Source: Candidatus Methanomethylophilaceae archaeon
GTDB taxonomy: Archaea > Thermoplasmatota > Thermoplasmata > Methanomassiliicoccales > Methanomethylophilaceae
Assembly: GCA_944320495.1 (NCBI GenBank)
Contig: CALUHR010000013.1
Span: 1 to 64,000 of the forward strand
DNA length: 64,000 bases
Reading direction: 5' to 3'
The notes beneath the pieces are model-generated. The model was not told the DNA's origin and made no database searches. It worked only from the letters and a program-made list of their open reading frames with translations. Made by a program: the position numbers and the translations under genes. Shown here piece by piece: positions 1 through 64,000 of this stretch; position 1 is the first letter of the stretch; the number at the start of each line of letters is the position of its first letter.

Positions 1-293
1 CCGCGCATTCCCGTGCATACCGGGGAAGTATATAAGCCTTGTGTTCAAGGCCTTCAACCGCCGATATCCACTACGCGACTTGTCCGGACAGACTCCCTGT
101 GATCAGGGGTCCTCCGCGCCTCGCGCAAAACCCCCTACAGCCCACTTGTATATATGGATTACTGTTGTCGAGTCTTCCGGAGGCCGACCGGATGCCGTCA
201 GACGGTTGTCACCGCAGTCCGCTTCCGATCGGATTCGCACGCTAAACACAGGCAGCATCTTCCAGCTGTCCGCGTATTCTCTAGTATCTCTTT

Positions 294-863
294 CTACCCT
301 ATAAAGAAGATAGGTCGTCCGGATCGACATCGCTCGTTGCCGATGATGCGCACCTGACAGCTTCTCATCGTCTCCAGGGCGGAGGAGTGCATCTCCGGCG
401 TGGAGCCCGCGCAGCACGACACGTCCACCCACACATCCGCATCCGGAAGGAACGCACGGATCATCAGCGCATTGCTCACGACGCAGATGTCCGTGCACAG
501 GCCGATCACCCCGACGCTGACTGCTCCGGATTCGCGGAGGAACTCCGCGAGGTCCACCGATCCGAACGTGGGCTTCTCGAAACACAGGACACCTCTGGCG
601 GTCAAAGCCGCCTCCACCGGATCCGGCATCAACCAGCCGGGAGTCCCTCTGATGCAGTGGGGCACCGGCAGCATCCTGCCCTCCCTCGTTTCATGATAGT
701 CATCGCCATGCGTGTCCAGCGTGCACACGACCGTCCCCTCGAAGGATCCGATCCTATCGATCACGCGCGGAACGATTGCGGCCGCCTCGGGGGTGCCAAG
801 GGGACCGTCGATGAAATCGTTCTGCATGTCGACGACCACCAGGAACGTCCGATCGCTGTCCAT
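294..863 (-). CDS. Isochorismatase-family cysteine hydrolase, nicotinamidase-like
   Basis: This 189-residue protein is a small alpha/beta hydrolase of the isochorismatase/nicotinamidase family. The Asp-Lys-Cys triad is visible: Asp in VVDMQNDF near residue 12, Lys in CFEKPTF near residue 93, Cys in GLCTDIC near residue 122. The segment DTHGDDYH resembles the metal-binding stretch of nicotinamidases, so nicotinamide deamidation (PncA) is the most likely reaction; a pyrazinamidase-like or other amidase role cannot be excluded. The start at 863 puts the family N-terminus at MDSDRTF; an upstream in-frame start would add 21 unrelated residues. It ends in TAG, unusual here because nearly all other stops are TGA. 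Confidence 0.8.
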   Translation of the reverse strand: MDSDRTFLVVVDMQNDFIDGPLGTPEAAAIVPRVIDRIGSFEGTVVCTLDTHGDDYHETREGRMLPVPHCIRGTPGWLMPDPVEAALTARGVLCFEKPTFGSVDLAEFLRESGAVSVGVIGLCTDICVVSNALMIRAFLPDADVWVDVSCCAGSTPEMHSSALETMRSCQVRIIGNERCRSGRPIFFIG

Positions 864-953
864 GATCCGGAGAACCGCTCCCGGCCTAAATCGGTTTGGC
901 AGGGAATGTCGTGACAGGGGATTCACATGCAGGCCAAATGATTCCGCCTAAAC

Positions 954-960
954 CTTTAAG
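954..960 (+). promoter_or_regulatory. TATA box of tRNA-Ser
   Basis: CTTTAAG lies about 30 nt upstream of the tRNA 5' end, the usual spacing of an archaeal box A from the transcription start. Confidence 0.55.
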
Positions 961-988
961 AACGGTAAGCCTTTGTCCGCTCACAACT

Positions 989-1073
989 GTGGGAGTGGCC
1001 CAGCCTGGCAAGGCGTCAGACTGCTAATCTGATGTCACCATGTGACCCGAGGGTTCGAATCCCTCCTCCCACG
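989..1073 (+). tRNA. tRNA-Ser(GCT)
   Basis: A full cloverleaf can be drawn. Acceptor GTGGGAG pairs with CTCCCAC, anticodon stem TCAGA pairs with TCTGA around loop CTGCTAA (anticodon GCT), a long variable arm GTCACCATGTGAC is typical of serine tRNA, and the T arm is GAGGG-TTCGAAT-CCCTC. Discriminator G at 1073 is followed by an encoded CCA at 1074-1076. The frame of the minus-strand MarR gene runs into the 3' half of this tRNA. Confidence 0.95.
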
Positions 1074-1613
1074 CCATATAATTCTGAATCGCCCGTTGAG
1101 AATGCTGTTACCGCCCAACGGATCGTATCGGGATCGGGACCCGTTGGTCCCGAAGACGTCCCTGCCATCCTTCGGCGGGATCCTTCCGCGGTCGTCGCCG
1201 CAGAACCCTTCGCGGACACGCTCCAGAAGTGAGTTGAGCGTCTCGCGCTCTGACGGGTCCAGACCGGCCGTGAGCTCGTCCTCCATCCTCCTGCGGATGG
1301 CCTCCATCCTCTGGACGGCCTCCCTGCCGCTTTCGGTCAGGGACACGAGCCTCACCCTGCGGTCGCTCTCGTCGGGGAGCTGTTCGACCAGACCCCTGCG
1401 CTCGAGGCTCTTGACCGCACCAGCCACCGTCGGGAACGCATACCCGTAGTACTCCTCCAGCTCCCTCATCCTCACCGGACGGCCCATGACTATGACGAAG
1501 CGCATGAAGCGGAGGTCCGTGTACGACATCCCGCAGGAGGAGAGCTCCTCCTCGAAGCGGCTGTCGAAACGGTTGGCGATCAGCTTGATCAGCATTCCGC
1601 TGTCTTCGGTCAT
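1035..1613 (-). CDS. MarR-family transcriptional regulator
   Basis: Winged-helix regulator of the MarR family. Residues 1-140 carry the family pattern: an N-terminal dimerisation helix, the recognition-helix region GYAFPTVAGAVKSLERRGLV near residues 57-76, and the wing DESDRRVRLVSLTESG near 81-96. MarR proteins bind palindromic operators and often sense phenolics, oxidants or drugs; no target is evident. The frame stays open past the domain to 1035, inside tRNA-Ser, so the last residues (GRRDSNPR) are antisense tRNA. In-frame CGA codons at 1136-1134 and 1130-1128 sit where an ordinary stop would give a normal-sized protein of about 159 residues. The real C-terminus is therefore uncertain. Confidence 0.8.
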   Translation of the reverse strand: MTEDSGMLIKLIANRFDSRFEEELSSCGMSYTDLRFMRFVIVMGRPVRMRELEEYYGYAFPTVAGAVKSLERRGLVEQLPDESDRRVRLVSLTESGREAVQRMEAIRRRMEDELTAGLDPSERETLNSLLERVREGFCGDDRGRIPPKDGRDVFGTNGSRSRYDPLGGNSILNGRFRIIWRGRRDSNPRVTW

Positions 1614-1744
1614 GGGGCTTCCGTCCCCTGCGTCGTATATTATGGTGACGGGGGAAGCTTAGACGGGATGCGATGGATGGTCCGGAGGCCAGACGGTAGA
1701 ACGGAATAGGGTTTGAGGGGAGGGGATGCCCCCGCCCCGGGGGA

Positions 1745-2908
1745 TCACTCGTACGATCCGCGCCTCATCCTCTCGAGGGCCAGCTTGATCCTCTCGACGG
1801 GCTCGGTGACGGTCATACGGATGTATCCGTCGGCGCTCTCTCCGAACCCGTTTCCGGGCGTGACGATGACGCCGAGGTCGATCATCTTCTGGGTGAACTC
1901 GGCCGACGGCATGCCGCAGTCGAACCAGACGTAGAACGTGCCCTTGGGCATGACCACGTCGTACCCGAGCTCCCTGAGGCCCTCGACGAGGACCCTCCTG
2001 CGCTCGGCGTAGGTGGCCATGTTGTCCCTGACGGCCTGCGGGACCTCCCCGTCGTCGCCATAGAGGCTCAGGGCCTTGATGCCCGCGTCCTGGATGAAGG
2101 GCGGGGCGCCGGAGTCGGTCTGGCCCTTGCACTTGGTCAGCCCGGCGATCAGGTCGGGGTGGCCGACGGCGTATCCGAGCCTGAACCCGGTCATGTTGAA
2201 CGTCTTGGAGAACGAGCCGAACTCGATGGCGTCCGGTCCGACCTGGAGGATGGACGGCGCCCTGTAGCCGTCGTAGCACATCTCGGAGTAGGCGGCGTCG
2301 TAGCACAGGATGGTCTTGTTCTCCTGGCACCAGTCGTACACCTTCTTCAGGTACTCGATGTCGCAGGTGGCCCCCGTCGGGTTGTTCGGATAGTTGATGT
2401 ACAGCATCCTGGCGCCCTTGGGGCACTCGTCCACGTCGAGCAGCCAGTTCTTCTCGGCCCTCAGGGGGACCTTCACGCACTTGGCCTCGTTGAAGATCGT
2501 GGCCGCTCCCGAGTACACGGGGTATCCGGGGGAGGGGGCGACGATGGTCTCGCCGGCGTTGACGAACGCCTGGGCGATGTTGAAGATCGCCTCCTTTGAA
2601 CCAATCGTGATGCACACCTGGGTGTCCGGGTCTATGTCCAGCCCGAAGCGCTTCTTGTACCACTCGGCGACGGCCACGCGGAGGCGTCTCTCGCCCTGGG
2701 ACGAGGAGTACTTCTGGTTCTCGTTCCTGGCCGCGGACTCCGCCATGGCCTCGACGACGCACTCCGGCGTCGGGAGGTCGGGATCCCCGATCCCGAAGTC
2801 GATCATGTCCCATCCGGCCTTCCTCTTCTCCGCGGAGAGCTTCTCGAGCCTCACGAAGAGGTAGGGAGGGATCTGCTTCAACCTGTCTGCCTGTTCGAAT
2901 GTAGTCAT
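1745..2908 (-). CDS. dapL: LL-diaminopimelate aminotransferase
   Basis: Fold-type I PLP aminotransferase of 387 residues. It converts tetrahydrodipicolinate plus glutamate directly to LL-diaminopimelate, bypassing the succinyl or acetyl steps. Visible landmarks are the N-terminal FGIGDPDLPTP, the NNPTG loop (INYPNNPTGA), and the PLP-binding lysine in GSFSKTF near residue 234, followed by NMTGFRLGY. It is the last gene of the lysine operon and starts 4 nt after the dapF stop. Alternative aspartate or alanine aminotransferase activity is possible from fold alone, but the context with dapA, dapF and lysA makes DapL clearly the best call. Confidence 0.9.
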   Translation of the reverse strand: MTTFEQADRLKQIPPYLFVRLEKLSAEKRKAGWDMIDFGIGDPDLPTPECVVEAMAESAARNENQKYSSSQGERRLRVAVAEWYKKRFGLDIDPDTQVCITIGSKEAIFNIAQAFVNAGETIVAPSPGYPVYSGAATIFNEAKCVKVPLRAEKNWLLDVDECPKGARMLYINYPNNPTGATCDIEYLKKVYDWCQENKTILCYDAAYSEMCYDGYRAPSILQVGPDAIEFGSFSKTFNMTGFRLGYAVGHPDLIAGLTKCKGQTDSGAPPFIQDAGIKALSLYGDDGEVPQAVRDNMATYAERRRVLVEGLRELGYDVVMPKGTFYVWFDCGMPSAEFTQKMIDLGVIVTPGNGFGESADGYIRMTVTEPVERIKLALERMRRGSYE

Positions 2909-2912
2909 CGTA

Positions 2913-3743
2913 TCACGAAACCTCGCCCTCGAAGACCAGCTCCGCCGGTCCCTCCATAAGGGCGTACTTGAGATCCTTGTCGATCGTTATCCTCAGCCAT
3001 CCGCCCGGGAGCTCCACGTCGACCGGCTCCCCGAAGGGTACGCGCCCGGTCAGGGCGGCCGCGGTCGTGGATGCGCACGCTCCGGTCCCGCAGGCCAGCG
3101 TCCATGCGGCGCCGCGCTCGTACACCCGGATGTGTATCTTGCCGTCCTCCACCCTGCAGAACTCCACGTTGGTCTTGCGGGGGAAGAAGGGATGGCGCTC
3201 CAGCACCGGGCCCAGCATGTCGATCTGGGCGTCGGTGAGCTCGGTGAACGTCACGAAGTGGGGGTTGCCCATGGACACCGCGCTGGCCCTGAGCTCGATT
3301 CCCTCGACGGTGAACGGCTGATCTATGAACTCGCCGTCATGGTCGATGGGCACGGTGCGGCCGTCGGTGATGGGCGCGCCCATGTTGATCCTCACGGTGG
3401 AAACCTTCCCGGAATCGTCGCGGAACGTCTCCGCCACCAGGTCGCCGGCCAGGGTGTGGATCCTGAACCTCTCGGCGCCCACGATGCCGTAGTCCCAGGC
3501 GTGCTTGGCGACGCAGCGGATGCCGTTGCCGCACATCTCCGCCTCGGTCCCGTCGGCGTTGATGATCCTCATGGTAATGTCGGTGCCCTCTCCGGGGAGC
3601 ACGTAGAGCACCCCGTCGGCCCCGATGCCGAAGTGGCGGTCGCACATGCGCCTGCACCACTCGGGGTCCACCGACAGCTTCCCGTCGGTGCCGTCCAGGA
3701 GGATGAAGTCGTTCCCCAGCCCCTGGTACTTCCAGAACCTCAT
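2913..3743 (-). CDS. dapF: Diaminopimelate epimerase
   Basis: A 276-residue cofactor-independent racemase converting LL-diaminopimelate to meso-diaminopimelate. Both catalytic cysteines are present: EMCGNGIRC near residue 70 and ACGTGACAS near residue 215. The N-terminus MRFWKYQGLGNDF is the family signature and fixes the start at 3743, where the ATG overlaps the lysA stop as ATGA. The overlap implies translational coupling. Product feeds LysA for lysine; an archaeon of this type would have no peptidoglycan use for meso-DAP. Confidence 0.95.
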   Translation of the reverse strand: MRFWKYQGLGNDFILLDGTDGKLSVDPEWCRRMCDRHFGIGADGVLYVLPGEGTDITMRIINADGTEAEMCGNGIRCVAKHAWDYGIVGAERFRIHTLAGDLVAETFRDDSGKVSTVRINMGAPITDGRTVPIDHDGEFIDQPFTVEGIELRASAVSMGNPHFVTFTELTDAQIDMLGPVLERHPFFPRKTNVEFCRVEDGKIHIRVYERGAAWTLACGTGACASTTAAALTGRVPFGEPVDVELPGGWLRITIDKDLKYALMEGPAELVFEGEVS

Positions 3744-4996
3744 CTCAGCCTCTCCGGGACGATCTGGTGGCGCCAGACGTCCTCCATGGTCTCCGCTTCG
3801 CGGATGAGCTCGGCCTTGCCGTCGTTCACCAGGACCTCCGCGCACAGGGGGCGGGAGTTGTACCTGCTGGACATCGAGAACCCGTACGCGCCGGCGTCGT
3901 AGACGGCGACCAGGTCGCCGACCTGGGGGTCCGGGAGGACGCGGTCGTGTGCCAGGTAGTCGCCGGACTCGCAGATCGGTCCGACGACGTCGTACTTGCT
4001 GGTGCACGCCTTGCCCATCCTGTTGGCCAGAGCCACGTGGTGGTAGGAGTCGTACATGGTGGGCCTGACGAGGGTGTTGAATCCCGCGTCCACCCCGACG
4101 TACCTCTTCACGCCGGTGTCCTTGAGGTCGTTCACGCGGGTGAGCAGCACGGTGGAGTCGCAGACGATGTACCTGCCAGGCTCAAGCATGATTGTCCTGA
4201 CGTCGGTCTCCTCCTCGATCATGCTGGTGAGGTTGGAGGCGAGCTCCTCGACGTCCATCTCCTCCTCCTGGGGGCGGTAGGGCACGCCGATGCCGCCTCC
4301 CATGTCTATGAACTCCAGGTCTATGCCCAGGCCCTTGAGCTCGTTGACCAGCTCGATGAGGACCTCCATCATGTCCATGAAAGGCTCGACGACCTGTCCG
4401 CCGGAGCCGATGTGGGCGTGGATGCCCTTGATGTTGAATCCCAGGTCCTTGGCCCTGGCGTAGGTGTCGATCACCTGGTCCAGAGGGATGCCGAACTTGG
4501 CGCCCTTGTTGCCGGTGGTGACCTTGGCGCTGTGACCGGAGCCGACGCCGGGCGTGATCCTGAAAGAGACGTCGGAGCAGGGGGCGATCCTCGCCAGGCG
4601 CTCCATCTCGCACGCGGAGTCCAGGTTGATCATGACCCCCAGCTCGGAGACTGCCTTCAGCTCGGCGTCGGAGACGTTGACCCCTGTGTACATGATGCGG
4701 TCGGGGGTGAACCCGGCCTTCAGGCAGGACATGACCTCGCCGATGGAGACGGCGTCGATGCCGGCGCCCTCCTCCCTCAGGATGCTGAGGATGGCCAGGT
4801 TGGTGTTGGCCTTGCAGGCGTAGTGGACCCTGGTGTCCATGAACCTGGAGAATGCGCCGTGGATGCGGCGGTAGTTCTCCCTGACCCTCTGCTCGTCCGT
4901 CACGTAGACGGGCGTGCCGAACTCGTCGGCTATCTCGACGGCAGACTTGCCGCCGATGTACATGACCCCGTCCTTCGCGGGGAACTCGCGGAACAT
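3740..4996 (-). CDS. lysA: Diaminopimelate decarboxylase
   Basis: A 418-residue PLP-dependent decarboxylase (alanine racemase-like barrel plus beta domain) catalysing meso-diaminopimelate to lysine. The PLP lysine lies in HYACKANTN near residue 48; GGGIGVPY forms the phosphate-binding segment; EPGRYIV and the active-site GPICESGDYLA follow. The ATG at 4996 was chosen because MFREFPAKDGVMYIGG aligns with the family N-terminus; it overlaps the lysC stop by one base (TGATG). Its own stop overlaps dapF. Confidence 0.95.
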   Translation of the reverse strand: MFREFPAKDGVMYIGGKSAVEIADEFGTPVYVTDEQRVRENYRRIHGAFSRFMDTRVHYACKANTNLAILSILREEGAGIDAVSIGEVMSCLKAGFTPDRIMYTGVNVSDAELKAVSELGVMINLDSACEMERLARIAPCSDVSFRITPGVGSGHSAKVTTGNKGAKFGIPLDQVIDTYARAKDLGFNIKGIHAHIGSGGQVVEPFMDMMEVLIELVNELKGLGIDLEFIDMGGGIGVPYRPQEEEMDVEELASNLTSMIEEETDVRTIMLEPGRYIVCDSTVLLTRVNDLKDTGVKRYVGVDAGFNTLVRPTMYDSYHHVALANRMGKACTSKYDVVGPICESGDYLAHDRVLPDPQVGDLVAVYDAGAYGFSMSSRYNSRPLCAEVLVNDGKAELIREAETMEDVWRHQIVPERLR

Positions 4997-6348
4997 CACT
5001 GACCACCTATGAACTTCTCGTGGAGCGTGCGCACCACGTCTATGACCTTGCTCATCGGGACGACGAAGTTGAGGGACACGTCGGACGCGCCCTCGGAGAT
5101 CATCTCCACATTGGCGTTGGCCTCCTTGACCGCGCCGAAGACGTCGCCGGAGACCCCGCACTTGTCCAGCAGGTTGTCCCCCACGGCGCAGATGAGCGCC
5201 ACGTCGTTCTTCACGTCGATCCTCTCGATGTCCCCTCCGGACAGGCCGTTCAGCTGCCTGAGGGTCATCTTCACGTCGTTGTTGTGGACGAGGAATGCGA
5301 CGGACGACAGGGTCGTGGATATGGAGTATATGATGACGTTGATCTCTGCGATCTTGTCGATGATGCGCGCCACCATGGCCGGGCGGTACGCGATCTCGGC
5401 GGAGCTTATGGTGATGATCGAGAGGTCCGTCTTGGCGGCGACGGAGCGGAGCATCTCGGCAGTGCTCTTCCTGAGGTGATGGATCAGGGTGCCGGGCTCC
5501 TCCGGCCTGAAGGAGTTCTTCACCTTCAGGGGGATGTGCTTGAGCCTCACGGGCTCGATGGTCCTCGGGTGGAGGACCTTGGCGCCGAAGTAGGCCAGCT
5601 CCGCGGCCTCCCCGAAGTTCATCTCCGGGATCTTCTTCGCACCGGCGACGATGCGGGGGTCGGCGGTCATGAACCCGTCGACGTCCGTCCAGATCTCCAG
5701 CATGTCGGCGTCGATGGCGTTGGCGACGACGGCCGCCGAGTAGTCGGATCCGCCGCGCCCGAAGGTCAGGGGGCCCTTGTTGGGGCCGACGCCGTAGAAT
5801 CCGGTGATGATGGGGACCACGCCCATGGACAGCAGGGGCTTGACCCTCATGGTCATGCCGGAGGCGGTGTTGAGCAGGTCCGCGGATCCGTTGCCGGGAG
5901 TGCCGAGAGCGATGATACCCACGTCCTCCGACGTCAGGGCCACGGATTTGATGCCCATGTCCCTCAGGACGAACGCGAGCATGAGCGAGGAGAACCTCTC
6001 GCCCTGGGAGACGACCGCGTCCTTGTAGAACGGGTCCTCGCGGTCCGCGAGGAGGGCGCTGCGGAAGCCCTCGATGCGGGAGTCGAACTCCGCGCGGAAC
6101 TCGGCCATCGTCTCGCCCTCGAAGAGCTGGGACGCGGCCATGAGGTGCTTGTTCGAGAATTCGGTCACGACGGACTCCACATCGGGATTCGCGCTGTCGG
6201 CGACGCTCACCAGGAAGTTCGTGATCCCCGACATGGCGGAGACCACGACGACCTTCTCGTCCTCCTTGTCGGCGATGATCTTGGCTACCCTCTTCAGGGC
6301 CTCGGCGGAGCCGACGCTCGTGCCGCCGAACTTCATGACTGTTATCAT
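4996..6348 (-). CDS. lysC: Aspartate kinase
   Basis: A 450-residue aspartokinase that phosphorylates aspartate, the first step toward lysine, threonine and methionine. The N-terminal VMKFGGTSV motif, GRGGSDYSAAV near residue 200 and the aspartate-site segment are present, with two ACT-like regulatory domains after about residue 310, suggesting feedback control by lysine or threonine. Start ATG at 6348 gives MITVMKFGG; an ATG four codons later is an alternative. No aspartate-semialdehyde dehydrogenase or dapB is next to it, so those steps must be encoded elsewhere. Confidence 0.95.
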   Translation of the reverse strand: MITVMKFGGTSVGSAEALKRVAKIIADKEDEKVVVVSAMSGITNFLVSVADSANPDVESVVTEFSNKHLMAASQLFEGETMAEFRAEFDSRIEGFRSALLADREDPFYKDAVVSQGERFSSLMLAFVLRDMGIKSVALTSEDVGIIALGTPGNGSADLLNTASGMTMRVKPLLSMGVVPIITGFYGVGPNKGPLTFGRGGSDYSAAVVANAIDADMLEIWTDVDGFMTADPRIVAGAKKIPEMNFGEAAELAYFGAKVLHPRTIEPVRLKHIPLKVKNSFRPEEPGTLIHHLRKSTAEMLRSVAAKTDLSIITISSAEIAYRPAMVARIIDKIAEINVIIYSISTTLSSVAFLVHNNDVKMTLRQLNGLSGGDIERIDVKNDVALICAVGDNLLDKCGVSGDVFGAVKEANANVEMISEGASDVSLNFVVPMSKVIDVVRTLHEKFIGGQ

Positions 6349-6371
6349 AGGTAGAACCTCCGGGACCGCCC

Positions 6372-7244
6372 TCAGGCGATGCCGATCCCCCTCAGGACCT
6401 GGTCGATCCTCTCCCTGCATCCCTCGCTCAGGGGGGTCAGCGGGAGCCTGGGCTCGCCGTTGCCGTATCCCATCCCGCCCATGACGTACTTGATGGGTAT
6501 CGGGTTGGACTCCTCGAAGAGGGCCGAGAAGAGCGGGAGGAGCTTGGACTGTATGGCGCGGGCGGACGAGACGTCCCCCGCCTTGGCGCTGCTCACCAGG
6601 TCGGACATGAGGGCGGGGCAGCAGTTGCTGGCCACCGAGATCACGCCGTCGCCTCCGAGACAGACGAGCGCGAGCGTGAGCGCATCGTCGCCGCTGAGGA
6701 CCTCGAAGCCCTCCGGCCTCCGCCTGAGGATGTCCTGGATCTGGGCCATGTTGCCGCTGGCCTCCTTGACGCCGGCGATGCCGTCGACCTCCGCGATGCG
6801 CATCAGCGTGTCGGAGGTGATGTTGATGCCCGTCCTCCCGGGGATGTTGTAGACGACCACGGGGATGTCGATGGCGTCAGCGACCGCCTCGAAGTGCCTG
6901 AAGAGGCCCTCCTGGGTCGGCTTGACGTAGTAGGGCGCGATGGAGAGGACCCCGTCGGCGCCTATGTCCTGGGCGCTACGGCTCAGGGCGACGGCCTCGC
7001 GGGTGCAGTTGCTCCCGGCCCCGGCCAGGACCTTCGCCTTCTTCGCCTGGTCCCTTACGATCTCGATCACGCGGAGGTGCTCCTCGTGGTCGAGGGTGGC
7101 GGACTCGCCGGTGCTCCCGCACGGCACGAGGACGTCCACCCCGTTGGATTCCTGGAAGTCGACGAGGCGCCTGAGCGCCTCCTCGTCGACGGAGCCGTCC
7201 TTGGCGAACGGCGTGATGAGTGCGGTTCCGGTTCCTGCGAACAT
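6372..7244 (-). CDS. dapA: 4-hydroxy-tetrahydrodipicolinate synthase
   Basis: A 290-residue TIM-barrel aldolase condensing pyruvate with aspartate semialdehyde. Seen directly: MFAGTGTALITPF at the N-terminus, the substrate loop CGSTGESATL near residue 43, catalytic Tyr in VVYNIPGRTG near 135, and the Schiff-base Lys in AGVKEASGN near 163. A GGGGAGG ribosome-binding site lies upstream of ATG 7244 and inside the end of the lrp frame. First enzyme gene of the lysine operon. Confidence 0.95.
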   Translation of the reverse strand: MFAGTGTALITPFAKDGSVDEEALRRLVDFQESNGVDVLVPCGSTGESATLDHEEHLRVIEIVRDQAKKAKVLAGAGSNCTREAVALSRSAQDIGADGVLSIAPYYVKPTQEGLFRHFEAVADAIDIPVVVYNIPGRTGINITSDTLMRIAEVDGIAGVKEASGNMAQIQDILRRRPEGFEVLSGDDALTLALVCLGGDGVISVASNCCPALMSDLVSSAKAGDVSSARAIQSKLLPLFSALFEESNPIPIKYVMGGMGYGNGEPRLPLTPLSEGCRERIDQVLRGIGIA

Positions 7245-7672
7245 CGTGATCGTGCCTCCCCGTAATGCTCCTTCAGTATCAGCCTTGTCCTGGTGCTGAG
7301 GATGTTGTCGTACCGGCGGACCCTCTCGATGATCTCGTTGAGGTGCTGCGAGGACTCCACGTCGACGATCGCGATGATGTCCTGGTCGCCGGTGACCTCG
7401 AACACCTCGGTGACCCCGTCGTACCCGGCCAGCTCCCTGGCTATCTCCTGGGTGTCGGTGTTAACCGCGATGCTGATCTCCACCAGCGCCTTGACGTTCT
7501 TCGAGCTCGTCTTGATGGTGAACCCGCGTATGATGCCCTCCTCGACCATCTTGTGGACCCTGCTGCGCACGGTCCCCTCAGATACGCCGAGCTGGTTGGC
7601 TATCTCGACGAACGGACATCTCGAGTCCTTCTTCAGCAGCTCTATGATCTTCTTGTCGAGGTTGTCAATCAT
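7067..7672 (-). CDS. Lrp/AsnC-family regulator heading the lysine operon
   Basis: Start ATG at 7672 (MIDNLDKKIIELL). The first 140 residues are a complete Lrp protein: helix-turn-helix (FVEIANQLGVSEGTVRSRV, about residues 23-41) and a C-terminal RAM/ACT-like effector domain (residues 60-140, with GDQDIIAIVDV). By position it probably controls dapA-lysC-lysA-dapF-dapL in response to lysine, as LysM does in Sulfolobus; that role is inferred. The frame does not stop before dapA: in-frame CGA codons stand at 7252 and 7246, the second overlapping the dapA ATG exactly where a TGATG junction would be expected. It then runs 178 nt into dapA, adding about 60 low-complexity residues of doubtful reality. 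Confidence 0.8.
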   Translation of the reverse strand: MIDNLDKKIIELLKKDSRCPFVEIANQLGVSEGTVRSRVHKMVEEGIIRGFTIKTSSKNVKALVEISIAVNTDTQEIARELAGYDGVTEVFEVTGDQDIIAIVDVESSQHLNEIIERVRRYDNILSTRTRLILKEHYGEARSRCSQEPEPHSSRRSPRTAPSTRRRSGASSTSRNPTGWTSSCRAGAPASPPPSTTRSTSA

Positions 7673-7740
7673 ATCGATCACCCGGGCTCCGCCTGATGGT
7701 CCGAGTGAAGTGCGCCACGATATTAAATCTATGGGAAAAC

Positions 7741-7804
7741 GCGGTCCGACGGGCGTTATCCGCAGTGGTCGGACCGCCGCCGGCGGGATGCGATGCCCGC
7801 CGGC
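7741..7804. terminator. Two tandem GC-rich hairpins between mscS and lrp
   Basis: Hairpin one pairs GCGGTCCGAC (7741-7750) with GTCGGACCGC (7768-7777), 10 bp. Hairpin two pairs GCCGGCGGG (7779-7787) with CCCGCCGGC (7796-7804), 9 bp. They lie 16 nt past the mscS stop and about 70 nt upstream of the lrp start. No T-run follows, so a terminator, attenuator or regulator site are all possible. Confidence 0.5.
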
Positions 7805-7820
7805 TGCGAAATTCGCAGAA

Positions 7821-9446
7821 TCACGATGCGTCCGCCCCGCCGTCCCCGTGACGGTAGTCCATGGGGTCGGTGAGGATGTCCACCTGTATCCTGCTGTAGG
7901 GGATCTCGATGCCGTCGTCGTTGAGCTGCCTGTAGACGAGCTCGCGGATCTGCCCGGCGTAGTGCGCGCTGTTGTTGAAGTCGTCCACATAGCAGGCTAG
8001 GCGGAACTTGATGCCCGACCCGGCGAACTCCACGAGCCTGGCGTTGGGAGGGATGCAGGACCCGTCGGTGATGACATGGGGATGCTTCCTGCCGGCGGTC
8101 TCCAGGGACGCCTTAGCCCTGTCCAGGTCCGTGCCGTAGGCGACATCGACGTAGATGAAGATCCTGGTCCTGTTGAAGTCCACGGAGGACAGGTTGACCA
8201 GGGTGGCCGAGGACACGGCGTTGTTCGGCATCGTCACCACGCGGTCGAAGTCCCAGTTCTCCAGCTCGGTGTACATGAGCCTGACCCTGCGGACCCTGTA
8301 GGTGGTGTCGTTGATCTGGATGAAGTCGCCCTTCTTGAACGGGCGCGAGGCCAGGAGCACGATGCCGCTGAAGAACTGGTTGAGGGTCTCCTGCGCTCCG
8401 AGCGTTATGCCCAGGGTGACCACTCCGGCGCTGACCATGATGCCGGCGAAGTCCACGCCGAAGGCCGACAGTGCCGCGCACAACGCGACCACGCAGATCA
8501 CCAGCTTCCCGATCATCTTGAGCAGCGGGAGCAGGGACATGTCGACGCCGTCCACATCGGCGGCCTCATCGATGCCCTTCAGGAAGGCCGTCACGATGAA
8601 CAGGTAGACCATCCATGCTATCAGCGAGCCGACCACCACGTAGACGACCATGGACAGGGCCCCGATGAAGTGGGCTATCCCTGCGTTGGCCCCGACGATC
8701 TGCACGCACTCGTTGATGGCTATGACGAACATGACCACGGTGATCATGGACGTCAGACGCTTGGTGAGGGACCTCTTCTCCTCCTGGGTCTTCCTAGCCC
8801 CGACGAGGCGGGTGAACAGCGGGATGATGATCTCGGACATTATCACCGTGGCGATGATCCAGATGATCAGGGTCGCCAGAGCTGTCACCCACACCGAGTT
8901 GAACGGGGCGTCCAGCGTGTTGGGGAACACGCCGAAGAACTTGTTATAGGCGTCCCCGGTGGCGAAGACTGAGGTGACCCCCACGGTGATCGGACATGCG
9001 ATCTCGACCCCGCCGTCGTCGTCACCGATGCTGTTGGCCAGCAGAGTGACCGTGCCGACGGCGGTCTTGTTGTCCGAGTAGGCGTCGGCCGAGACGGTGA
9101 TCTCGATTATCGCCATGTTGCCGTCGTGTCCGGCCGGCATGAGGACCCCGGAATCCGGATTGGCCGAATCCAGGACGGTTATCTTGGTGGAAACCGATAT
9201 GGAATCGCCCAGATTCGACACGGAATCCACCGAGAGGGCTACCGGCGTGTCGCCATTGTTGGTCACATAGAGGTTCACGGTCTTGCTGGTCCCGCTGTCC
9301 AGCGTCAGCGAGAGATCGTTCCCGTCGATCGTGTCGATGTGGAGATCCCCTTCGGCCAGGGCCTCGGACTGCGGAGCCGCGGAAGCCGCGATGACCGCCA
9401 CGAGGACGAGCAATGCCGAGAGGAGCGTGAGCCTCCTTGCGTTCAT
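7821..9446 (-). CDS. MscS-family mechanosensitive channel with secreted N-terminal domain
   Basis: A 541-residue small-conductance mechanosensitive channel that releases solutes during hypo-osmotic shock. Residues 1-30 form a signal peptide (LLSALLVLVAVIAASAA). Residues 32-165 are an extracellular beta-rich domain resembling NPCBM/CARDB-type Ig folds. Several membrane helices follow from about 180, then the pore helix and MscS core VSAGVVTLGITLGAQETLNQFFSG (split by GAQ near residue 350), the beta domain (RPFKKGDFIQI, NWDFDRVVTMPN) and a cytoplasmic alpha/beta domain to the end. The large outer domain is longer than in minimal MscS proteins and might sense ions or the envelope. Confidence 0.9.
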   Translation of the reverse strand: MNARRLTLLSALLVLVAVIAASAAPQSEALAEGDLHIDTIDGNDLSLTLDSGTSKTVNLYVTNNGDTPVALSVDSVSNLGDSISVSTKITVLDSANPDSGVLMPAGHDGNMAIIEITVSADAYSDNKTAVGTVTLLANSIGDDDGGVEIACPITVGVTSVFATGDAYNKFFGVFPNTLDAPFNSVWVTALATLIIWIIATVIMSEIIIPLFTRLVGARKTQEEKRSLTKRLTSMITVVMFVIAINECVQIVGANAGIAHFIGALSMVVYVVVGSLIAWMVYLFIVTAFLKGIDEAADVDGVDMSLLPLLKMIGKLVICVVALCAALSAFGVDFAGIMVSAGVVTLGITLGAQETLNQFFSGIVLLASRPFKKGDFIQINDTTYRVRRVRLMYTELENWDFDRVVTMPNNAVSSATLVNLSSVDFNRTRIFIYVDVAYGTDLDRAKASLETAGRKHPHVITDGSCIPPNARLVEFAGSGIKFRLACYVDDFNNSAHYAGQIRELVYRQLNDDGIEIPYSRIQVDILTDPMDYRHGDGGADAS

Positions 9447-9556
9447 GTAGCGTCGATTTCCGCATCGTATTTAAAATTAAGAAAAGGGAGACACGCGAAC
9501 CGCGCAGCACTGACGCACCCCGCAACGCTTATCAGCCCGCGGCCCGAGCACCGACC

Positions 9557-10468
9557 ATGGAACCGGAGGGCATCATCGGACTGCTGCAGACGTTTGTCGT
9601 CCTGACCGTCATGGCCTCCGGGGCCGTCTGCGACTCGAGGACCAGACGCGTCCCCGACGCGCACTGGCTCATCCTGTGCGTCACCGGGATCCCCCTGGCG
9701 GCCACCGGGATCGGGATCGGAGGCGGCCCCTGGGCGGGGGTGCTCTACGCCGCCGGCGGCCTCCTGCTCTCATGGTACATGCTGTCCGGAAGGCTGATCG
9801 GACCGACCGCCGCGCCGGTGGTGGCAGCGGGGTTCGCGATGATGGCCCTGCCGGTCCTGACCTCCGGGATCGCTGACGGGATCATCTCCGCCGCGATGTT
9901 CGCCATGTGCGTCCTCCTCCACAGATGCGGGCTTCTCACCGGAGGGGCGGACGCCAAATGCGCGATGACGCTGGCACTCGTCCTACCTTCTCTACCGGAG
10001 ACGTCGGTCGTCCCGCTGCTGTGGCACGGCTCGGCGCTGCCCCCCGTGCTGTCCGTCCTACTGCTGGCACTGGCGATCTCCCTCGCCGGGTCGCTGTGGA
10101 TAATGGCCCTGAACATCCGCGCAGGCTATACCGGAAAGGGGATGCTCACGACGTTGGAGACGGATGTAGGATCCATGGACCCGGACTTCCACTGGCCCGT
10201 CCAGAGGCCTGTGGGAGGGGATCTCGTCGGATGCAGGGGATCGCCCGGGACCGCGGCGGACATCATCCGCGAATTGCAGAATGCCGGGATCGCGAGGGCA
10301 CGCGCCGAGCTCCCGGTGCCGTTCGTCGCACCGATGTTCCTGGCACTCGCCCTGGTGCTGATCCTCGGGGACCCCGTCGGCGCACTATGCCGAGGTCGAA
10401 CCCGCAGTTGGAGCACCTGGAACCGTCCAGCTCGGATGCGTCGACCGAAAACCCGAACCTGCGTATGA
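9557..10468 (+). CDS. A24-family prepilin/preflagellin peptidase
   Basis: Membrane aspartyl protease that removes the class III signal peptide from archaeal pilins or archaellins. The two catalytic aspartates are visible: Asp in AVCDSRTRRVPD near residue 24 and Asp in the GGADAK motif near residue 131. About eight hydrophobic segments occur, the last (FVAPMFLALALVLILG) ending near 10370. ATG 9557 begins MEPEGIIGLL. The frame continues past the last helix with in-frame CGA codons at 10391 and 10397 and overlaps the convergent radical SAM gene by 206 nt; the tail SWSTWNRPARMRRP is probably not authentic. No pilin or archaellin genes are adjacent. Confidence 0.8.
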   Translation: MEPEGIIGLLQTFVVLTVMASGAVCDSRTRRVPDAHWLILCVTGIPLAATGIGIGGGPWAGVLYAAGGLLLSWYMLSGRLIGPTAAPVVAAGFAMMALPVLTSGIADGIISAAMFAMCVLLHRCGLLTGGADAKCAMTLALVLPSLPETSVVPLLWHGSALPPVLSVLLLALAISLAGSLWIMALNIRAGYTGKGMLTTLETDVGSMDPDFHWPVQRPVGGDLVGCRGSPGTAADIIRELQNAGIARARAELPVPFVAPMFLALALVLILGDPVGALCRGRTRSWSTWNRPARMRRPKTRTCV

Positions 10469-11390
10469 CCGGCCTGCCGCACCTCGGACAGAAGGTGTCC
10501 CCCGGCCCTTCTGCGATGATGTTGCCGACGTAGACGAAGTTCAGACCCTCCTCGATGCCTATCTCCCTGCACCTGAGCACCGTCTCAACGGGCGTCCACG
10601 GGACGTCGGTCAGCTTGTAGTCCGGATGGAACCTGGTGAAATGGACGGGCACATCGGACGAGAGCTCCGACGCCACCCACGAGCAGAACGCACGCACCTC
10701 GTCCTCTGAGTCGTTGAGCCCCGGGATCACCAGGTACGTGAGCTCGAGATGCACCCCCTCGGAGAACACGATGCGGACCGAGTCCAGGACGTCCCGGAGA
10801 TGGGCACCGCACTCCCGCGTGTAGAACTCCTCGGTGAACCCCTTGACATCGATGTTCATGGCGTCCGCGATATGACATAGATCCCTGAGGAGGGCCTCGC
10901 ACGCCAGCCCGTTGGTCACCAGGACGATGCGTATGTCCGGGTCCACGGCGGCCACGTCGCGGATGTACTCGTACCAGATCATCGGTTCGTTGTATGTGAA
11001 CGCGATGACGCCCAGGCCCTCGCGCCTGCAGTGGGCCACCAGATCCTCCGGCGACACGTAGGTGGACCTCCTCCTGCCGGTCGGTATCGATGAAATCGCG
11101 AAGTTCTGGCAGTGGAGGCAGCGCATGTTGCACCCGGCGCCGCCTATGGACAGGCATCTCTTCCCGGGCATGTAGTTGTAGAGGGGCTTCTTCTCCATCG
11201 GGTCCACGCACATCGACGTGACCTTCCCGTAGCTGGACGCGAACAGCGTCCCGCCCTCGGCCCTGCGGGCCATGCAGCGCCCGGTCTGTCCCTCACCGAT
11301 CCTGCAGTGGTGCGGGCACAGGCCGCAGACGAAGACGTCGCCGTCCCTCTCGCAGTAAGCGGCCTCGATGCGCGGATCGGTATTCACCAT
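10263..11390 (-). CDS. Radical SAM enzyme of the AmmeMemoRadiSam (PflA-like) family
   Basis: Residues 1-45 contain a Cys-rich segment (CGLCPHHCRIGEGQTGRC). The [4Fe-4S]/SAM motif CNMRCLHC is near residue 92, and a C-terminal rubredoxin-like pair CPRCG...CSNCG is near residues 295-325. This arrangement matches the radical SAM member of the AMMECR1-Memo-radical SAM system, a conserved enzyme of unknown reaction; the AMMECR1 and Memo partners are not next to it. The start ATG at 11390 lies inside the end of thiL. The family normally ends just after CSNCGFDLGIV; here the frame continues through CGC-CGA (10379) to 10263, into the convergent peptidase gene. Confidence 0.85.
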   Translation of the reverse strand: MVNTDPRIEAAYCERDGDVFVCGLCPHHCRIGEGQTGRCMARRAEGGTLFASSYGKVTSMCVDPMEKKPLYNYMPGKRCLSIGGAGCNMRCLHCQNFAISSIPTGRRRSTYVSPEDLVAHCRREGLGVIAFTYNEPMIWYEYIRDVAAVDPDIRIVLVTNGLACEALLRDLCHIADAMNIDVKGFTEEFYTRECGAHLRDVLDSVRIVFSEGVHLELTYLVIPGLNDSEDEVRAFCSWVASELSSDVPVHFTRFHPDYKLTDVPWTPVETVLRCREIGIEEGLNFVYVGNIIAEGPGDTFCPRCGRPVIRRFGFSVDASELDGSRCSNCGFDLGIVRRRGPRGSAPGRVPGTSVRRTAPGARRVPSRSRHSAIRG

Positions 11391-12309
11391 AGGGGATCAC
11401 CGTCCTCTCGCCCCCGTCGATCAGGTGGGGTGCGCCGGTGTCGTTGACTATCCCGATGATCGAGAATGGCACCTCGGCCTCGTAGAGCCTGTCGAGCCCG
11501 TCCTGGGGCGCGGTGAAGACGAGCTCGTACTCCCCTCCCCAGCCCAGGAGCAGGTCCCTGACGTCCCTGCCGGACGCCTCGGCCATCTCATCGACCGACG
11601 GCCCCCTCGGTACGAACGACAGCTCCACCTCCATGCCCACGCCGGAGGCGGTGCATATGGTGTTCAGCGCCGTGCCGAGCCCGTCGGACAGGTCCATGCA
11701 CGACGTGACCACCCCCGTCGCGGCCATCGCCTCCCCCTCGGCCACCCTCGGGACCGGGACGTAGAGCTGGTTCCTGGCGTCCTCGGCATCGATGCCGAGC
11801 TCCAGCGAGACGAATCCCGCCGCCGGGCCGCCGACCGGCCCGGTCACTGCGACGAAGTCTCCCGGCCTGGCGCCGGAGCGGAGCATCGGCCTCCTGCCGT
11901 CCATGGATCCGAGCGCGGTCGTCGTGACCACCCCGGGACCCACCTTGGTGTCCCCACCGGCGATCCCGGTGCCGCAGAACTCGGCGCACTGGCTTATCCC
12001 ACTCATTATGTCATACGCGGCCTGGACGTCCAGGTCGCCCGGGAGGACCAGCGACGCCAGTATCCCCGTGGGGCGCGCGCCCATCGCCGCGAGGTCACTG
12101 AAGCTGACCGCCGCGGAATACCAGCCGAACTGCTCGTACGTCATGCCGGCGGGCATATGCCTGTCGAAGGTCACGGCGTCCGTGGAGACCACGACGCCCT
12201 TGCCGAGCACCGCGGCGTCGTCGCCGGGGCCGACCTCGCCCTCCCGGGCTATGAACGTCCCGAAGTCCTCTATGAGCTGCCTCTCGCCGATCTCTCCGAT
12301 CAGGGTCAT
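11293..12309 (-). CDS. thiL: Thiamine-monophosphate kinase
   Basis: A kinase of the PurM/ThiL fold making thiamine diphosphate from thiamine monophosphate. Seen: GPGDDAAVLG near residue 29, STDAVTFDRHM, FSDLAAMGARP, GGDTK, CMDLSDGL near residue 207 and GGEYELVFT near residue 257. Start ATG 12309 gives MTLIGEIGERQLI, the normal N-terminus. The conserved part ends at VIPYGEY; the next codon is CGA (11379-11377) where a stop would leave only a short overlap with the radical SAM start. The frame instead runs 98 nt into that gene. Confidence 0.9.
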   Translation of the reverse strand: MTLIGEIGERQLIEDFGTFIAREGEVGPGDDAAVLGKGVVVSTDAVTFDRHMPAGMTYEQFGWYSAAVSFSDLAAMGARPTGILASLVLPGDLDVQAAYDIMSGISQCAEFCGTGIAGGDTKVGPGVVTTTALGSMDGRRPMLRSGARPGDFVAVTGPVGGPAAGFVSLELGIDAEDARNQLYVPVPRVAEGEAMAATGVVTSCMDLSDGLGTALNTICTASGVGMEVELSFVPRGPSVDEMAEASGRDVRDLLLGWGGEYELVFTAPQDGLDRLYEAEVPFSIIGIVNDTGAPHLIDGGERTVIPYGEYRSAHRGRLLREGRRRLRLRPVPAPLQDR

Positions 12310-12341
12310 CACGACTCCATCGAGTCGGAGATATAAGGGTT

Positions 12342-12380
12342 GCTCAGATGATGAAGAATTAATTACTCCATCATCTGAGC
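12342..12380. repeat. Perfect 12-bp inverted repeat at island edge
   Basis: GCTCAGATGATG (12342-12353) pairs perfectly with CATCATCTGAGC (12369-12380) around an AT-rich 15-nt loop. It lies 10 nt past the restriction-gene stop and 33 nt upstream of thiL, exactly where base composition changes. It may be a bidirectional terminator or a boundary scar of the inserted segment. Confidence 0.8.
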
Positions 12381-12389
12381 CAGGCTTGA

Positions 12390-14027
12390 TCATGCCTTGT
12401 TTAGTTCTTTGGCTTCTTTAAGATCAATTCTAGCCCTATAACCATGCTTCTGAAGCAGATACAGCAGTTCTGCACCATTGAGAAGAGTCAGAGGCTTGTC
12501 TTTGGCAAAATTGTAAGCATCGTTTCCGTAGTTTGAGGTTGTTACAAGAATTCCCTTTGTTGCACCCTCGTTCATCACCGTACCATACAGATCTCTTACT
12601 GCCGATACTCCGACCACGTTCGTGTACCTCTTTGCCTGAATGACAATCTTGCCACCACGTATCGGATCCGGGTCGAATGCCACTGCGTCTACACCACCAT
12701 CGCGACTGGCTTGTGTGATCTTAACCTCACCACCATTTGAACTGAACTCTTTCTCGAAGATTTCTCTGATGAGATTCTCGAAATCTTGCCAGTCAATTGC
12801 TGCTAGATTCACACTGTCATCGATTGTATCTACGACATTATAGCCATCTATGAATCTCTTATCCTCGCGAGACATTGTGATCAAAGGTGCTACAGGTGTG
12901 ACATTGGCCAGAGAAGCTGCGGACACGCCCTTGGAACTCTTGAACCATGCCTTAGGGTCAACAGATGAAAGGTTCACCTCTTCGAATGACTCGCGAGATA
13001 CATTAACTGAGAGGACATATGGTTCGATTTCCTTCCCAGTAGACTTGTCGATCGTACTGACTCTTCCATTGATTACGATAGCAGAGACGGGACAGTTAAG
13101 TTCTAGACTGAAAACGAAGTTGATACATTGGAGTACCATCTGGTAGATTACACTATCATACTTCTTTTTCAGATACGATTCTGCGAAATGAGTTTCCTTG
13201 AACTCATTTCTTGACTTGACGTAGGTTACAGCCTTCAATGTCGGAATATCTTCCAACTTTGGAAGCATATAATCTACAATCACGAGGTCTGTTTCAGGAT
13301 TGTATTCCACCTCAATCAGTTTATCGTAACTGAATGGGAGTGCGAGTCTCTCAATCGCCTCCCTGACATACCATTCAACAGAGGGTACATCACCAGATTG
13401 AACCTTCTGATAGAGAGCATCGATTTTTGAGTTCTCTGAATCACGAACTCTCTCGAACTCATTCTTCCTTTGCTCCCAGTTTGCTACTTCCTTGTTGTAA
13501 GCGTCTTGTGCGACCTTATTGTTATGTGTAACGCGATCGCATTCTCTTTTCCAAATTTCATAGTCTGATTTATAAGCAAGGTTGTCAGACTCTGTCAATT
13601 CGGCCATCTTTTTCTTTGATAGTTTGGCAAACAAAGTTGGCTGTGAATTGTACTTGGAAGACTTCTTATCAGGCTCAATCGGAAGTTTCTCGAACACTGG
13701 CCTAGAAGGGGAAGGTTCTTCGAACTCTGAGAAATCCTTGAACTCGTTGATAGTGAATTGGTGAGAGCCCAGATTATCCAGAAGAATCCTGTCCATTGCT
13801 TCCTGAACTTCTTCTGCCTGTGTTGTAATTTCTTTGGCATAGGCTATGGAGTCGGCTTCATCGCGAATCTTTGCTTCACGTGCTTGCTTTTTCTCCCACT
13901 GTTCGTCCCACTGATCTTTCAGAGCGCGTACCTTCTGATCCAGCTCATATTGAGTTGCTGCCTTGACTATGCGATATTTATGCAACCCCTCATGTGAAAC
14001 TTCAGCTTGGTATGGGTATGTCACCAA
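12390..14027 (-). CDS. Mrr-type restriction endonuclease with coiled-coil N-terminus
   Basis: A 545-residue protein. Residues 30-240 are highly charged and helical, with Lys/Glu-rich coiled-coil character. A middle region (240-400) lacks a family I recognise. The C-terminal 130 residues are an Mrr_cat-like PD-(D/E)XK nuclease: WQDFENLIREIFEKEF, then the catalytic Asp in DGGVDAVA and the QAK triad in IVIQAKRY, then GILVTTSNYGNDAYNFA. Mrr enzymes cut modified DNA in the cytoplasm. Codon use is strikingly AT-rich (AGA, AAA, TCT, ATT) compared with both neighbours, indicating recent transfer. No methyltransferase lies beside it, consistent with a modification-dependent enzyme. Confidence 0.85.
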   Translation of the reverse strand: MVTYPYQAEVSHEGLHKYRIVKAATQYELDQKVRALKDQWDEQWEKKQAREAKIRDEADSIAYAKEITTQAEEVQEAMDRILLDNLGSHQFTINEFKDFSEFEEPSPSRPVFEKLPIEPDKKSSKYNSQPTLFAKLSKKKMAELTESDNLAYKSDYEIWKRECDRVTHNNKVAQDAYNKEVANWEQRKNEFERVRDSENSKIDALYQKVQSGDVPSVEWYVREAIERLALPFSYDKLIEVEYNPETDLVIVDYMLPKLEDIPTLKAVTYVKSRNEFKETHFAESYLKKKYDSVIYQMVLQCINFVFSLELNCPVSAIVINGRVSTIDKSTGKEIEPYVLSVNVSRESFEEVNLSSVDPKAWFKSSKGVSAASLANVTPVAPLITMSREDKRFIDGYNVVDTIDDSVNLAAIDWQDFENLIREIFEKEFSSNGGEVKITQASRDGGVDAVAFDPDPIRGGKIVIQAKRYTNVVGVSAVRDLYGTVMNEGATKGILVTTSNYGNDAYNFAKDKPLTLLNGAELLYLLQKHGYRARIDLKEAKELNKA

Positions 14028-14152
14028 CTCACCAATCCTCTAATGAAATAAATTGAGATAATCTTTGGGGATATGATAGAAACTATGCCTTAAATCAGAA
14101 ATCCAAAGAATTTAAATTATAAATTGTCAAATAACTTTCAAAAAACACACAT

Positions 14153-14165
14153 TCTTTAAATATAA
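14153..14165 (+). promoter_or_regulatory. TATA box upstream of the 14.2-kb gene
   Basis: CTTTAAATATAAG stands in the AT-rich stretch 14028-14190 that separates the restriction gene from the next plus-strand gene. AGGAG at 14187-14191 is a plausible ribosome-binding site for the TTG start at 14200. Confidence 0.5.
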
Positions 14166-14199
14166 GTGGCCGATTCGAAACCCAATAGGAGCAATATTC

Positions 14200-14574
14200 T
14201 TGCCTGGTCAGTCCGCAACAACGCAGCCGAAGAAGAACAAGGTCGTCGTCAACAAGCCCCAGACGGGGAACCAGTACGACAAGGGGAAGAAGAACAGACC
14301 TCAGAGGACCAAGGAGTCCACCAAGAGACAGGCGATGCTCAACACCCACCGCATCAACCCCTTCAAGTACGACATGAACCAGATTCTCGATGCGTCCGCC
14401 ATGGACCCCGCAAAGGCGTCCTCCTTCCTCGCCTCGGTCATCGCCAAGGCGTCCCGCGTATCCACCAAAGACGCGAAGGACTTCGTGAGGACCTTCCAGG
14501 ACGCGGGTGACCTCACCAAGGACGAGGTCGACAAGATCAGCAAGCTCCTGGACAAGTACAGCAGATACCGCTGA
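14200..14574 (+). CDS. Small basic protein of unknown function
   Basis: A 124-residue protein that I do not recognise. Residues 1-50 are Lys/Arg/Gln-rich and probably disordered (KKNKVVVNKPQTG, KGKKNRPQRTKESTKRQ), as in nucleic-acid-binding tails. Residues 60-124 are predicted helical (ASSFLASVIAKASRVSTKD, FVRTFQDAGDLTKDEVDKI) and end KLLDKYSRYR. TTG is used as start, preceded by AGGAG. Base composition is back to the GC-rich genomic norm, so it is not part of the AT-rich island. It lies 9 nt before the PPC-domain gene and is probably co-transcribed with it. Confidence 0.65.
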   Translation: MPGQSATTQPKKNKVVVNKPQTGNQYDKGKKNRPQRTKESTKRQAMLNTHRINPFKYDMNQILDASAMDPAKASSFLASVIAKASRVSTKDAKDFVRTFQDAGDLTKDEVDKISKLLDKYSRYR

Positions 14575-14583
14575 GGTCCGCAC

Positions 14584-15147
14584 ATGAGGAGCGCCGAGCT
14601 CGCCAGGGGGAGGGTCTTCATCCTGCGCCTGGAGGACGGCGAGGTCCTCCGCGAAACCATAGAATCATTCTGCAGGGACAACGGCATAGCTCGCGCCCTG
14701 GTGCACGTCACCGGCGCCGTGGATGAGGGGTCCCGCATGGTCAGCGGCCCGAGGGTCCCCGTGGGGGACAGGGTCGAGCCCATCGTCATCGAGCTGGAGG
14801 ACCGGTGCGAGGTCACCGGGCACGGCACCGTGTTCCCAGATGCGGACGGCAACCCGCTGCTCCATCTCCACGGCTCCGTCGGGAGGGAGGGGTTCTGCGC
14901 CACTGGCGACTTCGGCCCCGGGATGGTGTCCTGGCTCGTGATGGAGGTGCTCATAGAGGAGCTGGTCGGCGACGGCCCTGTCAGGGAGGAGTCCGACCCC
15001 AGGATAAGCGGTAAACTTCTGGAGATGAGACGATGGCATCCGAGGAGATACTCAGGAAGACGATCCACAACGCGGACGGCAAGCCCTTCGCCAAATACAG
15101 GAACATACAGGGCTCCTTCGTCACCGAGGGCTTCGAGCTCTTCATAG
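14584..15147 (+). CDS. PPC/DUF296-domain protein
   Basis: Residues 1-145 match the PPC (DUF296) domain of archaeal and bacterial small proteins and plant AT-hook proteins: SAELARGRVFILRLEDGE, the IARALVHVTGAVDE strand, and the metal-site-like HLHGSVGREG near residue 98. Its function is not established; plant homologues bind DNA, and prokaryotic ones form trimers. The domain ends at GKLLEMR. The next codons AGA CGA TGG overlap the ATG of the downstream ATPase (15033), where TGATG would be expected, and the frame runs on for 115 nt into that gene. Confidence 0.75.
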   Translation: MRSAELARGRVFILRLEDGEVLRETIESFCRDNGIARALVHVTGAVDEGSRMVSGPRVPVGDRVEPIVIELEDRCEVTGHGTVFPDADGNPLLHLHGSVGREGFCATGDFGPGMVSWLVMEVLIEELVGDGPVREESDPRISGKLLEMRRWHPRRYSGRRSTTRTASPSPNTGTYRAPSSPRASSSS

Positions 15148-16595
15148 ACGAGGTCCAGGGGGACCGCATGGGGCACTCCAGGATGAGGGTCCGCGTCCCC
15201 ATGAAGAGGGCCGGATTCCCAGAGGACACCCGTTCCAACGCGTCGCGCAGAGCGGCCCTCGGCGACATCATAGCCAGGAGGTTCTGGGAGTCGGCCAGGA
15301 CGCACGCCCGCTCCAACATCCCCAAGACCGACGGGGGCGTCGTCTACATGCCCCGCCCCGGCCAGGAGATCCTCGACCGCGGTAGCGTGGAGGTCACGGA
15401 GCACTACGTGGAGGCGCGCTTCACAGCCGACCTCCCCTCGAAGGCCAACAAGGTCGACGAGGAGTCCGCCATCGACCTCATCTTCGGGAGGATCTCACTG
15501 ATCGTCTCCGAATCCATGCTGTTCGCCTCCTACAAGAGACAGAAGCTCTACAACCACCTGGAGACCGCCGAGAACGCGGACTCCATCAGGTCCAGGCTCC
15601 CGGAGCTGGGCCTCGCCGCATTCGTCGGCATCGGCTCGATCCTGCCACGCAGGGACGACGGCCTCGCCCCCATGACCGACGCGGTCCCTTTCGACTGCGA
15701 CGACTCCCTCAAGGTGACCGTCGAGGTCCCCAACGGCGACCCCGTCACCGGCATGGGCATACCGATCGGGTTCACCACGGTCTCCGGACCCAGCGGGTCC
15801 GGGAAGTCCGTCCTCGCGGACTCCGTGTTCGCCGGCATCTACGACCACATCCCGGGAGACGGGAGGGAGCTCGTGATCTCCGACCCTGACGCCGTGTACG
15901 TGATGACCGAGGCCGGCAGGCCCTACGAATCCGTGAGGCTCACGGGACCAGCCTCCGAGATGGAATCCGTGGACGAGGCGGTAGGATGCGGATCACATCT
16001 CATCATCATGGACGAGGAGTACTCGTGCCCGTGCGTCCTGCGCAGGTCGGTCATCTCCGGCGACGACGACGTGGTCCCCGTCTCGGAGACCGCCGGCTCC
16101 CTCGGCCGCTCCGGGATCTCGGTGCTCATGGTCACCGGGGACGGCGACGCCGTCTCCAGAGCGGGGCTCGCCCTGTCCATGGACGGGTACAGGGTCGGGA
16201 GACTCGACGTCGAGTGTCGTGAAGGGTCGGAGTTCCCGATCCCCCAGGGGCGCTACCCAGTTGCGAAGAACGTCTCCTTCGAGAAGGGCAGGAAGGAGGT
16301 CAGCACCTCCGCCCCCGAGATCCGCACCGTAGAGATCGGAGAATACAGGGTGACGGCTCCCGTCGCAGGGTTCTTCGACCACGCCCAGACCAGGACAGTG
16401 GCGGACGCGATAGCCCTGGCCCGTGAATCGATGGACGGCTCGAAGGATCTCAGGACCGTCTGCGGGGATGCTCTGGCGATGCTGAGGGAGAAGGACGCAT
16501 CCGAGGGCACCGGCATGGCCCATGCGCAGGCCAGGGCCGTGGACATGGCCGCGGTGCTGCTGAGGCACCCTCAGATGCTGTTCATAAGGCGCTGA
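15033..16595 (+). CDS. ABC-class ATPase (COG3044/PF09818 family)
   Basis: A 520-residue predicted P-loop ATPase. The N-terminus carries the family signature YRNIQGSFVTEGFELFIDEVQ (shown here split: YRNIQG near residue 22, FELFIDEVQGD near 32, SRMRVRVP near 48). Walker A GPSGSGKS is near residue 250 and Walker B-like LIIMDEEYSCPC near residue 325. No membrane segment is present, so it is cytosolic. The biochemical role of this family is unknown; homologues are solitary, RNA- or tRNA-linked roles have only been guessed. It overlaps the PPC gene, suggesting a functional pair. Confidence 0.8.
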   Translation: MASEEILRKTIHNADGKPFAKYRNIQGSFVTEGFELFIDEVQGDRMGHSRMRVRVPMKRAGFPEDTRSNASRRAALGDIIARRFWESARTHARSNIPKTDGGVVYMPRPGQEILDRGSVEVTEHYVEARFTADLPSKANKVDEESAIDLIFGRISLIVSESMLFASYKRQKLYNHLETAENADSIRSRLPELGLAAFVGIGSILPRRDDGLAPMTDAVPFDCDDSLKVTVEVPNGDPVTGMGIPIGFTTVSGPSGSGKSVLADSVFAGIYDHIPGDGRELVISDPDAVYVMTEAGRPYESVRLTGPASEMESVDEAVGCGSHLIIMDEEYSCPCVLRRSVISGDDDVVPVSETAGSLGRSGISVLMVTGDGDAVSRAGLALSMDGYRVGRLDVECREGSEFPIPQGRYPVAKNVSFEKGRKEVSTSAPEIRTVEIGEYRVTAPVAGFFDHAQTRTVADAIALARESMDGSKDLRTVCGDALAMLREKDASEGTGMAHAQARAVDMAAVLLRHPQMLFIRR

Positions 16596-16958
16596 TCAGC
16601 GCCTGTTGTTGCCGTAGGCATTCTGCCAGTTGTCGAAGACGCGGTCCGCGTAGTTGTTGATGTGGACCTGGTCGACCTTGTCGTCCGGTACTATGAATCC
16701 CGCGATGGGGTACTCCTTGTCGCAGTAGGGGCAGCGGACGTACGGGCAGTTGGAACTGGCCTGGGGGCACGCCTTGCAGGCGACCGCCCTGGACTGGAAG
16801 AGGCTGAACTCCCTCCCGCAGTTGGGGCACAGATAGCGCCTGGCGGCGACCTTCAGGTCCTTGGTGATTCCTGCGGCCCTCTCCTCCGGCGTCAGCCACA
16901 TGGGGGCGCGCGGGGAGATCGGCGTGTTGTAGGACGGCCCGCCGCTCCAGTCGCTCAC
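16596..16958 (-). CDS. Zinc-ribbon protein downstream of GGGP synthase
   Basis: A 120-residue protein with GTG start at 16958 overlapping the upstream stop as GTGA. Four or more cysteine pairs are visible: CPNCGREF near residue 45, CKACPQ near 61, CPYVRCPYC near 70. These form one or two treble-clef or ribbon zinc sites. The N-terminus SYNTPISPRAPMWLTPEERAAG (positions about 9-30, given here in part as MWLTPEERAAG) and the C-terminal helix are unassigned. Tight coupling to the lipid-synthesis gene is notable but gives no function. Confidence 0.7.
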   Translation of the reverse strand: MSDWSGGPSYNTPISPRAPMWLTPEERAAGITKDLKVAARRYLCPNCGREFSLFQSRAVACKACPQASSNCPYVRCPYCDKEYPIAGFIVPDDKVDQVHINNYADRVFDNWQNAYGNNRR

Positions 16959-17701
16959 TGGGAGACCCCCTTGGCTGCGGAGACGACGGCCTTCAGGACG
17001 GAGCCCTCGCTGCACTGCTCGAGGAGCGTCCCGGTGACGATGATGTCTGCTCCCGCCTCGCGCGCGGCTGCCGCCGCCTCGGGGGTGCGGATGCCCCCTC
17101 CCACGATCAGGGGGATGCTGACTGCCTTCTTGACGGCGGAGATCATCTCGGGGGGCACGGGCCTGTCGGCGCCGGAGCCGGCCTCGAGGTACACGATGCT
17201 CATGCCGTACATCTCGCAGGCGAGCGCATAGGCGACGGCGCGGTCGATCTGGTCCCTCCTGATCGGGTCGGCCTTGCCGACCTCGCCGACCTTCATCCCG
17301 GGCTCGACGATGATGTATCCCATGGGGATCGTCTCGATGCCGAGCTTCCTGATGTACGGGGCGGCGAACACCTGGGCGCCGATGACCCACTTGAGGTCGG
17401 TGCTGTTCAGCATGCTCATGAAGAGGAGCGCGTCTACCTCCGGGGAGAGGGCCTCGGCATTGCCGGGGAAGTGGATGACGGGAAGTCCGGATGCGTCCTT
17501 GATAGCCCTCGTGGTGGCCGCGAGGTTCTCGGAGGTGACACCGGTGGATCCCCCGATGAGGACCGCGTCGCTGCCTGCGGCGAGCATCCTCTCCGCAATC
17601 CTGCCGGCCTCCTCCGGGGGCTGCTTGTCGGGATCGATGAGGGCCATGTGGAGGGTCCCCCTCGAGGCGATCATTTCGCGGATGTTGTCCATGACGGTCA
17701 T
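16955..17701 (-). CDS. Geranylgeranylglyceryl phosphate synthase
   Basis: A 248-residue TIM barrel of the GGGPS/PcrB family. It joins sn-glycerol-1-phosphate to geranylgeranyl diphosphate, the first committed step of archaeal ether-lipid synthesis. Motifs: ALIDPDKQ, LIGGSTGVT, HFPGNAEALS, YLEAGSGA near residue 170, and GGGIRTPE near 197. Start ATG 17701 (MTVMDNIREM) or 17692; the frame is open further upstream without homology. A stop overlap (GTGA) joins it to the zinc-ribbon gene. Confidence 0.92.
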   Translation of the reverse strand: MTVMDNIREMIASRGTLHMALIDPDKQPPEEAGRIAERMLAAGSDAVLIGGSTGVTSENLAATTRAIKDASGLPVIHFPGNAEALSPEVDALLFMSMLNSTDLKWVIGAQVFAAPYIRKLGIETIPMGYIIVEPGMKVGEVGKADPIRRDQIDRAVAYALACEMYGMSIVYLEAGSGADRPVPPEMISAVKKAVSIPLIVGGGIRTPEAAAAAREAGADIIVTGTLLEQCSEGSVLKAVVSAAKGVSQ

Positions 17702-17906
17702 GAGATCACATCTGGTACGTATGCGACCGATGCCACGCGACCATGGGCCGCCCGGACACCGCGCACTATATGGCTTACGATATGGGCACCATACTAAAAG
17801 ATAGCGACATCGCGGGATGTCCGGGGGACGGGTTCCCAAGTGCCAGACGCCCTCGCCGAACATATCCCTGGACACTTGAAATACGGAGTCAGACAATAGT
17901 CTCCGC

Positions 17907-18260
17907 ATGACATGGTATGTGACCGTCGGGGAGGCCGACCCCCGCGCCGCCGAGGGGCTCCAGGACATCGAAACCGCCGTGAGGAGCGTCCCGAACGGGG
18001 AGAGCGAGTTCTTCGTCGTCGAGCCCGTCCCGGATTCCGAGGACTCGTTCGTCCAGGCGTCCGTATGGACCGAGGGGATAGCGCTCGGGACCAGCTACGT
18101 CGCGGAGGTCCGCATGCCGTCAGGCGACGGCTTCAGGCAGTGGAGGCTCAGGACCAAGCGCTTCGAGGACATCGAATCCGCCGTGCTCGCCTACATGGAC
18201 GGGGAGGCGCCATCAGGAGCCCCCTGGGTCGATGTGACCGACGAGTTCACGGATTCCTGA
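17907..18260 (+). CDS. Hypothetical acidic protein
   Basis: A 117-residue acidic, soluble protein beginning MTWYVTVGEADPRAAEGL and containing FFVVEPVPDSEDSFVQASVW and RTKRFEDIESAVLAYM. I do not recognise the family. No signal peptide, membrane segment or cysteine motif is present. It is a monocistronic gene divergent from GGGP synthase and convergent with the tRNA methyltransferase, overlapping the latter's end by 14 nt. Codon use is typical of the genome, supporting reality. Confidence 0.65.
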   Translation: MTWYVTVGEADPRAAEGLQDIETAVRSVPNGESEFFVVEPVPDSEDSFVQASVWTEGIALGTSYVAEVRMPSGDGFRQWRLRTKRFEDIESAVLAYMDGEAPSGAPWVDVTDEFTDS

Positions 18261-19242
18261 AGATGTGATAGTGCCTCGATAGGGAGCCGTGCACCCTCTG
18301 CACGAACATCGATTCGAGCTCCATCGCCGGGAACTCCATCGGATGAGGGAGGACCACTCCGGCCCTCGCACCCGCCTTCAGGGCCTTCGGTATGGCCTCG
18401 CCGGCGCGACGGTAGATTATGTCTATGTCCTCGCCGCCGGTCTTCGTGGACCTGCCGTAGGGCGGGTCGGTGCATATCGCGTCCACATCATGGAAGCGCT
18501 CCCCGATCTCCCCTATGTCCAGGACCTCGAAGTCGTGTATCGGGAGACCGTAGAACTCCATGTTCTCCCTGCAACCGTCGACCATCTCCGGGTCGAAATC
18601 GGACGCCATCGCGCGCATCCCCATCTCGGCGGCCTCGATGACGATGCCTCCCGTCCCGCAGAACGGGTCCAGGACCGTGCCCCCCTTCCTCACTCCGGTG
18701 AGGTTTATCAGCGCCCTGGCGTACTTGGGGTGCAGGGATATCGGCGAGAAGAACGGCCTCTCCCCCACCTTGCGCTTCTCCAGCAGATCGGTCTCCGTGA
18801 CCCTCTGCTCGAGATAGAGGTGGATGCCGTCGCACATCTGCATCCGCACCACGAAATCCGGCTCGCGGAGGTTGACGTCGTTCCTCTTGGACAGTATCCC
18901 GCCTATCCTCCTGATGATCCCCTGGGAGTCCGCATCCCTCATCATGCCCTCGAAGCGCTTGGCGCGGATGGCGAAGCTCCCCTCCGGAAGCTCCGCCGAT
19001 TCGAGGTTGGAGACGTCGTCCGGGTCGTACATCCCGAGATAGCGCCCCATGCTGTGTGTCAGCGCTATCCTGTCGGCGATGCCGTCCAGCGCCGAGGGGT
19101 CGAACTCGGCCACCATGTATCCCGGACCGGTGCTGACGACGCGGTGGTCGCCGGCCTCGGCCTCGATGCATCTGACCGCCTCCGCGGGAGGCATGTCCTT
19201 GGACTCGCCGGAGAGCTCGAAGAAGAATTGTTGGGGGCTCAC
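18247..19242 (-). CDS. tRNA (guanine-N2) methyltransferase, Trm11/Trm-G10 type
   Basis: A 331-residue two-domain RNA methyltransferase. The N-terminal half carries a THUMP-like RNA-binding domain (about residues 50-150; LREPDFVVRMQMCDGIHLYL). The C-terminal Rossmann methyltransferase has the SAM loop LDPFCGTGGIVIEA near residue 192, acidic motif ASDFDPEMVDG, and the catalytic TDPPYG near residue 262, the N2-guanine signature. Archaeal relatives make m2G/m22G at tRNA position 10. Start ATG at 19242. Function is well supported by motifs; the exact position is by family. Confidence 0.88.
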   Translation of the reverse strand: MSPQQFFFELSGESKDMPPAEAVRCIEAEAGDHRVVSTGPGYMVAEFDPSALDGIADRIALTHSMGRYLGMYDPDDVSNLESAELPEGSFAIRAKRFEGMMRDADSQGIIRRIGGILSKRNDVNLREPDFVVRMQMCDGIHLYLEQRVTETDLLEKRKVGERPFFSPISLHPKYARALINLTGVRKGGTVLDPFCGTGGIVIEAAEMGMRAMASDFDPEMVDGCRENMEFYGLPIHDFEVLDIGEIGERFHDVDAICTDPPYGRSTKTGGEDIDIIYRRAGEAIPKALKAGARAGVVLPHPMEFPAMELESMFVQRVHGSLSRHYHIFRNP

Positions 19243-19281
19243 GCCCCCGTTTATACCGACCGACTAATGAATCTGGCGGTC

Positions 19282-20226
19282 TCAGGCGTCCTTGATCCCG
19301 TCCTCGGTCACCATGAACACCGCCTCCCCCTCCGGCAGATTGGGGGAATCGATGAGCCTGGCGATCCTCTTTCCGGCCTTGCCCTTCCTCAGGTAGATCC
19401 TGAAGGTGGCCGTGTGTCCCACGATATGGCCTCCGATGGGCCTGGTGGGGTCGCCGAAGAACGCATCGGGCTTTGCCGCGACCTGGTTGGTCACGGCGAT
19501 GACCGCGTTGTTGACGGTGGCGAAGTTCAGCAGGTCGTGCATATGGCGGTTGAGGATCTGCTGCCTCTCGGCCAGCGCGCCGCGGCCGACGTACTCCGCA
19601 CGGAAGTGGGAGGTTAGCGAGTCCACGATCAGGAGCCTGCACTTGATCTCCTGGGCGAGCTCCATCGCCTTGTCCACGAGAAGGACCTGGTGCTGTGAGT
19701 TGAACGCGCGGGCGACATGGATCCTCTTGAGGGTCTCGTCGGGGTCCACGCCCAGGTAGTTGGCCATCTGGATGATCCTCTCGGGACGGAAGGTGTTCTC
19801 CGAATCTATGATTATGACGTCCGAATCGAAGCCTCCGCGCTCCTCAGGGAGCGTGGCGTTCACCGCGAGCTGGAAGCAGACCTGGGTCTTGCAGCTTCCG
19901 AACTCACCGAAGAACTCCACGATGCTCTGGCTCTCCAGTCCGCCGGCGAGCAGCTCGTCGAAGGCCTGGGACCCGGTGGTCAGCTTGGTGACGGCCTTGC
20001 GTCTCTCCAGGATGTCCTCTCCGGTCTCGAATCCGCCGATGTCCGCGCAGAGCTTCGCTCCCTCGATGATGTCGGCCGCCTTCTTCTCCCCGATCTCGCA
20101 GGTCTCCGCGAGCTCCTTGGGCGACGCGACGGCGATAGCCATGAGCTCCGTGTATCCTGCCTCGCGCAGCTTCTCGGCGATGGCGGGCCCCACGCCGGGG
20201 ATGTCCTCCAGTGTCTTCGTGACCAT
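19282..20226 (-). CDS. radA: DNA repair and recombination protein RadA
   Basis: Archaeal RecA/Rad51-family recombinase catalysing strand exchange. N-terminal HhH domain ([12 protein letters not shown]), linker [11 protein letters not shown], then the ATPase core: Walker A near residue 107, Walker B LLIVDSL near residue 200, L1/L2 loop region ([29 protein letters not shown]), and the C-terminal [14 protein letters not shown]. The Walker A reads GEFGSCKTQ, with Cys where GEFGSGKTQ is usual (codon TGC at 19893-19891). ATG 20226 is chosen over GTG 20244 because GAGAGGATC precedes it and the TATA element lies 35 nt upstream. Confidence 0.93.
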
Positions 20227-20260
20227 TTCGATCCTCTCTGACACGACGACGGCGAACGCC

Positions 20261-20268
20261 TATATAAG
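20261..20268 (-). promoter_or_regulatory. TATA box of radA
   Basis: CTTATATA on the minus strand, 35-42 nt upstream of the ATG at 20226, placing transcription start near 20238 and giving a short leader that contains the ribosome-binding site. Confidence 0.5.
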
Positions 20269-20448
20269 CGGGACAGAGGGGGTGCGCCGAAAACCCCCTC
20301 ATCGTGTTGATGCGACGCCCTCCCCCAAGACCCATGGGGTGCGGCCGGCACGCAAGACTGAGGCACGAGGCAGGATTCATATAAGATGAGCCGACGCGGA
20401 GGCCTCCCGGCGCATCATTAAGTATGCTCTGCGACGATTCGGCGCCCC

Positions 20449-21093
20449 ATGAGATTCCTCCTCTTCACGGACCTGCATCAGAAGGCTTCCGTCATCGACA
20501 AGATCAACGACATGGCCGAGAGGCACGGCGCCGAGTTCATCGTATGCCTCGGCGACGTCACGGACATGGGAACCGTGGAGGATGCGAGGGGCATCCTCTC
20601 CAAGCTCAACCGCAAGGTGTACGCCATCCCCGGCAACTGCGACCCGGTGGACTTCCCCCAGGGCATCTCCGACGTCGCTGTGGACATGCACGGAAGGGCC
20701 GAGGAGATCGGCGGGCTCAGGTTCGTCGGCCTCGGAGGATCCAACATCACCATCTTCGGCACCCCGTTCGAGCTCGAGGAGGAGGACATAACGGACGCCC
20801 TGGAGGGCATCTCCGACGACGGCATGGTCCTCATGACCCACGCCCCATCCTACGGCATACTCGACCAGATCCCCTCCGGCCAGAGCGTCGGCAGCCCCGC
20901 GATCAGGGAGATAGTGGATCGCTACCACCCGATACTCGCAATGTCCGGGCACATCCACGAGGCGATCGGCGTCGTGGAGACCGACGGCACCGTGTTCGTC
21001 AACCCCGGCCCGGCGAAGGACGGGCGTATGGCGATCGTGGACATCACCGACGGCAAGGTGTCCGTGGAGCTCATCGGACCCACCGACCACTGA
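20449..21093 (+). CDS. Metallophosphoesterase
   Basis: A 214-residue calcineurin-like phosphoesterase. Dimetal-site motifs are in order: FTDLHQK (D-x-H) at residue 7, LGDVTDMG (GDxxD) near 32, the GNCDP (GN(H/C)D) loop near 62, LMTHAPS near 126 and SGHIHEAIG (GHxH) near 164. It would hydrolyse a phosphodiester or phosphomonoester in the cytosol; the natural substrate is unknown. It stands alone between radA (divergent) and the S8e gene. Confidence 0.88.
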   Translation: MRFLLFTDLHQKASVIDKINDMAERHGAEFIVCLGDVTDMGTVEDARGILSKLNRKVYAIPGNCDPVDFPQGISDVAVDMHGRAEEIGGLRFVGLGGSNITIFGTPFELEEEDITDALEGISDDGMVLMTHAPSYGILDQIPSGQSVGSPAIREIVDRYHPILAMSGHIHEAIGVVETDGTVFVNPGPAKDGRMAIVDITDGKVSVELIGPTDH

Positions 21094-21139
21094 TGGGAGA
21101 CGGGGACAGGAGGCATCCCTCCGTCCCTCCCCAATAATC

Positions 21140-21147
21140 TTTAAATA
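21140..21147 (+). promoter_or_regulatory. TATA box of rps8e
   Basis: TTTAAATA, 30-37 nt upstream of the S8e ATG, fits a strong archaeal promoter with a very short leader. Confidence 0.6.
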
Positions 21148-21176
21148 CACATCCTGAATGGCGTGGCCTGATTACA

Positions 21177-21557
21177 ATGGCACTTTGGCAGGGTAAATCC
21201 AACAGGAAGCCCACTGGCGGCAGGCTCGTCGCCAGCCACGGGAAGAGGAAGTTCGAGATCGGCAGGGAGAAGCAGTTCACCAGAATCGGTGAGCAGACCC
21301 TGAAGCAGTATCGCGGAGCCGGCGGAAGTGTCAAGGTGGGAATGCTGAGCGCTCAGTACGCCAACGTCGTCGACAAGAAGACCAACACCGTCAAGAAGGT
21401 CAAGATCCTGACTGTGAAGTCCAACCCGTCCGACCCCAACTACGTTCAGCGTAACATCATGAACAAGGGAGCCACCATCTCCACCGAGATCGGTGACGCC
21501 ATCATCACGTCCAGGCCTGGCCAGGACGGCGCCGTCAACGCAGTGCTGCTCGAGTGA
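21177..21557 (+). CDS. rps8e: Small ribosomal subunit protein eS8
   Basis: A 126-residue archaeal/eukaryotic S8e. Hallmarks: N-terminal WQGKSNRKPTGG, the basic stretch HGKRKFEIGRE, and the C-terminal NYVQRNIMNKGATI-STEIGDAIITSRPGQDG region. It binds 16S rRNA in the small subunit. Strong TATA element upstream and a hairpin terminator 12 nt after the stop suggest its own transcript. Confidence 0.97.
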   Translation: MALWQGKSNRKPTGGRLVASHGKRKFEIGREKQFTRIGEQTLKQYRGAGGSVKVGMLSAQYANVVDKKTNTVKKVKILTVKSNPSDPNYVQRNIMNKGATISTEIGDAIITSRPGQDGAVNAVLLE

Positions 21558-21568
21558 TTACATTGTTC

Positions 21569-21598
21569 GTCCGGCCTCCGAGCTTCTGGAGGCCGGAC
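21569..21598 (+). terminator. Hairpin terminator after rps8e
   Basis: GTCCGGCCTCC (21569-21579) pairs perfectly with GGAGGCCGGAC (21588-21598), loop of 8 nt, starting 12 nt after the S8e stop. Confidence 0.6.
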
Positions 21599-21647
21599 AT
21601 CCCATCTTGACGCACGTTCATATAGCGGGCGCTCCATCGAGGCTGAC

Positions 21648-21956
21648 ATGGCATACGACCCGGATGTTGCGATAACGCTCTGGCCCGAATACTTCGACAA
21701 GGGACTCACCAGAGCCCAGGGCAGGAGGCTCCCCAAGGACCTCTGCGTCGCGAAGCCGGACCTGGACATGATCGCCAAGGGCGCGATGCTCCTGGACCTG
21801 GAGTACGAGGTCAGGGAGGACATGTCCTACCCGAAGGCGCCCCGTGAGAAGCACGGATGCGTCAAGGTCGAGAAGGGGAAGCTCTCCAAGACAGAGATCC
21901 TCCCGAGGATCGGACAGGTCCTCGTAGAGAACCAGGGAAGGCGATCCCCTTGCTGA
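21648..21956 (+). CDS. srp19: Signal recognition particle 19 kDa protein
   Basis: A 102-residue SRP19 that binds helices 6 and 8 of 7S RNA and prepares it for SRP54. Family features: ITLWPEYFDKGLTRAQGRRLPKD (split: LWPEYFDKGLTRAQGRR, residues 11-27), and the basic C-terminal stretch with KVEKGKLSKTEIL. A TATA-like CATATAGC occurs about 30 nt upstream. The stop overlaps the TTG start of nnr. Confidence 0.93.
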   Translation: MAYDPDVAITLWPEYFDKGLTRAQGRRLPKDLCVAKPDLDMIAKGAMLLDLEYEVREDMSYPKAPREKHGCVKVEKGKLSKTEILPRIGQVLVENQGRRSPC

Positions 21957-23326
21957 CAGCCCTGGACTCCAGGGTGTCCGATGCCAACGCCGAGGCCCTC
22001 GGCGTGAGCGTCAGGGACCTCATGGGCAACGCGGGCAGATCCGTCTCGGACCTCCTGGGGTCGAGATATCCCGACTCCCGCATAATCTTCGTCTGCGGCT
22101 CCGGCAACAACGGCGGGGACGGCTTCGCCGCCGCCCTCGGCATGGACCCCTCCCGTGTGGAGGTGGCGCTCCTATGCGAGCCCTCCAGGATACATTCGGA
22201 CGAATCCAGATTCTACTACTCGCTGCTCGAATGCCCCATCACCCGCTATACCGCGGGGATAATCTCGGAATTCGACGTGGTCGTCGACTGCGCCCTGGGG
22301 ACGGGCGTCTCCGGAAGGGCGAGGGGGGACTACGCCGCGTTCATCGAGGAGACCAGGACCTGCGGGAGACCGGTCGTGTCCGTCGACGTGCCGTCCGGCC
22401 TCGGGACGGACCTGGCAGTGCATCCCGACGTCACCGTCACCTTCATGGACCTGAAGGAGGGCATGGACCCGTCCAACAGCGGTGAGATCATCGTCACGGA
22501 CATCGGGATCCCGTACGAGGCCTACCGTCTTGTAGGCCCCGGCGACATGCTCAGATACCCCGTTCCCGGAGCATCCAGCCACAAGGGGCAGAACGGGAGG
22601 CTCATGGTCATCGCGGGCGGCCCGTACTTCGGAGCACCGGCTATGGCATGCCTGTCGGCCCTACGCACAGGGACGGACATCGTGAGGCTGTTTTCGCCTG
22701 AATCGGTCCATCTGCAGGCGTCCCTGTCGACACCGGTCCTGATGGTCACGGACCTGCCCGGGGACAGGCTCACGCCGGATTCCGTGGACATGCTCCTCGG
22801 GGAATCGCAGTCCTACGATGCGGTCCTCATCGGCCCCGGCCTCGGGACATCCGAGGATACGATGGAGGCGGTCCGCGCATTCGTGACCCGCTGCGACAGA
22901 CCCGTGGTCATCGATGCCGACGGGATAACCGCCGTCAGAGGGATGAGGCTTAGCACGGAGACGGTCCTGACCCCCCATCGCGGGGAGTTCCAGGGACTGG
23001 GAGGAGGCAACCCCGAGGACATCGCCCGCATGACGGGCTCCGTCATCCTGCTCAAGGGGGCGGACGACATCGTGACCGACGGATCCAGGACGAGGACCAA
23101 CCGCACCGGCACCCCGGCAATGACCGGTGCCGGAACCGGGGACGTGCTAGCGGGATGCGTCGCCGGACTCATGGCCAAAGGCATGACGGCATTCGATGCC
23201 GCCTGTCTCGGAGCCTACATCTGCGGGAAGGCGGGGGAGATCGCATTCTCCGAGAGGTCATACGGGCTCATCGCCACAGACGTCATAGATTCCATACCGG
23301 CGGTCCTCAGGGATGGCCTCAGATGA
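21950..23326 (+). CDS. nnr: Bifunctional NAD(P)H-hydrate repair enzyme
   Basis: A fusion of NAD(P)HX epimerase (YjeF_N, residues 1-205) and ADP/ATP-dependent NAD(P)HX dehydratase (ribokinase-like, residues 215-458). The N-terminal dinucleotide loop GSGNNGGDG is near residue 44, with CALGTGVSG and VDVPSGLGTD. In the C-terminal part GPGLGTS, IDADGI, LTPHRGEF and TGAGTGDVLAG are seen. It repairs hydrated NADH/NADPH. The best start is TTG 21950 (LLTALDSRVSDAN), overlapping the srp19 stop; no usable ATG exists before MGNAG, which would cut into the domain. Confidence 0.9.
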   Translation: MLTALDSRVSDANAEALGVSVRDLMGNAGRSVSDLLGSRYPDSRIIFVCGSGNNGGDGFAAALGMDPSRVEVALLCEPSRIHSDESRFYYSLLECPITRYTAGIISEFDVVVDCALGTGVSGRARGDYAAFIEETRTCGRPVVSVDVPSGLGTDLAVHPDVTVTFMDLKEGMDPSNSGEIIVTDIGIPYEAYRLVGPGDMLRYPVPGASSHKGQNGRLMVIAGGPYFGAPAMACLSALRTGTDIVRLFSPESVHLQASLSTPVLMVTDLPGDRLTPDSVDMLLGESQSYDAVLIGPGLGTSEDTMEAVRAFVTRCDRPVVIDADGITAVRGMRLSTETVLTPHRGEFQGLGGGNPEDIARMTGSVILLKGADDIVTDGSRTRTNRTGTPAMTGAGTGDVLAGCVAGLMAKGMTAFDAACLGAYICGKAGEIAFSERSYGLIATDVIDSIPAVLRDGLR

Positions 23327-24129
23327 CCGATATCCAGCCGGTATACGGCATCCCGGCCCTGATGGTGGACTACGCCCTGGTCATCGGAGACCTCCACATC
23401 GGCCTCGAATCCCACCTCCGCAGCAAGGGGTTCCACCTGGTGTCCCACACCCGCGATATGCTCGATTCCATCATCGAGGCGGCGGGGGACGATGCCAGGC
23501 GCCTCATCGTCATAGGCGACGTCAAGGACTCCGTACCAGGCTCCACGAAACAGGAGTACGCCGAAATCCCGGATTTCTTCGAGGAGCTTTCGGAACGCTT
23601 CGACACGATAGACGTCGTCCGCGGCAACCATGACACCGGGATAGAGGAGTTCCTCCCGGGACGTGTCAACATCCGCCCGGCCACCGGGATGACCGTCGGC
23701 GATGTGGGATTCGTCCACGGGCACACATGGCCGTCGGAGGAGGTGATGTCCTCCAGATTCCTCGTGATGGCGCACAACCATCCGGCCGTCATGTTCAGGG
23801 ACGGGGTCGGAAGACAAACGACCGAGCCTTGCTGGCTCAGAGGAAGGTTCAACACGGAATCGGACGACAGGTACCCCAAGCTCCCAGAGGGCTTCATCGT
23901 TGTGCCGGCATTCAACCGCATGCTCGGGGGGTCCCCGGTGAACACGGTCGGAGACGAGCTCCTGGGGCCCGTCCTCAACAGCGGCCTCCTGGACCTGGAT
24001 GATGCGCACCTCTACCTGCTCGACGGGATCGACCTCGGCAGGAGGGCGGACCTGATGATCGAGGGAAGGCGCAACGGGCCCTGGAAGAACCGCGACAGCG
24101 GACCGAAGCGCCGTGCCAAATACTCGTGA
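23323..24129 (+). CDS. ICC-like metallophosphoesterase (COG1407)
   Basis: A 268-residue phosphoesterase. Motifs: IGDLHIGLES near residue 22, VIGDVKD near 66, RGNHDTG near 104, VHGHTWP near 133 and the unusual VMAHNHPAV near 149, the COG1407 pattern. Archaeal members often lie beside DNA-repair or helicase genes; their substrate is unknown. Start ATG overlaps the nnr stop (ATGA), so it is co-translated with it. The C-terminal 30 residues are basic (RRNGPWKNRDSGPKRRAK). Confidence 0.85.
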   Translation: MTDIQPVYGIPALMVDYALVIGDLHIGLESHLRSKGFHLVSHTRDMLDSIIEAAGDDARRLIVIGDVKDSVPGSTKQEYAEIPDFFEELSERFDTIDVVRGNHDTGIEEFLPGRVNIRPATGMTVGDVGFVHGHTWPSEEVMSSRFLVMAHNHPAVMFRDGVGRQTTEPCWLRGRFNTESDDRYPKLPEGFIVVPAFNRMLGGSPVNTVGDELLGPVLNSGLLDLDDAHLYLLDGIDLGRRADLMIEGRRNGPWKNRDSGPKRRAKYS

Positions 24130-24236
24130 ACCTGTTTTGAGAATGTTCAAACACTCTAAATAACAGCGTTAACAAGAATATATCGTTGCATTTTTCCACG
24201 CATTCGTATTTATTCTAAATCGGCTAATGAGTACCG

Positions 24237-25697
24237 ATGACGTCCGTCAAAGCCGTTGCAGCCATAGCCGTGGTCGTCCTCGTAGTCTGCGCCGCAGTGG
24301 GCGCATACATCGCGTTCAACGACAAAGGCTCCGACTCTCCGACGAGGAGCGGAGCCATCGGCAACTCCGTTTCGATCGGAGACATGTACACCCTCGAGTC
24401 CTCCTCCTCGGACTCGACCACACCCACCGTGACGACCTACGAGGTCGTCGACATCCAGGACGACACCGTCCTCGTCGATGTCACCACCGGCGGCACCACC
24501 GAGAGGACCAGCGACTCCGTCACCGGATTCCTGGACGATGTGAGCACATCGACGCCCACCGGCATGTACCAGAGGACCGAGACGATCTCCACCGACATGG
24601 GTCAGGTCGTCTGCGACATCTACTTCAGCGAGGTCTCCGCAGGCAACGCCACCACCGTATCCACCTACGATTGGATCGGCCAGGGGACCAACATCATCTA
24701 CAAGACCGAGATCACCATCAGATCCAACGCTACGTCGGAAACCTACACCACGGTCCTGAAGAGCACCAACATGATCGACACCTCGACCGGCGTCGACGTC
24801 CCGTCCACACCGCCCATCGACACCTCCACAGTGAGGGATGAGATCGTCCAGGGCGATTACATCGAGTACACCGAGTACAACGAGAGGGGCTGGAGGGAGG
24901 ATGTCGAGAGGTTCACCGTCCTCGATGTCCGCGACGGCTGGGTGTTCTACACCGATGACGACGACTGGGAATGGGACGACTCCGAGAGGATATCCCAGGA
25001 GGGATTCCGCAACCTGCTCATCTATTCCGGTTCCGACTCCCCCGTGAGGACGGAGAACATCGAAACCGAGTTCGGAAGCGTCTCGTGCAACGTGTACCAG
25101 CCCCAGTATTACCCCGGATTCGACTGGGAGGAGCAGCTCACATTCTATGTCGGATCGAACGACGGCGTGATCTACATGTTCACCATCTCCGAGTGGGACG
25201 ACTGGAGAGAGGAGGTCGAGACCTACAAGCTCACTGGCACCTCCCTGTTCCTCGATGCGCCCTCCGGCGGAGGCGGATCCACGTCCACTCCCTCGCTATC
25301 CGAGAACAGATACGGCGTCGAGCTCGCCGTGGGCGATTACTACACCATCCACGACGATGACGACAGATACGCCGAGACAAGGACCATCATAGCGATCGAG
25401 AACGGCCGCCTCATCGTTGAGGAGACGGAAGGCAACAAGGTCGAGATCGAGAGAATGTCCGCCAACGACTTCCTCGACGACATCATGGTCACCCAGGCGC
25501 AGATCGACCGCATGACCTCCGAGGGATCCGAGACCCTGAACGGAGTACAGTGCCAGAAGTACTCCTACCGCGACGATGACGACCGTGTGACGGTCTGGAT
25601 CGACTCCAATAACGTCATCTGGAAGACACTCGACGACGAGGGCTGGTTCGGAGAGACAGAGACCCTCGAGGCTCTTGGGATCGCCTCCCTGATCTGA
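24237..25697 (+). CDS. Secreted or membrane-anchored protein with three related domains
   Basis: A 486-residue protein with an N-terminal hydrophobic helix (VAAIAVVVLVVCAAVGAYIAF), acting as anchor or signal. Three domains of about 130 residues follow. Each begins with a (V/I)xxGDxYxI/L motif (SIGDMYTL near 45, VQGDYIEY near 205, AVGDYYTI near 367), then an edge strand with DD-rich loops, then a phrase resembling FLDD or FRNLL, a VxCxxY-type strand (VVCDIYF, VSCNVYQ, VQCQKYS) and a xVIWKT/IIYKT strand. Ser/Thr-rich linkers separate them. Function is unknown; a cell-surface binding role is likely. Acidic clusters such as DDDDWEWDD may bind calcium. Confidence 0.8.
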   Translation: MTSVKAVAAIAVVVLVVCAAVGAYIAFNDKGSDSPTRSGAIGNSVSIGDMYTLESSSSDSTTPTVTTYEVVDIQDDTVLVDVTTGGTTERTSDSVTGFLDDVSTSTPTGMYQRTETISTDMGQVVCDIYFSEVSAGNATTVSTYDWIGQGTNIIYKTEITIRSNATSETYTTVLKSTNMIDTSTGVDVPSTPPIDTSTVRDEIVQGDYIEYTEYNERGWREDVERFTVLDVRDGWVFYTDDDDWEWDDSERISQEGFRNLLIYSGSDSPVRTENIETEFGSVSCNVYQPQYYPGFDWEEQLTFYVGSNDGVIYMFTISEWDDWREEVETYKLTGTSLFLDAPSGGGGSTSTPSLSENRYGVELAVGDYYTIHDDDDRYAETRTIIAIENGRLIVEETEGNKVEIERMSANDFLDDIMVTQAQIDRMTSEGSETLNGVQCQKYSYRDDDDRVTVWIDSNNVIWKTLDDEGWFGETETLEALGIASLI

Positions 25698-25702
25698 ATC
25701 CA

Positions 25703-25722
25703 CCCGCCCGCCTGCGGGCGGG
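25703..25722 (+). terminator. GC hairpin, copy 1 of a repeated element
   Basis: CCCGCCCGC (25703-25711) pairs with GCGGGCGGG (25714-25722); GCGGAAA-like sequence follows. It starts 6 nt after the stop of the three-domain protein. The same element recurs near 59919. Confidence 0.6.
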
Positions 25723-26130
25723 CGGAAACCTCTTCACCCTTCTTGCATCTCTTACTGCCTGCATCTGTTTACTCATGAACCAGTCAACCGATTCTGTCAC
25801 CTGGTGATCCCTTTGATGTTTCTGGCAGAGACCGGCCTCAGGCTCGAGAAAAAGAGGACCGGTCGATCTGCCCGAGAACGAACAGCCGATTCGGCATCTC
25901 ATATCGGATGGGAACGCACTACGGCTGCGATCCGCCTCTGCTCCATCTGGACATGGATGCCCGCAGGAGGGACGATCGGACAAAGATGTCAAACGAGACT
26001 GTGGCCACGTGACCGATCCGATTGATGTGACAGCAACCCCGATGACTGGGTTGCCGTACGGAATCGAGTACCGAGTCCTGATGAATCGACATTGCAGGAA
26101 ACGGATACAGAAGGATTGGATGTGTAAGGA
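25723..26130. other. Intergenic stretch without recognisable gene
   Basis: About 400 nt between the secreted protein and the mvhA terminator. Short frames present lack homology and start signals. Stem-loops can be drawn, for example GCAACCC with GGGTTGC (26033-26054) and GACCGG with CCGGTC (about 25831-25865). A small RNA or decayed gene is possible; nothing is firmly supported. Confidence 0.4.
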
Positions 26131-26146
26131 GGGGGCTTTCGCCCCC
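26131..26146. terminator. Hairpin terminator after mvhA
   Basis: GGGGGC (26131-26136), TTTC loop, GCCCCC (26141-26146). It lies 9 nt beyond the mvhA stop. A run of five T follows on the plus strand, so it could also stop plus-strand transcription. Confidence 0.6.
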
Positions 26147-26155
26147 AGTTTTTGA

Positions 26156-27673
26156 TCAGTTCCTGGTGATCGTGTCGTACACGGATCCGTCGGAGTTCCT
26201 GATGACCGCGGTCAGCGGCATCTGCCCGGGCAGAGCGTGGGTCGCGCAGGAGTTGCAGGGGTCGTAAGCCCTGAACGCCATCTCGACCATGTTCAGCAGT
26301 CCGGGGGAGACGTCGTAGTTGTGGATGAGGCCCTTAGCGACCTTCGCGACGTCCATGCAGATGGGACCGTTGTTGTTGGTGGTTCCGACGACCATGTTGC
26401 ACGCGGTGACGATACCGTTCTCGTCGCAGGTGTAGTCGTGGGTCAGGGTTCCGCGGGGAGCCTCGACGCATCCGACACCCCTTCCGCCGGGAACGAGGTC
26501 GTGCTGCTTGATGTCGCCGTTGAGGATGTCGGGGTTGGAGACGTCCTCGAGGCACTTCTCGGCGCAGCAGATCATCTCGATGATCCTTGCCCAGTGGGTT
26601 GCCAGGGTGAACTGGCAGGGTCCGTCGACACCGGCGTCCTTGAGGATGCCGCGGTACTCGACCAGGGCGTCCTGGGCGAGCGGGGTGGGCATCTCCTTGC
26701 AGACGTTCAGCCTAGACAGGGGGCTGGCCCTGTACATACCGGAGTCGGGTCCGTCGACGAGTCCCTTGTATCCGGGCTTCTTGAGGTACGGGAACTTCTC
26801 GTACGACCAGGGCTCGGAGGCCTCGGCGATGTTGTCCAGGTAGTCGTAGGGGTCGTAGAGGTTGGTCTGCTCTCCCTTCTGGTTGACGACCTTGACCTTT
26901 CCGTCGTGGATCTCGAACTGGCCCTTGTCGTTGACGAGTCCCATGTGGTAGGTCTCGTGGTAGTACAGATCCTTGTTCAGCACGATGTCCATGTACTCCT
27001 TGTTCGACAGGACGACGTCCTTGAACACCTGGAGTGAGGTCTTGGCGAACTCCACCATGTCCTGGGCGAACCCGATCATCTGCTGCTGCTCCTCCTTGGT
27101 GACCCCCTTGGAGACTCCTCCGGGGACACCGACGAGGGGGTGGGTGGGCTTTCCGCCGATGATGGCCTGGATGTTCTGGGCCTCCCTGCGGGTCTTGATG
27201 ACGGCTCCTCCCAGCTCGAGTCCGACGTGTCCGACGACACCGAGGACATTCCTCTCCGCCGCGGGGGCGGCGGGTCCGCACACGAAGTCCGGGGCAGCCA
27301 GCGCGTAGAAGTGCGCGATGTGGCTGTGAACGAAGTGGGCGTTGTAGAACGCGTCCCTGATGAGGTAGGCGGTCTCGGTCGGCTTGGCGTTGTAGCAGCC
27401 GTCGATGGCCTTGGTCGCGGCCATGTGGTGCGCGCCGGGGCACACACCGCAGAGCCTGGCGGTGATCTGGTTGAGCTCCGTGACCCTCCTGCCGATGCAG
27501 AACCTCTCGAATCCCCTGAGCTCGGGGACCTGCCAGTACGCGTTCTCGACGTCTCCCTTGTCATCCAGGAAGATCTCGATCTTCCCGTGTCCCTCGAGAC
27601 GGGTGATGGGGTCGACGGTGACGCGCTTGGTGGTCACTTTCTGCTTCTCATCCCATATGACTGGTCCAGCCAT
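26156..27673 (-). CDS. mvhA: F420-non-reducing [NiFe] hydrogenase large subunit
   Basis: A 505-residue large subunit holding the NiFe(CN)2CO centre. N-terminal ligands lie in RLCGVCPGAHH near residue 74; C-terminal ligands are in DPCNSCATH near residue 473. The residues after this His (about 26) would be removed by the maturation peptidase. PITRLEGHGKI near residue 22 is the group 3 signature. With MvhG and MvhD it oxidises H2 and passes electrons to HdrA. It is the last gene of the operon, 1 nt after the mvhG stop. Confidence 0.95.
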   Translation of the reverse strand: MAGPVIWDEKQKVTTKRVTVDPITRLEGHGKIEIFLDDKGDVENAYWQVPELRGFERFCIGRRVTELNQITARLCGVCPGAHHMAATKAIDGCYNAKPTETAYLIRDAFYNAHFVHSHIAHFYALAAPDFVCGPAAPAAERNVLGVVGHVGLELGGAVIKTRREAQNIQAIIGGKPTHPLVGVPGGVSKGVTKEEQQQMIGFAQDMVEFAKTSLQVFKDVVLSNKEYMDIVLNKDLYYHETYHMGLVNDKGQFEIHDGKVKVVNQKGEQTNLYDPYDYLDNIAEASEPWSYEKFPYLKKPGYKGLVDGPDSGMYRASPLSRLNVCKEMPTPLAQDALVEYRGILKDAGVDGPCQFTLATHWARIIEMICCAEKCLEDVSNPDILNGDIKQHDLVPGGRGVGCVEAPRGTLTHDYTCDENGIVTACNMVVGTTNNNGPICMDVAKVAKGLIHNYDVSPGLLNMVEMAFRAYDPCNSCATHALPGQMPLTAVIRNSDGSVYDTITRN

Positions 27674-27674
27674 T

Positions 27675-28982
27675 TCAGTTGCCTCCTGTCTTGTTCTCGA
27701 TGACGGCCCTCTTGATCAGCGACTTGCCCAGGGTGTAGGCGTAGAAGTAGCCGAGGGGGTCCTTGATTCCGCCCATGATCTTGATGATCTCGTCCTCTCC
27801 GCAGATCGGGTCCTCGTCCAGGATGGGGTAGAGGGAAGCGACGGCGGTGAAGATGGACGCACCCTGCTCCTGGACATCAGGGGAGGGTCCGTAGCATCCG
27901 CGGCAGGGCTGTCCCACACGGGTGCACCTGGCCTCGCATCCGCCGACGGTCGCGGGTCCGAGGCACAGGATTCCCTGCTCCATGAGGCACTTCTCCGGGT
28001 CGACATCGACCTGGTAGGGCTCCTTGAGCTCGGTGATCCTGGCACCGGTCTTCTGCCTGGGGCACTCCTCGCACAGGGTCCTGGTGGTGACACCGATGGT
28101 GGTTCCCTTGGGCGGGAGGGGCACTCCGTTGTAGGCGAAGTCGGCGACGGCCTTCAGCATGTTGGAGATGGTCTCCGGGAGGGGCGGGCATCCGGGCACG
28201 TAGTAGTCCACGTCGATGACCTGATCGAGGGTCTTGACGGTGTCGTACAGCACGGGCAGGGTGAGCTCTCCCTCGGGGGCCTGATAGGAGTTGACGGGCA
28301 CCTGGGGCGCGTCGGCGTGGTACTCCTGCTGGAAGTTGGCCGAGGACGGGGTCTTGGTGTAGACGTAGTCCAGGATGTCCTTGGCTCCACCGGGCACGAG
28401 GTTGGCGAGGGCGGGGCTTCCGCCGAAGACGGCGCAGGTTCCGTAGGAGACGACGATCTTGGACTTCTGCCTCAGCAGCTTGGCCATGTGCTCGTTCTCG
28501 GAGTTCCTGACGGCTCCGGAGATGATGGAGACGGTGATCTCGCCGTCCTCCATGGCGGCGATGTCCTTCTCCTTTCCGTCGGCGGCGACGGGCCACATGA
28601 CGATGTCGGCCATGTCGCCGACGGTCAGCAGCCTCTCGTGGGTGTCCAGCAGGGACACGTCGCATCCTCCGCAGGCGGCGCACCAGTAGACGGCGAGCTT
28701 GATCTTGCCGCCGGCGGGGGCACCGGGGAGGAGGGGTCCGAGGTCAGCGGCCTCGAGCTGGACTCCCGCGGGGATCTTGGAGTCGCCGGGCATGGCGACC
28801 GGGGGCACGATGAAGTCGTAGGGGCCGGGGTTGCCGGCGGATCCTGCGGGCTTCGCGGGGGCCGCTGCGGGTGCGGCGGCCGCCTTCGGGGCCTCCTTGG
28901 GCTTCTCGGCCGCCTTGGGGGCGGCCTTGGGCGCCTCTTTCGCGTCCTTGTCCTTCTTGAACAGCTTGTCGAAGAATCCCAT
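27675..28982 (-). CDS. mvhG: F420-non-reducing hydrogenase small subunit with N-terminal linker
   Basis: A 435-residue electron-transfer subunit with three FeS clusters. The core begins about residue 90: AVYWCAACGGCDVSLLD, then SYGTCAVFGG, VPGCPPLPE, and the distal cluster cysteines CLGPATVGGCEARC and GQPCRGCYG. Before it lies an unusual extension of about 60 residues, almost only Ala, Lys, Pro and Glu (PKAAEKPKEAPKAAAAPAAA), after MGFFDKLFKKDKDAKE. This looks like a flexible or membrane-touching tether not normal for MvhG. ATG 28982 follows the mvhD stop by 1 nt. Confidence 0.93.
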   Translation of the reverse strand: MGFFDKLFKKDKDAKEAPKAAPKAAEKPKEAPKAAAAPAAAPAKPAGSAGNPGPYDFIVPPVAMPGDSKIPAGVQLEAADLGPLLPGAPAGGKIKLAVYWCAACGGCDVSLLDTHERLLTVGDMADIVMWPVAADGKEKDIAAMEDGEITVSIISGAVRNSENEHMAKLLRQKSKIVVSYGTCAVFGGSPALANLVPGGAKDILDYVYTKTPSSANFQQEYHADAPQVPVNSYQAPEGELTLPVLYDTVKTLDQVIDVDYYVPGCPPLPETISNMLKAVADFAYNGVPLPPKGTTIGVTTRTLCEECPRQKTGARITELKEPYQVDVDPEKCLMEQGILCLGPATVGGCEARCTRVGQPCRGCYGPSPDVQEQGASIFTAVASLYPILDEDPICGEDEIIKIMGGIKDPLGYFYAYTLGKSLIKRAVIENKTGGN

Positions 28983-28983
28983 T

Positions 28984-29403
28984 TCAGTTCTCCTCCTTGA
29001 CGAGGGGGGTCGGTCCGAGCTCCTTGATGGTGTCGACGAACTCGACGATGGTCTTCTGGAATTTCTCTCCCTCCGAAGCGGAGACCCACTCGAGCTTGAG
29101 CCTCTTGGGGTCGAATCCGTACTGCTCCAGGACCATCCTGAGGAGGGCGATCCTCCTCCTGGCCCTGTAATTCCCACCGATGTAGTGGCAGTCGGCGGGG
29201 TGGCATCCGAGGACCATGACGCCGTCGGCGCCCTTGGCGAAGGCCCTGAGGACGAACTCGGGGTCCACACGGGCGGAGCACATGGTCCTGATGATGCGGA
29301 AGTTGGTCGGCATCTGCAGCCTGGCCACACCGGCGCCGTCGGCACCGGCGTAGGAGCACCAGTTGCAGCAGAACGTGACGATCCTAGGTTCGAAGTCTGC
29401 CAT
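28984..29403 (-). CDS. mvhD: Mvh hydrogenase delta subunit, [2Fe-2S]
   Basis: A 139-residue adaptor joining the Mvh hydrogenase to HdrA. Cysteines for its cluster are visible: FCCNWCSYAGADG near residue 12, TMCSARVDP near 41, and LGCHPADCHYIGGN near 65. The family is also found fused to HdrA in other lineages. Start ATG 29403 lies 6 nt after the hdrA stop. Confidence 0.95.
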   Translation of the reverse strand: MADFEPRIVTFCCNWCSYAGADGAGVARLQMPTNFRIIRTMCSARVDPEFVLRAFAKGADGVMVLGCHPADCHYIGGNYRARRRIALLRMVLEQYGFDPKRLKLEWVSASEGEKFQKTIVEFVDTIKELGPTPLVKEEN

Positions 29404-29409
29404 TGTGAA

Positions 29410-32400
29410 TCACTCTCCTCCACCGACGGGGAAGTCGAGGCAAGCGTCGATCTCAGCGATGATCTGCTTGCTCCTGAAGCCCCTCTGCTCCATGGCACCG
29501 GCCGGGCACGAGGCGACGCAGCATCCGCATCCCTTGCACAGTCCGGCGTTGACGTTGCTCTTGACGAGTCCGTTGGGCTGCTCCACCAGGGTGATGGCGT
29601 TGTAGTCGCAGCATCCGACGCAGACGCCGCATCCGTCGCACCTGTCGGGGTTGGAGACCGCGGTGATACCCTCGGAGATGAGCTTGTCCTTGGAGATGAC
29701 GGTCAGCATCCTGGAGGCGGCTCCGGAGGCCTGGGCGATGCACTCGTCCATGAACTTGGGCCAGTGGGCGGCACCGGCAACGTATACACCCTCGGTGGCG
29801 AAGTCGACCGGCCTCAGCTTCTGGTGGGCCTCGAAGTAGAATCCGTCCTTGGAGATGGGGACCTTGACCATCTTGGCGAGGTTCTCCTTGTTCTCTCTGT
29901 CGGGGGCGATACCGGCGGCGAGGATGACGGTGTCGACGGGGATCTCGACCTGCGCACCCAGGGTGGCGTCGTAGACCTTGACGCAGTTGCCGTCGTACTC
30001 GGGGAGCGGCTCGCTCTCGTTGTACCTCAGGAACTTGACGCCCATCTGGCAGGCCCTGTAGTAGAGCTCCTCGCGGAAGGCGTAGGTCCTGATGTCCTTG
30101 TGGATGATGGTGACGTTGGCGGTGGGGTCGGCCATCTTGATCTTGATGGCCTCACGGCAGGACGCGGCGCAGCAGACCCTGCTGCAGTAGGCGACCTTGT
30201 CGTTCCTGGAACCGACGCACTGGATGAACACGACGTCCTTGCCCTTGAAGGATCCGTCGTCCATGGCCTTCTCTGCCACGGTCTGGGTCATGACCTTCGG
30301 GTCGCTGCCGAAGTTGTACTCGGTAGGCTGGTAGGCGGCGGCTCCGACGGCGAACAGGACGGCACCGATGGGGTACTCCTCTCCACCCTCGAGCTGCAGC
30401 TTGAAGTTCCCAACGTATCCGGGGATGTCCTTCACGACCGCGTTCTTGTGGACGGTGATCAGGGGGTTGCTCTCGACCTTCTTGATGGTGTCGGCGAGGA
30501 ACTCCTGGACATCGACTCCGTCCTCCTTGAAGCGGAAGTTGCGGGCGTATCCACCGAGCTCGGCCTCCCTCTCGACGAGGTGCACGGGGTATCCCTGCGC
30601 GGCGATGTCGAGGGCGGCGGTCATACCGGTGATTCCTCCTCCGATGACGGCGGCGGCGTTGGTGACCGGGATCTCGGCTCCGACGAGGGGCTCGAGGAGA
30701 CGGGCCTTCGCGATGGCCATCCTCAGCAGGTCCTTGGCCTTGGCGGTGGCGGCCTCGTGCTCGTGCATGTGGATCCAGGAGCACTGGTCGCGGATGTTGG
30801 CCATGTTGTAGAGGTACTTGTTCAGACCACCGTTCCTGCAGGCCTCCCTGAAGAGAGGCTCGTGGGTCCTGGGGGTGCAGGACGCGACGACGACCCTGTT
30901 GAGGTCGTGCTCCTGGATGGCGGCGGAGATGCTCTCGAGGCAGTCCTGTGCGCAGGCGTACTGGGACTCCTCGGCCAGGACGACGTTGGGGAGCGTCTTG
31001 GCGTAGGCGGTGACGGCGGGGACGTCGACCACGGATCCGATGTTGATTCCGCAGTGGCAGACCCAGACTCCGATCCTGGGCTCCTTGCCCTCCACATCCT
31101 TCTCGGGCGGGTAGACCTTGGGGGCGCAGGGCTCGAAGTTCTCGTCGACGATGTAGGCTCCGGCCTTGGCGGAGGCACCGCATGCCTCGGCGACGGAGGT
31201 CGGGATGTCCTTGGGGGCCGCGAAGGCTCCGGTCACGAAGATACCGGGCTTGGTGGTCTCCAGGGGGTGGAAGACGGAGGTCTTGCAGAAGCCGTACTCG
31301 TTGAGCTCGATTCCCAGGGTCTGGGCGAACTCCTCGGCTCCCTCGGGGGGAACGAGTCCGACGGAGAGGACGACCATGTCGAAGACATCGGACACGGCGT
31401 CGCCGTTGGCGTCGGTGTAGTTGACGGTCAGCTGCTTGGTGACGGGGTCCTCCTCGATGTTGGAGACGCGGGCGGCCCTGTGCATGTTGATGCCGTACTC
31501 GCGCTCTCCCCTGTGGATGTAGGCCTCGAACTCCTTTCCATAGGACCTGATGTCCATGAAGAAGATGTCCTCCTGGAGGTCTCCGTGCTCCTTGGTGATC
31601 ATGGCCTGCTTCACCGCGTACATGCAGCACACGGAGGAGCAGTACTTCTTCCAGCCCTTCTTCTCGGACCTGGATCCGCAGCACTGGATGTACGCGATCT
31701 TCTTGGGGTCCTCTCCGCTGGAGGGGATGACGATGTGACCCCTGTGGGGTCCGGACGCGCACATGAGCCTCTCGTACTCGATGGCGGTGACGACGTTCTG
31801 GTACCTGCCGTAGCCGTACTCGGTGGCGGTCTCGGCGTTCCAGACCTTGAATCCGGGAGCGGCGATGATGGATCCGACCTCAAGGGTGATGACCTCGTCC
31901 TTGTCGTCGTAGTGGATGGCTCCCTTTCCGCAGTTCTTCGCGCAGAGCCCGCACTTGCCCTTCTGGATCATGTTGCAGCGCTCCCCGTCGATGATGGCGA
32001 CACGGGGGACGGCCTGCGCGTGGGGGATGTAGATGGCTTTCCTGTTGACAAGTCCGTACTCGTACTTGTCGGGGATGTTCTTCACAGGGCACTTGGCGAG
32101 ACAGTCGCCGCAGCCCGTACACTCCTTGGGGTTGACGTACCTGGCCTTCTTCAGTACGGTGACTTTGAAGTCGCCGGCCTGTCCCTCGACCTTCTGGACC
32201 TCGTGGTAGGTCAGGACGTCGATGTTCGGGTGTCCGGCGCAGTCCGCCATCTTAGGGGAGAGGATACACGCGGAGCAGTCGTTCGTAGGGAACGTCTTGT
32301 CCAGACGGCACATGACGCCTCCGATGGTGGGGTCCTTCTCCACCAGGAAGACGTGTATGCCGCGGTCTGCCAGATCCAGGGATGCCTGGATTCCCGCGAT

Positions 32401-32433
32401 TCCTCCACCGATAACCAATGCTGATTTGCTCAA
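29410..32433 (-). CDS. hdrA: Heterodisulfide reductase subunit A, double-length (two FAD modules)
   Basis: A 1007-residue iron-sulfur flavoprotein, the electron-bifurcating hub that splits H2 electrons between ferredoxin and CoM-S-S-CoB. Two FAD modules are present: VIGGGIAGIQA near residue 7 and VIGGGITGMTA near 600. Ferredoxin-like clusters include ECTGCGDCLAKCP near 106, and at the C-terminus RCDGCGVCVGCCD and LCKGCGCCVASCP. Two HdrA-type cores occur (IQCCGSRSEKKG and IQCVGSRND). TTG at 32433 is the start because GGAGG lies 7 nt before it and SALVIGGG follows directly. No hdrBC is adjacent. Confidence 0.95.
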   Translation of the reverse strand: MSKSALVIGGGIAGIQASLDLADRGIHVFLVEKDPTIGGVMCRLDKTFPTNDCSACILSPKMADCAGHPNIDVLTYHEVQKVEGQAGDFKVTVLKKARYVNPKECTGCGDCLAKCPVKNIPDKYEYGLVNRKAIYIPHAQAVPRVAIIDGERCNMIQKGKCGLCAKNCGKGAIHYDDKDEVITLEVGSIIAAPGFKVWNAETATEYGYGRYQNVVTAIEYERLMCASGPHRGHIVIPSSGEDPKKIAYIQCCGSRSEKKGWKKYCSSVCCMYAVKQAMITKEHGDLQEDIFFMDIRSYGKEFEAYIHRGEREYGINMHRAARVSNIEEDPVTKQLTVNYTDANGDAVSDVFDMVVLSVGLVPPEGAEEFAQTLGIELNEYGFCKTSVFHPLETTKPGIFVTGAFAAPKDIPTSVAEACGASAKAGAYIVDENFEPCAPKVYPPEKDVEGKEPRIGVWVCHCGINIGSVVDVPAVTAYAKTLPNVVLAEESQYACAQDCLESISAAIQEHDLNRVVVASCTPRTHEPLFREACRNGGLNKYLYNMANIRDQCSWIHMHEHEAATAKAKDLLRMAIAKARLLEPLVGAEIPVTNAAAVIGGGITGMTAALDIAAQGYPVHLVEREAELGGYARNFRFKEDGVDVQEFLADTIKKVESNPLITVHKNAVVKDIPGYVGNFKLQLEGGEEYPIGAVLFAVGAAAYQPTEYNFGSDPKVMTQTVAEKAMDDGSFKGKDVVFIQCVGSRNDKVAYCSRVCCAASCREAIKIKMADPTANVTIIHKDIRTYAFREELYYRACQMGVKFLRYNESEPLPEYDGNCVKVYDATLGAQVEIPVDTVILAAGIAPDRENKENLAKMVKVPISKDGFYFEAHQKLRPVDFATEGVYVAGAAHWPKFMDECIAQASGAASRMLTVISKDKLISEGITAVSNPDRCDGCGVCVGCCDYNAITLVEQPNGLVKSNVNAGLCKGCGCCVASCPAGAMEQRGFRSKQIIAEIDACLDFPVGGGE

Positions 32434-32440
32434 GTCATTG

Positions 32441-32445
32441 CCTCC
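32441..32445 (-). promoter_or_regulatory. Ribosome-binding site deciding the hdrA TTG start
   Basis: GGAGG on the minus strand, 7 nt upstream of the TTG at 32433. It supports a TTG start over any upstream ATG. Confidence 0.7.
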
Positions 32446-32516
32446 GTTACCAACATGGTGTTTGGAACGTGGCTTTGAACAGGATATCACTATATTAATG
32501 GCTACTACAAAATGAA

Positions 32517-32523
32517 TATATAT
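32517..32523 (-). promoter_or_regulatory. TATA box of the hdrA-mvh operon
   Basis: ATATATA in an AT-rich block; transcription would start near 32490, giving a leader of about 55-60 nt. Confidence 0.5.
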
Positions 32524-32936
32524 TGAATAAAGCATTTTGTTTAGAGTTTTCAGTTTTGGATTTTTTAAGGCTCCTAAAATATTTAGGGTAGGCTAAATTG
32601 ATATTAGCCAGCAATCCTAAAACTGACAAAAATGTGTATTAGTATTGTTGATAATACAACTGAAAAATTTGTAGATGAAAAACGTTTTGGATGATTATTT
32701 AACAATATAAACTTCGGAATGCCTTGTTTTCCTTTGCTTATCAAATCTTTGGCACTATGGATGCACTCCGCGAAGATGCTGGCACATGTATGATGGATGT
32801 AACTCATGCATCCATCGTCATGGTAACACCAATTTTGAATTCGTAATACCTGGGCCCTTGGAACGCCTTCGGCCGAAACGCTCCGGCCGATGACTGTACT
32901 GACCAGAAGTTCGACTTCCCTAAACCCTCTCGGAAA
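32524..32936. other. AT-rich intergenic region between hdrA and rnp2
   Basis: About 410 nt, strongly AT-rich from 32524 to 32830, without a supported gene. It separates the divergent hdrA and rnp2 transcripts. A minus-strand frame here lacks homology and codon bias. Confidence 0.5.
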
Positions 32937-32938
32937 CT

Positions 32939-32945
32939 CTATATC
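32939..32945 (+). promoter_or_regulatory. TATA box of rnp2
   Basis: CTATATCC region about 25-29 nt upstream of the ATG at 32968, consistent with a leaderless or near-leaderless transcript. Confidence 0.5.
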
Positions 32946-32967
32946 CGTCTGGCCGGTCGCCGTGCGC

Positions 32968-33306
32968 ATGGTGGTCAAATCGGTGCGCGGCAGACGCCGC
33001 TACACGGCGTTCGAGGTACCCTCCAACGCGGACAGGCACAGAGCGGAGACGGCCGTCTCCTCGGTGCGTTCGGCGAAGGTCGTCACCTGCGGCCACGGGT
33101 ACGCCGTGATCCGCTCGCTGCCGTCCGAGCGTGCTACCCTGGAGGACGCGATGTGTTCCGCGATACCCGGGAGCCGCCCGTTCGACTGCTCCGGGACCCT
33201 GAGGGCGCTGAGGACCAGGCACCCCCAGCTCGCCGCCCCGAGACGCAGAAGGAAGCGACGCGCACCCTGTGATGCACTGCCCAAACGCTTTATACGGCCC
33301 CTTTAA
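32968..33306 (+). CDS. rnp2: Ribonuclease P protein component 2 (Pop5 homologue)
   Basis: A 112-residue basic protein. GRRRYTAFEVPSNADRH near residue 7 matches the Pop5/Rnp2 N-terminal strand (xRRYxxFEV), and VVTCGHGYAVIRSLPSER near 39 matches its RNA-binding sheet. With Rnp1, Rnp3 and Rnp4 it supports the RNase P RNA that trims tRNA 5' ends. Position immediately upstream of psmA at the head of the exosome superoperon is where rnp2 occurs in many archaea. Sequence divergence keeps this moderately confident. It ends in TAA, and the psmA TATA element lies within its last codons. Confidence 0.7.
   Translation: MVVKSVRGRRRYTAFEVPSNADRHRAETAVSSVRSAKVVTCGHGYAVIRSLPSERATLEDAMCSAIPGSRPFDCSGTLRALRTRHPQLAAPRRRRKRRAPCDALPKRFIRPL
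33289..33294 (+). promoter_or_regulatory. Internal TATA box of psmA
   Basis: TTTATA inside the last codons of rnp2, about 50 nt upstream of the psmA ATG; a second AT patch (CTTTAATC) follows at 33301. Confidence 0.35.
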
Positions 33307-33340
33307 TCAGGTCGCGTAAAGTAAAGGAGCAGGTCTTTTC

Positions 33341-34051
33341 ATGCAACCCGGACAGATGGCTTATGACAGGGGGAGCACGGTGTTCTCCCCCGACGGAAGA
33401 CTTTTCCAGGTGGAGTATGCCCGTGAGGCCGTGAAGAAGGGTTCCACGACCATCGGGATCAAGTACGACGATGGGGTGATGCTCATCGTCGACAGGAGGG
33501 TCTCGAGCAAGCTCCTGGAACCCAAATCCACGGAGAAGATCCACGAGATCGACGACTACATCGGATGCGCGACCTCCGGGCTCGTTGCGGACGCGAGGAT
33601 CCTCGTGGACGAGGCCAGGAAGCAGGCCCAGATCCACAGGGTCAACTACGGCGAGAACATCGGGGTCGAGATGCTCGTCAAGAAGATCTGCGACTACGAG
33701 CAGAACTTCACCCAGTACGGCGGGGTCCGCCCCTTCGGAACGGCCCTGCTCGTCGCCGGCACCGACGACCTCGGCGCCCACCTCTTCGAGACCGACCCGT
33801 CCGGAGCCCTCGTCGCGTACAAGGCGACGGGCATCGGCAACGGACGCCCGGCGGTCATGGACCTGTTCGAGAAGGAATTCGAGGACGGCATGACCTTCGA
33901 GAAGGCCGCACTGCTCGGCCTCAAGGCCCTCGCGACCGCCGTGGAGGACAAGCCCAAGGCGGACTCCGTCGAGATCGGCGTCGCCGCGAACGGCCAGAAG
34001 TTCAGGAGGCTCTCCGAGGAGGAGGTCTCCGAGCTCATCGGCAAGATGTGA
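33341..34051 (+). CDS. psmA: Proteasome subunit alpha
   Basis: A 236-residue 20S proteasome alpha subunit forming the outer rings and gate. The N-terminal gate and signature YDRGSTVFSPDGRLFQVEYA (split: MAYDRGSTVFSPDGR, then LFQVEYAREAVKKGST) begins near residue 7. It lacks the catalytic Thr processing site of beta subunits, as expected. AGGAGCAGG upstream is the ribosome-binding site. It forms an operon with SBDS and the exosome genes. Confidence 0.97.
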   Translation: MQPGQMAYDRGSTVFSPDGRLFQVEYAREAVKKGSTTIGIKYDDGVMLIVDRRVSSKLLEPKSTEKIHEIDDYIGCATSGLVADARILVDEARKQAQIHRVNYGENIGVEMLVKKICDYEQNFTQYGGVRPFGTALLVAGTDDLGAHLFETDPSGALVAYKATGIGNGRPAVMDLFEKEFEDGMTFEKAALLGLKALATAVEDKPKADSVEIGVAANGQKFRRLSEEEVSELIGKM

Positions 34052-34064
34052 GAAGGCCGGTAGG

Positions 34065-34763
34065 ATGGTTAACCTAGACGACGCCATAACCGCCCGCCTC
34101 GAGAGCCACGGGGAGACCTTCGAGATCCTGCTGGACCCGAAGGTGGTCGACCTCATCAAGGCCGGCAAGCAGTTCGACATAGTCGAGTACATGGCTGTCG
34201 AGGACGTCTTCAAGAACGCCTCCAAGGGCACCAGGCCCCCGGAGGACAAGGTGAAGGAGGCCTTCGGGACCACCGAGATCGCCGACATCGCGAGGAGGAT
34301 CCTGGAGAAGGGCGAGGTGCAGATGACCGCCGAGCAGCGCAAGGAGATGCTCGAGGCCAAGAGGCACCAGGTCGTGGCGTACATCGCCGCGAACGCCATC
34401 AACCCCCAGACCCACACCCCCCATCCCCCGTCCAGGATCGAGATGGCGCTGGAGGAGGCCAAGTTCCACGTGGACCTCTTCAAGCCCCTGGACAAGGAGA
34501 TCGAGGAGGCCATGAAGCTCCTGCGCCCCCTCATCCCGATCAGGTTCGAGAGGAGCAGGATCGCCATCAAGCTCAAGGGCACGGACTACGGACGCTGCTA
34601 CGACGACCTGATATCGTACGGCATCGTCGACAGGGAGGTCTGGACGCCCGAGGGGGACTGGATCGGCAGCATGGAGATCCCCGCGGGGGTCATCACCGAG
34701 CTCACGGAGAAGCTGAAGCACAAGACCCGCGGAAGCGCCTCGGTGAAGCTCGTCAACGAATGA
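34065..34763 (+). CDS. Ribosome maturation protein SBDS/Sdo1
   Basis: A 232-residue SBDS homologue that, with EF-2-like GTPase help, releases aIF6 from the large subunit. The three domains are discernible: N-terminal FYSH fold (residues 1-90, AITARLESHGETFEILLDP), a three-helix middle (95-165, AEQRKEMLEAKRHQVVAYI and INPQTHTPHPPSRIE), and a ferredoxin-like C-terminus (170-232). Position between psmA and rrp4 is conserved in archaea. Confidence 0.95.
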   Translation: MVNLDDAITARLESHGETFEILLDPKVVDLIKAGKQFDIVEYMAVEDVFKNASKGTRPPEDKVKEAFGTTEIADIARRILEKGEVQMTAEQRKEMLEAKRHQVVAYIAANAINPQTHTPHPPSRIEMALEEAKFHVDLFKPLDKEIEEAMKLLRPLIPIRFERSRIAIKLKGTDYGRCYDDLISYGIVDREVWTPEGDWIGSMEIPAGVITELTEKLKHKTRGSASVKLVNE

Positions 34764-34782
34764 TATTCAAAGAGTGATACGA

Positions 34783-35490
34783 ATGGAGAGAAGAAACGCC
34801 AGACAGACGCGCGAGATCGTCGTGCCAGGCGACGTCCTCGACGGGACCGGGATGAAACCCGGCGACTACGCATACGTCCAGGGCGGCAAGGTGCGCGCCA
34901 GCGTCATGGGCGTCCGCAACGTGTTCCAGAACACAGTGGGCGTCATACCCCTGAGGGGCTGCTACATGCCCACCTCCGGGGACACGGTCATCGGAGTCAT
35001 CGTGGACATAGGACCCTCGAACTGGCTCGTCGACATCGGAGCGCCCTACCCCGCGCCCCTCCACGTCAACGAGGTCCCCTGGAAGGTGGAGTTCGGGGAC
35101 ACGTCCCGCTACCTCGGCATGGGCAACGTCGTCCTGCTGAAGGTGCTGTCGGTCGACGAGAGCAAGAAGATTCAGGTCACGATGAAGGACTCCGGCCTCA
35201 GGAGGCTGGAGGGAGGGAGGCTCGTCAAGGTCTCCCATTCCAAGGTCTCTAGGATCATCGGCAAGAGCGGATCGATGATCTCGATGCTGAAGAACATGAC
35301 CGACTGCAGGATCACCGTCGGACAGAACGGAATGGTCTGGGTCGACGGAGACGAGGAGAACGCCGATGTCGCGGTGAGGGCCATCCGCATGATCGAGGAG
35401 AAGGCGCAGTGCGGCAACCTGACCGACCTGGTCAGGGAATTTATCGAGAGCAAGCTCCCCCAGAGCGAGATTGATGAGGGGGACGAGTGA
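34783..35490 (+). CDS. rrp4: Exosome RNA-binding subunit Rrp4
   Basis: A 235-residue cap protein of the archaeal exosome that feeds RNA into the Rrp41/Rrp42 ring. N-terminal domain [20 protein letters not shown]1 domain near residues 65-140 ([21 protein letters not shown], split at IG); KH domain near 145-205 with GxxG loop [15 protein letters not shown] 34783 is preceded at 4 nt by GTGAT, part of the archaeal Shine-Dalgarno; a GTG three codons upstream is the alternative. Its TGA overlaps a GTG of rrp41. Confidence 0.95.
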
Positions 35491-35492
35491 CA

Positions 35493-36230
35493 ATGAGCGG
35501 ACACACTGATATGGTATTGGTCGACGAGAACGGCATGCGCATCGACGGAAGGACTGCCGAGCAGCACAGGCCAATCAAAATCGAGGCCGGCGTCCTGCAC
35601 AACGCGGACGGATCGGCATATGTCGAGATCGGGAAGAACAAGGTCCTGGCGGCCGTATACGGTCCCAGGGAGTGCCACCCCAGGCACCTCCAGAACCCCG
35701 AGAAGGCCATCGTCCAGGTGAAGTACAACATGGAGGCCTACTCGGTCTCCGACAGGAAGAGGCCCGGGACCGACAGGAGGAGCATCGAGATCTCCAAGAT
35801 CACCGCGGAGGCGCTGGAGAAGGTCGTCCTGACCGAGCTCTACCCCCGCGCGTCCATCGACGTCTACATCGAGATCCTCCAGGCCAACGCCGGGACCAGG
35901 TGCGCCGGTCTGACCGCCGCATCCGTGGCCCTCGCCGACGCCGGCATACCCATGAGGGACATCGTCCCCGCCATCGCCGCCGGCAAAGCGGACGGCAAGG
36001 TCCTCCTGGACCTGAACAAGGAGGAGGACAACTACGGGCAGGCGGACGTCCCCATAGCCATCGTCCCCAGCACCGACGAGATCGTCCTGCTCCAGATGGA
36101 CGGCAACATGACCCGCGCCGAGCTGGACCACGCGATCGAGCTCGCGGTCAACGCCTGCCACGAGGTCCACGACCTGCAGGTCGACGCCCTCAAGAGGCGC
36201 TACTCCAAAGACAGGGAGGCATCCGAATGA
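35493..36230 (+). CDS. rrp41: Exosome catalytic subunit Rrp41
   Basis: A 245-residue RNase PH-family 3'-5' phosphorolytic exonuclease, the active subunit of the hexameric ring. Seen: [22 protein letters not shown] (split after HRP), [13 protein letters not shown] near 50, the [10 protein letters not shown] stretch near 80, and the catalytic Asp region [17 protein letters not shown] near 165. An alternative GTG start at 35487 overlaps the rrp4 stop. Its stop overlaps rrp42 (ATGA). Confidence 0.96.
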
Positions 36231-37000
36231 GCAACGAGATGATGTCCGAGATCAAGCGCGACCACATCCTCCGCCTCCTCGAGAAGGGGACCAGGCAGGA
36301 CGGCCGCGGCGTGAAGGACTTCAGGAACATCGAGGTCGAGACCGGCCTCATCGAGTCCGCCGACGGGTCCGCCCGCGTCAGGCTCGGCAACACCACCGTC
36401 ATCGCCGGCATCAAGATCATCCCCGGCACCCCCTTCGGCGACACCCCGAACCTCGGTGTGCTCACCACCGGGATGGAGCTCATCCCCATGGCCCACCCCA
36501 CCTTCGAGTCCGGACCGCCGGGAGAGGACGCCATCGAGCTGGCGCGTGTCGTCGACCGCGGCATCCGCGAGTCCGGCATGGTCGACGTCGAGGCCCTGTG
36601 CATCACCCCCGGAGAGGAGGTATGGATGTGCTACATCGACATCTACGCCATCGACCACGACGGCAACCTGTTCGACGCCGCCAACCTGGCCGCCGTGTGC
36701 GCCCTGAAGAGCGCCATCATCCCGTGCGAGCAGTACGGCAAGGGCGAGAACAAGCACCTCCCGGTCACCTGCACGCCGATATCGGTGACGGAGGCCAAAG
36801 TCGGAAACACTTTAATAGTGGACCCCGACTACGACGAAGAGCAGATTTCAACCGCACGTCTCACAGTGACAACGGACGACGACGGCAACTTCAGGGCGAT
36901 GCAGAAGGGCGGATGCGGATCCATCACGCTCGACGAGCTGAGCCAGTGCCTCGACAGGGCCGTGGAGATCGGCGCGGAGATAAGAAAGATAATTGGGTGA
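36227..37000 (+). CDS. rrp42: Exosome subunit Rrp42
   Basis: A 257-residue RNase PH-fold subunit without catalytic residues; it pairs with Rrp41 in the ring. [19 protein letters not shown] near residue 21, the insertion [20 protein letters not shown] typical of Rrp42 near 83, and [13 protein letters not shown] near 200. ATG 36227 overlaps the rrp41 TGA, ensuring equal synthesis of both ring subunits. Confidence 0.96.
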
Positions 37001-37006
37001 TCCCAC

Positions 37007-37258
37007 ATGGCAAAGAGGACAGTCAAAGCGGGCAGCTCCGGAAGGTTCGGAGCCAGGTACGGAGTCATCGTCCGCAACAGGATCAAGAACATCGAGGCGC
37101 AGCAGAAGAAGAAGCACGAGTGCCCGGTATGCCACCACGCTTCCGTCAAGAGGGAGAGCTCCGGCATCTGGTACTGCTCCCACTGCGGCACCAAGTTCGC
37201 GGCCGGCGCCTACAACCCGAAGACCAAGAGGGAGATCTCCCAGGTCAGCGAGCAGTGA
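37007..37258 (+). CDS. rpl37ae: Large ribosomal subunit protein eL43 (L37ae)
   Basis: An 83-residue r-protein with a C4 zinc ribbon: CPVCHHASVKRESSGIWYC (first pair CPVC near residue 39) and CSHCGTKFAAGAY (second pair near 57). N-terminal RTVKAGSSGRFGARYG is the family start. It begins 6 nt after rrp42. Confidence 0.97.
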   Translation: MAKRTVKAGSSGRFGARYGVIVRNRIKNIEAQQKKKHECPVCHHASVKRESSGIWYCSHCGTKFAAGAYNPKTKREISQVSEQ

Positions 37259-37265
37259 GGCCACG

Positions 37266-37397
37266 ATGTACAGATGCGCCAAGTGCAACGAGCCCGTCAG
37301 GAACGTCAACGCCCTGGGGCTCCAGTGCGAGAAGTGCGGATCCAAGATCTTCTTCAAGGAGAGACCCAACGTGAAGAAGGTCCTGAAGTCCAACTGA
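37266..37397 (+). CDS. rpoP: DNA-directed RNA polymerase subunit P (Rpb12-like)
   Basis: A 43-residue zinc-ribbon subunit: CAKCNEPV at residue 4 and CEKCGSKIFFKERP at residue 21. Size and the KIFFKERP end match archaeal RpoP. It sits 7 nt after the L37ae stop in its usual superoperon position. Confidence 0.94.
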   Translation: MYRCAKCNEPVRNVNALGLQCEKCGSKIFFKERPNVKKVLKSN

Positions 37398-37400
37398 GCG

Positions 37401-37634
37401 ATGCTCAGGGCCGTGCTGAGGGTGTCCGGGGCCGATACGGCCGCGGAGGCCCTGGGTCCGGAGTCCGGCAGGGAACTGCCGAGGACCCGCGCGTCCGTCT
37501 CCTCCGAAGGAGACGAGACGGTCGTCAGGATAGAGGCGGACGACACGTCCGCCATGAGGGCGGCCCTCAACTCGTATCTCGAGTGCGTCATCGTAGTGCA
37601 GTCAGTGGAACACATCGCCAAGGTGAGAAGATGA
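37401..37634 (+). CDS. KEOPS complex subunit Pcc1
   Basis: A 77-residue Pcc1-like dimerisation subunit of KEOPS, which makes t6A37 on ANN-decoding tRNAs. The pattern xVRIEADDTSAMRAALNSYLECV near residue 41 (split at ALNSYL) is the Pcc1 helix-strand unit. Pcc1 commonly lies between rpoP and pfdB in archaea, and it does here. Its stop overlaps the pfdB ATG (ATGA). Confidence 0.85.
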   Translation: MLRAVLRVSGADTAAEALGPESGRELPRTRASVSSEGDETVVRIEADDTSAMRAALNSYLECVIVVQSVEHIAKVRR

Positions 37635-37999
37635 ACGGCATCAGCCCCCAGCTCCAGAACCAGATCGCCCAGTTCCAGCAGGTGCAGCAGCAGCTGCAGG
37701 CGGTCTCCACCCAGAAAGCGCAGTACGACGCCCAGAGGAGGGAGATGATGAGGACCCTGGAGGAGCTCAAGGCAGCCACCGGCGACGTCTACAAGTCCGC
37801 CGGTTCCCTGCTCGTGAAGGTCGAGGACAAGGCCGCCCTGGTGGCCGACCTCGAGGAGTCCGTCGAGACCATGGAGGTCAGGGTGAACAGCCTCGGCCGC
37901 CAGGAGACCTCGCTCCAGGAGAAGTACAAGACCCTCTCCGAGTCCATCAACGCCGCCATGGGCAACGCCCGTCCCGCGGCGCCCTCCGACGAGGAGTGA
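37631..37999 (+). CDS. pfdB: Prefoldin subunit beta
   Basis: A 122-residue coiled-coil chaperone subunit; two long helices (residues 5-45 and 75-112) flank a beta hairpin (GDVYKSAGSLLVKVEDKAAL). Four copies with two PfdA form the jellyfish-shaped prefoldin delivering unfolded proteins to the thermosome. It is the last gene of the superoperon, followed by a clear terminator. Confidence 0.94.
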   Translation: MNGISPQLQNQIAQFQQVQQQLQAVSTQKAQYDAQRREMMRTLEELKAATGDVYKSAGSLLVKVEDKAALVADLEESVETMEVRVNSLGRQETSLQEKYKTLSESINAAMGNARPAAPSDEE

Positions 38000-38012
38000 A
38001 AAAACCTTTCAA

Positions 38013-38045
38013 GGGGGCTCAGGCCCCCGTTTCCCTTCTTTTTTC
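38013..38045 (+). terminator. Terminator of the proteasome-exosome superoperon
   Basis: GGGGGC (38013-38018), loop TCAG, GCCCCC (38023-38028), then a pyrimidine tract ending in seven T, 14 nt after the pfdB stop. Confidence 0.75.
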
Positions 38046-38063
38046 ATCGCTTCGAACCCCGTT

Positions 38064-38075
38064 CCCCCCCCCCCC
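38064..38075. repeat. Homopolymer tract of twelve C
   Basis: Twelve uninterrupted C between GTT and GAAC, between the superoperon terminator and the ABC transporter start at 38112. It lies directly upstream of the AT-rich GGTAAAATAA that is the best TATA/BRE candidate for that operon. Confidence 0.9.
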
Positions 38076-38111
38076 GAACCGGTAAAATAAGGGTTCCACA
38101 TAGTCCGGAGC

Positions 38112-38831
38112 ATGGAAGCTCTCGAACTGCAGGACGTCAGAAAGTCCTACGGCAACAGGGAGGCGGTCCACGGCATCTCGCTGACGGTCCATGAGGGGGA
38201 GATTTTCGGCCTCATCGGACACAACGGGGCCGGCAAGACCACCACGCTCCGCATGATATCGACGCTCCTCCGTATAACGTCCGGGAGCATCAGCGTCTTC
38301 GGCCACGACGTGGCCACCGAACCCGACGAGGTCAGGAGGATCATCAGCTACCTCCCCGAGGACGCCGGCGCCTACAAGGACCTCACCGGCAGACAGTACA
38401 TGGAGTTCATGGCCAGCTTCTTCGCGTCCGGCGAGGAGAAGGCCGAGATGGTCCGCAAGGGCATAGAACTGGCAGACCTGGGCGAGAGGATAGACTCCAA
38501 GGTCGACACGTACAGCAAGGGGATGATGAGGAGGCTCCTCATCGCGAGGGCCATCATGCCGTCCCCCAGGCTGGCGATCATGGACGAGGTCACCTCTGGA
38601 CTGGACGTCATCAACGCCTACGAGGTCAGGGAGGTCATCAGGTCCATCGCGAAGACCGGGGTCACCGTGATAATGTCGTCCCACAACATGTTCGAGGTCG
38701 ACATGCTCTGCGACCGCGTCGGGATGATCGACCAGGGGAACCTCATCCTCCTCGGGACCCCTGCGGAGCTCAAGGAGAGGTTCGGGGTGGAAACCCTCGA
38801 AGAGGTGTTCGTCAAGGCGGTGAAAGGATGA
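38112..38831 (+). CDS. ABC transporter ATP-binding protein
   Basis: A 239-residue ABC-2 type ATPase. Walker A GHNGAGKTT near residue 38, Q-loop region YLPEDAGAYK near 82, signature TYSKGMMRR (a C-motif variant in place of LSGGQ) near 134, Walker B LAIMDEVTSGLD near 153, and H-loop SSHNM near 191. It powers the permease encoded next, overlapping by 4 nt (ATGA). Substrate is unknown; similar pairs export drugs, lipids or peptides. Confidence 0.9.
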   Translation: MEALELQDVRKSYGNREAVHGISLTVHEGEIFGLIGHNGAGKTTTLRMISTLLRITSGSISVFGHDVATEPDEVRRIISYLPEDAGAYKDLTGRQYMEFMASFFASGEEKAEMVRKGIELADLGERIDSKVDTYSKGMMRRLLIARAIMPSPRLAIMDEVTSGLDVINAYEVREVIRSIAKTGVTVIMSSHNMFEVDMLCDRVGMIDQGNLILLGTPAELKERFGVETLEEVFVKAVKG

Positions 38832-40360
38832 GCCACATGACATCCATCATCAGGAAGGAGGTCAGGGAGATGCTGACCCCGGGCTCCGTCATATCCGTGC
38901 TCGTGATGGTCATCATATTCGCGGGCATGGGAGGACTCATCGGCACGGAGGTCGACAAGGCGGCAGAGCTGCCGAGCTTCGGCCTCGTGGCCGAGGAAGG
39001 CGACTACCTGGAAGGCTGGGACCTCATCGGCACCCTCCAGGGATACTACGGCGACGAGTCCGACAAGATCGTCATCATGGACGCCGCCTACGGGGATGAC
39101 GAGGCGATCATGGCCGAGATGGAATCTCGCGGCATCGCCAACGTCCTCGCGTTCCCGGACAAATCGACCTTCGAGGCATGCATAGCCGGTTCGGAGCAGA
39201 TCACCGTAGAGCAGTACTACCTCTACGAGCCCACCGGCATGTTCGGCACCATATCGTCAACTGTCATGTCCTCGATCGTCTCACTCGTCGAGGGCAGCCT
39301 CACGCAGGAGCTCATATCCCTCTCCGGGGACGGCGGAGCGAACATCAACTACATCATGGACCCGATGTACACCGGCGGGGACTCGGTCAGCACCGTCATC
39401 GACGGAGTGGCCCACTCCGGGGTCACCCCCTCGGACATCGACACCGAGATCTCCAGCCAGACCATGATGATCCCGCTGGTCATCATGATCATCATCATGA
39501 TGGTCGGGAGCATCGTCATCAGCTCCATCGGTTCGGAGAAGGAGAACAAGACCCTGGAGACGCTCCTCACCATGCCGATCAAGAGGACGTCCATCGTCAG
39601 CGGGAAGATCGCCGCGGCAGCCATCGTGGGACTCGTCTACGGCCTCGCCTACATGGTCGGCATGAGCATCTACATGGGTGCGATGACGGGCGTCGTCGGC
39701 TCCGGCCAGGGAACCGACCTGGAGAGCCTCGGGCTGGCGCTCGACGTGGGAGACTGGGCCCTCGTGATGGTGTCCATGTTCCTGTCCATCGTCTGCGCCC
39801 TGGGCATCTGCATGATCCTGGGTGCCTTCGCCAAGAACTACAAGTCCGCCCAGACCATGACCCTGCCCATCAGTATCCTGGCCATGATCCCGATGTTCGT
39901 GATCATGTTCTCCGGATGGTACGGATGCGGAGGGTTCCTTCAGGCGATCCTGTTCGTCATCCCGTTCTCGCACCCGATGATGGCCATGCAGGCCCTCATG
40001 TACGGGGACATCACCCTGGTGCTCGGCGGGATCGGGTACATGGCCGTGTTCGCCATCGTGACCATACTGATCACGGTGAGGATGTACAACTCCGACATCC
40101 TCATCACCGGCCTGGGCCAGAACAAGTGGGTCCAGACCCTCACCGGGAGGAAGCGAGTTGGGCATCGTCGAGGATATGGTCGAGGCCCTGTCCTCCGACA
40201 GGACGAAGGCCGTCCTCGTCCACGGGAACGCGGACATGGACGCCGTCGGCTCCGCCTACGCGATAGCCCGCTGCTTCCCCAACTGCGCCATATTCGCCCC
40301 GGACGGGGTGGACCGCGTTGCGCGCATGGTCGCCGCCAAGATGGAGACGACCATCCGTGA
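38828..40360 (+). CDS. ABC-2 type transporter permease
   Basis: The conserved part is about 442 residues: an N-terminal helix (VISVLVMVIIFAGMGGLIG), a large extracellular domain (residues 40-205), then five to six helices including the ABC-2 motif SIGSEKENKTLETLLTMPIK (residues about 233-252). It works with the preceding ATPase as an exporter. The natural end should be near TLTGRK; the next codon is CGA (40154-40156), just before the TTG start of the DHH gene. The frame then runs 200 nt into that gene, giving a low-complexity Arg-rich tail that is probably artefactual. Confidence 0.85.
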   Translation: MSHMTSIIRKEVREMLTPGSVISVLVMVIIFAGMGGLIGTEVDKAAELPSFGLVAEEGDYLEGWDLIGTLQGYYGDESDKIVIMDAAYGDDEAIMAEMESRGIANVLAFPDKSTFEACIAGSEQITVEQYYLYEPTGMFGTISSTVMSSIVSLVEGSLTQELISLSGDGGANINYIMDPMYTGGDSVSTVIDGVAHSGVTPSDIDTEISSQTMMIPLVIMIIIMMVGSIVISSIGSEKENKTLETLLTMPIKRTSIVSGKIAAAAIVGLVYGLAYMVGMSIYMGAMTGVVGSGQGTDLESLGLALDVGDWALVMVSMFLSIVCALGICMILGAFAKNYKSAQTMTLPISILAMIPMFVIMFSGWYGCGGFLQAILFVIPFSHPMMAMQALMYGDITLVLGGIGYMAVFAIVTILITVRMYNSDILITGLGQNKWVQTLTGRKRVGHRRGYGRGPVLRQDEGRPRPRERGHGRRRLRLRDSPLLPQLRHIRPGRGGPRCAHGRRQDGDDHP

Positions 40361-41135
40361 GGGGGCCGGAGAGGGCTTCGAGATGCGCGTCGTCGTGGAC
40401 ACCTCCTCCCCCGAGCAGCTCGGAGAGGGCTTCGAGGGCGCCGATGTGGTGATCGACCACCACATGCCCACCGGGAGATGGGACGGGGTGCCGCTCTTCC
40501 TCTGCGACCCGGGCCGCACGTCCTGCTGCGAAATCGTGAAGGAGGTGCTGGACGCCGCCGGGATCGACATCCCGAGGGACGCCGCCCTCATGCTCCTGGG
40601 AGGGATGCTGACAGACAGCGGACACTTCCAGTTCGCGAAGCCCGCCATGATGAGGACGTTCGCCGACCTCATGGAGAGCGCTGGGATAGACATGGACGAG
40701 GCCATGCTGCTCGTGCAGGCCGAGGCCAGCATATCCGAGAGGATAGCCATGCTGAAGGCCGTCGGTCGCGTGAGGTTCGAACGCGTCGGCCAGATGATCG
40801 TAGCCACGTCCAGCGCGGGGAGCTTCGAGGCATCCTCCTGCAGGGCGCTGCTGTCCTGCGGCGCGGACATAGCCTTCGTCGGATCCCAGAGGGAGAACGC
40901 CTTCCGCATCAGCGGGAGGGCGACCCAGGACGCCGTCCGCAAGGGAGTTCATCTCGACGAGATCGTCGCCAAGGTCGGCGGTGAGACCGACTCCGACGGC
41001 GGCGGACACGGAGGCGCCGCCGGCATCAACGGGACAGGCGACGTCGAGGCCATGCTGATGATCTGCATGGAGAACACTATGGACGCCATGAGGGCCATAA
41101 AGGCCAGGGAGGACGCTGAGCGCCTCCAGCAGTGA
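40158..41135 (+). CDS. DHH-family phosphoesterase
   Basis: A 325-residue DHH/DHHA1 protein, related to NrnA and RecJ-like enzymes. The D-x-D motif HGNADMDAVGSA near residue 24, the VIDHHMP motif near 99 and MLTDSGHF near 155 carry metal ligands; the C-terminal DHHA1 domain ends GGGHGGAAG near 285. It probably degrades oligoribonucleotides, cyclic dinucleotides or single-stranded DNA; no partner genes distinguish these. TTG start overlaps the permease frame. Confidence 0.88.
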   Translation: MGIVEDMVEALSSDRTKAVLVHGNADMDAVGSAYAIARCFPNCAIFAPDGVDRVARMVAAKMETTIREGAGEGFEMRVVVDTSSPEQLGEGFEGADVVIDHHMPTGRWDGVPLFLCDPGRTSCCEIVKEVLDAAGIDIPRDAALMLLGGMLTDSGHFQFAKPAMMRTFADLMESAGIDMDEAMLLVQAEASISERIAMLKAVGRVRFERVGQMIVATSSAGSFEASSCRALLSCGADIAFVGSQRENAFRISGRATQDAVRKGVHLDEIVAKVGGETDSDGGGHGGAAGINGTGDVEAMLMICMENTMDAMRAIKAREDAERLQQ

Positions 41136-41152
41136 AACGGAACGGGTTTTAT

Positions 41153-41187
41153 GCGCCGAGGGGCGGTGGATCCCCGCCCCTCGGCGC
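41153..41187. terminator. Bidirectional hairpin terminator
   Basis: GCGCCGAGGGGCGG (41153-41166) pairs perfectly with the complementary arm 41174-41187, a 14-bp stem with 7-nt loop, between the convergent DHH and tyrS stops. Confidence 0.75.
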
Positions 41188-42255
41188 TCATCTGAGCTTG
41201 GAGAGGCCGGCGACGATCTCCTGGAGCCTCTCGTAATTCTCGGGGTGCTCCTCGAAGTAGTCCCTGACGGGCTGGAGGGTCTTCCAGATGCCGTCGGACA
41301 CACCGGTCTTGAGGTCCACGGGGGACAGCTGGCCGCCGAAGTAGGCCTCGGTGAGCTCCTCGTAGGACGAGTAGTCCACGGGACCGCCGTACTTCTCGGG
41401 GCGCTCGATGTGCATCGTGCCCTCCCTCGGGAATATGACGTACCTGCACAGCATCAGGACGGGGTTGACGTCCTCGTTCTCCTTCTCCGGCGGACAGTAC
41501 GCCTTCTTCATCTTGGCGGCGATGTCCTCGCGGGTGTCGTGGATCCTGATGCCGCTCTTGGGGTCGCTCTTGGACATCTTGGACTCGGCGGGATCCATCC
41601 TGTTCCCGCCCTTGAGGCCGGGGAGCAGGGGCGTGTGGAGCGCGACGGGCTTCTTCCATCCGAGCTTGTCGGCGGCATCCCTGGCGAGCATGTGCGCCCT
41701 GCGCTGGTCCAGTCCGGCGTAGGCGAGGTCAACGTCCATGCAGAAGATGTCGGTGGCCTGGAGGATCGGGTAGAAGAGCTTGGATGCGTCGACCTCGGCC
41801 TCGTCCTCCGAGCGGCCCATGATCGTCATTGCCCTCTTCACCCTGGACAGGGACGTGACCTTGGCGACCTTGATGACGGTCTCCCAGTACTGGATGTCCG
41901 AAAGCACCTCGCTGGCGTACTTGAACTCCACGCTCTCCCTGGGGACCCCCAGGGCTACGAAGCAGTCCTCCATGTACCTGGCGCAGGCGCGGATGTTCTC
42001 CAGGTCTCCGCCCATCTTGTCGTTGATGTAGGCGTGCCAGTCGGCCCAGAACACGGTCACCTTGAATCCGGCGTCGGCGAGATCCCTGATCTTCTGCGCG
42101 ACGAGGACCCATCCCAGATGCACGATTCCTGAGGGCTCGAATCCGATGTATGCTGTGGGGTGCTCCTTCTCCCTGATGAGGGCCGCGAGCTCTTCGTCCG
42201 TGACGACCTCCACGGCGTTCCTCGTGACGAGTGCCAGTCTCTCCTCGGCGTTCAT
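41188..42255 (-). CDS. tyrS: Tyrosyl-tRNA synthetase
   Basis: A 355-residue class Ic synthetase of archaeal/eukaryotic type, without the bacterial S4 tail. ATP-binding FEPSGIVHLGW (HIGH-like) near residue 39 and ESKMSKSDP (KMSKS) near residue 222. YAGLDQRRAH is the tyrosine-specific substrate helix. Cytosolic; charges tRNA-Tyr(GUA), whose gene lies at 59.2 kb. Confidence 0.95.
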   Translation of the reverse strand: MNAEERLALVTRNAVEVVTDEELAALIREKEHPTAYIGFEPSGIVHLGWVLVAQKIRDLADAGFKVTVFWADWHAYINDKMGGDLENIRACARYMEDCFVALGVPRESVEFKYASEVLSDIQYWETVIKVAKVTSLSRVKRAMTIMGRSEDEAEVDASKLFYPILQATDIFCMDVDLAYAGLDQRRAHMLARDAADKLGWKKPVALHTPLLPGLKGGNRMDPAESKMSKSDPKSGIRIHDTREDIAAKMKKAYCPPEKENEDVNPVLMLCRYVIFPREGTMHIERPEKYGGPVDYSSYEELTEAYFGGQLSPVDLKTGVSDGIWKTLQPVRDYFEEHPENYERLQEIVAGLSKLR

Positions 42256-42292
42256 TTCAATCGGCGCCCAATCTCAGATTAGATAAAAATGG

Positions 42293-42949
42293 ATGTCGAT
42301 ACGGGAGGACATGGAGCTTCGCAGACTCAGGGAGAGCTTCTTGGAGGGGCCGTCCGTCGACCGCGACGGCTATGAATACTTCGTCAACCCGCTCTCCGAC
42401 GGCCTCCCCCGCGTGGACAGGGAGCTGCTGGACGAGGCGGTGTCAGGCATCCTGGAGGTCGCGGAGCTGGACTGCGATGTGATCCTCGCCCCGGAGGCCA
42501 TGGCCCTGCCGATAGCCGCTGGGATCACACTGAGGACCGGCATCCCCTATCTGGCGATACGCAAGCGCCCGTACGGGCTCCCCGGCGAGATCTCGTTCGG
42601 GAAGCGCACAGGGTACTCCGAATCGATGATGCACGTCTCGACGCTGAGACCGGGCGAGAGGGTGGCGATCGTGGACGACGTCCTCGACACGGGCGGGACT
42701 GCGAGGGCCACCGTGGACGCGCTCCGCGGGGCTGGGATCGTCGTCACGGAGATCGTGGCCGTATTCGACCGCAATCCCGACAGCGACGCCCTGTCCGCCG
42801 AGCTCGGGGTGCCCATCAGGACGCTGCTGAGGGTGGGCGTCGAGGACGGAGGGCTCATCGTCAGGGATCGACGGTACACATCGAAGACCGTACATGAAGT
42901 GCTGACGCAGTCGGTCCGCTATTTCTACATGGAGCCGGAGAGGGCGTCA
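42293..42949 (+). CDS. hpt: Hypoxanthine/guanine phosphoribosyltransferase-like protein
   Basis: Archaeal HGPRTase-type purine salvage enzyme. LRESFLEGPSVDRDGYEYFVNP opens the fold (split at DRDG); APEAMALPIAAG, IRKRPYGLPGEI and the PRPP loop VAIVDDVLDTGGTA near residue 123 are diagnostic. It would make IMP and GMP from free bases and PRPP. The protein should end near residue 219 (YFYMEPERAS): the codon TCA (42947-42949) overlaps the next gene's ATG. The frame remains open to 43066, an overlap of 118 nt. GfcR-type regulators share the fold but have a DNA-binding domain absent here. Confidence 0.8.
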
Positions 42950-44217
42950 TGGACCCCTCCCTGCTGGCAGTATGTCTCGCGATGTCCGCGGTCGGATGCG
43001 CACTGGGCCTGTTCAGCGGCCTCGTCCCAGGGATACACGTCAACACGCTGGCGGCTATGCTGCTGACCGCATACCCTGCCCTAGAGGCCGCGCTGCCGCT
43101 GGGAGAGACGGAGGCGGCCGTCGCCGTGGGATGCTGCGTGATGGCGGCCTCCGTGGTCCATTCCTTCGTAGACTTCGTGCCCTCGGTCTTCATAGGGGCG
43201 CCGGATGCGGAGGACGCCGTCTCAGTGCTCCCCGGACACCGTCTGCTCCTGGCCGGGAGGGGCATGGAGGCCGTCCGTGCGGCGGCCGTCGGAAGCCTGG
43301 TCGGATGCTCCGCCTCGCTGCTGCTGGCACTTCCCCTCCAATGGGCCCTCATTCACGGTGCGGAGGGACTGCTGGACCTCCTGACGCCTGCTGTGCTTAT
43401 GCTGGCGTGCGCTGTCCTGCTCTCGTCCGAGTGGCGCAGAGGGAACGGCCTGTGGGGTCCCGCCCTGATGCTCCTCTCCGGAACCCTCGGGCTGGGCTGT
43501 ATGGTGCTGCCGATACCCATGGACGGCGTGCTGGGGGAGGGGAGCGTCATGATGCCCCTCCTCACCGGGCTGTTCGGGGTGCCCGTGCTGCTGGAGACCG
43601 GCAGGGCATCCAAGATACCTCCGCAGAAGGACATCGTCTCGGATCCCGTGGGGGTGCGCCCGGGGCTCCGCGGCGTCCTGATGGGGGCCGTCGCCGGATG
43701 GTTCCCCGGGATCACGTCCACCGTCGGGGCATCGATGTCCGCCGCGGTGCTGCCCGAGAGGGGCCCGGCGAGATTCATCTCCACGGTCGCCTCGATAGGC
43801 ACCGTCACGTCTGTGCTGGCACTTGTCACCCTGTCCGTCTCGGGGAACGGCAGGTCGGGGACCGCCCTGGTCATCGGGGACATATTGGAGGGGTCCCTCG
43901 GCGGGTTCGCCTCGGGTCCGTTCCTGATGCTGCTGCTATCCGCGGCGGTGGCATCGCTCGCGGGATACTGGCTCACGATAGCCAGCGGAAAACTTCTGTC
44001 CCGCACCGTCGGCAGGATCGACCCACTGAGGCTCAGCAGGGCGATGCTGGCTCTCCTGACGGCGCTGACGTTCGCCCTGAACGGCCCGGCTAGCCTGCTG
44101 GTCCTCGTCTCAGCCACGGCCGTCGGGCTGCTGCCCGGGATGTGCGGCACCGGGAGGGTCATCCTCTGCGGAAGCCTGATACTCCCGGTGCTCGCGTTCA
44201 AGCTGGGTCTCGCCCGA
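42949..44217 (+). CDS. TctA-like multi-pass membrane protein (COG1784)
   Basis: About 423 residues and roughly 12 hydrophobic segments. SGLVPGIHVNTLAAML near residue 23 and GWFPGITSTVGA near residue 247 are the paired GxxPG(I/V) motifs of the archaeal TctA/DUF112 family. The substrate is unknown; bacterial relatives take up tricarboxylates with a binding protein that is absent here. The family ends about LAFKLGLA; the next codon is CGA (44215-44217), directly facing the stop of the convergent thioesterase. The frame otherwise stays open to 44829, antisense to that gene. Confidence 0.8.
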
Positions 44218-44604
44218 TCACTCGAGCTTCGACCTAGCCTTGGACATGAACTTGGCGTCGTCGACCACGAAGCGCTCTTGGGTGCCGGAGCCGATCTCGC
44301 CCTTGGCGTCCCTGACGACGACCCTGAAGACGAGCCTCCTGCGGTCCACCTCGACGAGCTCTGTCTCGCAGGTGACGTCCATGCCGACCGGCGTGGCCGC
44401 GGAGTGGGCGACATCCAGATGAGTGCCGACGGTGCTGGTGCCGGGCTCGAGGTGCGGAGCGACGCTGTTGCTCGCGGTGGCCTCGATGAGGGCTATCATG
44501 GCCGGGGTGGCGAAGACTGGGAGTGTGCCGGAGCCGACGGCCTCGGCGGTGTTCTCGGGGGTGACGGAGACGGTCCTCGTCCCTCTGATGCCTGCTTCTA
44601 TCAT
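44218..44604 (-). CDS. FlK-like hotdog thioesterase
   Basis: A 128-residue hotdog-fold protein. The pattern MIALIEATASNSVAPHLEPG with TSTVGTHLDVAHSAATPVG (about residues 36-75) matches the fluoroacetyl-CoA thioesterase group: a Glu/Thr pair and the conserved His in THLDVAHSAAT. It probably hydrolyses a short acyl-CoA; the natural substrate is unknown. It is monocistronic and convergent with the membrane protein. Confidence 0.85.
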   Translation of the reverse strand: MIEAGIRGTRTVSVTPENTAEAVGSGTLPVFATPAMIALIEATASNSVAPHLEPGTSTVGTHLDVAHSAATPVGMDVTCETELVEVDRRRLVFRVVVRDAKGEIGSGTQERFVVDDAKFMSKARSKLE

Positions 44605-44714
44605 GAGAAGCGGCAGTCCCGCCTCGTTGATAACGGTGCCGTCCGTTCCCTCCCTTTAGGCACGCGGGCGCGCGCGCCATTATGTTTACAAACGAGCACC
44701 ACCTATCGTGTGAC

Positions 44715-47700
44715 ATGGGATTGGAAGATGACCTCTACGACGAGCTCTTCGAGCTCAGGGAGAACCTCCGGGACGAGCGCCGGCAGTCGAACGGACGCAT
44801 CCCGCAGATTTGCTCCGATGAGGCCCTGAGGGAGATGGCCCAGCGTGTGCCGACCAAGACGTCGGACTTCTCGGCCATCGTCGGCGTGGGCCAGAGATTC
44901 GTCGAGCAGTACGGCGAGGACTTCCTGGAGGTCACCAGGAAGTACGCCATCACGGCCGCCAACGGCTCCAACATCGACGCCGAGGCGGCGCAGACCCTCC
45001 GCGAGCTGGAGAAGAAGCTCATCAACATCAACAAGGCCAACAGGCTGCTGTTCCAGCCGAAGCTCTCGCGCAAGAACGCCTTCGACGTCATGACGCTTCC
45101 CGACGTGGACATCATGGGTCTGGTGTTCGGGAACAAGCGCACCCTCAAGCTCGTGGACACCGCCAAGGGCCCCGAGGCCACCAAGGCCTACAGACACCTG
45201 AACGAGATCATCCGCGAGGTCAACAGGGAGCAGAGGGACAAGGGTCAGTACGACCTCTACGTCGCTTATCCCTTCGTCGAGGGCAAGATGCCCGACGGGG
45301 ACCTCGACATCCGCGCCCCGCTGGCGCTGTTCCCCGTTATCCTGGAGAAGGACACCAGGGTCATCACGCTGAAGATGGACGACTCCAGGGATGCCATCTA
45401 CAACAACACGCTCATCCTCGGCTTCATCAAGGCCAGCGGCGTGAACCGCCCCCTCCCGGACAACATCCTGGAGGACTACAGCGGCGAGTCGTTCATGTCC
45501 AACCTGATCGAGTTCTACGAGGCCAACGGCATCCGCCTCGACTACCAGTACGGCCTGCCCGTCCAGTTCACCGAGTACAAGGCCGGGGAATTCCCCAAGT
45601 ACCAGCCCGGTGAGACGAAGCTGGTGCCGAACATCCTCATCGGGAAGTACCCCACGTACTCAAGCTCCATCCAGAAGGACTTCGACGGCATGCTGGCCGG
45701 CAGGGAGATCAACGGCATCCTCAACGACCTCATCGTCGACCTCAACAAGACGGACTACCTGTCCGACCTGCCCATGCCGCTCTCCGAGGAGGAGATCGCC
45801 GACAAGGGCCTGGAGGCGTCCGAGAGGGACCTCATCTACATCAACTCGCTCAACAGCTCTCAGGAGAACATCATCGCCGCCATGGACCGCGGCGACGAGA
45901 TCGTGGTCCAAGGACCGCCGGGCACCGGGAAGTCCCAGGTCATCACCGGCCTGATAACATCGGCCGTCATGAAAGGCAGGACCGTCCTGATGGTGTCCGA
46001 GAAAAAGACCGCCCTGGACGTCGTCTACTCCAGGCTGGGGACGCTGTCCAAGTACTGCCTTCAGATCGACGACGTCGCCAACAAGGAGAGCTTCTACAAG
46101 CAGCTCGCCAGGATGCTCGAGTGCGGCCAGCCCAAGAGGCCCGTGGACGTGGACGCCGTGTCCGACCAGATCGACAACGACGTGCTCCTGCTGGACAACA
46201 TCGCCGATGTGATGTACAAGCCCGGCGATTTCGGCATCGAGCCCTACAAGCTGTACGCCATGGACCGCTGGCTGAACCTCGACGACCGCAGGCAGTTCGA
46301 CGAGTACAAGGTCCTGAAGGACAACATCGAGCCGTCGCTCCTCAACCTCAAGTACCCCGCAGTGAGGGAGCTCCACAGGAAGTTCGGCGACCCGACCCTG
46401 ATGCGCAACTTCGACGAGTACAAGCGCCTGGTCCAGACAAACCCGTGGATGACCCAGATGAAGCCGGACCTCTCCGAGTACAACATCGGCGAGATGAAGG
46501 CCGACCTCCTCGACCTGGACAAGCAGCTCGCGGAATGGAAGACCAAGGGCTTCATGAGCAAGATGTTCTCCAAGGGGAAGATCAGCCGCGAGGCCACCGC
46601 CATGGTGGACAAGTACTTCGCGAACTACAACGAGCACACCGTCAACGGCGTCCTCGAGAACCCGCGCTCCTACTTCGACGCCCTGGACGGGTACGAGACC
46701 TACTCGTCCCGCGCCACGGTCTACGGCAGGCTCAACGACGACGAGAAGAACTACGGCGACGACATCCTCGCCGTCTCCGGCGAGACGAAGATGACGTTCC
46801 GCGAGAGCAACGACCGCATCTTCGACTGGATCCTCAACGAGCACCTCCAGATGTTCGACGCGTCCCACAAGGACATCATGCAGGAGATCTGGGACTTCGA
46901 ATCGATCATAGCCGACATGGACAGGAAGATCGGCGAGAAGAGGGAGCTCTGCAAGGACAAGGTCGAGGAGATCTTCCAGCAGAACCTCAAGTACATCACC
47001 GAGTCCAAGCGCCGCGGCGACATCAACAGGATCGTCGAGTCCAAGAGGAAGTGGAACCTCAACAAGTTCATCGGCCGCTACGGCTACGAGCTGTTCAAGG
47101 GCGTGCGCGTATGGCTGCTCACCCCCGAGGTCGTGTCCGAGATCCTCCCGCTGGAGATGGGCATTTTCGACGTGCTGATCTTCGACGAGGCCTCGCAGAT
47201 GTACGTGGAGAAGGGCGTGCCGTCCATCTACCGCGCCAAGAAGGTCATCGTCGCCGGCGACCACAAGCAGCTGCGCCCGTCGTCCCTCGGGGTCGGGAGG
47301 ATCGAGTACGAGAGCGACGAGGACGACCCCGAGGACGACGTTTCGGCCGCCCTCGAGGAGGAGAGCCTGCTGGACCTGGCCCGCGCCAGGTACGACTCCA
47401 TCCTGCTGAACTTCCACTACCGCTCCAAGTACGAGGAGCTCATCGCGTTCTCCAACTACGCGTTCTACGGCGGAAGACTGTACGTCTCGCCCAACGTGGA
47501 GGAGCCCGAGCGCCCGCCGATAGAGGTGCTGAGGGTGGACGGCCTGTGGGAGGACAAGTCCAACATGGCCGAGGCAAGGCAGATCGTCTCCCTCCTGAAG
47601 GACTTCTTCGCCACCAGGAGGAACAACGAGACGGTCGGCATCATCACCTTCAACTCGTCCCAGAGGGACCTGATAAGCGACGTCCTGGACGAGGAGTGCG

Positions 47701-48446
47701 CCTCCGATCCGTCCTTCGGCAAGGCCGTGAACGACGAGATGCGCAGGTTCGACAACGGCGAGGACGTGGGACTGTTCATCAAGAACATCGAGTCCGTCCA
47801 GGGGGACGAGCGCGACGTCATCATGTTCTCCGTCGGATACGCCAAGAACAGCGAGGGCAAGCTCATGCAGAGGTTCGGATGGCTCAACAACCGCGGAGGG
47901 GAGAACCGTCTGAACGTCGCCATTTCCAGGGCCAAGAAGAAGATCTACATCGTCACGTCCTTCGACCCGGAGGACCTGCAGGTGGACAACGTCAAGAACG
48001 ACGGCCCCAGGATCCTGAAGAAGTACCTCCAGTACGCCCGTGCGGTCAGCGACGGGGACAAGGGCATGGCGGATTCCATCCTCAAGTCCTTCGGCGACGA
48101 GCGCTGGACCGTCCCCGACGAGATCGGCGAGTCCAAGATCGCGGACAAGGTCTACAACGCCCTGGTCCGCAAGGGATACACCGTCGAGCGCAACGTAGGC
48201 ATCGGAGGGTACCAGATCGACCTCGCCGTCAGGCAGAGGGACAGGTACATCCTCGGCATAGAGTGCGACACCCACCTCTACAACCTCCCGGCATCGACGA
48301 GGGAGAGGGACTACCACAGGCAGAAGTACCTCGAGTCCAGGGGGTGGAGGATCCACAGGGTCTGGACCCCGGGGATGTGGAAGAGTCCCGAGAGGGAGAT
48401 CGCCAGGATAATAGAGGCCATCGAGAAGAGCACCGGGACGGTCTGA
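44715..48446 (+). CDS. HRDC-SF1 helicase with C-terminal Vsr/MTES_1575-like nuclease
   Basis: About 1243 residues. An N-terminal HRDC domain is clear (DDLYDELFELRENLRDER, then SDEALREMAQRVPTKTSDF and GVGQRFVEQYGEDFLEV, residues 4-75). A DUF4011-like segment follows (80-380). The SF1 core has Walker A QGPPGTGKSQ near 399, DEASQM near 823, GDHKQLRPSS near 848, SVQGDERD near 1028 and NVAISRAKKK near 1066. The last 105 residues look like an REase-fold nuclease (IDLAV, LGIECD). Similar DUF4011-helicase-Vsr proteins act in phage defence (Hhe type), so DNA defence or repair is inferred. ATG 44715 is preferred over 44682 because a TATA-like TTTACAAA lies 23-30 nt upstream. Confidence 0.85.
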   Translation: MGLEDDLYDELFELRENLRDERRQSNGRIPQICSDEALREMAQRVPTKTSDFSAIVGVGQRFVEQYGEDFLEVTRKYAITAANGSNIDAEAAQTLRELEKKLININKANRLLFQPKLSRKNAFDVMTLPDVDIMGLVFGNKRTLKLVDTAKGPEATKAYRHLNEIIREVNREQRDKGQYDLYVAYPFVEGKMPDGDLDIRAPLALFPVILEKDTRVITLKMDDSRDAIYNNTLILGFIKASGVNRPLPDNILEDYSGESFMSNLIEFYEANGIRLDYQYGLPVQFTEYKAGEFPKYQPGETKLVPNILIGKYPTYSSSIQKDFDGMLAGREINGILNDLIVDLNKTDYLSDLPMPLSEEEIADKGLEASERDLIYINSLNSSQENIIAAMDRGDEIVVQGPPGTGKSQVITGLITSAVMKGRTVLMVSEKKTALDVVYSRLGTLSKYCLQIDDVANKESFYKQLARMLECGQPKRPVDVDAVSDQIDNDVLLLDNIADVMYKPGDFGIEPYKLYAMDRWLNLDDRRQFDEYKVLKDNIEPSLLNLKYPAVRELHRKFGDPTLMRNFDEYKRLVQTNPWMTQMKPDLSEYNIGEMKADLLDLDKQLAEWKTKGFMSKMFSKGKISREATAMVDKYFANYNEHTVNGVLENPRSYFDALDGYETYSSRATVYGRLNDDEKNYGDDILAVSGETKMTFRESNDRIFDWILNEHLQMFDASHKDIMQEIWDFESIIADMDRKIGEKRELCKDKVEEIFQQNLKYITESKRRGDINRIVESKRKWNLNKFIGRYGYELFKGVRVWLLTPEVVSEILPLEMGIFDVLIFDEASQMYVEKGVPSIYRAKKVIVAGDHKQLRPSSLGVGRIEYESDEDDPEDDVSAALEEESLLDLARARYDSILLNFHYRSKYEELIAFSNYAFYGGRLYVSPNVEEPERPPIEVLRVDGLWEDKSNMAEARQIVSLLKDFFATRRNNETVGIITFNSSQRDLISDVLDEECASDPSFGKAVNDEMRRFDNGEDVGLFIKNIESVQGDERDVIMFSVGYAKNSEGKLMQRFGWLNNRGGENRLNVAISRAKKKIYIVTSFDPEDLQVDNVKNDGPRILKKYLQYARAVSDGDKGMADSILKSFGDERWTVPDEIGESKIADKVYNALVRKGYTVERNVGIGGYQIDLAVRQRDRYILGIECDTHLYNLPASTRERDYHRQKYLESRGWRIHRVWTPGMWKSPEREIARIIEAIEKSTGTV

Positions 48447-48460
48447 GAGGGTTGCTGGGA

Positions 48461-50476
48461 ATGAACGTCGGCGAGATAGACAGGAGGGGAGTGCGCGTCC
48501 TGCTGCTATGCTACATCATCTCGCTGATGTTCACCGTCGTATTCACGAGGCTCCCGGAGACGCTGGACTTCTCCGCCGCGCTGGGAGTGGCCCTCGGGCT
48601 GCTCTCCGGCCCCTGGGGGGCGGCCGGGTTCTCCCTCGGCTACCTCACCACGGGACTGGCCGACGGGGGATCGCTGGCCGAACCGGCCACCGAGACGGCT
48701 GTGCTGTTCCTGGTGTCCTACCTGGCGTACCGCCTCTGGTACTCCACGCTCACATGGATCAGGCCGAAGACGCCGATTCTGGGGACCGCCCACAACATGG
48801 GGAAGGTGTTCCTGGTCTCCGCCGGCTCGTCCATCGTGTACGCGTGCCTGGACCACGGGCGCTACATCGTGATACACGGACAGAGCAGCATGCTGCTGCT
48901 GGATGTGAACACCATACTGCTGGTGCTCGCGCCCTCTATCATCCTCACTATGGCCGCCATCTTCGTGACGGGCGTCCTGAGGATACCCCACTGGACCCCC
49001 AGGCCGGCGGCGATCAAGGGCTATCTGCCCTCCTTCGACCCGAGGGTGTTCGACCTCGCACTGGTGCTCTCCATACCGGTGGCGCTGTCGTCTTCGCTGG
49101 CCGGGAGCTTCGCCTGGGTGCCGACCGTCGCGGCCTGCGCGCTGGTCGGGTTCTCGCTCCTGAAGCCGTCCATGGCGGTGCGCGAGTGGGAGCTCCCCGC
49201 CAAGGGCAAGGGGGCGAACACCTTCAAGAACCAGGTCAACGACCGCATCATCATCATGCTGTGCATGATCGGCCTCGGCGCCATCCTTCTCGTGGCGCTC
49301 ACCTACACCTACGGTCCGCTGGGCGACCTGCCCCTGGTGGTGGAGCTCGTGAAGGACTACGACGGCATCCTGCCGGGCGACCCGGCGGAGCTCGCCAAGT
49401 CCCTCTCGCTCCTCACGTACATCACGATCGCCATGTTCACCCTCATGGCCGTGGTGCTGATCCTGCTGAGGTTCATCGAGAACAGCGTCGTCACGCCCAT
49501 CAGGGCCATGTCCAGGGTCGCCAGGGACTTCATCATCTCCGATTCCGAGGTCAGCGCGGACGAGGTCGCCGACAGGTGCGCCGTCTACGCCGACAGGGAC
49601 AACGAGATCGGGGACCTGGCCAGGTCCCTCGGGAAGCTCACCAGGGACGTGGCCGACTACGTCCACGACATCGAGTCCCTCACCAGGGACAAGCAGGCGT
49701 ACCGCGCCGAGCTGGCCATCGCCAGGCAGATCCAGATGGAGCTGGTCAACAGGGACTTCGACTCCATGGACGGCACCGGGGTCAGGATCAGCGGTGTGAT
49801 GGACACCGCCAAGTCCGTGGGAGGGGACCTCTACGACTTCATGGCCCTCCAGCGCTACAAGGTAGCCGTGACCATCGGCGACGTCTCCGGCAAGGGGGTG
49901 CCCGCCGCGCTGTTCATGTCCCGCACCAAGACCCTCATAGAGGACCACGCGGGCCACGGCACCGACCCCGCCACATCCTTCCACGAGATCAACAACGCCC
50001 TCGCCAGGCACAACACCCAGGTGCTCTTCGTGTCATGCTGGCTCGGCATCATCGACACCCGCACCGGCGTGGTGGAGTTCGCGAACGCGGGCCACTGCCC
50101 GCCGCTGGTGCTGAGGGCGGCCACCGGGGAGGCCGAGTTCGTCCAGATGGACCCGTGCCCGGTCCTGGGGGTCATACCCGACACCGACTACAAGGTGGAG
50201 ACCCTCAAGCTGGAGATGGGGGACAGACTCCTGCTCTACACCGACGGCGTGACCGAGGCCAACGCCGGATACGAGGAGTTCTTCGGCGCCGAGAGGCTCA
50301 AGGGCGTGCTGGAGGACACGGCGTCGCTCACACCGGCGGACCAGCTCAAGGTCATCCGCGACGACGTGAGGAGCTTCGTCGGGAGCAACGAGCAGTTCGA
50401 CGACATCACCATGCTCATAGTGGAGTTCCAGGGACGCAGCAGCGCCACTGGGCTCCGCGCGGCTCCGGACGAGTGA
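48461..50476 (+). CDS. Membrane-bound SpoIIE/RsbU-type PP2C phosphatase
   Basis: A 671-residue protein. About seven to eight membrane helices occupy residues 10-340, including a bacterial-like sensor region. A HAMP-like linker (VVTPIRAMSRVARDFI) and coiled coil follow at 340-430. The C-terminal phosphatase has all metal motifs: VGGDLYDF near 452, IGDVSGKGVPAALFM near 471, ANAGHCPP near 545, LLLYTDGVTEA near 590 and FDDITMLIV near 642. It should dephosphorylate a Ser/Thr phosphoprotein; no STAS or anti-sigma-like partner is nearby. It starts 14 nt after the helicase-nuclease gene. Confidence 0.88.
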   Translation: MNVGEIDRRGVRVLLLCYIISLMFTVVFTRLPETLDFSAALGVALGLLSGPWGAAGFSLGYLTTGLADGGSLAEPATETAVLFLVSYLAYRLWYSTLTWIRPKTPILGTAHNMGKVFLVSAGSSIVYACLDHGRYIVIHGQSSMLLLDVNTILLVLAPSIILTMAAIFVTGVLRIPHWTPRPAAIKGYLPSFDPRVFDLALVLSIPVALSSSLAGSFAWVPTVAACALVGFSLLKPSMAVREWELPAKGKGANTFKNQVNDRIIIMLCMIGLGAILLVALTYTYGPLGDLPLVVELVKDYDGILPGDPAELAKSLSLLTYITIAMFTLMAVVLILLRFIENSVVTPIRAMSRVARDFIISDSEVSADEVADRCAVYADRDNEIGDLARSLGKLTRDVADYVHDIESLTRDKQAYRAELAIARQIQMELVNRDFDSMDGTGVRISGVMDTAKSVGGDLYDFMALQRYKVAVTIGDVSGKGVPAALFMSRTKTLIEDHAGHGTDPATSFHEINNALARHNTQVLFVSCWLGIIDTRTGVVEFANAGHCPPLVLRAATGEAEFVQMDPCPVLGVIPDTDYKVETLKLEMGDRLLLYTDGVTEANAGYEEFFGAERLKGVLEDTASLTPADQLKVIRDDVRSFVGSNEQFDDITMLIVEFQGRSSATGLRAAPDE

Positions 50477-50483
50477 GATGGGT

Positions 50484-51014
50484 CTACCGCGCATTCGTGA
50501 GACCGCTGACCACCCTCCTATGATGCATGATCCTGGGACACGCCCGACGTCGATCCCGGCGATGGACCTGGCCTTGACGTTCCTGGTCGCGTAAATCCGC
50601 GAGGACATAATGGAATTGGGCGACACCAAGCGGTTCGACGGCATGACGACGCTGCTGGCCCGCTACGACGGACCGTCGCACCAGGCGCGAGCGGACCATG
50701 TCCTGATAGGCCGCGCCCCAGAGGTCCAGCTCCTCCAGGACCGGGAGGACGGACATGCCGACGCTCGTAAGCGAGTACTCGACGCGCTGGGGCGAGTCGC
50801 AGACCACAGTGCGACTGATCAGACCGTCGGACTCCAACTCCCTCAGGGTTATCGTGAGCATGCGCGACGACCCCTCCCCAGTGAACCGCTTGAGCTCGTT
50901 GAAGCGCATCCGCCCATGGGAGGACAGCATCCACAGGACGAGGATCTTGTGCTTGCCGCCGAGGAGCCTTATCGTGGTGGCGAACGGGGTCTCCCCCTCG
51001 GGTATCGGGTCCAT
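50484..51014 (-). CDS. HxlR-family regulator (no N-terminal Cys)
   Basis: The first 112 residues are a winged-helix HxlR protein: IRLLGGKHKILVLWML near residue 15, MRFNELKRFTGEGSSRMLTITLREL (split at GEGS), DGLISRTVVCDSPQRVEYSLT. It is divergent from the nitroreductase, so control of that gene is likely. The conserved region ends at YQDMVRSRLV; the next codon is CGA (50678-50676), after which the frame continues 190 nt with Arg/His-rich filler. It lacks the N-terminal CPV cysteine found in redox-sensing relatives and in the second HxlR at 51.6 kb. Confidence 0.8.
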   Translation of the reverse strand: MDPIPEGETPFATTIRLLGGKHKILVLWMLSSHGRMRFNELKRFTGEGSSRMLTITLRELESDGLISRTVVCDSPQRVEYSLTSVGMSVLPVLEELDLWGAAYQDMVRSRLVRRSVVAGQQRRHAVEPLGVAQFHYVLADLRDQERQGQVHRRDRRRACPRIMHHRRVVSGLTNAR

Positions 51015-51087
51015 GCGACCCCATCGGAAGGGAGGGAATTAACGGTTCCTCCTACCTATATTCTATATCTATGGCGATGCGGGACGC

Positions 51088-51591
51088 TTGACTTTCGCCG
51101 ATCTGACCAACGAGCGCTACTCGTCGAGGAGCTACACGGACGAACCCGTCTCTGATGAGGACATCGTGTCCATCCTCGAGGCCGGGAGGATGGCGCCCAC
51201 CGCCAAGAACCTGCAGCCCGTGAGGGTCATCGTGGCGGACACGCCGGAATCCATCGCGAGGATCGGGAAGGCCGCCGGACCATACGGGGCGACCGTTGCG
51301 CTCATCGTCGTCGCCGACGCCTCCAAGGCCTGGGTTAGGCCCCAGGACGGCAAGAACTTCGGGGACATCGACGCCTCGATCGTCACGACGCAGATGATGT
51401 ACCGCGCCCAGGAACTCGGACTCGGGAGCGTGTGGATCGGGTACTTCGACCCCGCCGTCGTCAAGGAGGCCTTCGGACTCGGGGAGACCGAGGAGGTCTC
51501 TGCGATTCTCGCGGTCGGCCACCGCGCGGACGAGACATCGTCCAACCACGGCAACAGGAAGCCGATGTCGGAGTTCGCTTCAAGGGCCTGA
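51088..51591 (+). CDS. Nitroreductase-family protein
   Basis: A 167-residue FMN-dependent oxidoreductase. RYSSRSYTDEPVSDEDI near residue 10 is the FMN phosphate-binding Arg segment; EAGRMAPTAKNLQP near 32 and ELGLGSVWIGYF near 110 complete the family pattern. It probably reduces quinones, nitro compounds or flavins with NAD(P)H. TTG start at 51088 (LTFADLTNERYSSRSY). It lies between two HxlR regulators, and its end overlaps the convergent second regulator by 12 nt. Confidence 0.85.
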   Translation: MTFADLTNERYSSRSYTDEPVSDEDIVSILEAGRMAPTAKNLQPVRVIVADTPESIARIGKAAGPYGATVALIVVADASKAWVRPQDGKNFGDIDASIVTTQMMYRAQELGLGSVWIGYFDPAVVKEAFGLGETEEVSAILAVGHRADETSSNHGNRKPMSEFASRA

Positions 51592-51951
51592 GGCCTGACG
51601 CCCCCTGGCGCAGTCGGCCACGGCCATCCCGTGCGCGTCCATGTAGGATATGCCCCACGAGCACATGTGCTCGATGACGGGCATCAGCGACAGCCCCAGC
51701 TCCGTCAGTGAGTATTCTGTCCTCGGGGGGACCACCGGATAGACGCGACGGCTGATCAGCCCGTCCGCCTCCAGCTCCCTGAGCTGCTTCGTTATCATCT
51801 TGCCCGTGGCCTCCGGCACCAGGGCCTGGATCTCGCTGAACCTCTTCGTTCCCAGCCTCAGGTTCCAGAGAATCACGGACTTGTACTTGCCCCCGATGAG
51901 TTTCACGGTCACCCTCACCGGGCATTCGGCCATGCCCTCCTCCTCGTCCAT
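51580..51951 (-). CDS. HxlR-family regulator with N-terminal Cys
   Basis: A 123-residue HxlR protein starting MDEEEGMAECPVRVTV. The Cys in ECPV near residue 10 is the position used for thiol sensing by HypR/YodB-type members. Winged helix: KLIGGKYKSVILWNLRLG, RFSEIQALVPEATGKMITKQLREL (split at EATG), DGLISRRVYPVVPPRTEYSLT. ATG 51951 is preferred over 51984 because a perfect inverted repeat lies at 51956-51977, ideally placed as an autoregulatory operator. Confidence 0.85.
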   Translation of the reverse strand: MDEEEGMAECPVRVTVKLIGGKYKSVILWNLRLGTKRFSEIQALVPEATGKMITKQLRELEADGLISRRVYPVVPPRTEYSLTELGLSLMPVIEHMCSWGISYMDAHGMAVADCARGRQASGP

Positions 51952-51955
51952 ACCA

Positions 51956-51977
51956 ATACTATACTTTTGGATAGTAT
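51956..51977. promoter_or_regulatory. Putative HxlR operator
   Basis: ATACTAT (51956-51962), 8-nt spacer, ATAGTAT (51971-51977): a perfect inverted repeat immediately upstream of the second HxlR start, with a further TATACTGTAC half-site-like sequence at about 51987-51996. Confidence 0.6.
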
Positions 51978-52199
51978 ATGTCATTTTATACTGTACTTGA
52001 TATAAATAAACAGATAGCCATCATGGAACCAGATGCCTCCAGGCGTCCGCCATCGATATGCCACGAGACGGCCTCCGTCGGGACCGGCCTGCAGAGACCT
52101 GGGGCCGGTCCCGAAACCAGTCTACGATGGCAATGTTTAAGATATCCTAAATGCCTGGAAGGCCATCGGTCCGCCGAGACGGACCCGGAAGTGAATGAT

Positions 52200-52421
52200 A
52201 TGGCCAAGACAACGATCAAGATCGAGGGAATGATGTGCGAGGGCTGCGTGAAGAGCGTCAGAGAGTCCCTCGAGAAGGTGCCCGGCGTCAAGAGCGTCGA
52301 TGTCAACCTGAAGAAGGGCACGGCCGTTGTCCAACAGGACGGCGTGGCCGACGAGGCCCTGATCAAGGCGGTCGTCGACGCGGGCTTCCGCGGAACCGTT
52401 AAGCACGGGCTCTTCCGATGA
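52200..52421 (+). CDS. copZ: Heavy-metal-associated domain protein, copper chaperone-like
   Basis: A 73-residue HMA (ferredoxin-like) domain. The metal site is GMMCEGC near residues 10-16, and the fold is complete ([31 protein letters not shown]). It would carry Cu(I) to the ATPase encoded directly downstream with ATGA overlap. ATG 52200 follows GTGA. Confidence 0.88.
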
Positions 52422-54637
52422 GGACCCGCATATTCCGCGTGGGCGGCATGACATGCGCCGCCTGCGCCAACCGCATCAACACGGCAGTGGAGGCGCTCGA
52501 CGGCGTCCAATCGTGCAACGCCAACATAGGCAACAACACGGCCACCGTGGTATACGACGACTCCGCCATCACAGAGGATACGATTGCGCAGGCCATCATC
52601 GGGGCCGGGTACCAGGTCATCAGCGACGACCGTACCGAAGCCGACAAAGCCGAGCTCAGGGACCTGGCGGTCCGCAGGCGCGACCTGGTACTTGCGATAG
52701 CGTTCGCCGTCCCACTTAGCGTGGTGGCCATGGGCCACATGTTCGGCCTGGACATCGGATTGGAGCCCCTGGCCCTCTGCGCCCTGCAGATCATCCTTCT
52801 GATACCGATACTCTATGCCGGCAGGCGCTTCTTCAGGAAGGGCTACCCGGCGCTCCTCTCCAAGAGCCCCACGATGGACTCGCTCGTATCACTCGGATGC
52901 ACGGCGTCCGTGCTGATGGGGCTCTGGTCCACCTACGAGGTCTGGAACGGGGATGCGTCGGCGGTCCACTCGCTGAGCTTCGACTCTGCGGGCATGATTC
53001 TGGCGCTGGTCAGCATCGGGAAGTACCTGGAGGCGCGCTCCAAGTACAGGACCAACGACTCGCTGAGGAAGCTCCTGGAGATGGCCCCCGACGAGGCCAC
53101 CGTCATCCGCGACGGTACCGAGTCCAGGATACCGTCGTCCGAGCTCGCGATGGGCGACATCGTCCTTATAAGACCAGGCGAAAGGGTGCCGACCGACGCC
53201 ACCGTCATCGATGGGCAGTCGTCCGTCAACGAATCCATGCTCACGGGCGAGAGCATCCCCGTGACCAAGGGCCCCGGCGATATCGTCTACGGGGCGACCG
53301 TGAACGGATCCGGAAGCCTGAGGGCGAAGGTGGAGAGGATCGGCGAGGACACCGTCCTGTTCCAGATAGCCCGCATGATGGAGATGGCCCAGGGGACCAA
53401 GGCTCCCGTGGCCAACATAGCCGACCGCGTGGCCGCCGTGTTCGTGCCGGCGGTCATCGTCATAGCCGCCCTCGCCTGCATCGGTTGGCTGCTGGCCGGC
53501 AGGGGCCCGGAGTTCTCACTCACGATCGCCGTGTCCGTCCTCGTCATCTCGTGCCCGTGCGCCCTCGGCCTGGCCACACCGCTGGCGATAGTCGTCGGCA
53601 CGGGATTGGGGTCCAGGCATGGGATACTCTACAAGACTGCGGCCGCCCTGGAATCCGCCGCCAGGATCGACACCGTCATCCTGGACAAGACGGGTACATG
53701 CACCGTCGGCCGCCCGGAGGTCGTGGAGGTCAGCACATCCATGGACGCGGCGAGGTTCGTGTCCATCGTCGCAGCGGCTGAGACGGACTCGGAGCATCCG
53801 CTCGGAGAGGCCGTGGTGGCATATGCCGCATCAAAGGACATCGCGGTGCCGGAGCACGCCGGGTTCGAGAGCGTCACCGGAGGCGGGGTCAGATGCACCG
53901 TGGACGGGTCCAGGGTCCTCGTCGGGAGCGCGTCCTTCCTCTCGGAGGAGGGCGTGGACATCCCCGAAGGCGCTGACGCCGGAGCATCCGAGGGGCGCAC
54001 CTGCATCCTGGCGGCTATCGACGGCGAATATCGCGGGACCATCTCCATCATGGACCCGGCAAGGGAGGAGAGCCCCTCGGCCGTGGCGGCGCTCAAGGCC
54101 GACGGCATCCGCGTGATGATGGTCACCGGGGACCGCAGGAGCACAGCCGAGCACATCGCCGGCGAGCTAGGCATCGACGATGTCAGGGCGGAGACGAGGC
54201 CCGGCGACAAGCTGGAGATAGTCAAGGAGCTCCAGGTCGCCCAGCGCAGGGTCGCCATGACCGGAGACGGGATCAACGACGCGCCGGCGCTCACCCAGTC
54301 TGACCTGGGCATCGCCGTCGGTTCCGGGACGGACATAGCCATGGAGTCGGCGGACGTCATTCTGATGAACGACGACCTCCGCAGCGTCCCGGCCTCGCTG
54401 GAGATCGGCCGCGCCACTCTTCGCAACATCAAGCAGAACCTGTTCTTCGCATTCTGCTACAACGCGGTGTGCATCCCGATAGCCGCCGGCCTACCGGTCC
54501 TCCTAGGCTACGACGGACTCGTGGACCAGATGCCGATGATATCGGCGGCGGCCATGTCGCTGTCCTCGATATCCGTCGTCACGAACGCCATGAGGCTCAG
54601 GGGCTTCAGGCCCGCCGCCCTAGACGGGCGGAGGTGA
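52418..54637 (+). CDS. copA: Copper-exporting P1B-type ATPase
   Basis: A 739-residue P-type ATPase. N-terminal HMA domain with GMTCAAC at residues 10-16; about eight membrane helices; TGES loop (MLTGESIPV) near 276; the ion-channel CPC motif ([13 protein letters not shown]) near 377; phosphorylation loop DKTGTCTVG near 422; [10 protein letters not shown] near 615. The Cys-Pro-Cys motif and CxxC indicate Cu+ (or Ag+) efflux. It forms an operon with copZ. Ends in convergent overlap (32 nt) with the PP-loop gene. Confidence 0.95.
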
Positions 54638-55280
54638 CCCTGAGCGTCCCCCCGGAGCGGGACCATTCCCGCTCGGTCGAAACGATTTCCACCGGAGACC
54701 TGTGGAGCGGCGAGTCCAGCGTCATGGACTCGTACTCCCCTCCCTCCCCGACGATGCTTATGCCCGTCCTGGCGCGGATGGCCTTCAGCTCCTCCACGGC
54801 CTCGCGGTCCAGCTCCCTGCCCAGCCACTCCGGGCCGAGCCCCTCCGCGTAGCATCCGACGATGACCGCACGTATGCCCGAGTCGAGGAACCTCTCCATC
54901 ACGAGGTCTTGGTCCTTGCGCCACAGGGGCGTGACCAGCCTGAGGCCCAGGTCCCCGCAGACCATCCCCATACGGTCCCACTGGTAGTCGGACCAGATGG
55001 CCCCGGAGACCACGCCGTCGACGTCCAGACCCTCCAGCGCGCAGCGCAGGCCCTCCATGTCGCCCTCCTCGGTGCCCGAACTGGTGGATGTGACCAGCTC
55101 CTTGCCCATGGCCTCCGCCATGAGCGGGACGACGGACAGGTTCGGCGTGTGGAAGATCCACGAGTCGCTCGCCTCCGGCACCACGTTGACCAGGTACGGG
55201 ACCTCGTGCCCCATCTGCTCGGCCAGATACAGGGAGAATGTGGAATCCTTGCCACCGGAGTACAGAGAAGCCAGCCTCAT
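54606..55280 (-). CDS. PP-loop ATPase, diphthine-ammonia ligase (Dph6) like
   Basis: A 224-residue ATP_bind_4 (COG2102) protein. The PP-loop is [10 protein letters not shown] at residues 5-14; [16 protein letters not shown] near 95 and [14 protein letters not shown] near 180 are the Dph6 signatures. It probably amidates diphthine on EF-2, the last diphthamide step. ATG 55280 ([13 protein letters not shown]) is the family start; an ATG 13 codons upstream adds unrelated residues. Confidence 0.88.
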
Positions 55281-55364
55281 GACAGCAGGAATGGGCACCT
55301 GGGATTTAACAGAACCCAAAGGCTAAAAGCACCGGACCCATCGGAGGTCCAGGTTGTGACAGCC

Positions 55365-56069
55365 ATGCCTCTCGAAGCAGCGGAGATGAAGAGGATCGCG
55401 GCCGAGGCCGCGGTCGATGCGTACGTCAAGGACGGAATGAACGTCGGTCTCGGGACCGGCTCCACCGCGTACTACGCCATCCGCAGGATTGGACAGCTCG
55501 TCACGGAGAACGGATACAGGCTCACCTGCGCCGCCACATCTATTCAGAGCGAGGAGATCGCGAAGGGGTTCGGCATCGAGGTCGTGGACATCGACTCCGT
55601 GGGAAAGCTCGACGTCACCATCGACGGCGCCGACGAGATTGACCCCAAGCTCAACCTCATCAAGGGCCTCGGGGGCGCCCTCCTCAGGGAGAAGATCGTC
55701 GCCGCTGCCACCGTCAGGGAGATAATCGTGGCCGACGACTCCAAGCTCGTCGAGAAGCTGGGGACCAAGGCCCCGCTCCCGGTGGAGGTCCTGAAGTTCG
55801 GGCACGAGCACACCAGCTTCGCCCTCAAGAGGCAGGGCTGCGAGCCCGTACTCCGCATGAGGGACGGCGAGCCCTTCGTGACCGACGGGGGGAACTACAT
55901 CTACGACTGCAGGTTCCCCAACGGCATAGACAACCCGTACTTCATCGAGTCCAGGATCGACGTCATCCCCGGCGTCGTCGAGAACGGCCTGTTCCTCAAC
56001 ACCGCATTCGACACCGTCGTCTGCGACCCCGAGGGCAACGTCTCCAAGGCGTCCGAGAGGGAAGCCTGA
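55365..56069 (+). CDS. rpiA: Ribose-5-phosphate isomerase A
   Basis: A 234-residue isomerase interconverting ribose-5-P and ribulose-5-P. Motifs: NVGLGTGSTAYYAI near residue 27, DVTIDGADEIDP near 84, KGLGGALLREKI near 99 with catalytic Glu nearby, and VTDGGNYIYDC near 170. In a methanogen it supports nucleotide synthesis. ATG 55365 is chosen; GTG 55356 is the alternative. Confidence 0.94.
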   Translation: MPLEAAEMKRIAAEAAVDAYVKDGMNVGLGTGSTAYYAIRRIGQLVTENGYRLTCAATSIQSEEIAKGFGIEVVDIDSVGKLDVTIDGADEIDPKLNLIKGLGGALLREKIVAAATVREIIVADDSKLVEKLGTKAPLPVEVLKFGHEHTSFALKRQGCEPVLRMRDGEPFVTDGGNYIYDCRFPNGIDNPYFIESRIDVIPGVVENGLFLNTAFDTVVCDPEGNVSKASEREA

Positions 56070-56081
56070 TTCCTGTCACTA

Positions 56082-56097
56082 CTATACGCGCGTATAG
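56082..56097. repeat. Perfect 16-bp palindrome between rpiA and rpl44e
   Basis: CTATACGCGCGTATAG is fully self-complementary. An outer inverted repeat GGGGTCC (56100-56106) / GGACCCC (56133-56139) follows and encloses the rpl44e TATA box. Either a terminator for rpiA or an operator of the ribosomal operon. Confidence 0.85.
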
Positions 56098-56124
56098 GAG
56101 GGGTCCCCCGGCCAGATAATTAGC

Positions 56125-56133
56125 CTTATATAG
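56125..56133 (+). promoter_or_regulatory. TATA box of the rpl44e operon
   Basis: CTTATATAG, about 50 nt upstream of the L44e ATG. Confidence 0.5.
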
Positions 56134-56179
56134 GACCCCCCTATTAGCACCTCCCCGTTCACATTCTAGGTGATTCACA

Positions 56180-56458
56180 ATGAAGATGCCCAGGACTGTC
56201 AAGAGATACTGTCCCTACTGCCAGGCCCACACCGAGCAGGAAGTGGAGAGGGTCAAGAAGAAGAAAGCCAGCGAGCTCAAGTGGGGTCAGAGGAGATTCA
56301 GAAAGGTCACCGCCGGATACGGTGGTTTCCCCAGGCCCAAGCCCGAGGGAAGGGAGAAGCCGACCAAGAGGATCAACCTCAGGTACAGGTGCACCCAGTG
56401 CAAGAAGGCCAACATCTCCCCCTGCATCCGCGCGAAGAAGTTCGAGCTCACGGAGTGA
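56180..56458 (+). CDS. rpl44e: Large ribosomal subunit protein eL42 (L44e)
   Basis: A 92-residue zinc-ribbon r-protein: [19 protein letters not shown] with the first CxxC near residue 11, and [20 protein letters not shown] with the second near 73. It sits at the E site. First gene of an operon with S27e, aIF2alpha and Nop10, a conserved archaeal order. Confidence 0.97.
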
Positions 56459-56463
56459 TCCAG

Positions 56464-56631
56464 ATGACTGGAGATTTCATCAAGGTCAAGTGCCCCGACT
56501 GCGAGGCTGAGCAGATCGTTTTCAGAAAGGCCGCCACCAAGGTGACCTGCCACGTCTGCGGTTCCACGCTCGTCGTCCCCAAGGGCGGCGTCGGCGACAT
56601 CAAGGGCGAGATCCTCGAGGTAGTCGGCTGA
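56464..56631 (+). CDS. rps27e: Small ribosomal subunit protein eS27
   Basis: A 55-residue zinc protein: [11 protein letters not shown] near residue 10 and [14 protein letters not shown] near residue 29. Its TGA overlaps the aIF2alpha ATG as an intact TGATG, a useful contrast to the altered junctions elsewhere in this window. Confidence 0.96.
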
Positions 56632-57413
56632 TGGCAAGGGTCAGAGGCTTCCCGGAGAACGGCGAGCTCGTCGTGTGCACCGTCAAGAGCGTCAAGAATT
56701 TCGGCGCTTTCGTCTCACTCGACGAGTACGACGACAAGGAGGGATTCGTCCACGTCCGGGACGTCGCCACTGGCTGGGTAAAGTACATCAGGGACTACGT
56801 AAGGGAAGGTCAGAAGGTCGTCTGCAAGGTCCTGGGCGTGGATTCCTCGAAGGGCCACATCGACCTTTCCCTGAAAGCGGTCAACGACCATCAGAAGAGA
56901 GAGAAGATCCAGCAGTGGAAGAACGAGAAGAAGGCCGAGAAGCTGGTGGAGATCGTCGCCGAGAGGATGAAGATCTCCATCGACAAGGCCTACGACCTGT
57001 TCGGGAACGAGCTGCTGGAGGACTACGAGTCCCTCTATGATGCCTTCGAGTCCGCCGTCGCGGACACCGAGGCCTTCCTGGAGGACTACGAGGGCGCGTG
57101 GATCGACACATTCCTGGAGGTTGCCAGGGAGAACGTCGCCCCTCCGTCCGTCCAGATCGACGGCATCCTCGAGATGACCTCCTACGCCCCCAACGGCATG
57201 GAGCTCGTCCGCGACGCCCTGCTCAAGGGCATCGAGGCCGCCGACGGAGCCGACGTGGAGATCACCTGCGTCGGATGCCCCAGATACAGGGTCCTGGTCA
57301 GGGCCCCCGAGTACAAGGAGGCCGAGGAGGTCCTCAGGGACGTCTCCAACGCCGCCATCGGCGACCTGACCTCCAAAGGCGGCACCGCCGCCCTTAAGCG
57401 CGAGAGCAAATGA
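56631..57413 (+). CDS. Translation initiation factor 2 subunit alpha
   Basis: A 260-residue aIF2 alpha: N-terminal S1 domain (GELVVCTVKSVKNFGAFVSL, residues 11-30), the HVRDVATGWVKYIRDYV region near 40-56, helical middle domain, and C-terminal alpha/beta domain contacting the gamma subunit. It helps bring Met-tRNAi to the 30S subunit. ATGA overlap with nop10. Confidence 0.96.
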   Translation: MARVRGFPENGELVVCTVKSVKNFGAFVSLDEYDDKEGFVHVRDVATGWVKYIRDYVREGQKVVCKVLGVDSSKGHIDLSLKAVNDHQKREKIQQWKNEKKAEKLVEIVAERMKISIDKAYDLFGNELLEDYESLYDAFESAVADTEAFLEDYEGAWIDTFLEVARENVAPPSVQIDGILEMTSYAPNGMELVRDALLKGIEAADGADVEITCVGCPRYRVLVRAPEYKEAEEVLRDVSNAAIGDLTSKGGTAALKRESK

Positions 57414-57580
57414 GCTCACGCATGAGGCGCTGCGCATCATGCGGGCGCTATTCTCTTGAGGCGGTCTGCCCCGCATGCGGGGCGGCCACCTCCTGTCCGA
57501 TCCCACCTAAGTATTCTCCAGACGACCGTCTCGGCAAGTACCGCCGCCAGCAGGTCATCGAGTCATGGAAGAGGGAGCGA
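57410..57580 (+). CDS. nop10: Ribosome biogenesis protein Nop10
   Basis: A small H/ACA RNP protein that stabilises Cbf5. CASCGRYSLEAVCPACG near residue 8 is the zinc ribbon; PPKYSPDDRLGKYRRQ near 32 is the linker that binds Cbf5. Archaeal Nop10 is about 55-60 residues and the homology ends at SWKRE, after 56 residues. The following codon, CGA at 57578-57580, occupies the place of a stop. The frame otherwise stays open to 58411 without any homology. The same six bases CGATCG also encode CGA in the frame of the convergent gene. Confidence 0.88.
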
Positions 57581-58141
57581 TCGCTCCCTGTCGTCGTACA
57601 TCACCCTGTACTCCGAAGAGGTGTACAGCGGCGAGAACCAGGCGTACTTGAACCAGCTCCACAGGGACAGCTCGTCCTCCATCATGGGCATGTAGTACCT
57701 GCGTATGGGCGCCCAGAACATCACGGCGATCACGGCGAGAGCGAAGGGCGTCACCAGAAACGGGTTCATGACCACCAGCGACGAGGCCGAGAGCGGATCG
57801 TTCCCGTACCAGGCGATCAGATTGAAGATCACCAGGAGCATCGCGGCGCGTACCGCCTTCTTCCACGCCTTCGGCCTGCGGGACGACACGACGAGCAGGG
57901 AATCCATCGTCACGAGCATCATCGCCATGTCCACCAGGAAGGTGGCGATCGACACGAACTGGTTTCCATAGCCCTCGTTCATGCCCATCGCAAGGACGGC
58001 CAGCTTGGTCAGGTAGATGGCGACGATGATGACAAGGAAAGACTGCGCCACCTTGAGGACGAACGGACGCGCTCCCCTGTGGAAGAGCCCCTCCGCCGTC
58101 TCGGACGGCGACCAGCTCGAATCCTCCCGGAATCTGGGCAT
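57563..58141 (-). CDS. Multi-pass membrane protein, unknown
   Basis: A 192-residue protein with about four hydrophobic segments (VLKVAQSFLVIIVAIYL, FLVDMAMMLVTMDSLLVV, AAMLLVIFNLIAWYG, FLVTPFALAVIAVMFW). I do not recognise the family. The C-terminal DDRE is followed by CGA (57583-57581), then SLPLP and TGA; a stop at the CGA would end the convergent genes within the same six bases. Divergent from the next membrane protein, from which it is 44 nt away. Confidence 0.65.
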   Translation of the reverse strand: MPRFREDSSWSPSETAEGLFHRGARPFVLKVAQSFLVIIVAIYLTKLAVLAMGMNEGYGNQFVSIATFLVDMAMMLVTMDSLLVVSSRRPKAWKKAVRAAMLLVIFNLIAWYGNDPLSASSLVVMNPFLVTPFALAVIAVMFWAPIRRYYMPMMEDELSLWSWFKYAWFSPLYTSSEYRVMYDDRERSLPLP

Positions 58142-58185
58142 GTCCGAGGGTATCGGTTTTCTATGGTTAATCGTTTCCAGGACCC

Positions 58186-59085
58186 ATGGAGAGGAACCAA
58201 TGGGCCGACAGGTTCACCGACAACGTGGTCAGACGCACCGAACGCGACAGCGGCACGAGCGTCTACGTCGTGTTCCTCCTCCTGTGCATCCCGATGTTCC
58301 TGGCCATCGTCTTCAGCGTCTTCGTGGTGGAGACCAACCAGGACATATTCGATTCGACGGGCATCATCGAGATCGCGTTCTCGACCATCTTCATCGGCGA
58401 ATGCTGCATAGCCGGGTTCCTGCTCTATTCGTACACCCGCACGGACCACGGCCATCAGGCCAGGGACGTGGAGTGGATGGACGCCCTCATCGGATATGTC
58501 GGATCCAAAGGAGGGGACACCTCGGACATGGAGAGAATCAGGAAGAGCGTCCGCACCTCCGGGTGGAGCGCGAAGAAGACGTTCTCCGGCGCAATGCTCC
58601 TGGTGGACCTGGTCATCCTGGCGGCCATCGGCATAGCCACGTTCCTGGACATCGGCATGCTCTCGGACAGGTCGTTCCAGATGCTGCTGGTCTGCTACGC
58701 CGTGCTGCTCATCCAGTTCGTGTTCACCGTTAGCACCACGGTCAGGTTCCCCTTCAGGCATGACAGGATCCAGTGCGAATTCACGGAGGCCCTCTCCGTA
58801 CAGCTGAGGGGAATCGGAATCCCGATGGAACCGATGCACCGCAGCGTCAGAAGGTCGTACCTGTTGATCCATATCCTGCTGTTCATCGTGACCCTCGGAC
58901 TCTACTCCTGCGTCCTGCTCCTGCTGACCTCGTACCTGACCAGCAGGCATATCAAGACCCAGTGGAAGTACGAACAGAGACTGGTGATGGAGATCATAAG
59001 CTTCGAGGGCGGCGTAGGCATCGAAGGGACCGGAAGCAACCAGCCGAAGAGCGCCGTTGCCAGGTTCCTCAAGAACCTCGTGTGA
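58186..59085 (+). CDS. Multi-pass membrane protein, unknown
   Basis: A 299-residue protein with five hydrophobic stretches (near residues 24-46, 63-85, 135-155, 163-185 and 226-250) and soluble segments containing DVEWMDALIGYVGSKGGD and RTSGWSAKKTFSG. No enzyme motif is recognised. The C-terminal 50 residues are cytoplasmic and basic. Its divergent neighbour is also an unrecognised membrane protein; shared control is plausible. Confidence 0.7.
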   Translation: MERNQWADRFTDNVVRRTERDSGTSVYVVFLLLCIPMFLAIVFSVFVVETNQDIFDSTGIIEIAFSTIFIGECCIAGFLLYSYTRTDHGHQARDVEWMDALIGYVGSKGGDTSDMERIRKSVRTSGWSAKKTFSGAMLLVDLVILAAIGIATFLDIGMLSDRSFQMLLVCYAVLLIQFVFTVSTTVRFPFRHDRIQCEFTEALSVQLRGIGIPMEPMHRSVRRSYLLIHILLFIVTLGLYSCVLLLLTSYLTSRHIKTQWKYEQRLVMEIISFEGGVGIEGTGSNQPKSAVARFLKNLV

Positions 59086-59148
59086 CGGTCACCGAAATCG
59101 GTTCTACGGTTTCGACGGTTTCCTCGAATGAAGATGAGGACAGATTAA

Positions 59149-59159
59149 CTTTAAATAAG
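59149..59159 (+). promoter_or_regulatory. TATA box of tRNA-Tyr
   Basis: CTTTAAATAAG, about 25-30 nt upstream of the tRNA 5' end. Confidence 0.6.
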
Positions 59160-59180
59160 AGGGCGGTATCCCAAAATCGT

Positions 59181-59289
59181 CCCCACCTAGCTCAGACTGG
59201 CTAGAGCGGCTGACTGTAGAGTGTCTTCGGAAGAAACCGATACAGCCGCTGAAATCAGCAGGTCCCCTGTTCAAATCAGGGGGTGGGGA
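59181..59289 (+). tRNA. tRNA-Tyr(GTA) with intron
   Basis: Acceptor CCCCACC pairs with GGTGGGG (59282-59288); anticodon stem GCTGA pairs with TCAGC (59255-59259); anticodon GTA at 59216-59218; T arm CCCTG-TTCAAAT-CAGGG. A 34-nt intron (about 59220-59253) sits at the canonical 37/38 site, removed by the archaeal bulge-helix-bulge endonuclease. Discriminator A is followed by an encoded CCA at 59290-59292. Confidence 0.93.
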
Positions 59290-59478
59290 CCATTTCTCAT
59301 CATCCCATCTTATGGCGATGGCCATCGTGTCATTCTACGATTGCCGTTTCGTCTCCGTCCCCGTTCTATTTAAAGATGCGTCCACCTCCGAATTCGGACA
59401 ACCCCTTCGAACCCTGGAAAACAAGATGTGATCGCGATTCCGCGATGAACTGACTGCCGATTCGCGCCTTTATTGATC

Positions 59479-59499
59479 GTATTTAAACAGTATTTAAAC
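59479..59499 (+). promoter_or_regulatory. Duplicated TATA-like element upstream of the DUF1508 gene
   Basis: GTATTTAAAC occurs twice (59479-59488 and 59490-59499), 36-56 nt upstream of the ATG at 59535. One or both copies can act as TATA box; the duplication may also be an operator. Confidence 0.5.
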
Positions 59500-59534
59500 G
59501 CCCATCGGACGATTCCTCATCCAAGGTGATTGGA

Positions 59535-59912
59535 ATGGGAAAGTTCGGCATCAAGCCCACCGCTGACGGCGGATACATGTTCAATCTGATAGCGAACAAC
59601 GGTCAGGTCATCTGCACCTCGCAGGTCTACAAGTCCTTGGCGACGTGCAAGGCAGGTGCCGAGAGCGTCCGCACCAACTGCGCCGTGGACGTCGAGGACC
59701 AGACCGTCGAGGGATACGAGCAGGTGAAGTGCCCCAAGTACGAGATGTACACCGACGTGGCCGGCAAGATCAGATTCAGGCTGAGGGCGAGCAACGGCGA
59801 GATCATAGCGGCATCCCAGGCGTACGCCGACAAGGCGTCCTGTCTGAAGGGCATAAGGAGCATCGGGGCACACGCACCGGATGCGGAGATCGTTGTGCAG
59901 GAGCTGGAGTGA
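59535..59912 (+). CDS. YegP-like protein with two DUF1508 repeats
   Basis: A 125-residue protein built of two similar halves: FGIKPTADGGYMFNLIANNGQVICTSQVYKS (residues 3-33, split here as GGYMFNLIANNGQVICTSQ) and YEMYTDVAGKIRFRLRASNGEIIAASQAY (residues about 69-97, split as IRFRLRASNGEIIAASQ). The NGxxI.xSQ.Y pattern is the DUF1508 signature. The function of this small domain is unknown; it has been linked to stress. ATG 59535 follows AGGTGAT at 4 nt, a good archaeal ribosome-binding site. Confidence 0.85.
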   Translation: MGKFGIKPTADGGYMFNLIANNGQVICTSQVYKSLATCKAGAESVRTNCAVDVEDQTVEGYEQVKCPKYEMYTDVAGKIRFRLRASNGEIIAASQAYADKASCLKGIRSIGAHAPDAEIVVQELE

Positions 59913-59916
59913 ACAT

Positions 59917-59939
59917 CGCGCCCGCCTGCGGGCGGGCGG
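59917..59939 (+). terminator. GC hairpin, copy 2 of a repeated element
   Basis: CGCCCGC (59919-59925) pairs with GCGGGCG (59928-59934), followed by GGCGGAAAA. The core and flank are identical to the element at 25705. It starts about 6 nt after the stop of the DUF1508 gene. Confidence 0.6.
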
Positions 59940-60006
59940 AAAACCATCCGATACGGCAGGAGGTCCATCTAATCGTTCTAAGCCCGCGTCCTGATTCCAT
60001 CCTCCG

Positions 60007-60250
60007 ATGGAGACCAGGAACCTCGTGACCATTGCATTGGTCGCCATCGTCGTGATCGCCGCACTGGCGGCAACGCACTTCCTCTCGGATGACAGAGGGA
60101 AGGGTGGACGCCGACGTGGACTGTGCCGTGTGGGAGGAGGCCCTCGAGGACGACCCAGACACCGGATACATCCTCTACGAGGGACTGGGGCCCCCGTTCA
60201 TCAACACCTCCAATCTTCTGCACGATTCCTGCATTTCCGTGTTGATGTGA
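60007..60250 (+). pseudogene. Frameshifted small secreted or anchored protein
   Basis: The N-terminus METRNLVTIALVAIVVIAAL is a clear signal/anchor helix, ending THFLSDD near residue 28. In that frame the rest is Arg-rich nonsense. Shifting one base near 60095-60104 yields a sensible acidic continuation (VDADVDCAVWEEALEDD, then YILYEGLGPPFINTS) and a TGA at 60248-60250. Either a broken gene or a sequencing indel; intact length would be about 80 residues. Family unrecognised. Confidence 0.6.
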
Positions 60251-60431
60251 CTCCGACTCTGTTGTACGTATAGTGAAGGCAGGAATCGAAGCGGGGAACA
60301 TCGACCAGACTCGATGAGGGACCACCGGATCAGGGTCTGACCGTCCGATGCCATGGTGCCAGACCCTCCGTAAACTACGAAGGGTTCCATAGGCACTTAT
60401 ATGGATAAAGTGTCCTCGTGTTAGTGGTTAT

Positions 60432-61847
60432 TTGGATCTTATCGGAATTCTCGACTTCGTCGACGAGTACATCTGGTACATCGCGTTCGTCCTGATCATC
60501 TGCGTCGGGCTGTTCGCGACTGTCGCCCTCAGGGGCCTCCAGGTCACGTCGCTCGGCGAGATGGCACGCAACACGTTCAAACGTGACAAGGCGAGCAGCG
60601 AGAACAAGCTCTCGTCCTTCCAGGTATTCTGCATGAGCATGGGCTCGCGCATCGGCGTGGGCAACATCACCGGACCGATCATGGCCCTCCTCGTCGGAGG
60701 CCCCGGAGCCATCCTCTGGATGTGGGTCTTCGCCGGGATCGGCATGGCCACCAGCTTCCTGGAGACCATCATCGGTCAGATCTACAAGGTCCCCAAGGAG
60801 AACGGCGGATTCCGCGGAGGTCCCGCGTATACCCTGTTCCACGGGCTGGGAATGAAGAAGCTCGGTATGGTCGCCGCCTTCGTCATGATCATGATGTACC
60901 TCCTCGGATTCGTGTCCGGCGAGGTCATCAGCATGTCCGAGGCCGTCCAGGGCGCCTTCGACTACGAGTGGACCCACCTCGTGTTCGCCATAGTCCTCAC
61001 CCTCGTCACAGGCCTCATCCTGATCGGCGGCGTCTACAGAGTCGCCGACCTCTCCGTGAAGATCGTCCCCGCGATGGCGATCTGCTGGTTCATCATCTGC
61101 ATCGCATCCATGGTCCTGGCCCCCGCAGGGGTCATCCACGCCTTCGGCACCATCTTCGAGTACGCCCTCAACGCCCCCGCCCTCGTCGGAGGAGGCATCG
61201 GAGTCGCCCTGATGAACGGAATGAGGAGGGGAGTCTGGTCCAACGAGTCCGGTATCGGTACCATCACCAACCTGTCCGCCATGGCCGACGTGAAGCACCC
61301 CGTCGCCCAGGCCTACACCCAGTCATTCGGCGTCCTCATCGACACCCTTGTGAGCACCATGACCGCCCTGGTCGTCCTTTCCTACGCCGACTTCGACGTC
61401 CTCCACGGCATGTACGTCGGCGCCGGCGAGGACTCGATCCCCGTCCTCCAGGCCATATTCTCCGACACCATCGGATCGATCGCGCCCTACGTGGTGGCGG
61501 TGTTCATGTTCATATTCGCGTTCACCTGCCTGATATCCGATGTCGTCATCGGAGAGGGGAACCTGATGCTGATCAAGGACAGCAAGGCAGCGTCCATCGC
61601 GATGAAGCTGTTCCTCCTGGCCGTCGTCTTCCTGTCCTGCTTCTTCGCATCCGATGAGATGACGATCTTCATGGACATCCTGCTGGCAGTGTGCGCGCTG
61701 TTCAACACATACATCATGGTGCGCCTGGCTAAGCGCGGGTTGGAGGCGTACAGGGACTACCGCGCCCAGAAGAAGGCCGGGATCGAGGAGCCCGTGTTCC
61801 ACAAGGACTGTCTGTCCGACGACTCGGGAATCTCGTCTTGGGACTGA
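60432..61847 (+). CDS. Sodium:alanine/glycine symporter (AGCS family)
   Basis: A 471-residue transporter with about eleven helices. GSRIGVGNITGPIMALLVGGPG near residue 73 (split at GPIM), ATSFLETIIGQIYK near 109, the FRGGPAYTL segment, and the RRGVWSNESGIGT motif near 263 are AGCS hallmarks. It would import alanine, glycine or related amino acids with Na+. TTG start at 60432; a TATA-like CTTATATGG lies about 30 nt upstream. A 60 nt leader contains an inverted AGGGTCTG/CAGACCCT upstream of the promoter. Confidence 0.9.
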   Translation: MDLIGILDFVDEYIWYIAFVLIICVGLFATVALRGLQVTSLGEMARNTFKRDKASSENKLSSFQVFCMSMGSRIGVGNITGPIMALLVGGPGAILWMWVFAGIGMATSFLETIIGQIYKVPKENGGFRGGPAYTLFHGLGMKKLGMVAAFVMIMMYLLGFVSGEVISMSEAVQGAFDYEWTHLVFAIVLTLVTGLILIGGVYRVADLSVKIVPAMAICWFIICIASMVLAPAGVIHAFGTIFEYALNAPALVGGGIGVALMNGMRRGVWSNESGIGTITNLSAMADVKHPVAQAYTQSFGVLIDTLVSTMTALVVLSYADFDVLHGMYVGAGEDSIPVLQAIFSDTIGSIAPYVVAVFMFIFAFTCLISDVVIGEGNLMLIKDSKAASIAMKLFLLAVVFLSCFFASDEMTIFMDILLAVCALFNTYIMVRLAKRGLEAYRDYRAQKKAGIEEPVFHKDCLSDDSGISSWD

Positions 61848-61858
61848 CGATGACAACA

Positions 61859-61878
61859 GCCGGGGCACTTGCCCCGGC
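61859..61878 (+). terminator. Hairpin terminator after the AGCS gene
   Basis: GCCGGGGC (61859-61866), loop ACTT, GCCCCGGC (61871-61878), 11 nt after the stop; it also lies beyond the end of the convergent MFS gene. Confidence 0.65.
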
Positions 61879-61907
61879 ACTAAACCGCTTCCACGATTTC
61901 TGGCACA

Positions 61908-63305
61908 TCAACCCTTGGGGTCGCGGACCCGCATCGAAACGATCAGACATGCCACCGTCATGACCGTTCCGACCAGACAGGCGAAGTGCGTCCCCTCCAG
62001 GATTGCTGACCCATCCATCACGTCGACGCTCGACGCCATCCCTCCCGGGGACGCCGCCTTGAAGAGCAGCGCGAAGACCGCCACGCCCAGGGCGGTGGCT
62101 ATGTAGTTCGTGAAGAGCACCACGGCGGCCGAGGACGGTCTCAGATCCTCCTCGACGTGTATCTGCATCCTTGTCGGCAGCGCGGTGCCGGCGATGCCGA
62201 AGGACGCGCCCATCAGGACCAGCTGCATCAGCAGGAACGCCAGCCCCATTGACGGCTCTATGACCACGAGCATCGCGCAGAAGGCCACCCTCATCACGAG
62301 CGAGACGTTCGACGGAAGGACGCACCCGTACCTGCGGCACCAGCTCCCGGCAGGTATGGAGAACACCGCTGATACCGTCGTGGCGACCGACAGGAGCAGG
62401 CCTGCGGCTAGCGTGTCGTAACCGGCCGATCCCGTGAGATAGTACGGCAGCAGATACATCACCCCGCATCCGATGATGCTGTTGACCAGGAACAGGGAGG
62501 TGATCGCGTAGTACCTCCCGTTCCCGCGGAGCGGGATGTCCATCAGCCTCTCGCCCTCCGTCCCCCTGCGGCCGAGCGCCAGGAAGACGGCCATCGACAG
62601 GATGCAGATCACGGCCAGCACGGCGGTGTACCATACGAACAGCCCGCCGGTCCACAGCTCCAGGACGACCATGCCGGTCGCCACTGCGACGAACATCGCG
62701 GCCGCCCGCATCGGCTCCGGCATCCGGGACATGCTGCTTGGGGATACCTCCCGCATCCGCAGTGCCAGCGCCACTACGATGACCCCGACCGGGACGTTGA
62801 TGAGAAAGATCCAGTGCCACTCCGACAGGCCGGTGATCAGCCCGCCGAGCGCGGGACCGAGGATGATCGCCACGCAGCAGGCCGCGTTCATGTAGGCCAT
62901 GCCCATGTGGCGCCGCTCCGACGGCAGCATCGAGGTACACATCGCGGGCGTGGCTGACACCATCATCGCCGCACCCAGGCCCTGCACGAACCTGAACGCT
63001 ATCAGTACGCCCCTGTCGCCCGACATGGCGCAGCCCACGGACGCAGCCGTGAACACGACCGTGCCGAGGACGAGCATCGCACGGACCCTCCCGTCGGACG
63101 CCAGCCTGGAGAGCGGGATGCACAGGCCAGCCAAGGGGAAGAGATACGCGACGACGACGAACGCCCCGTCCGTCACGCTCATCCCCAGATCCACGGACAT
63201 CTCGGGCAGCGCTACCTGGACGATGGACGCGTCCAGACTGTCGATCAGGAGCACCAACGTCATCGTCGCGATGACCAGACCCGTGCCTCCGCGCCCCCCT
63301 CCCAT
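61908..63305 (-). CDS. MFS exporter, DHA2 (EmrB/QacA) type
   Basis: A 465-residue major facilitator with about 14 helices. LLIDSLDASIVQVALPEMS near residue 19 carries the D1 motif LDxTIVNVALP; IAFRFVQGLGAAMM near 102 is motif C-adjacent; ILGPALGGLITGLSEWHWIF near 148 (G-x-x-x-G-P-x-x-G-G, antiporter motif). It probably expels drugs or metabolites by proton antiport. Monocistronic, divergent from the GNAT gene. Confidence 0.9.
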   Translation of the reverse strand: MGGGRGGTGLVIATMTLVLLIDSLDASIVQVALPEMSVDLGMSVTDGAFVVVAYLFPLAGLCIPLSRLASDGRVRAMLVLGTVVFTAASVGCAMSGDRGVLIAFRFVQGLGAAMMVSATPAMCTSMLPSERRHMGMAYMNAACCVAIILGPALGGLITGLSEWHWIFLINVPVGVIVVALALRMREVSPSSMSRMPEPMRAAAMFVAVATGMVVLELWTGGLFVWYTAVLAVICILSMAVFLALGRRGTEGERLMDIPLRGNGRYYAITSLFLVNSIIGCGVMYLLPYYLTGSAGYDTLAAGLLLSVATTVSAVFSIPAGSWCRRYGCVLPSNVSLVMRVAFCAMLVVIEPSMGLAFLLMQLVLMGASFGIAGTALPTRMQIHVEEDLRPSSAAVVLFTNYIATALGVAVFALLFKAASPGGMASSVDVMDGSAILEGTHFACLVGTVMTVACLIVSMRVRDPKG

Positions 63306-63390
63306 GACATCCGGATGGCATTCGCATAGGAATAGGATTCCGATTGACCATTCGCAGACTATTTATCCGAAGCCGTCCAGAGGATGACCC

Positions 63391-64000
63391 ATGCCCAGGA
63401 ACGAGGAGCTTTCGGTTCGCAGCCTTACGACGGACGACATAGACCAGTACAACTCGCTTCTGCGCTATGCGTTCCAGGTCACGGAGGAGGAGCTCCAGAG
63501 GGCGGGATGGAGGGACGACGACATCCTGCAGTCCAAGTTCCCGGTGCTGGAGAGGGCCGAGGTCCTCGGATGCTGGGACGGTGATCAGCTCGTGTCCCAG
63601 GTGGCCGTCTACCACCTGAGGATGAACATACACGGCGAGGTGTACGACATCGGCCATGTCACCAGCGTCTCCACGTACCCGGAGTACTCCGGCCGCGGGC
63701 TCATGAAGAGGCTGCTGAGGCTCAGCCTCGAGTACATACGCTCAAGCGGGAGGTCCCTGGCCCTGCTCTACCCGTTCTCGATCCCACTTTATCGCCACTT
63801 CGGCTGGGAGATCGTCTCCAACAAGATGTCCTACAAGGTGAAGGACTACCAGATCGCCCCCTCTAGGAAGAAGCCGAAGGCCCCCGGATACGTCAGGAGG
63901 GTGGCCTGGGACGACAGGGAGTTCATGGACCTCCACGCGAGATTCGCCCTCCAGACCCACGGGTGCATCCTGAGGGACAGGGTGGCCTGGGAGGAGTACT
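63391..64000 (+). CDS. Eis-like GNAT acetyltransferase, truncated by window end
   Basis: At least 203 codons remain open at the window edge. The N-terminal GNAT domain has VAVYHLRMNIHGEVYDIGHV near residue 71 and the acetyl-CoA loop VSTYPEYSGRGLMKRLLR near 93 (V-x-x-x-x-x-x-G-x-G). IPLYRHFGWEIVSNKMSYKV near 135 matches the Eis family, which has a second GNAT domain and a SCP2-like C-terminus, beyond the window. It would N-acetylate amines. Start ATG 63391 lies 85 nt from the divergent MFS gene. Confidence 0.85.
   Translation, partial: MPRNEELSVRSLTTDDIDQYNSLLRYAFQVTEEELQRAGWRDDDILQSKFPVLERAEVLGCWDGDQLVSQVAVYHLRMNIHGEVYDIGHVTSVSTYPEYSGRGLMKRLLRLSLEYIRSSGRSLALLYPFSIPLYRHFGWEIVSNKMSYKVKDYQIAPSRKKPKAPGYVRRVAWDDREFMDLHARFALQTHGCILRDRVAWEEY

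Follow-up and report, generated by a model that had tools for sequence, protein, structure and literature searches.

Type IV restriction relies on a single endonuclease without a cognate methyltransferase. In E. coli Mrr and its relatives, this endonuclease has a C-terminal Mrr_cat domain with a D...QxK motif, and E. coli Mrr carries an Mrr_N domain as well. One account of Mrr_cat nucleases (PMC3874153) gives the general form of the catalytic motif as (D/E)...(D/E/Q)xK. The modification-dependent nucleases of the MspJI/AspBHI family combine an SRA-like domain with an Mrr-type catalytic domain, and the CoCoNuTs join a coiled coil to a nuclease under the Type IV label and are presented in one account (PMC11090510) as a branch of the McrBC systems. 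Here we describe a solitary nuclease gene of an archaeon that shares parts with each of these systems.

The DNA analyzed, termed the window, is a 64,000-nucleotide stretch at the start of contig CALUHR010000013.1 from a Candidatus Methanomethylophilaceae archaeon. The window reads as archaeal, with matches to geranylgeranylglyceryl phosphate synthase and ribosomal protein eS8, and the genome that bears the nuclease (G000) comprises 1.77 Mb in 14 contigs. Between thiL and a conserved gene at 14.2 kb lies a block of about 1.8 kb in which the nuclease is the single ORF. The features of this region are listed below.

11293 to 12309, minus strand: thiL, thiamine-phosphate kinase, the left native neighbor (TIGR01379, E 1.7e-67)
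12339 to 14137, no strand assigned: foreign block, the DNA not common to the same gap of sister species G008 (blastn and alignment against L090; compositional borders 12329 and 14201)
12342 to 12380, minus strand: perfect 12-bp inverted repeat with a 15-bp RNA hairpin, adjoining the thiL promoter region
12390 to 14027, minus strand: Mrr-type restriction nuclease of 545 aa with a TTG start and a TGA stop, the start in agreement with homologues (alignment A3)
12393 to 12815, minus strand: Mrr_cat PD-(D/E)XK nuclease domain, residues 405-545, with D447 and Q464-x-K466 present
12816 to 13394, minus strand: middle domain (about 212-365) and a poorly predicted linker, residues 212-404
13395 to 14027, minus strand: short beta hairpin and two long helices (coiled coil), residues 1-211, fast diverging
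14028 to 14137, no strand assigned: AT-rich leader, from the nuclease start to the upstream region of the 14.2-kb gene
14200 to 14574, plus strand: conserved 124-aa gene of the genus, the right native neighbor, present in 31/31 genus genomes

By best two-breakpoint likelihood segmentation of the 11.0 to 15.5 kb interval, the borders of the block were placed at 12329 and 14201, with a GC content of 0.68 to the left, 0.42 inside and 0.64 to the right. An earlier sequence-only reading had reported a sharp change of composition at about 12.34 and 14.16 kb, and this was borne out. The GC content of the nuclease ORF was 0.438, whereas 38 other long ORFs of the window averaged 0.639 (sd 0.023, minimum 0.591); these 38 were picked by a ranking that favored length and high GC3 and into which the nuclease was forced. 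In the same comparison its GC3 was 0.453 against a mean of 0.813 (sd 0.140). Thus, the shift in codon use that had also been claimed was found as a low GC3, but not as one unique in the window, since the lowest of the 38 ORFs was at 0.391. The ORF content of the block included no methyltransferase, integrase, transposase or partner ORF. The description of the block as a single Mrr-type nuclease without a methyltransferase therefore stands, with one ORF and an Mrr_cat match, but the label of an island does not suit one gene without such companions. The 124-aa protein of the right neighbor had no Pfam or NCBIfam match. A second short GC dip, to 0.41 against a background of roughly 0.6, was observed at 32501-33000 of the window.

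The gap in which the nuclease sits was compared across the genus. Both thiL and the right neighbor were present in each of the 31 genomes. The two genes adjoined in G000 and sister species G008 (2/31), were found on one contig at a distance of 15-33 kb and facing each other in 15/31, and were on different contigs in 14/31. When the whole window was aligned, the 14.2-20.3 kb block was ahead of the thiL block (1.7-12.3 kb) in G016, G014, G021 and G020, the thiL end of G021 being on the adjoining stretch L095; the same arrangement was found for G027 aligned with 8-34 kb (thiL block from 8.2 kb). The block order in these five congeners is the reverse of that in the window. Because the neighbors adjoin in only two of the 31 genomes, the gap is a rearrangement junction, new and seen in one pair of species, and it is at this junction that the nuclease is located. 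As the gap occurs in G000 and G008 alone, no empty version of the site was found for comparison.

On the two sides of the gap, G008 was 94.6% and 96.1% identical to the window. By blastn and alignment (L090), the DNA shared by G000 and G008 ended at about 12322-12338 and resumed at about 14138-14150. The G008 gap was occupied by unrelated DNA of 1.85 kb, in which a 600-aa gene (L090 6656-8458) encodes AAA-ATPase_like (PF09820) and PDDEXK_9 (PD-(D/E)XK) domains; this gene is on the strand opposite thiL, whereas the nuclease is on the strand of thiL. Since the shared DNA stops at unrelated occupants, at least one of the two gap genes arrived after the split of G000 and G008. The different DNA in the same gap of the sister species supports the foreign origin of the block. 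The same gene at the same place with native composition was looked for and was absent in the 30 other genus genomes, many of which are incomplete.

These results, together with the relatives described below, make it likely that a single Mrr_cat restriction-nuclease gene, of a lineage found mainly in Clostridia, was acquired horizontally and entered the gap, most likely after the split from G008; the single-gene acquisition is most likely genuine and recent. It is rather unlikely that the nuclease was instead ancestral to G000 and G008, with a foreign composition that predates the split, and later lost its place in G008 to the ATPase gene. Such a history would fit a gap seen in two genomes only, so that the direction of replacement is not polarized, and an AAA-ATPase_like/PDDEXK_9 family that is multi-copy in the genus (matches in 21/31 genomes, up to 25 per genome), so that the ATPase gene could be the newcomer. 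By contrast, no trace of either gene was detected in the gap of the other genome by blastn or tblastn, and a GC content of 0.44, far from native, favors recent entry. We regard as extremely improbable an artefact of assembly or binning by which a bacterial fragment was joined into an archaeal contig: the near relatives of the gene are indeed bacterial, but the block is inside a 552-kb contig with native genes on both sides, its borders are in intergenic DNA upstream of both neighbors, and the nuclease family occurs in a second genome of the genus, G028.

The 12-bp inverted repeat noted earlier as perfect was found to be exact and beyond chance. Its arms (12342-12353 and 12369-12380) are separated by a 15-nt spacer, and 0/100 shuffles held a match with up to 3 mismatches. 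Its proposed role as the mark of the left edge did not hold, as the repeat starts 9 nt past the nuclease stop codon, inside the foreign block, and behaves as a 3'-end hairpin. An 81-nt stretch of the sense strand folded with a 15-bp stem (-30.2 kcal/mol, z -5.06), the extension to 15 bp being through a G-U pair on the nuclease sense strand. In the window, four hairpins had perfect arms of at least 11 bp with loops of 3-25, compared to one in all in six first-order Markov simulations. Three of the four, including that of the nuclease, adjoin ORF stop codons at a distance of 0-17 nt; a second hairpin follows eS8 by 11 nt, and another is between two convergent ORF ends (17 and 0 nt). The three hairpins other than that of the nuclease are at 21569-21598 and 41153-41187, both by stop codons, and at 52078-52114, with perfect arms of 11-14 bp. 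The nuclease hairpin was not called by the terminator scan, which accepts loops of 3-8 only and requires a T run; no T run follows this hairpin. The simplest reading of the repeat is the 3'-end hairpin of the nuclease transcript.

It is very improbable that the repeat marks, as a terminal or att-like repeat, the end of a small unit that transposes or integrates and carried the nuclease. The repeat does lie at the left border of the foreign block and occurs far beyond chance, as would suit such an end; however, no matching repeat was found at the right edge of the block, and no integrase or transposase is in the block. Matches to one arm with at most one mismatch numbered 16 in the genome, three of them exact and two of these the arms themselves, and no second arm pair was seen. 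The position of three of the four window hairpins by stop codons and the G-U pair on the sense strand also argue against an element end, which was rejected based on the missing right-edge partner and the 3'-end hairpin behavior. With its own leader and 3'-end hairpin, the acquired nuclease gene can therefore probably be expressed alone.

The nuclease protein was analyzed by domain search, structure prediction and structure comparison. By Pfam, Mrr_cat (PF04471) matched residues 409-525 (E 1.9e-30, 105.7 bits compared to a curated cut-off of 21). The catalytic motif is intact, and D447 and Q464-A-K466 were invariant in 11/11 alignment rows. The PADLOC mREase_IV model matched residues 196-528 at E 3.7e-56. 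No match to the nuclease was obtained by NCBIfam scan, and a PDB search by sequence returned nothing meaningful. An Mrr_N winged-helix domain had no Pfam match at E up to 1, the predicted front being a coiled coil, and neither SRA nor another known DNA-reading domain was found by Pfam in the 545-aa protein. The AlphaFold model of the whole protein was moderate (mean pLDDT 76.5, pTM 0.49), with the nuclease blocks at a pLDDT of about 58-80 and linker residues 364-407 under 50; the predicted order was a beta hairpin, two long helices, an alpha-beta middle domain, the linker and the nuclease. Predicted helices at residues 26-79 and 138-210 back the long charged coiled-coil region that had been proposed from the sequence. 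By structure comparison, the nuclease part (about residues 408-530) was similar to AF1548 (Z 12.2, 2.5 A, 109 residues) and to the modification-dependent nucleases AspBHI (Z 11.0, 3.7 A, 131 residues) and MspJI (Z 10.8, 3.5 A, 132 residues); non-nucleases such as RPB5 were also among the fold neighbors at lower Z (up to 9.5).

Relatives of the nuclease were sought in archaea, bacteria, plasmids and phages. A match was found in 17 of 149 related archaeal genomes, and 16 of these 17 matches covered only the nuclease end. The sole full-length copy among the 149 was in G028, of the same genus, at 58% identity and on a 9.7-kb contig without thiL; its GC content (0.52) was higher than that of the contig (0.47). 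On the same contig (L091 484-3439, 4968-6446) are genes for a C5 methyltransferase, a GHKL-type ATPase and a DDE transposase. In G070, of another genus, a 107-aa open frame (L003 1408-1731) matched only the last ~43 nuclease residues at 74%, and is a possible nuclease remnant.

When the genome_contigs collection was scanned with six short peptide patterns, two of which are inside the nuclease domain so that copies with a conserved nuclease are favored, 15 public relatives were returned. Eleven of these were Clostridia by title (the best at about 62%), and Prevotella, Listeria, a proteobacterium and an unnamed bacterium supplied one each. Ten of the 15 were open and about full length, with an identity on alignment of 46-61%, and five were interrupted or partial; the copies of Listeria cornellensis and Acetatifactor muris (L109, L111) were interrupted, and therefore gene loss also occurs. 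Many homologues were more AT-rich than their locus, for example with a GC content of 0.33 in 0.55 (L112) and 0.35 in 0.50 (L114), but L103 was level with its locus (0.43, 0.42). In a class sample around a Lachnospiraceae genome, 3/391 genomes matched at E <= 1e-20, one of them the chosen center. Two patterns, each located where the nuclease domain begins or close to it, found no relative in viral contigs, and one phage record matched, in the nuclease domain only. In a tree of 14 proteins, two rows of which were very long, the window protein paired with the G028 copy at 91/93, below the starred level of the tool.

The gene surroundings of these relatives had little in common. Among neighbor families in 16 homologous loci (ORFs >= 80 aa), one recurred, in one pair of loci; a shadow ORF on the strand opposite the nuclease was found in four of the 16. 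Of the 38 ORFs listed for ten bacterial loci, 16 were scanned: seven looked like metabolic or cell-envelope genes (aldolase, signal peptidase, amylase, enolase-like racemase, Gfo/Idh oxidoreductase, FtsW and MATE), four looked like genes of mobile elements or defence (Phd/YefM antitoxin, DEAD/ResIII helicase, HerA-like ATPase and phage integrase), and five were of another type or none. A homologue at 41% on an alphaproteobacterial plasmid was beside LexA-type and Cro/CI regulators and near RecT, a setting that we read as phage-like.

When the protein was compared by region to 12 homologues (the G028 copy and others, ten of them public loci of the pattern scan), the nuclease domain (405-543) was 81-90% identical in 11 of the 12. 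By contrast, identity to the same eleven was 34-58% for residues 212-365, 21-39% for residues 100-211 and 24-55% for residues 1-99. The twelfth, the Pseudochrobactrum plasmid copy, was 70, 37, 24 and 21% identical over the same four regions. At four-fold degenerate sites of the nuclease domain, 61-79% differed between the window and the 11 homologues, and 35 of 50 differed in Pseudochrobactrum. Recent recombination as the cause of the conserved nuclease domain was ruled out by this divergence, which argues for selection on the protein and not recent exchange. Five rows found by other searches had the same direction in weaker form: the nuclease domain was 51-78% identical, the middle part (212-404) was 30-44% in four and not detected in the Methylocystis row, and the coil was detected in two, at about 25%, and in none of the other three. 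Over the same three parts, the G028 copy was at 88 / 54 / 40%, and G121 matched in the nuclease domain only (34%). Thus, an archaeon, Clostridia, a Prevotella and a proteobacterium have a near-constant nuclease domain in a protein that otherwise drifts, a pattern that suggests where specificity lies.

Based on this architecture, we infer that the protein may dimerize or oligomerize through its long coiled coil, that its diverging N-terminal and middle parts would detect some property of invading DNA or of infection, and that the conserved C-terminal PD-(D/E)XK domain would then cut DNA. The intact motif, the solitary habit and the relatives point to a putative role in restriction of incoming DNA. 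Because no methyltransferase partner travels with the gene, the trigger would most likely be a DNA modification, as for Type IV enzymes. The host genome, G000, has two full-length C5 cytosine methyltransferase matches and three pieces, and one short N6/N4 methyltransferase match over the cut-off. The three-piece C5 match, followed by the short N6/N4 match, is on G000 contig C5 at 142375-145526, possibly a decayed restriction locus. With host C5 methyltransferases present, a cutter of any m5C might attack its own host, and the target of the nuclease must therefore be narrower, be regulated, or not be methylation at all.

The C5 methyltransferase genes of the host would also suit a modification-independent abortive nuclease, the front of which recognizes a phage protein or infection state while the nuclease degrades host and phage DNA or RNA. 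So would the effector-like pattern of a highly conserved nuclease domain behind a fast-diverging coil, which had the same direction in rows found without nuclease-domain patterns, and the lack of SRA, Mrr_N or other known DNA-reading domains by Pfam. We nonetheless consider this mode of action unlikely, as the PADLOC label and the AspBHI and MspJI fold neighbors point to modification-dependent restriction.

The middle domain (about 212-365), for which no Pfam match was found, folded well when modeled alone (mean pLDDT 86.5, pTM 0.77), and, compared to the PDB, reached neither a Foldseek E <= 0.001 nor a VIA-align Z of 8 with any entry. By hhalign it matched a DUF4236 protein with a probability of 96.5 (E 7.3e-10, 142 columns) against a four-row partner alignment of DUF4236 proteins. 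Two-sequence BLASTP of the nuclease and the DUF4236 protein gave 22% over 271 columns of coil and middle, and whole-protein tblastn reached plasmid DUF4236 proteins at E of about 1e-7 to 2e-10 among the matches listed. Against such a relation, the middle part alone found 16 plasmid records in the plasmid collection, in genera that did not include Klebsiella, Raoultella or Shewanella, and found nothing in the Klebsiella DUF4236 stretch. Judged by the hhalign, BLASTP and tblastn matches, a relation of the middle domain to the C-terminal part of the ter-operon DUF4236 proteins is nonetheless probable.

In the plasmid ter operons of Klebsiella, Raoultella and Shewanella, the DUF4236 protein probably has the middle domain behind a coiled stretch, as does the nuclease, but it begins with a DUF4236 domain and has no nuclease. 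Its gene has a place in a conserved gene order, unlike the solitary gene described here: it followed an HpcH/HpaI aldolase gene in 4/4 plasmid stretches examined and preceded a gene annotated TerW in one and CopG-family in three of the four. The ter biosynthetic genes in the gene order read were ATP-grasp, phosphoribosyltransferase, StiP and HpcH/HpaI. Ter operons make a nucleoside-like metabolite. It is conceivable, though very doubtful, that the middle domain senses the product of these genes or their DNA mark. If so, the solitary nuclease would be a restriction enzyme keyed to a nucleoside-like mark or signal, in which a front that changes fast is joined to a cutting domain that hardly changes.

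The locus is a clear case of a solitary restriction gene moving from bacteria to an archaeon, at a gap that differs between sister species. Two side results are of more use than the island itself: the middle domain, which probably links the nuclease family to ter-operon proteins, and the near-constant nuclease domain in a protein that otherwise drifts. Compared to known systems, the nuclease resembles the PADLOC mREase_IV profile PDLC03663. Residues 196-528 align to profile positions 197-526 of 544, an overall length like that of the nuclease, and the two in all likelihood belong to the same protein family by sequence, with the first 195 nuclease residues outside the match and the PADLOC entry being a name and not a tested function. 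The C-terminal Mrr_cat domain with its D...QxK motif is shared with E. coli Mrr, but a coiled coil and an unnamed middle domain are present here instead of Mrr_N. MspJI and AspBHI are among the closest solved folds to the nuclease domain (residues 400-535); their SRA-like domain has no Pfam counterpart here, where the middle domain is without a clear fold match. The coiled coil with a nuclease resembles the CoCoNuTs as described in the account cited above, but the block has one gene and no McrB-like GTPase. As in Type IV restriction, the endonuclease stands in its block without a cognate methyltransferase, although in G028 a C5 methyltransferase is found on the contig of the nuclease homologue. 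Thus, set beside these systems, this is a fairly ordinary horizontally acquired restriction gene, the unusual part of which is its nearly unchanging cutting domain.
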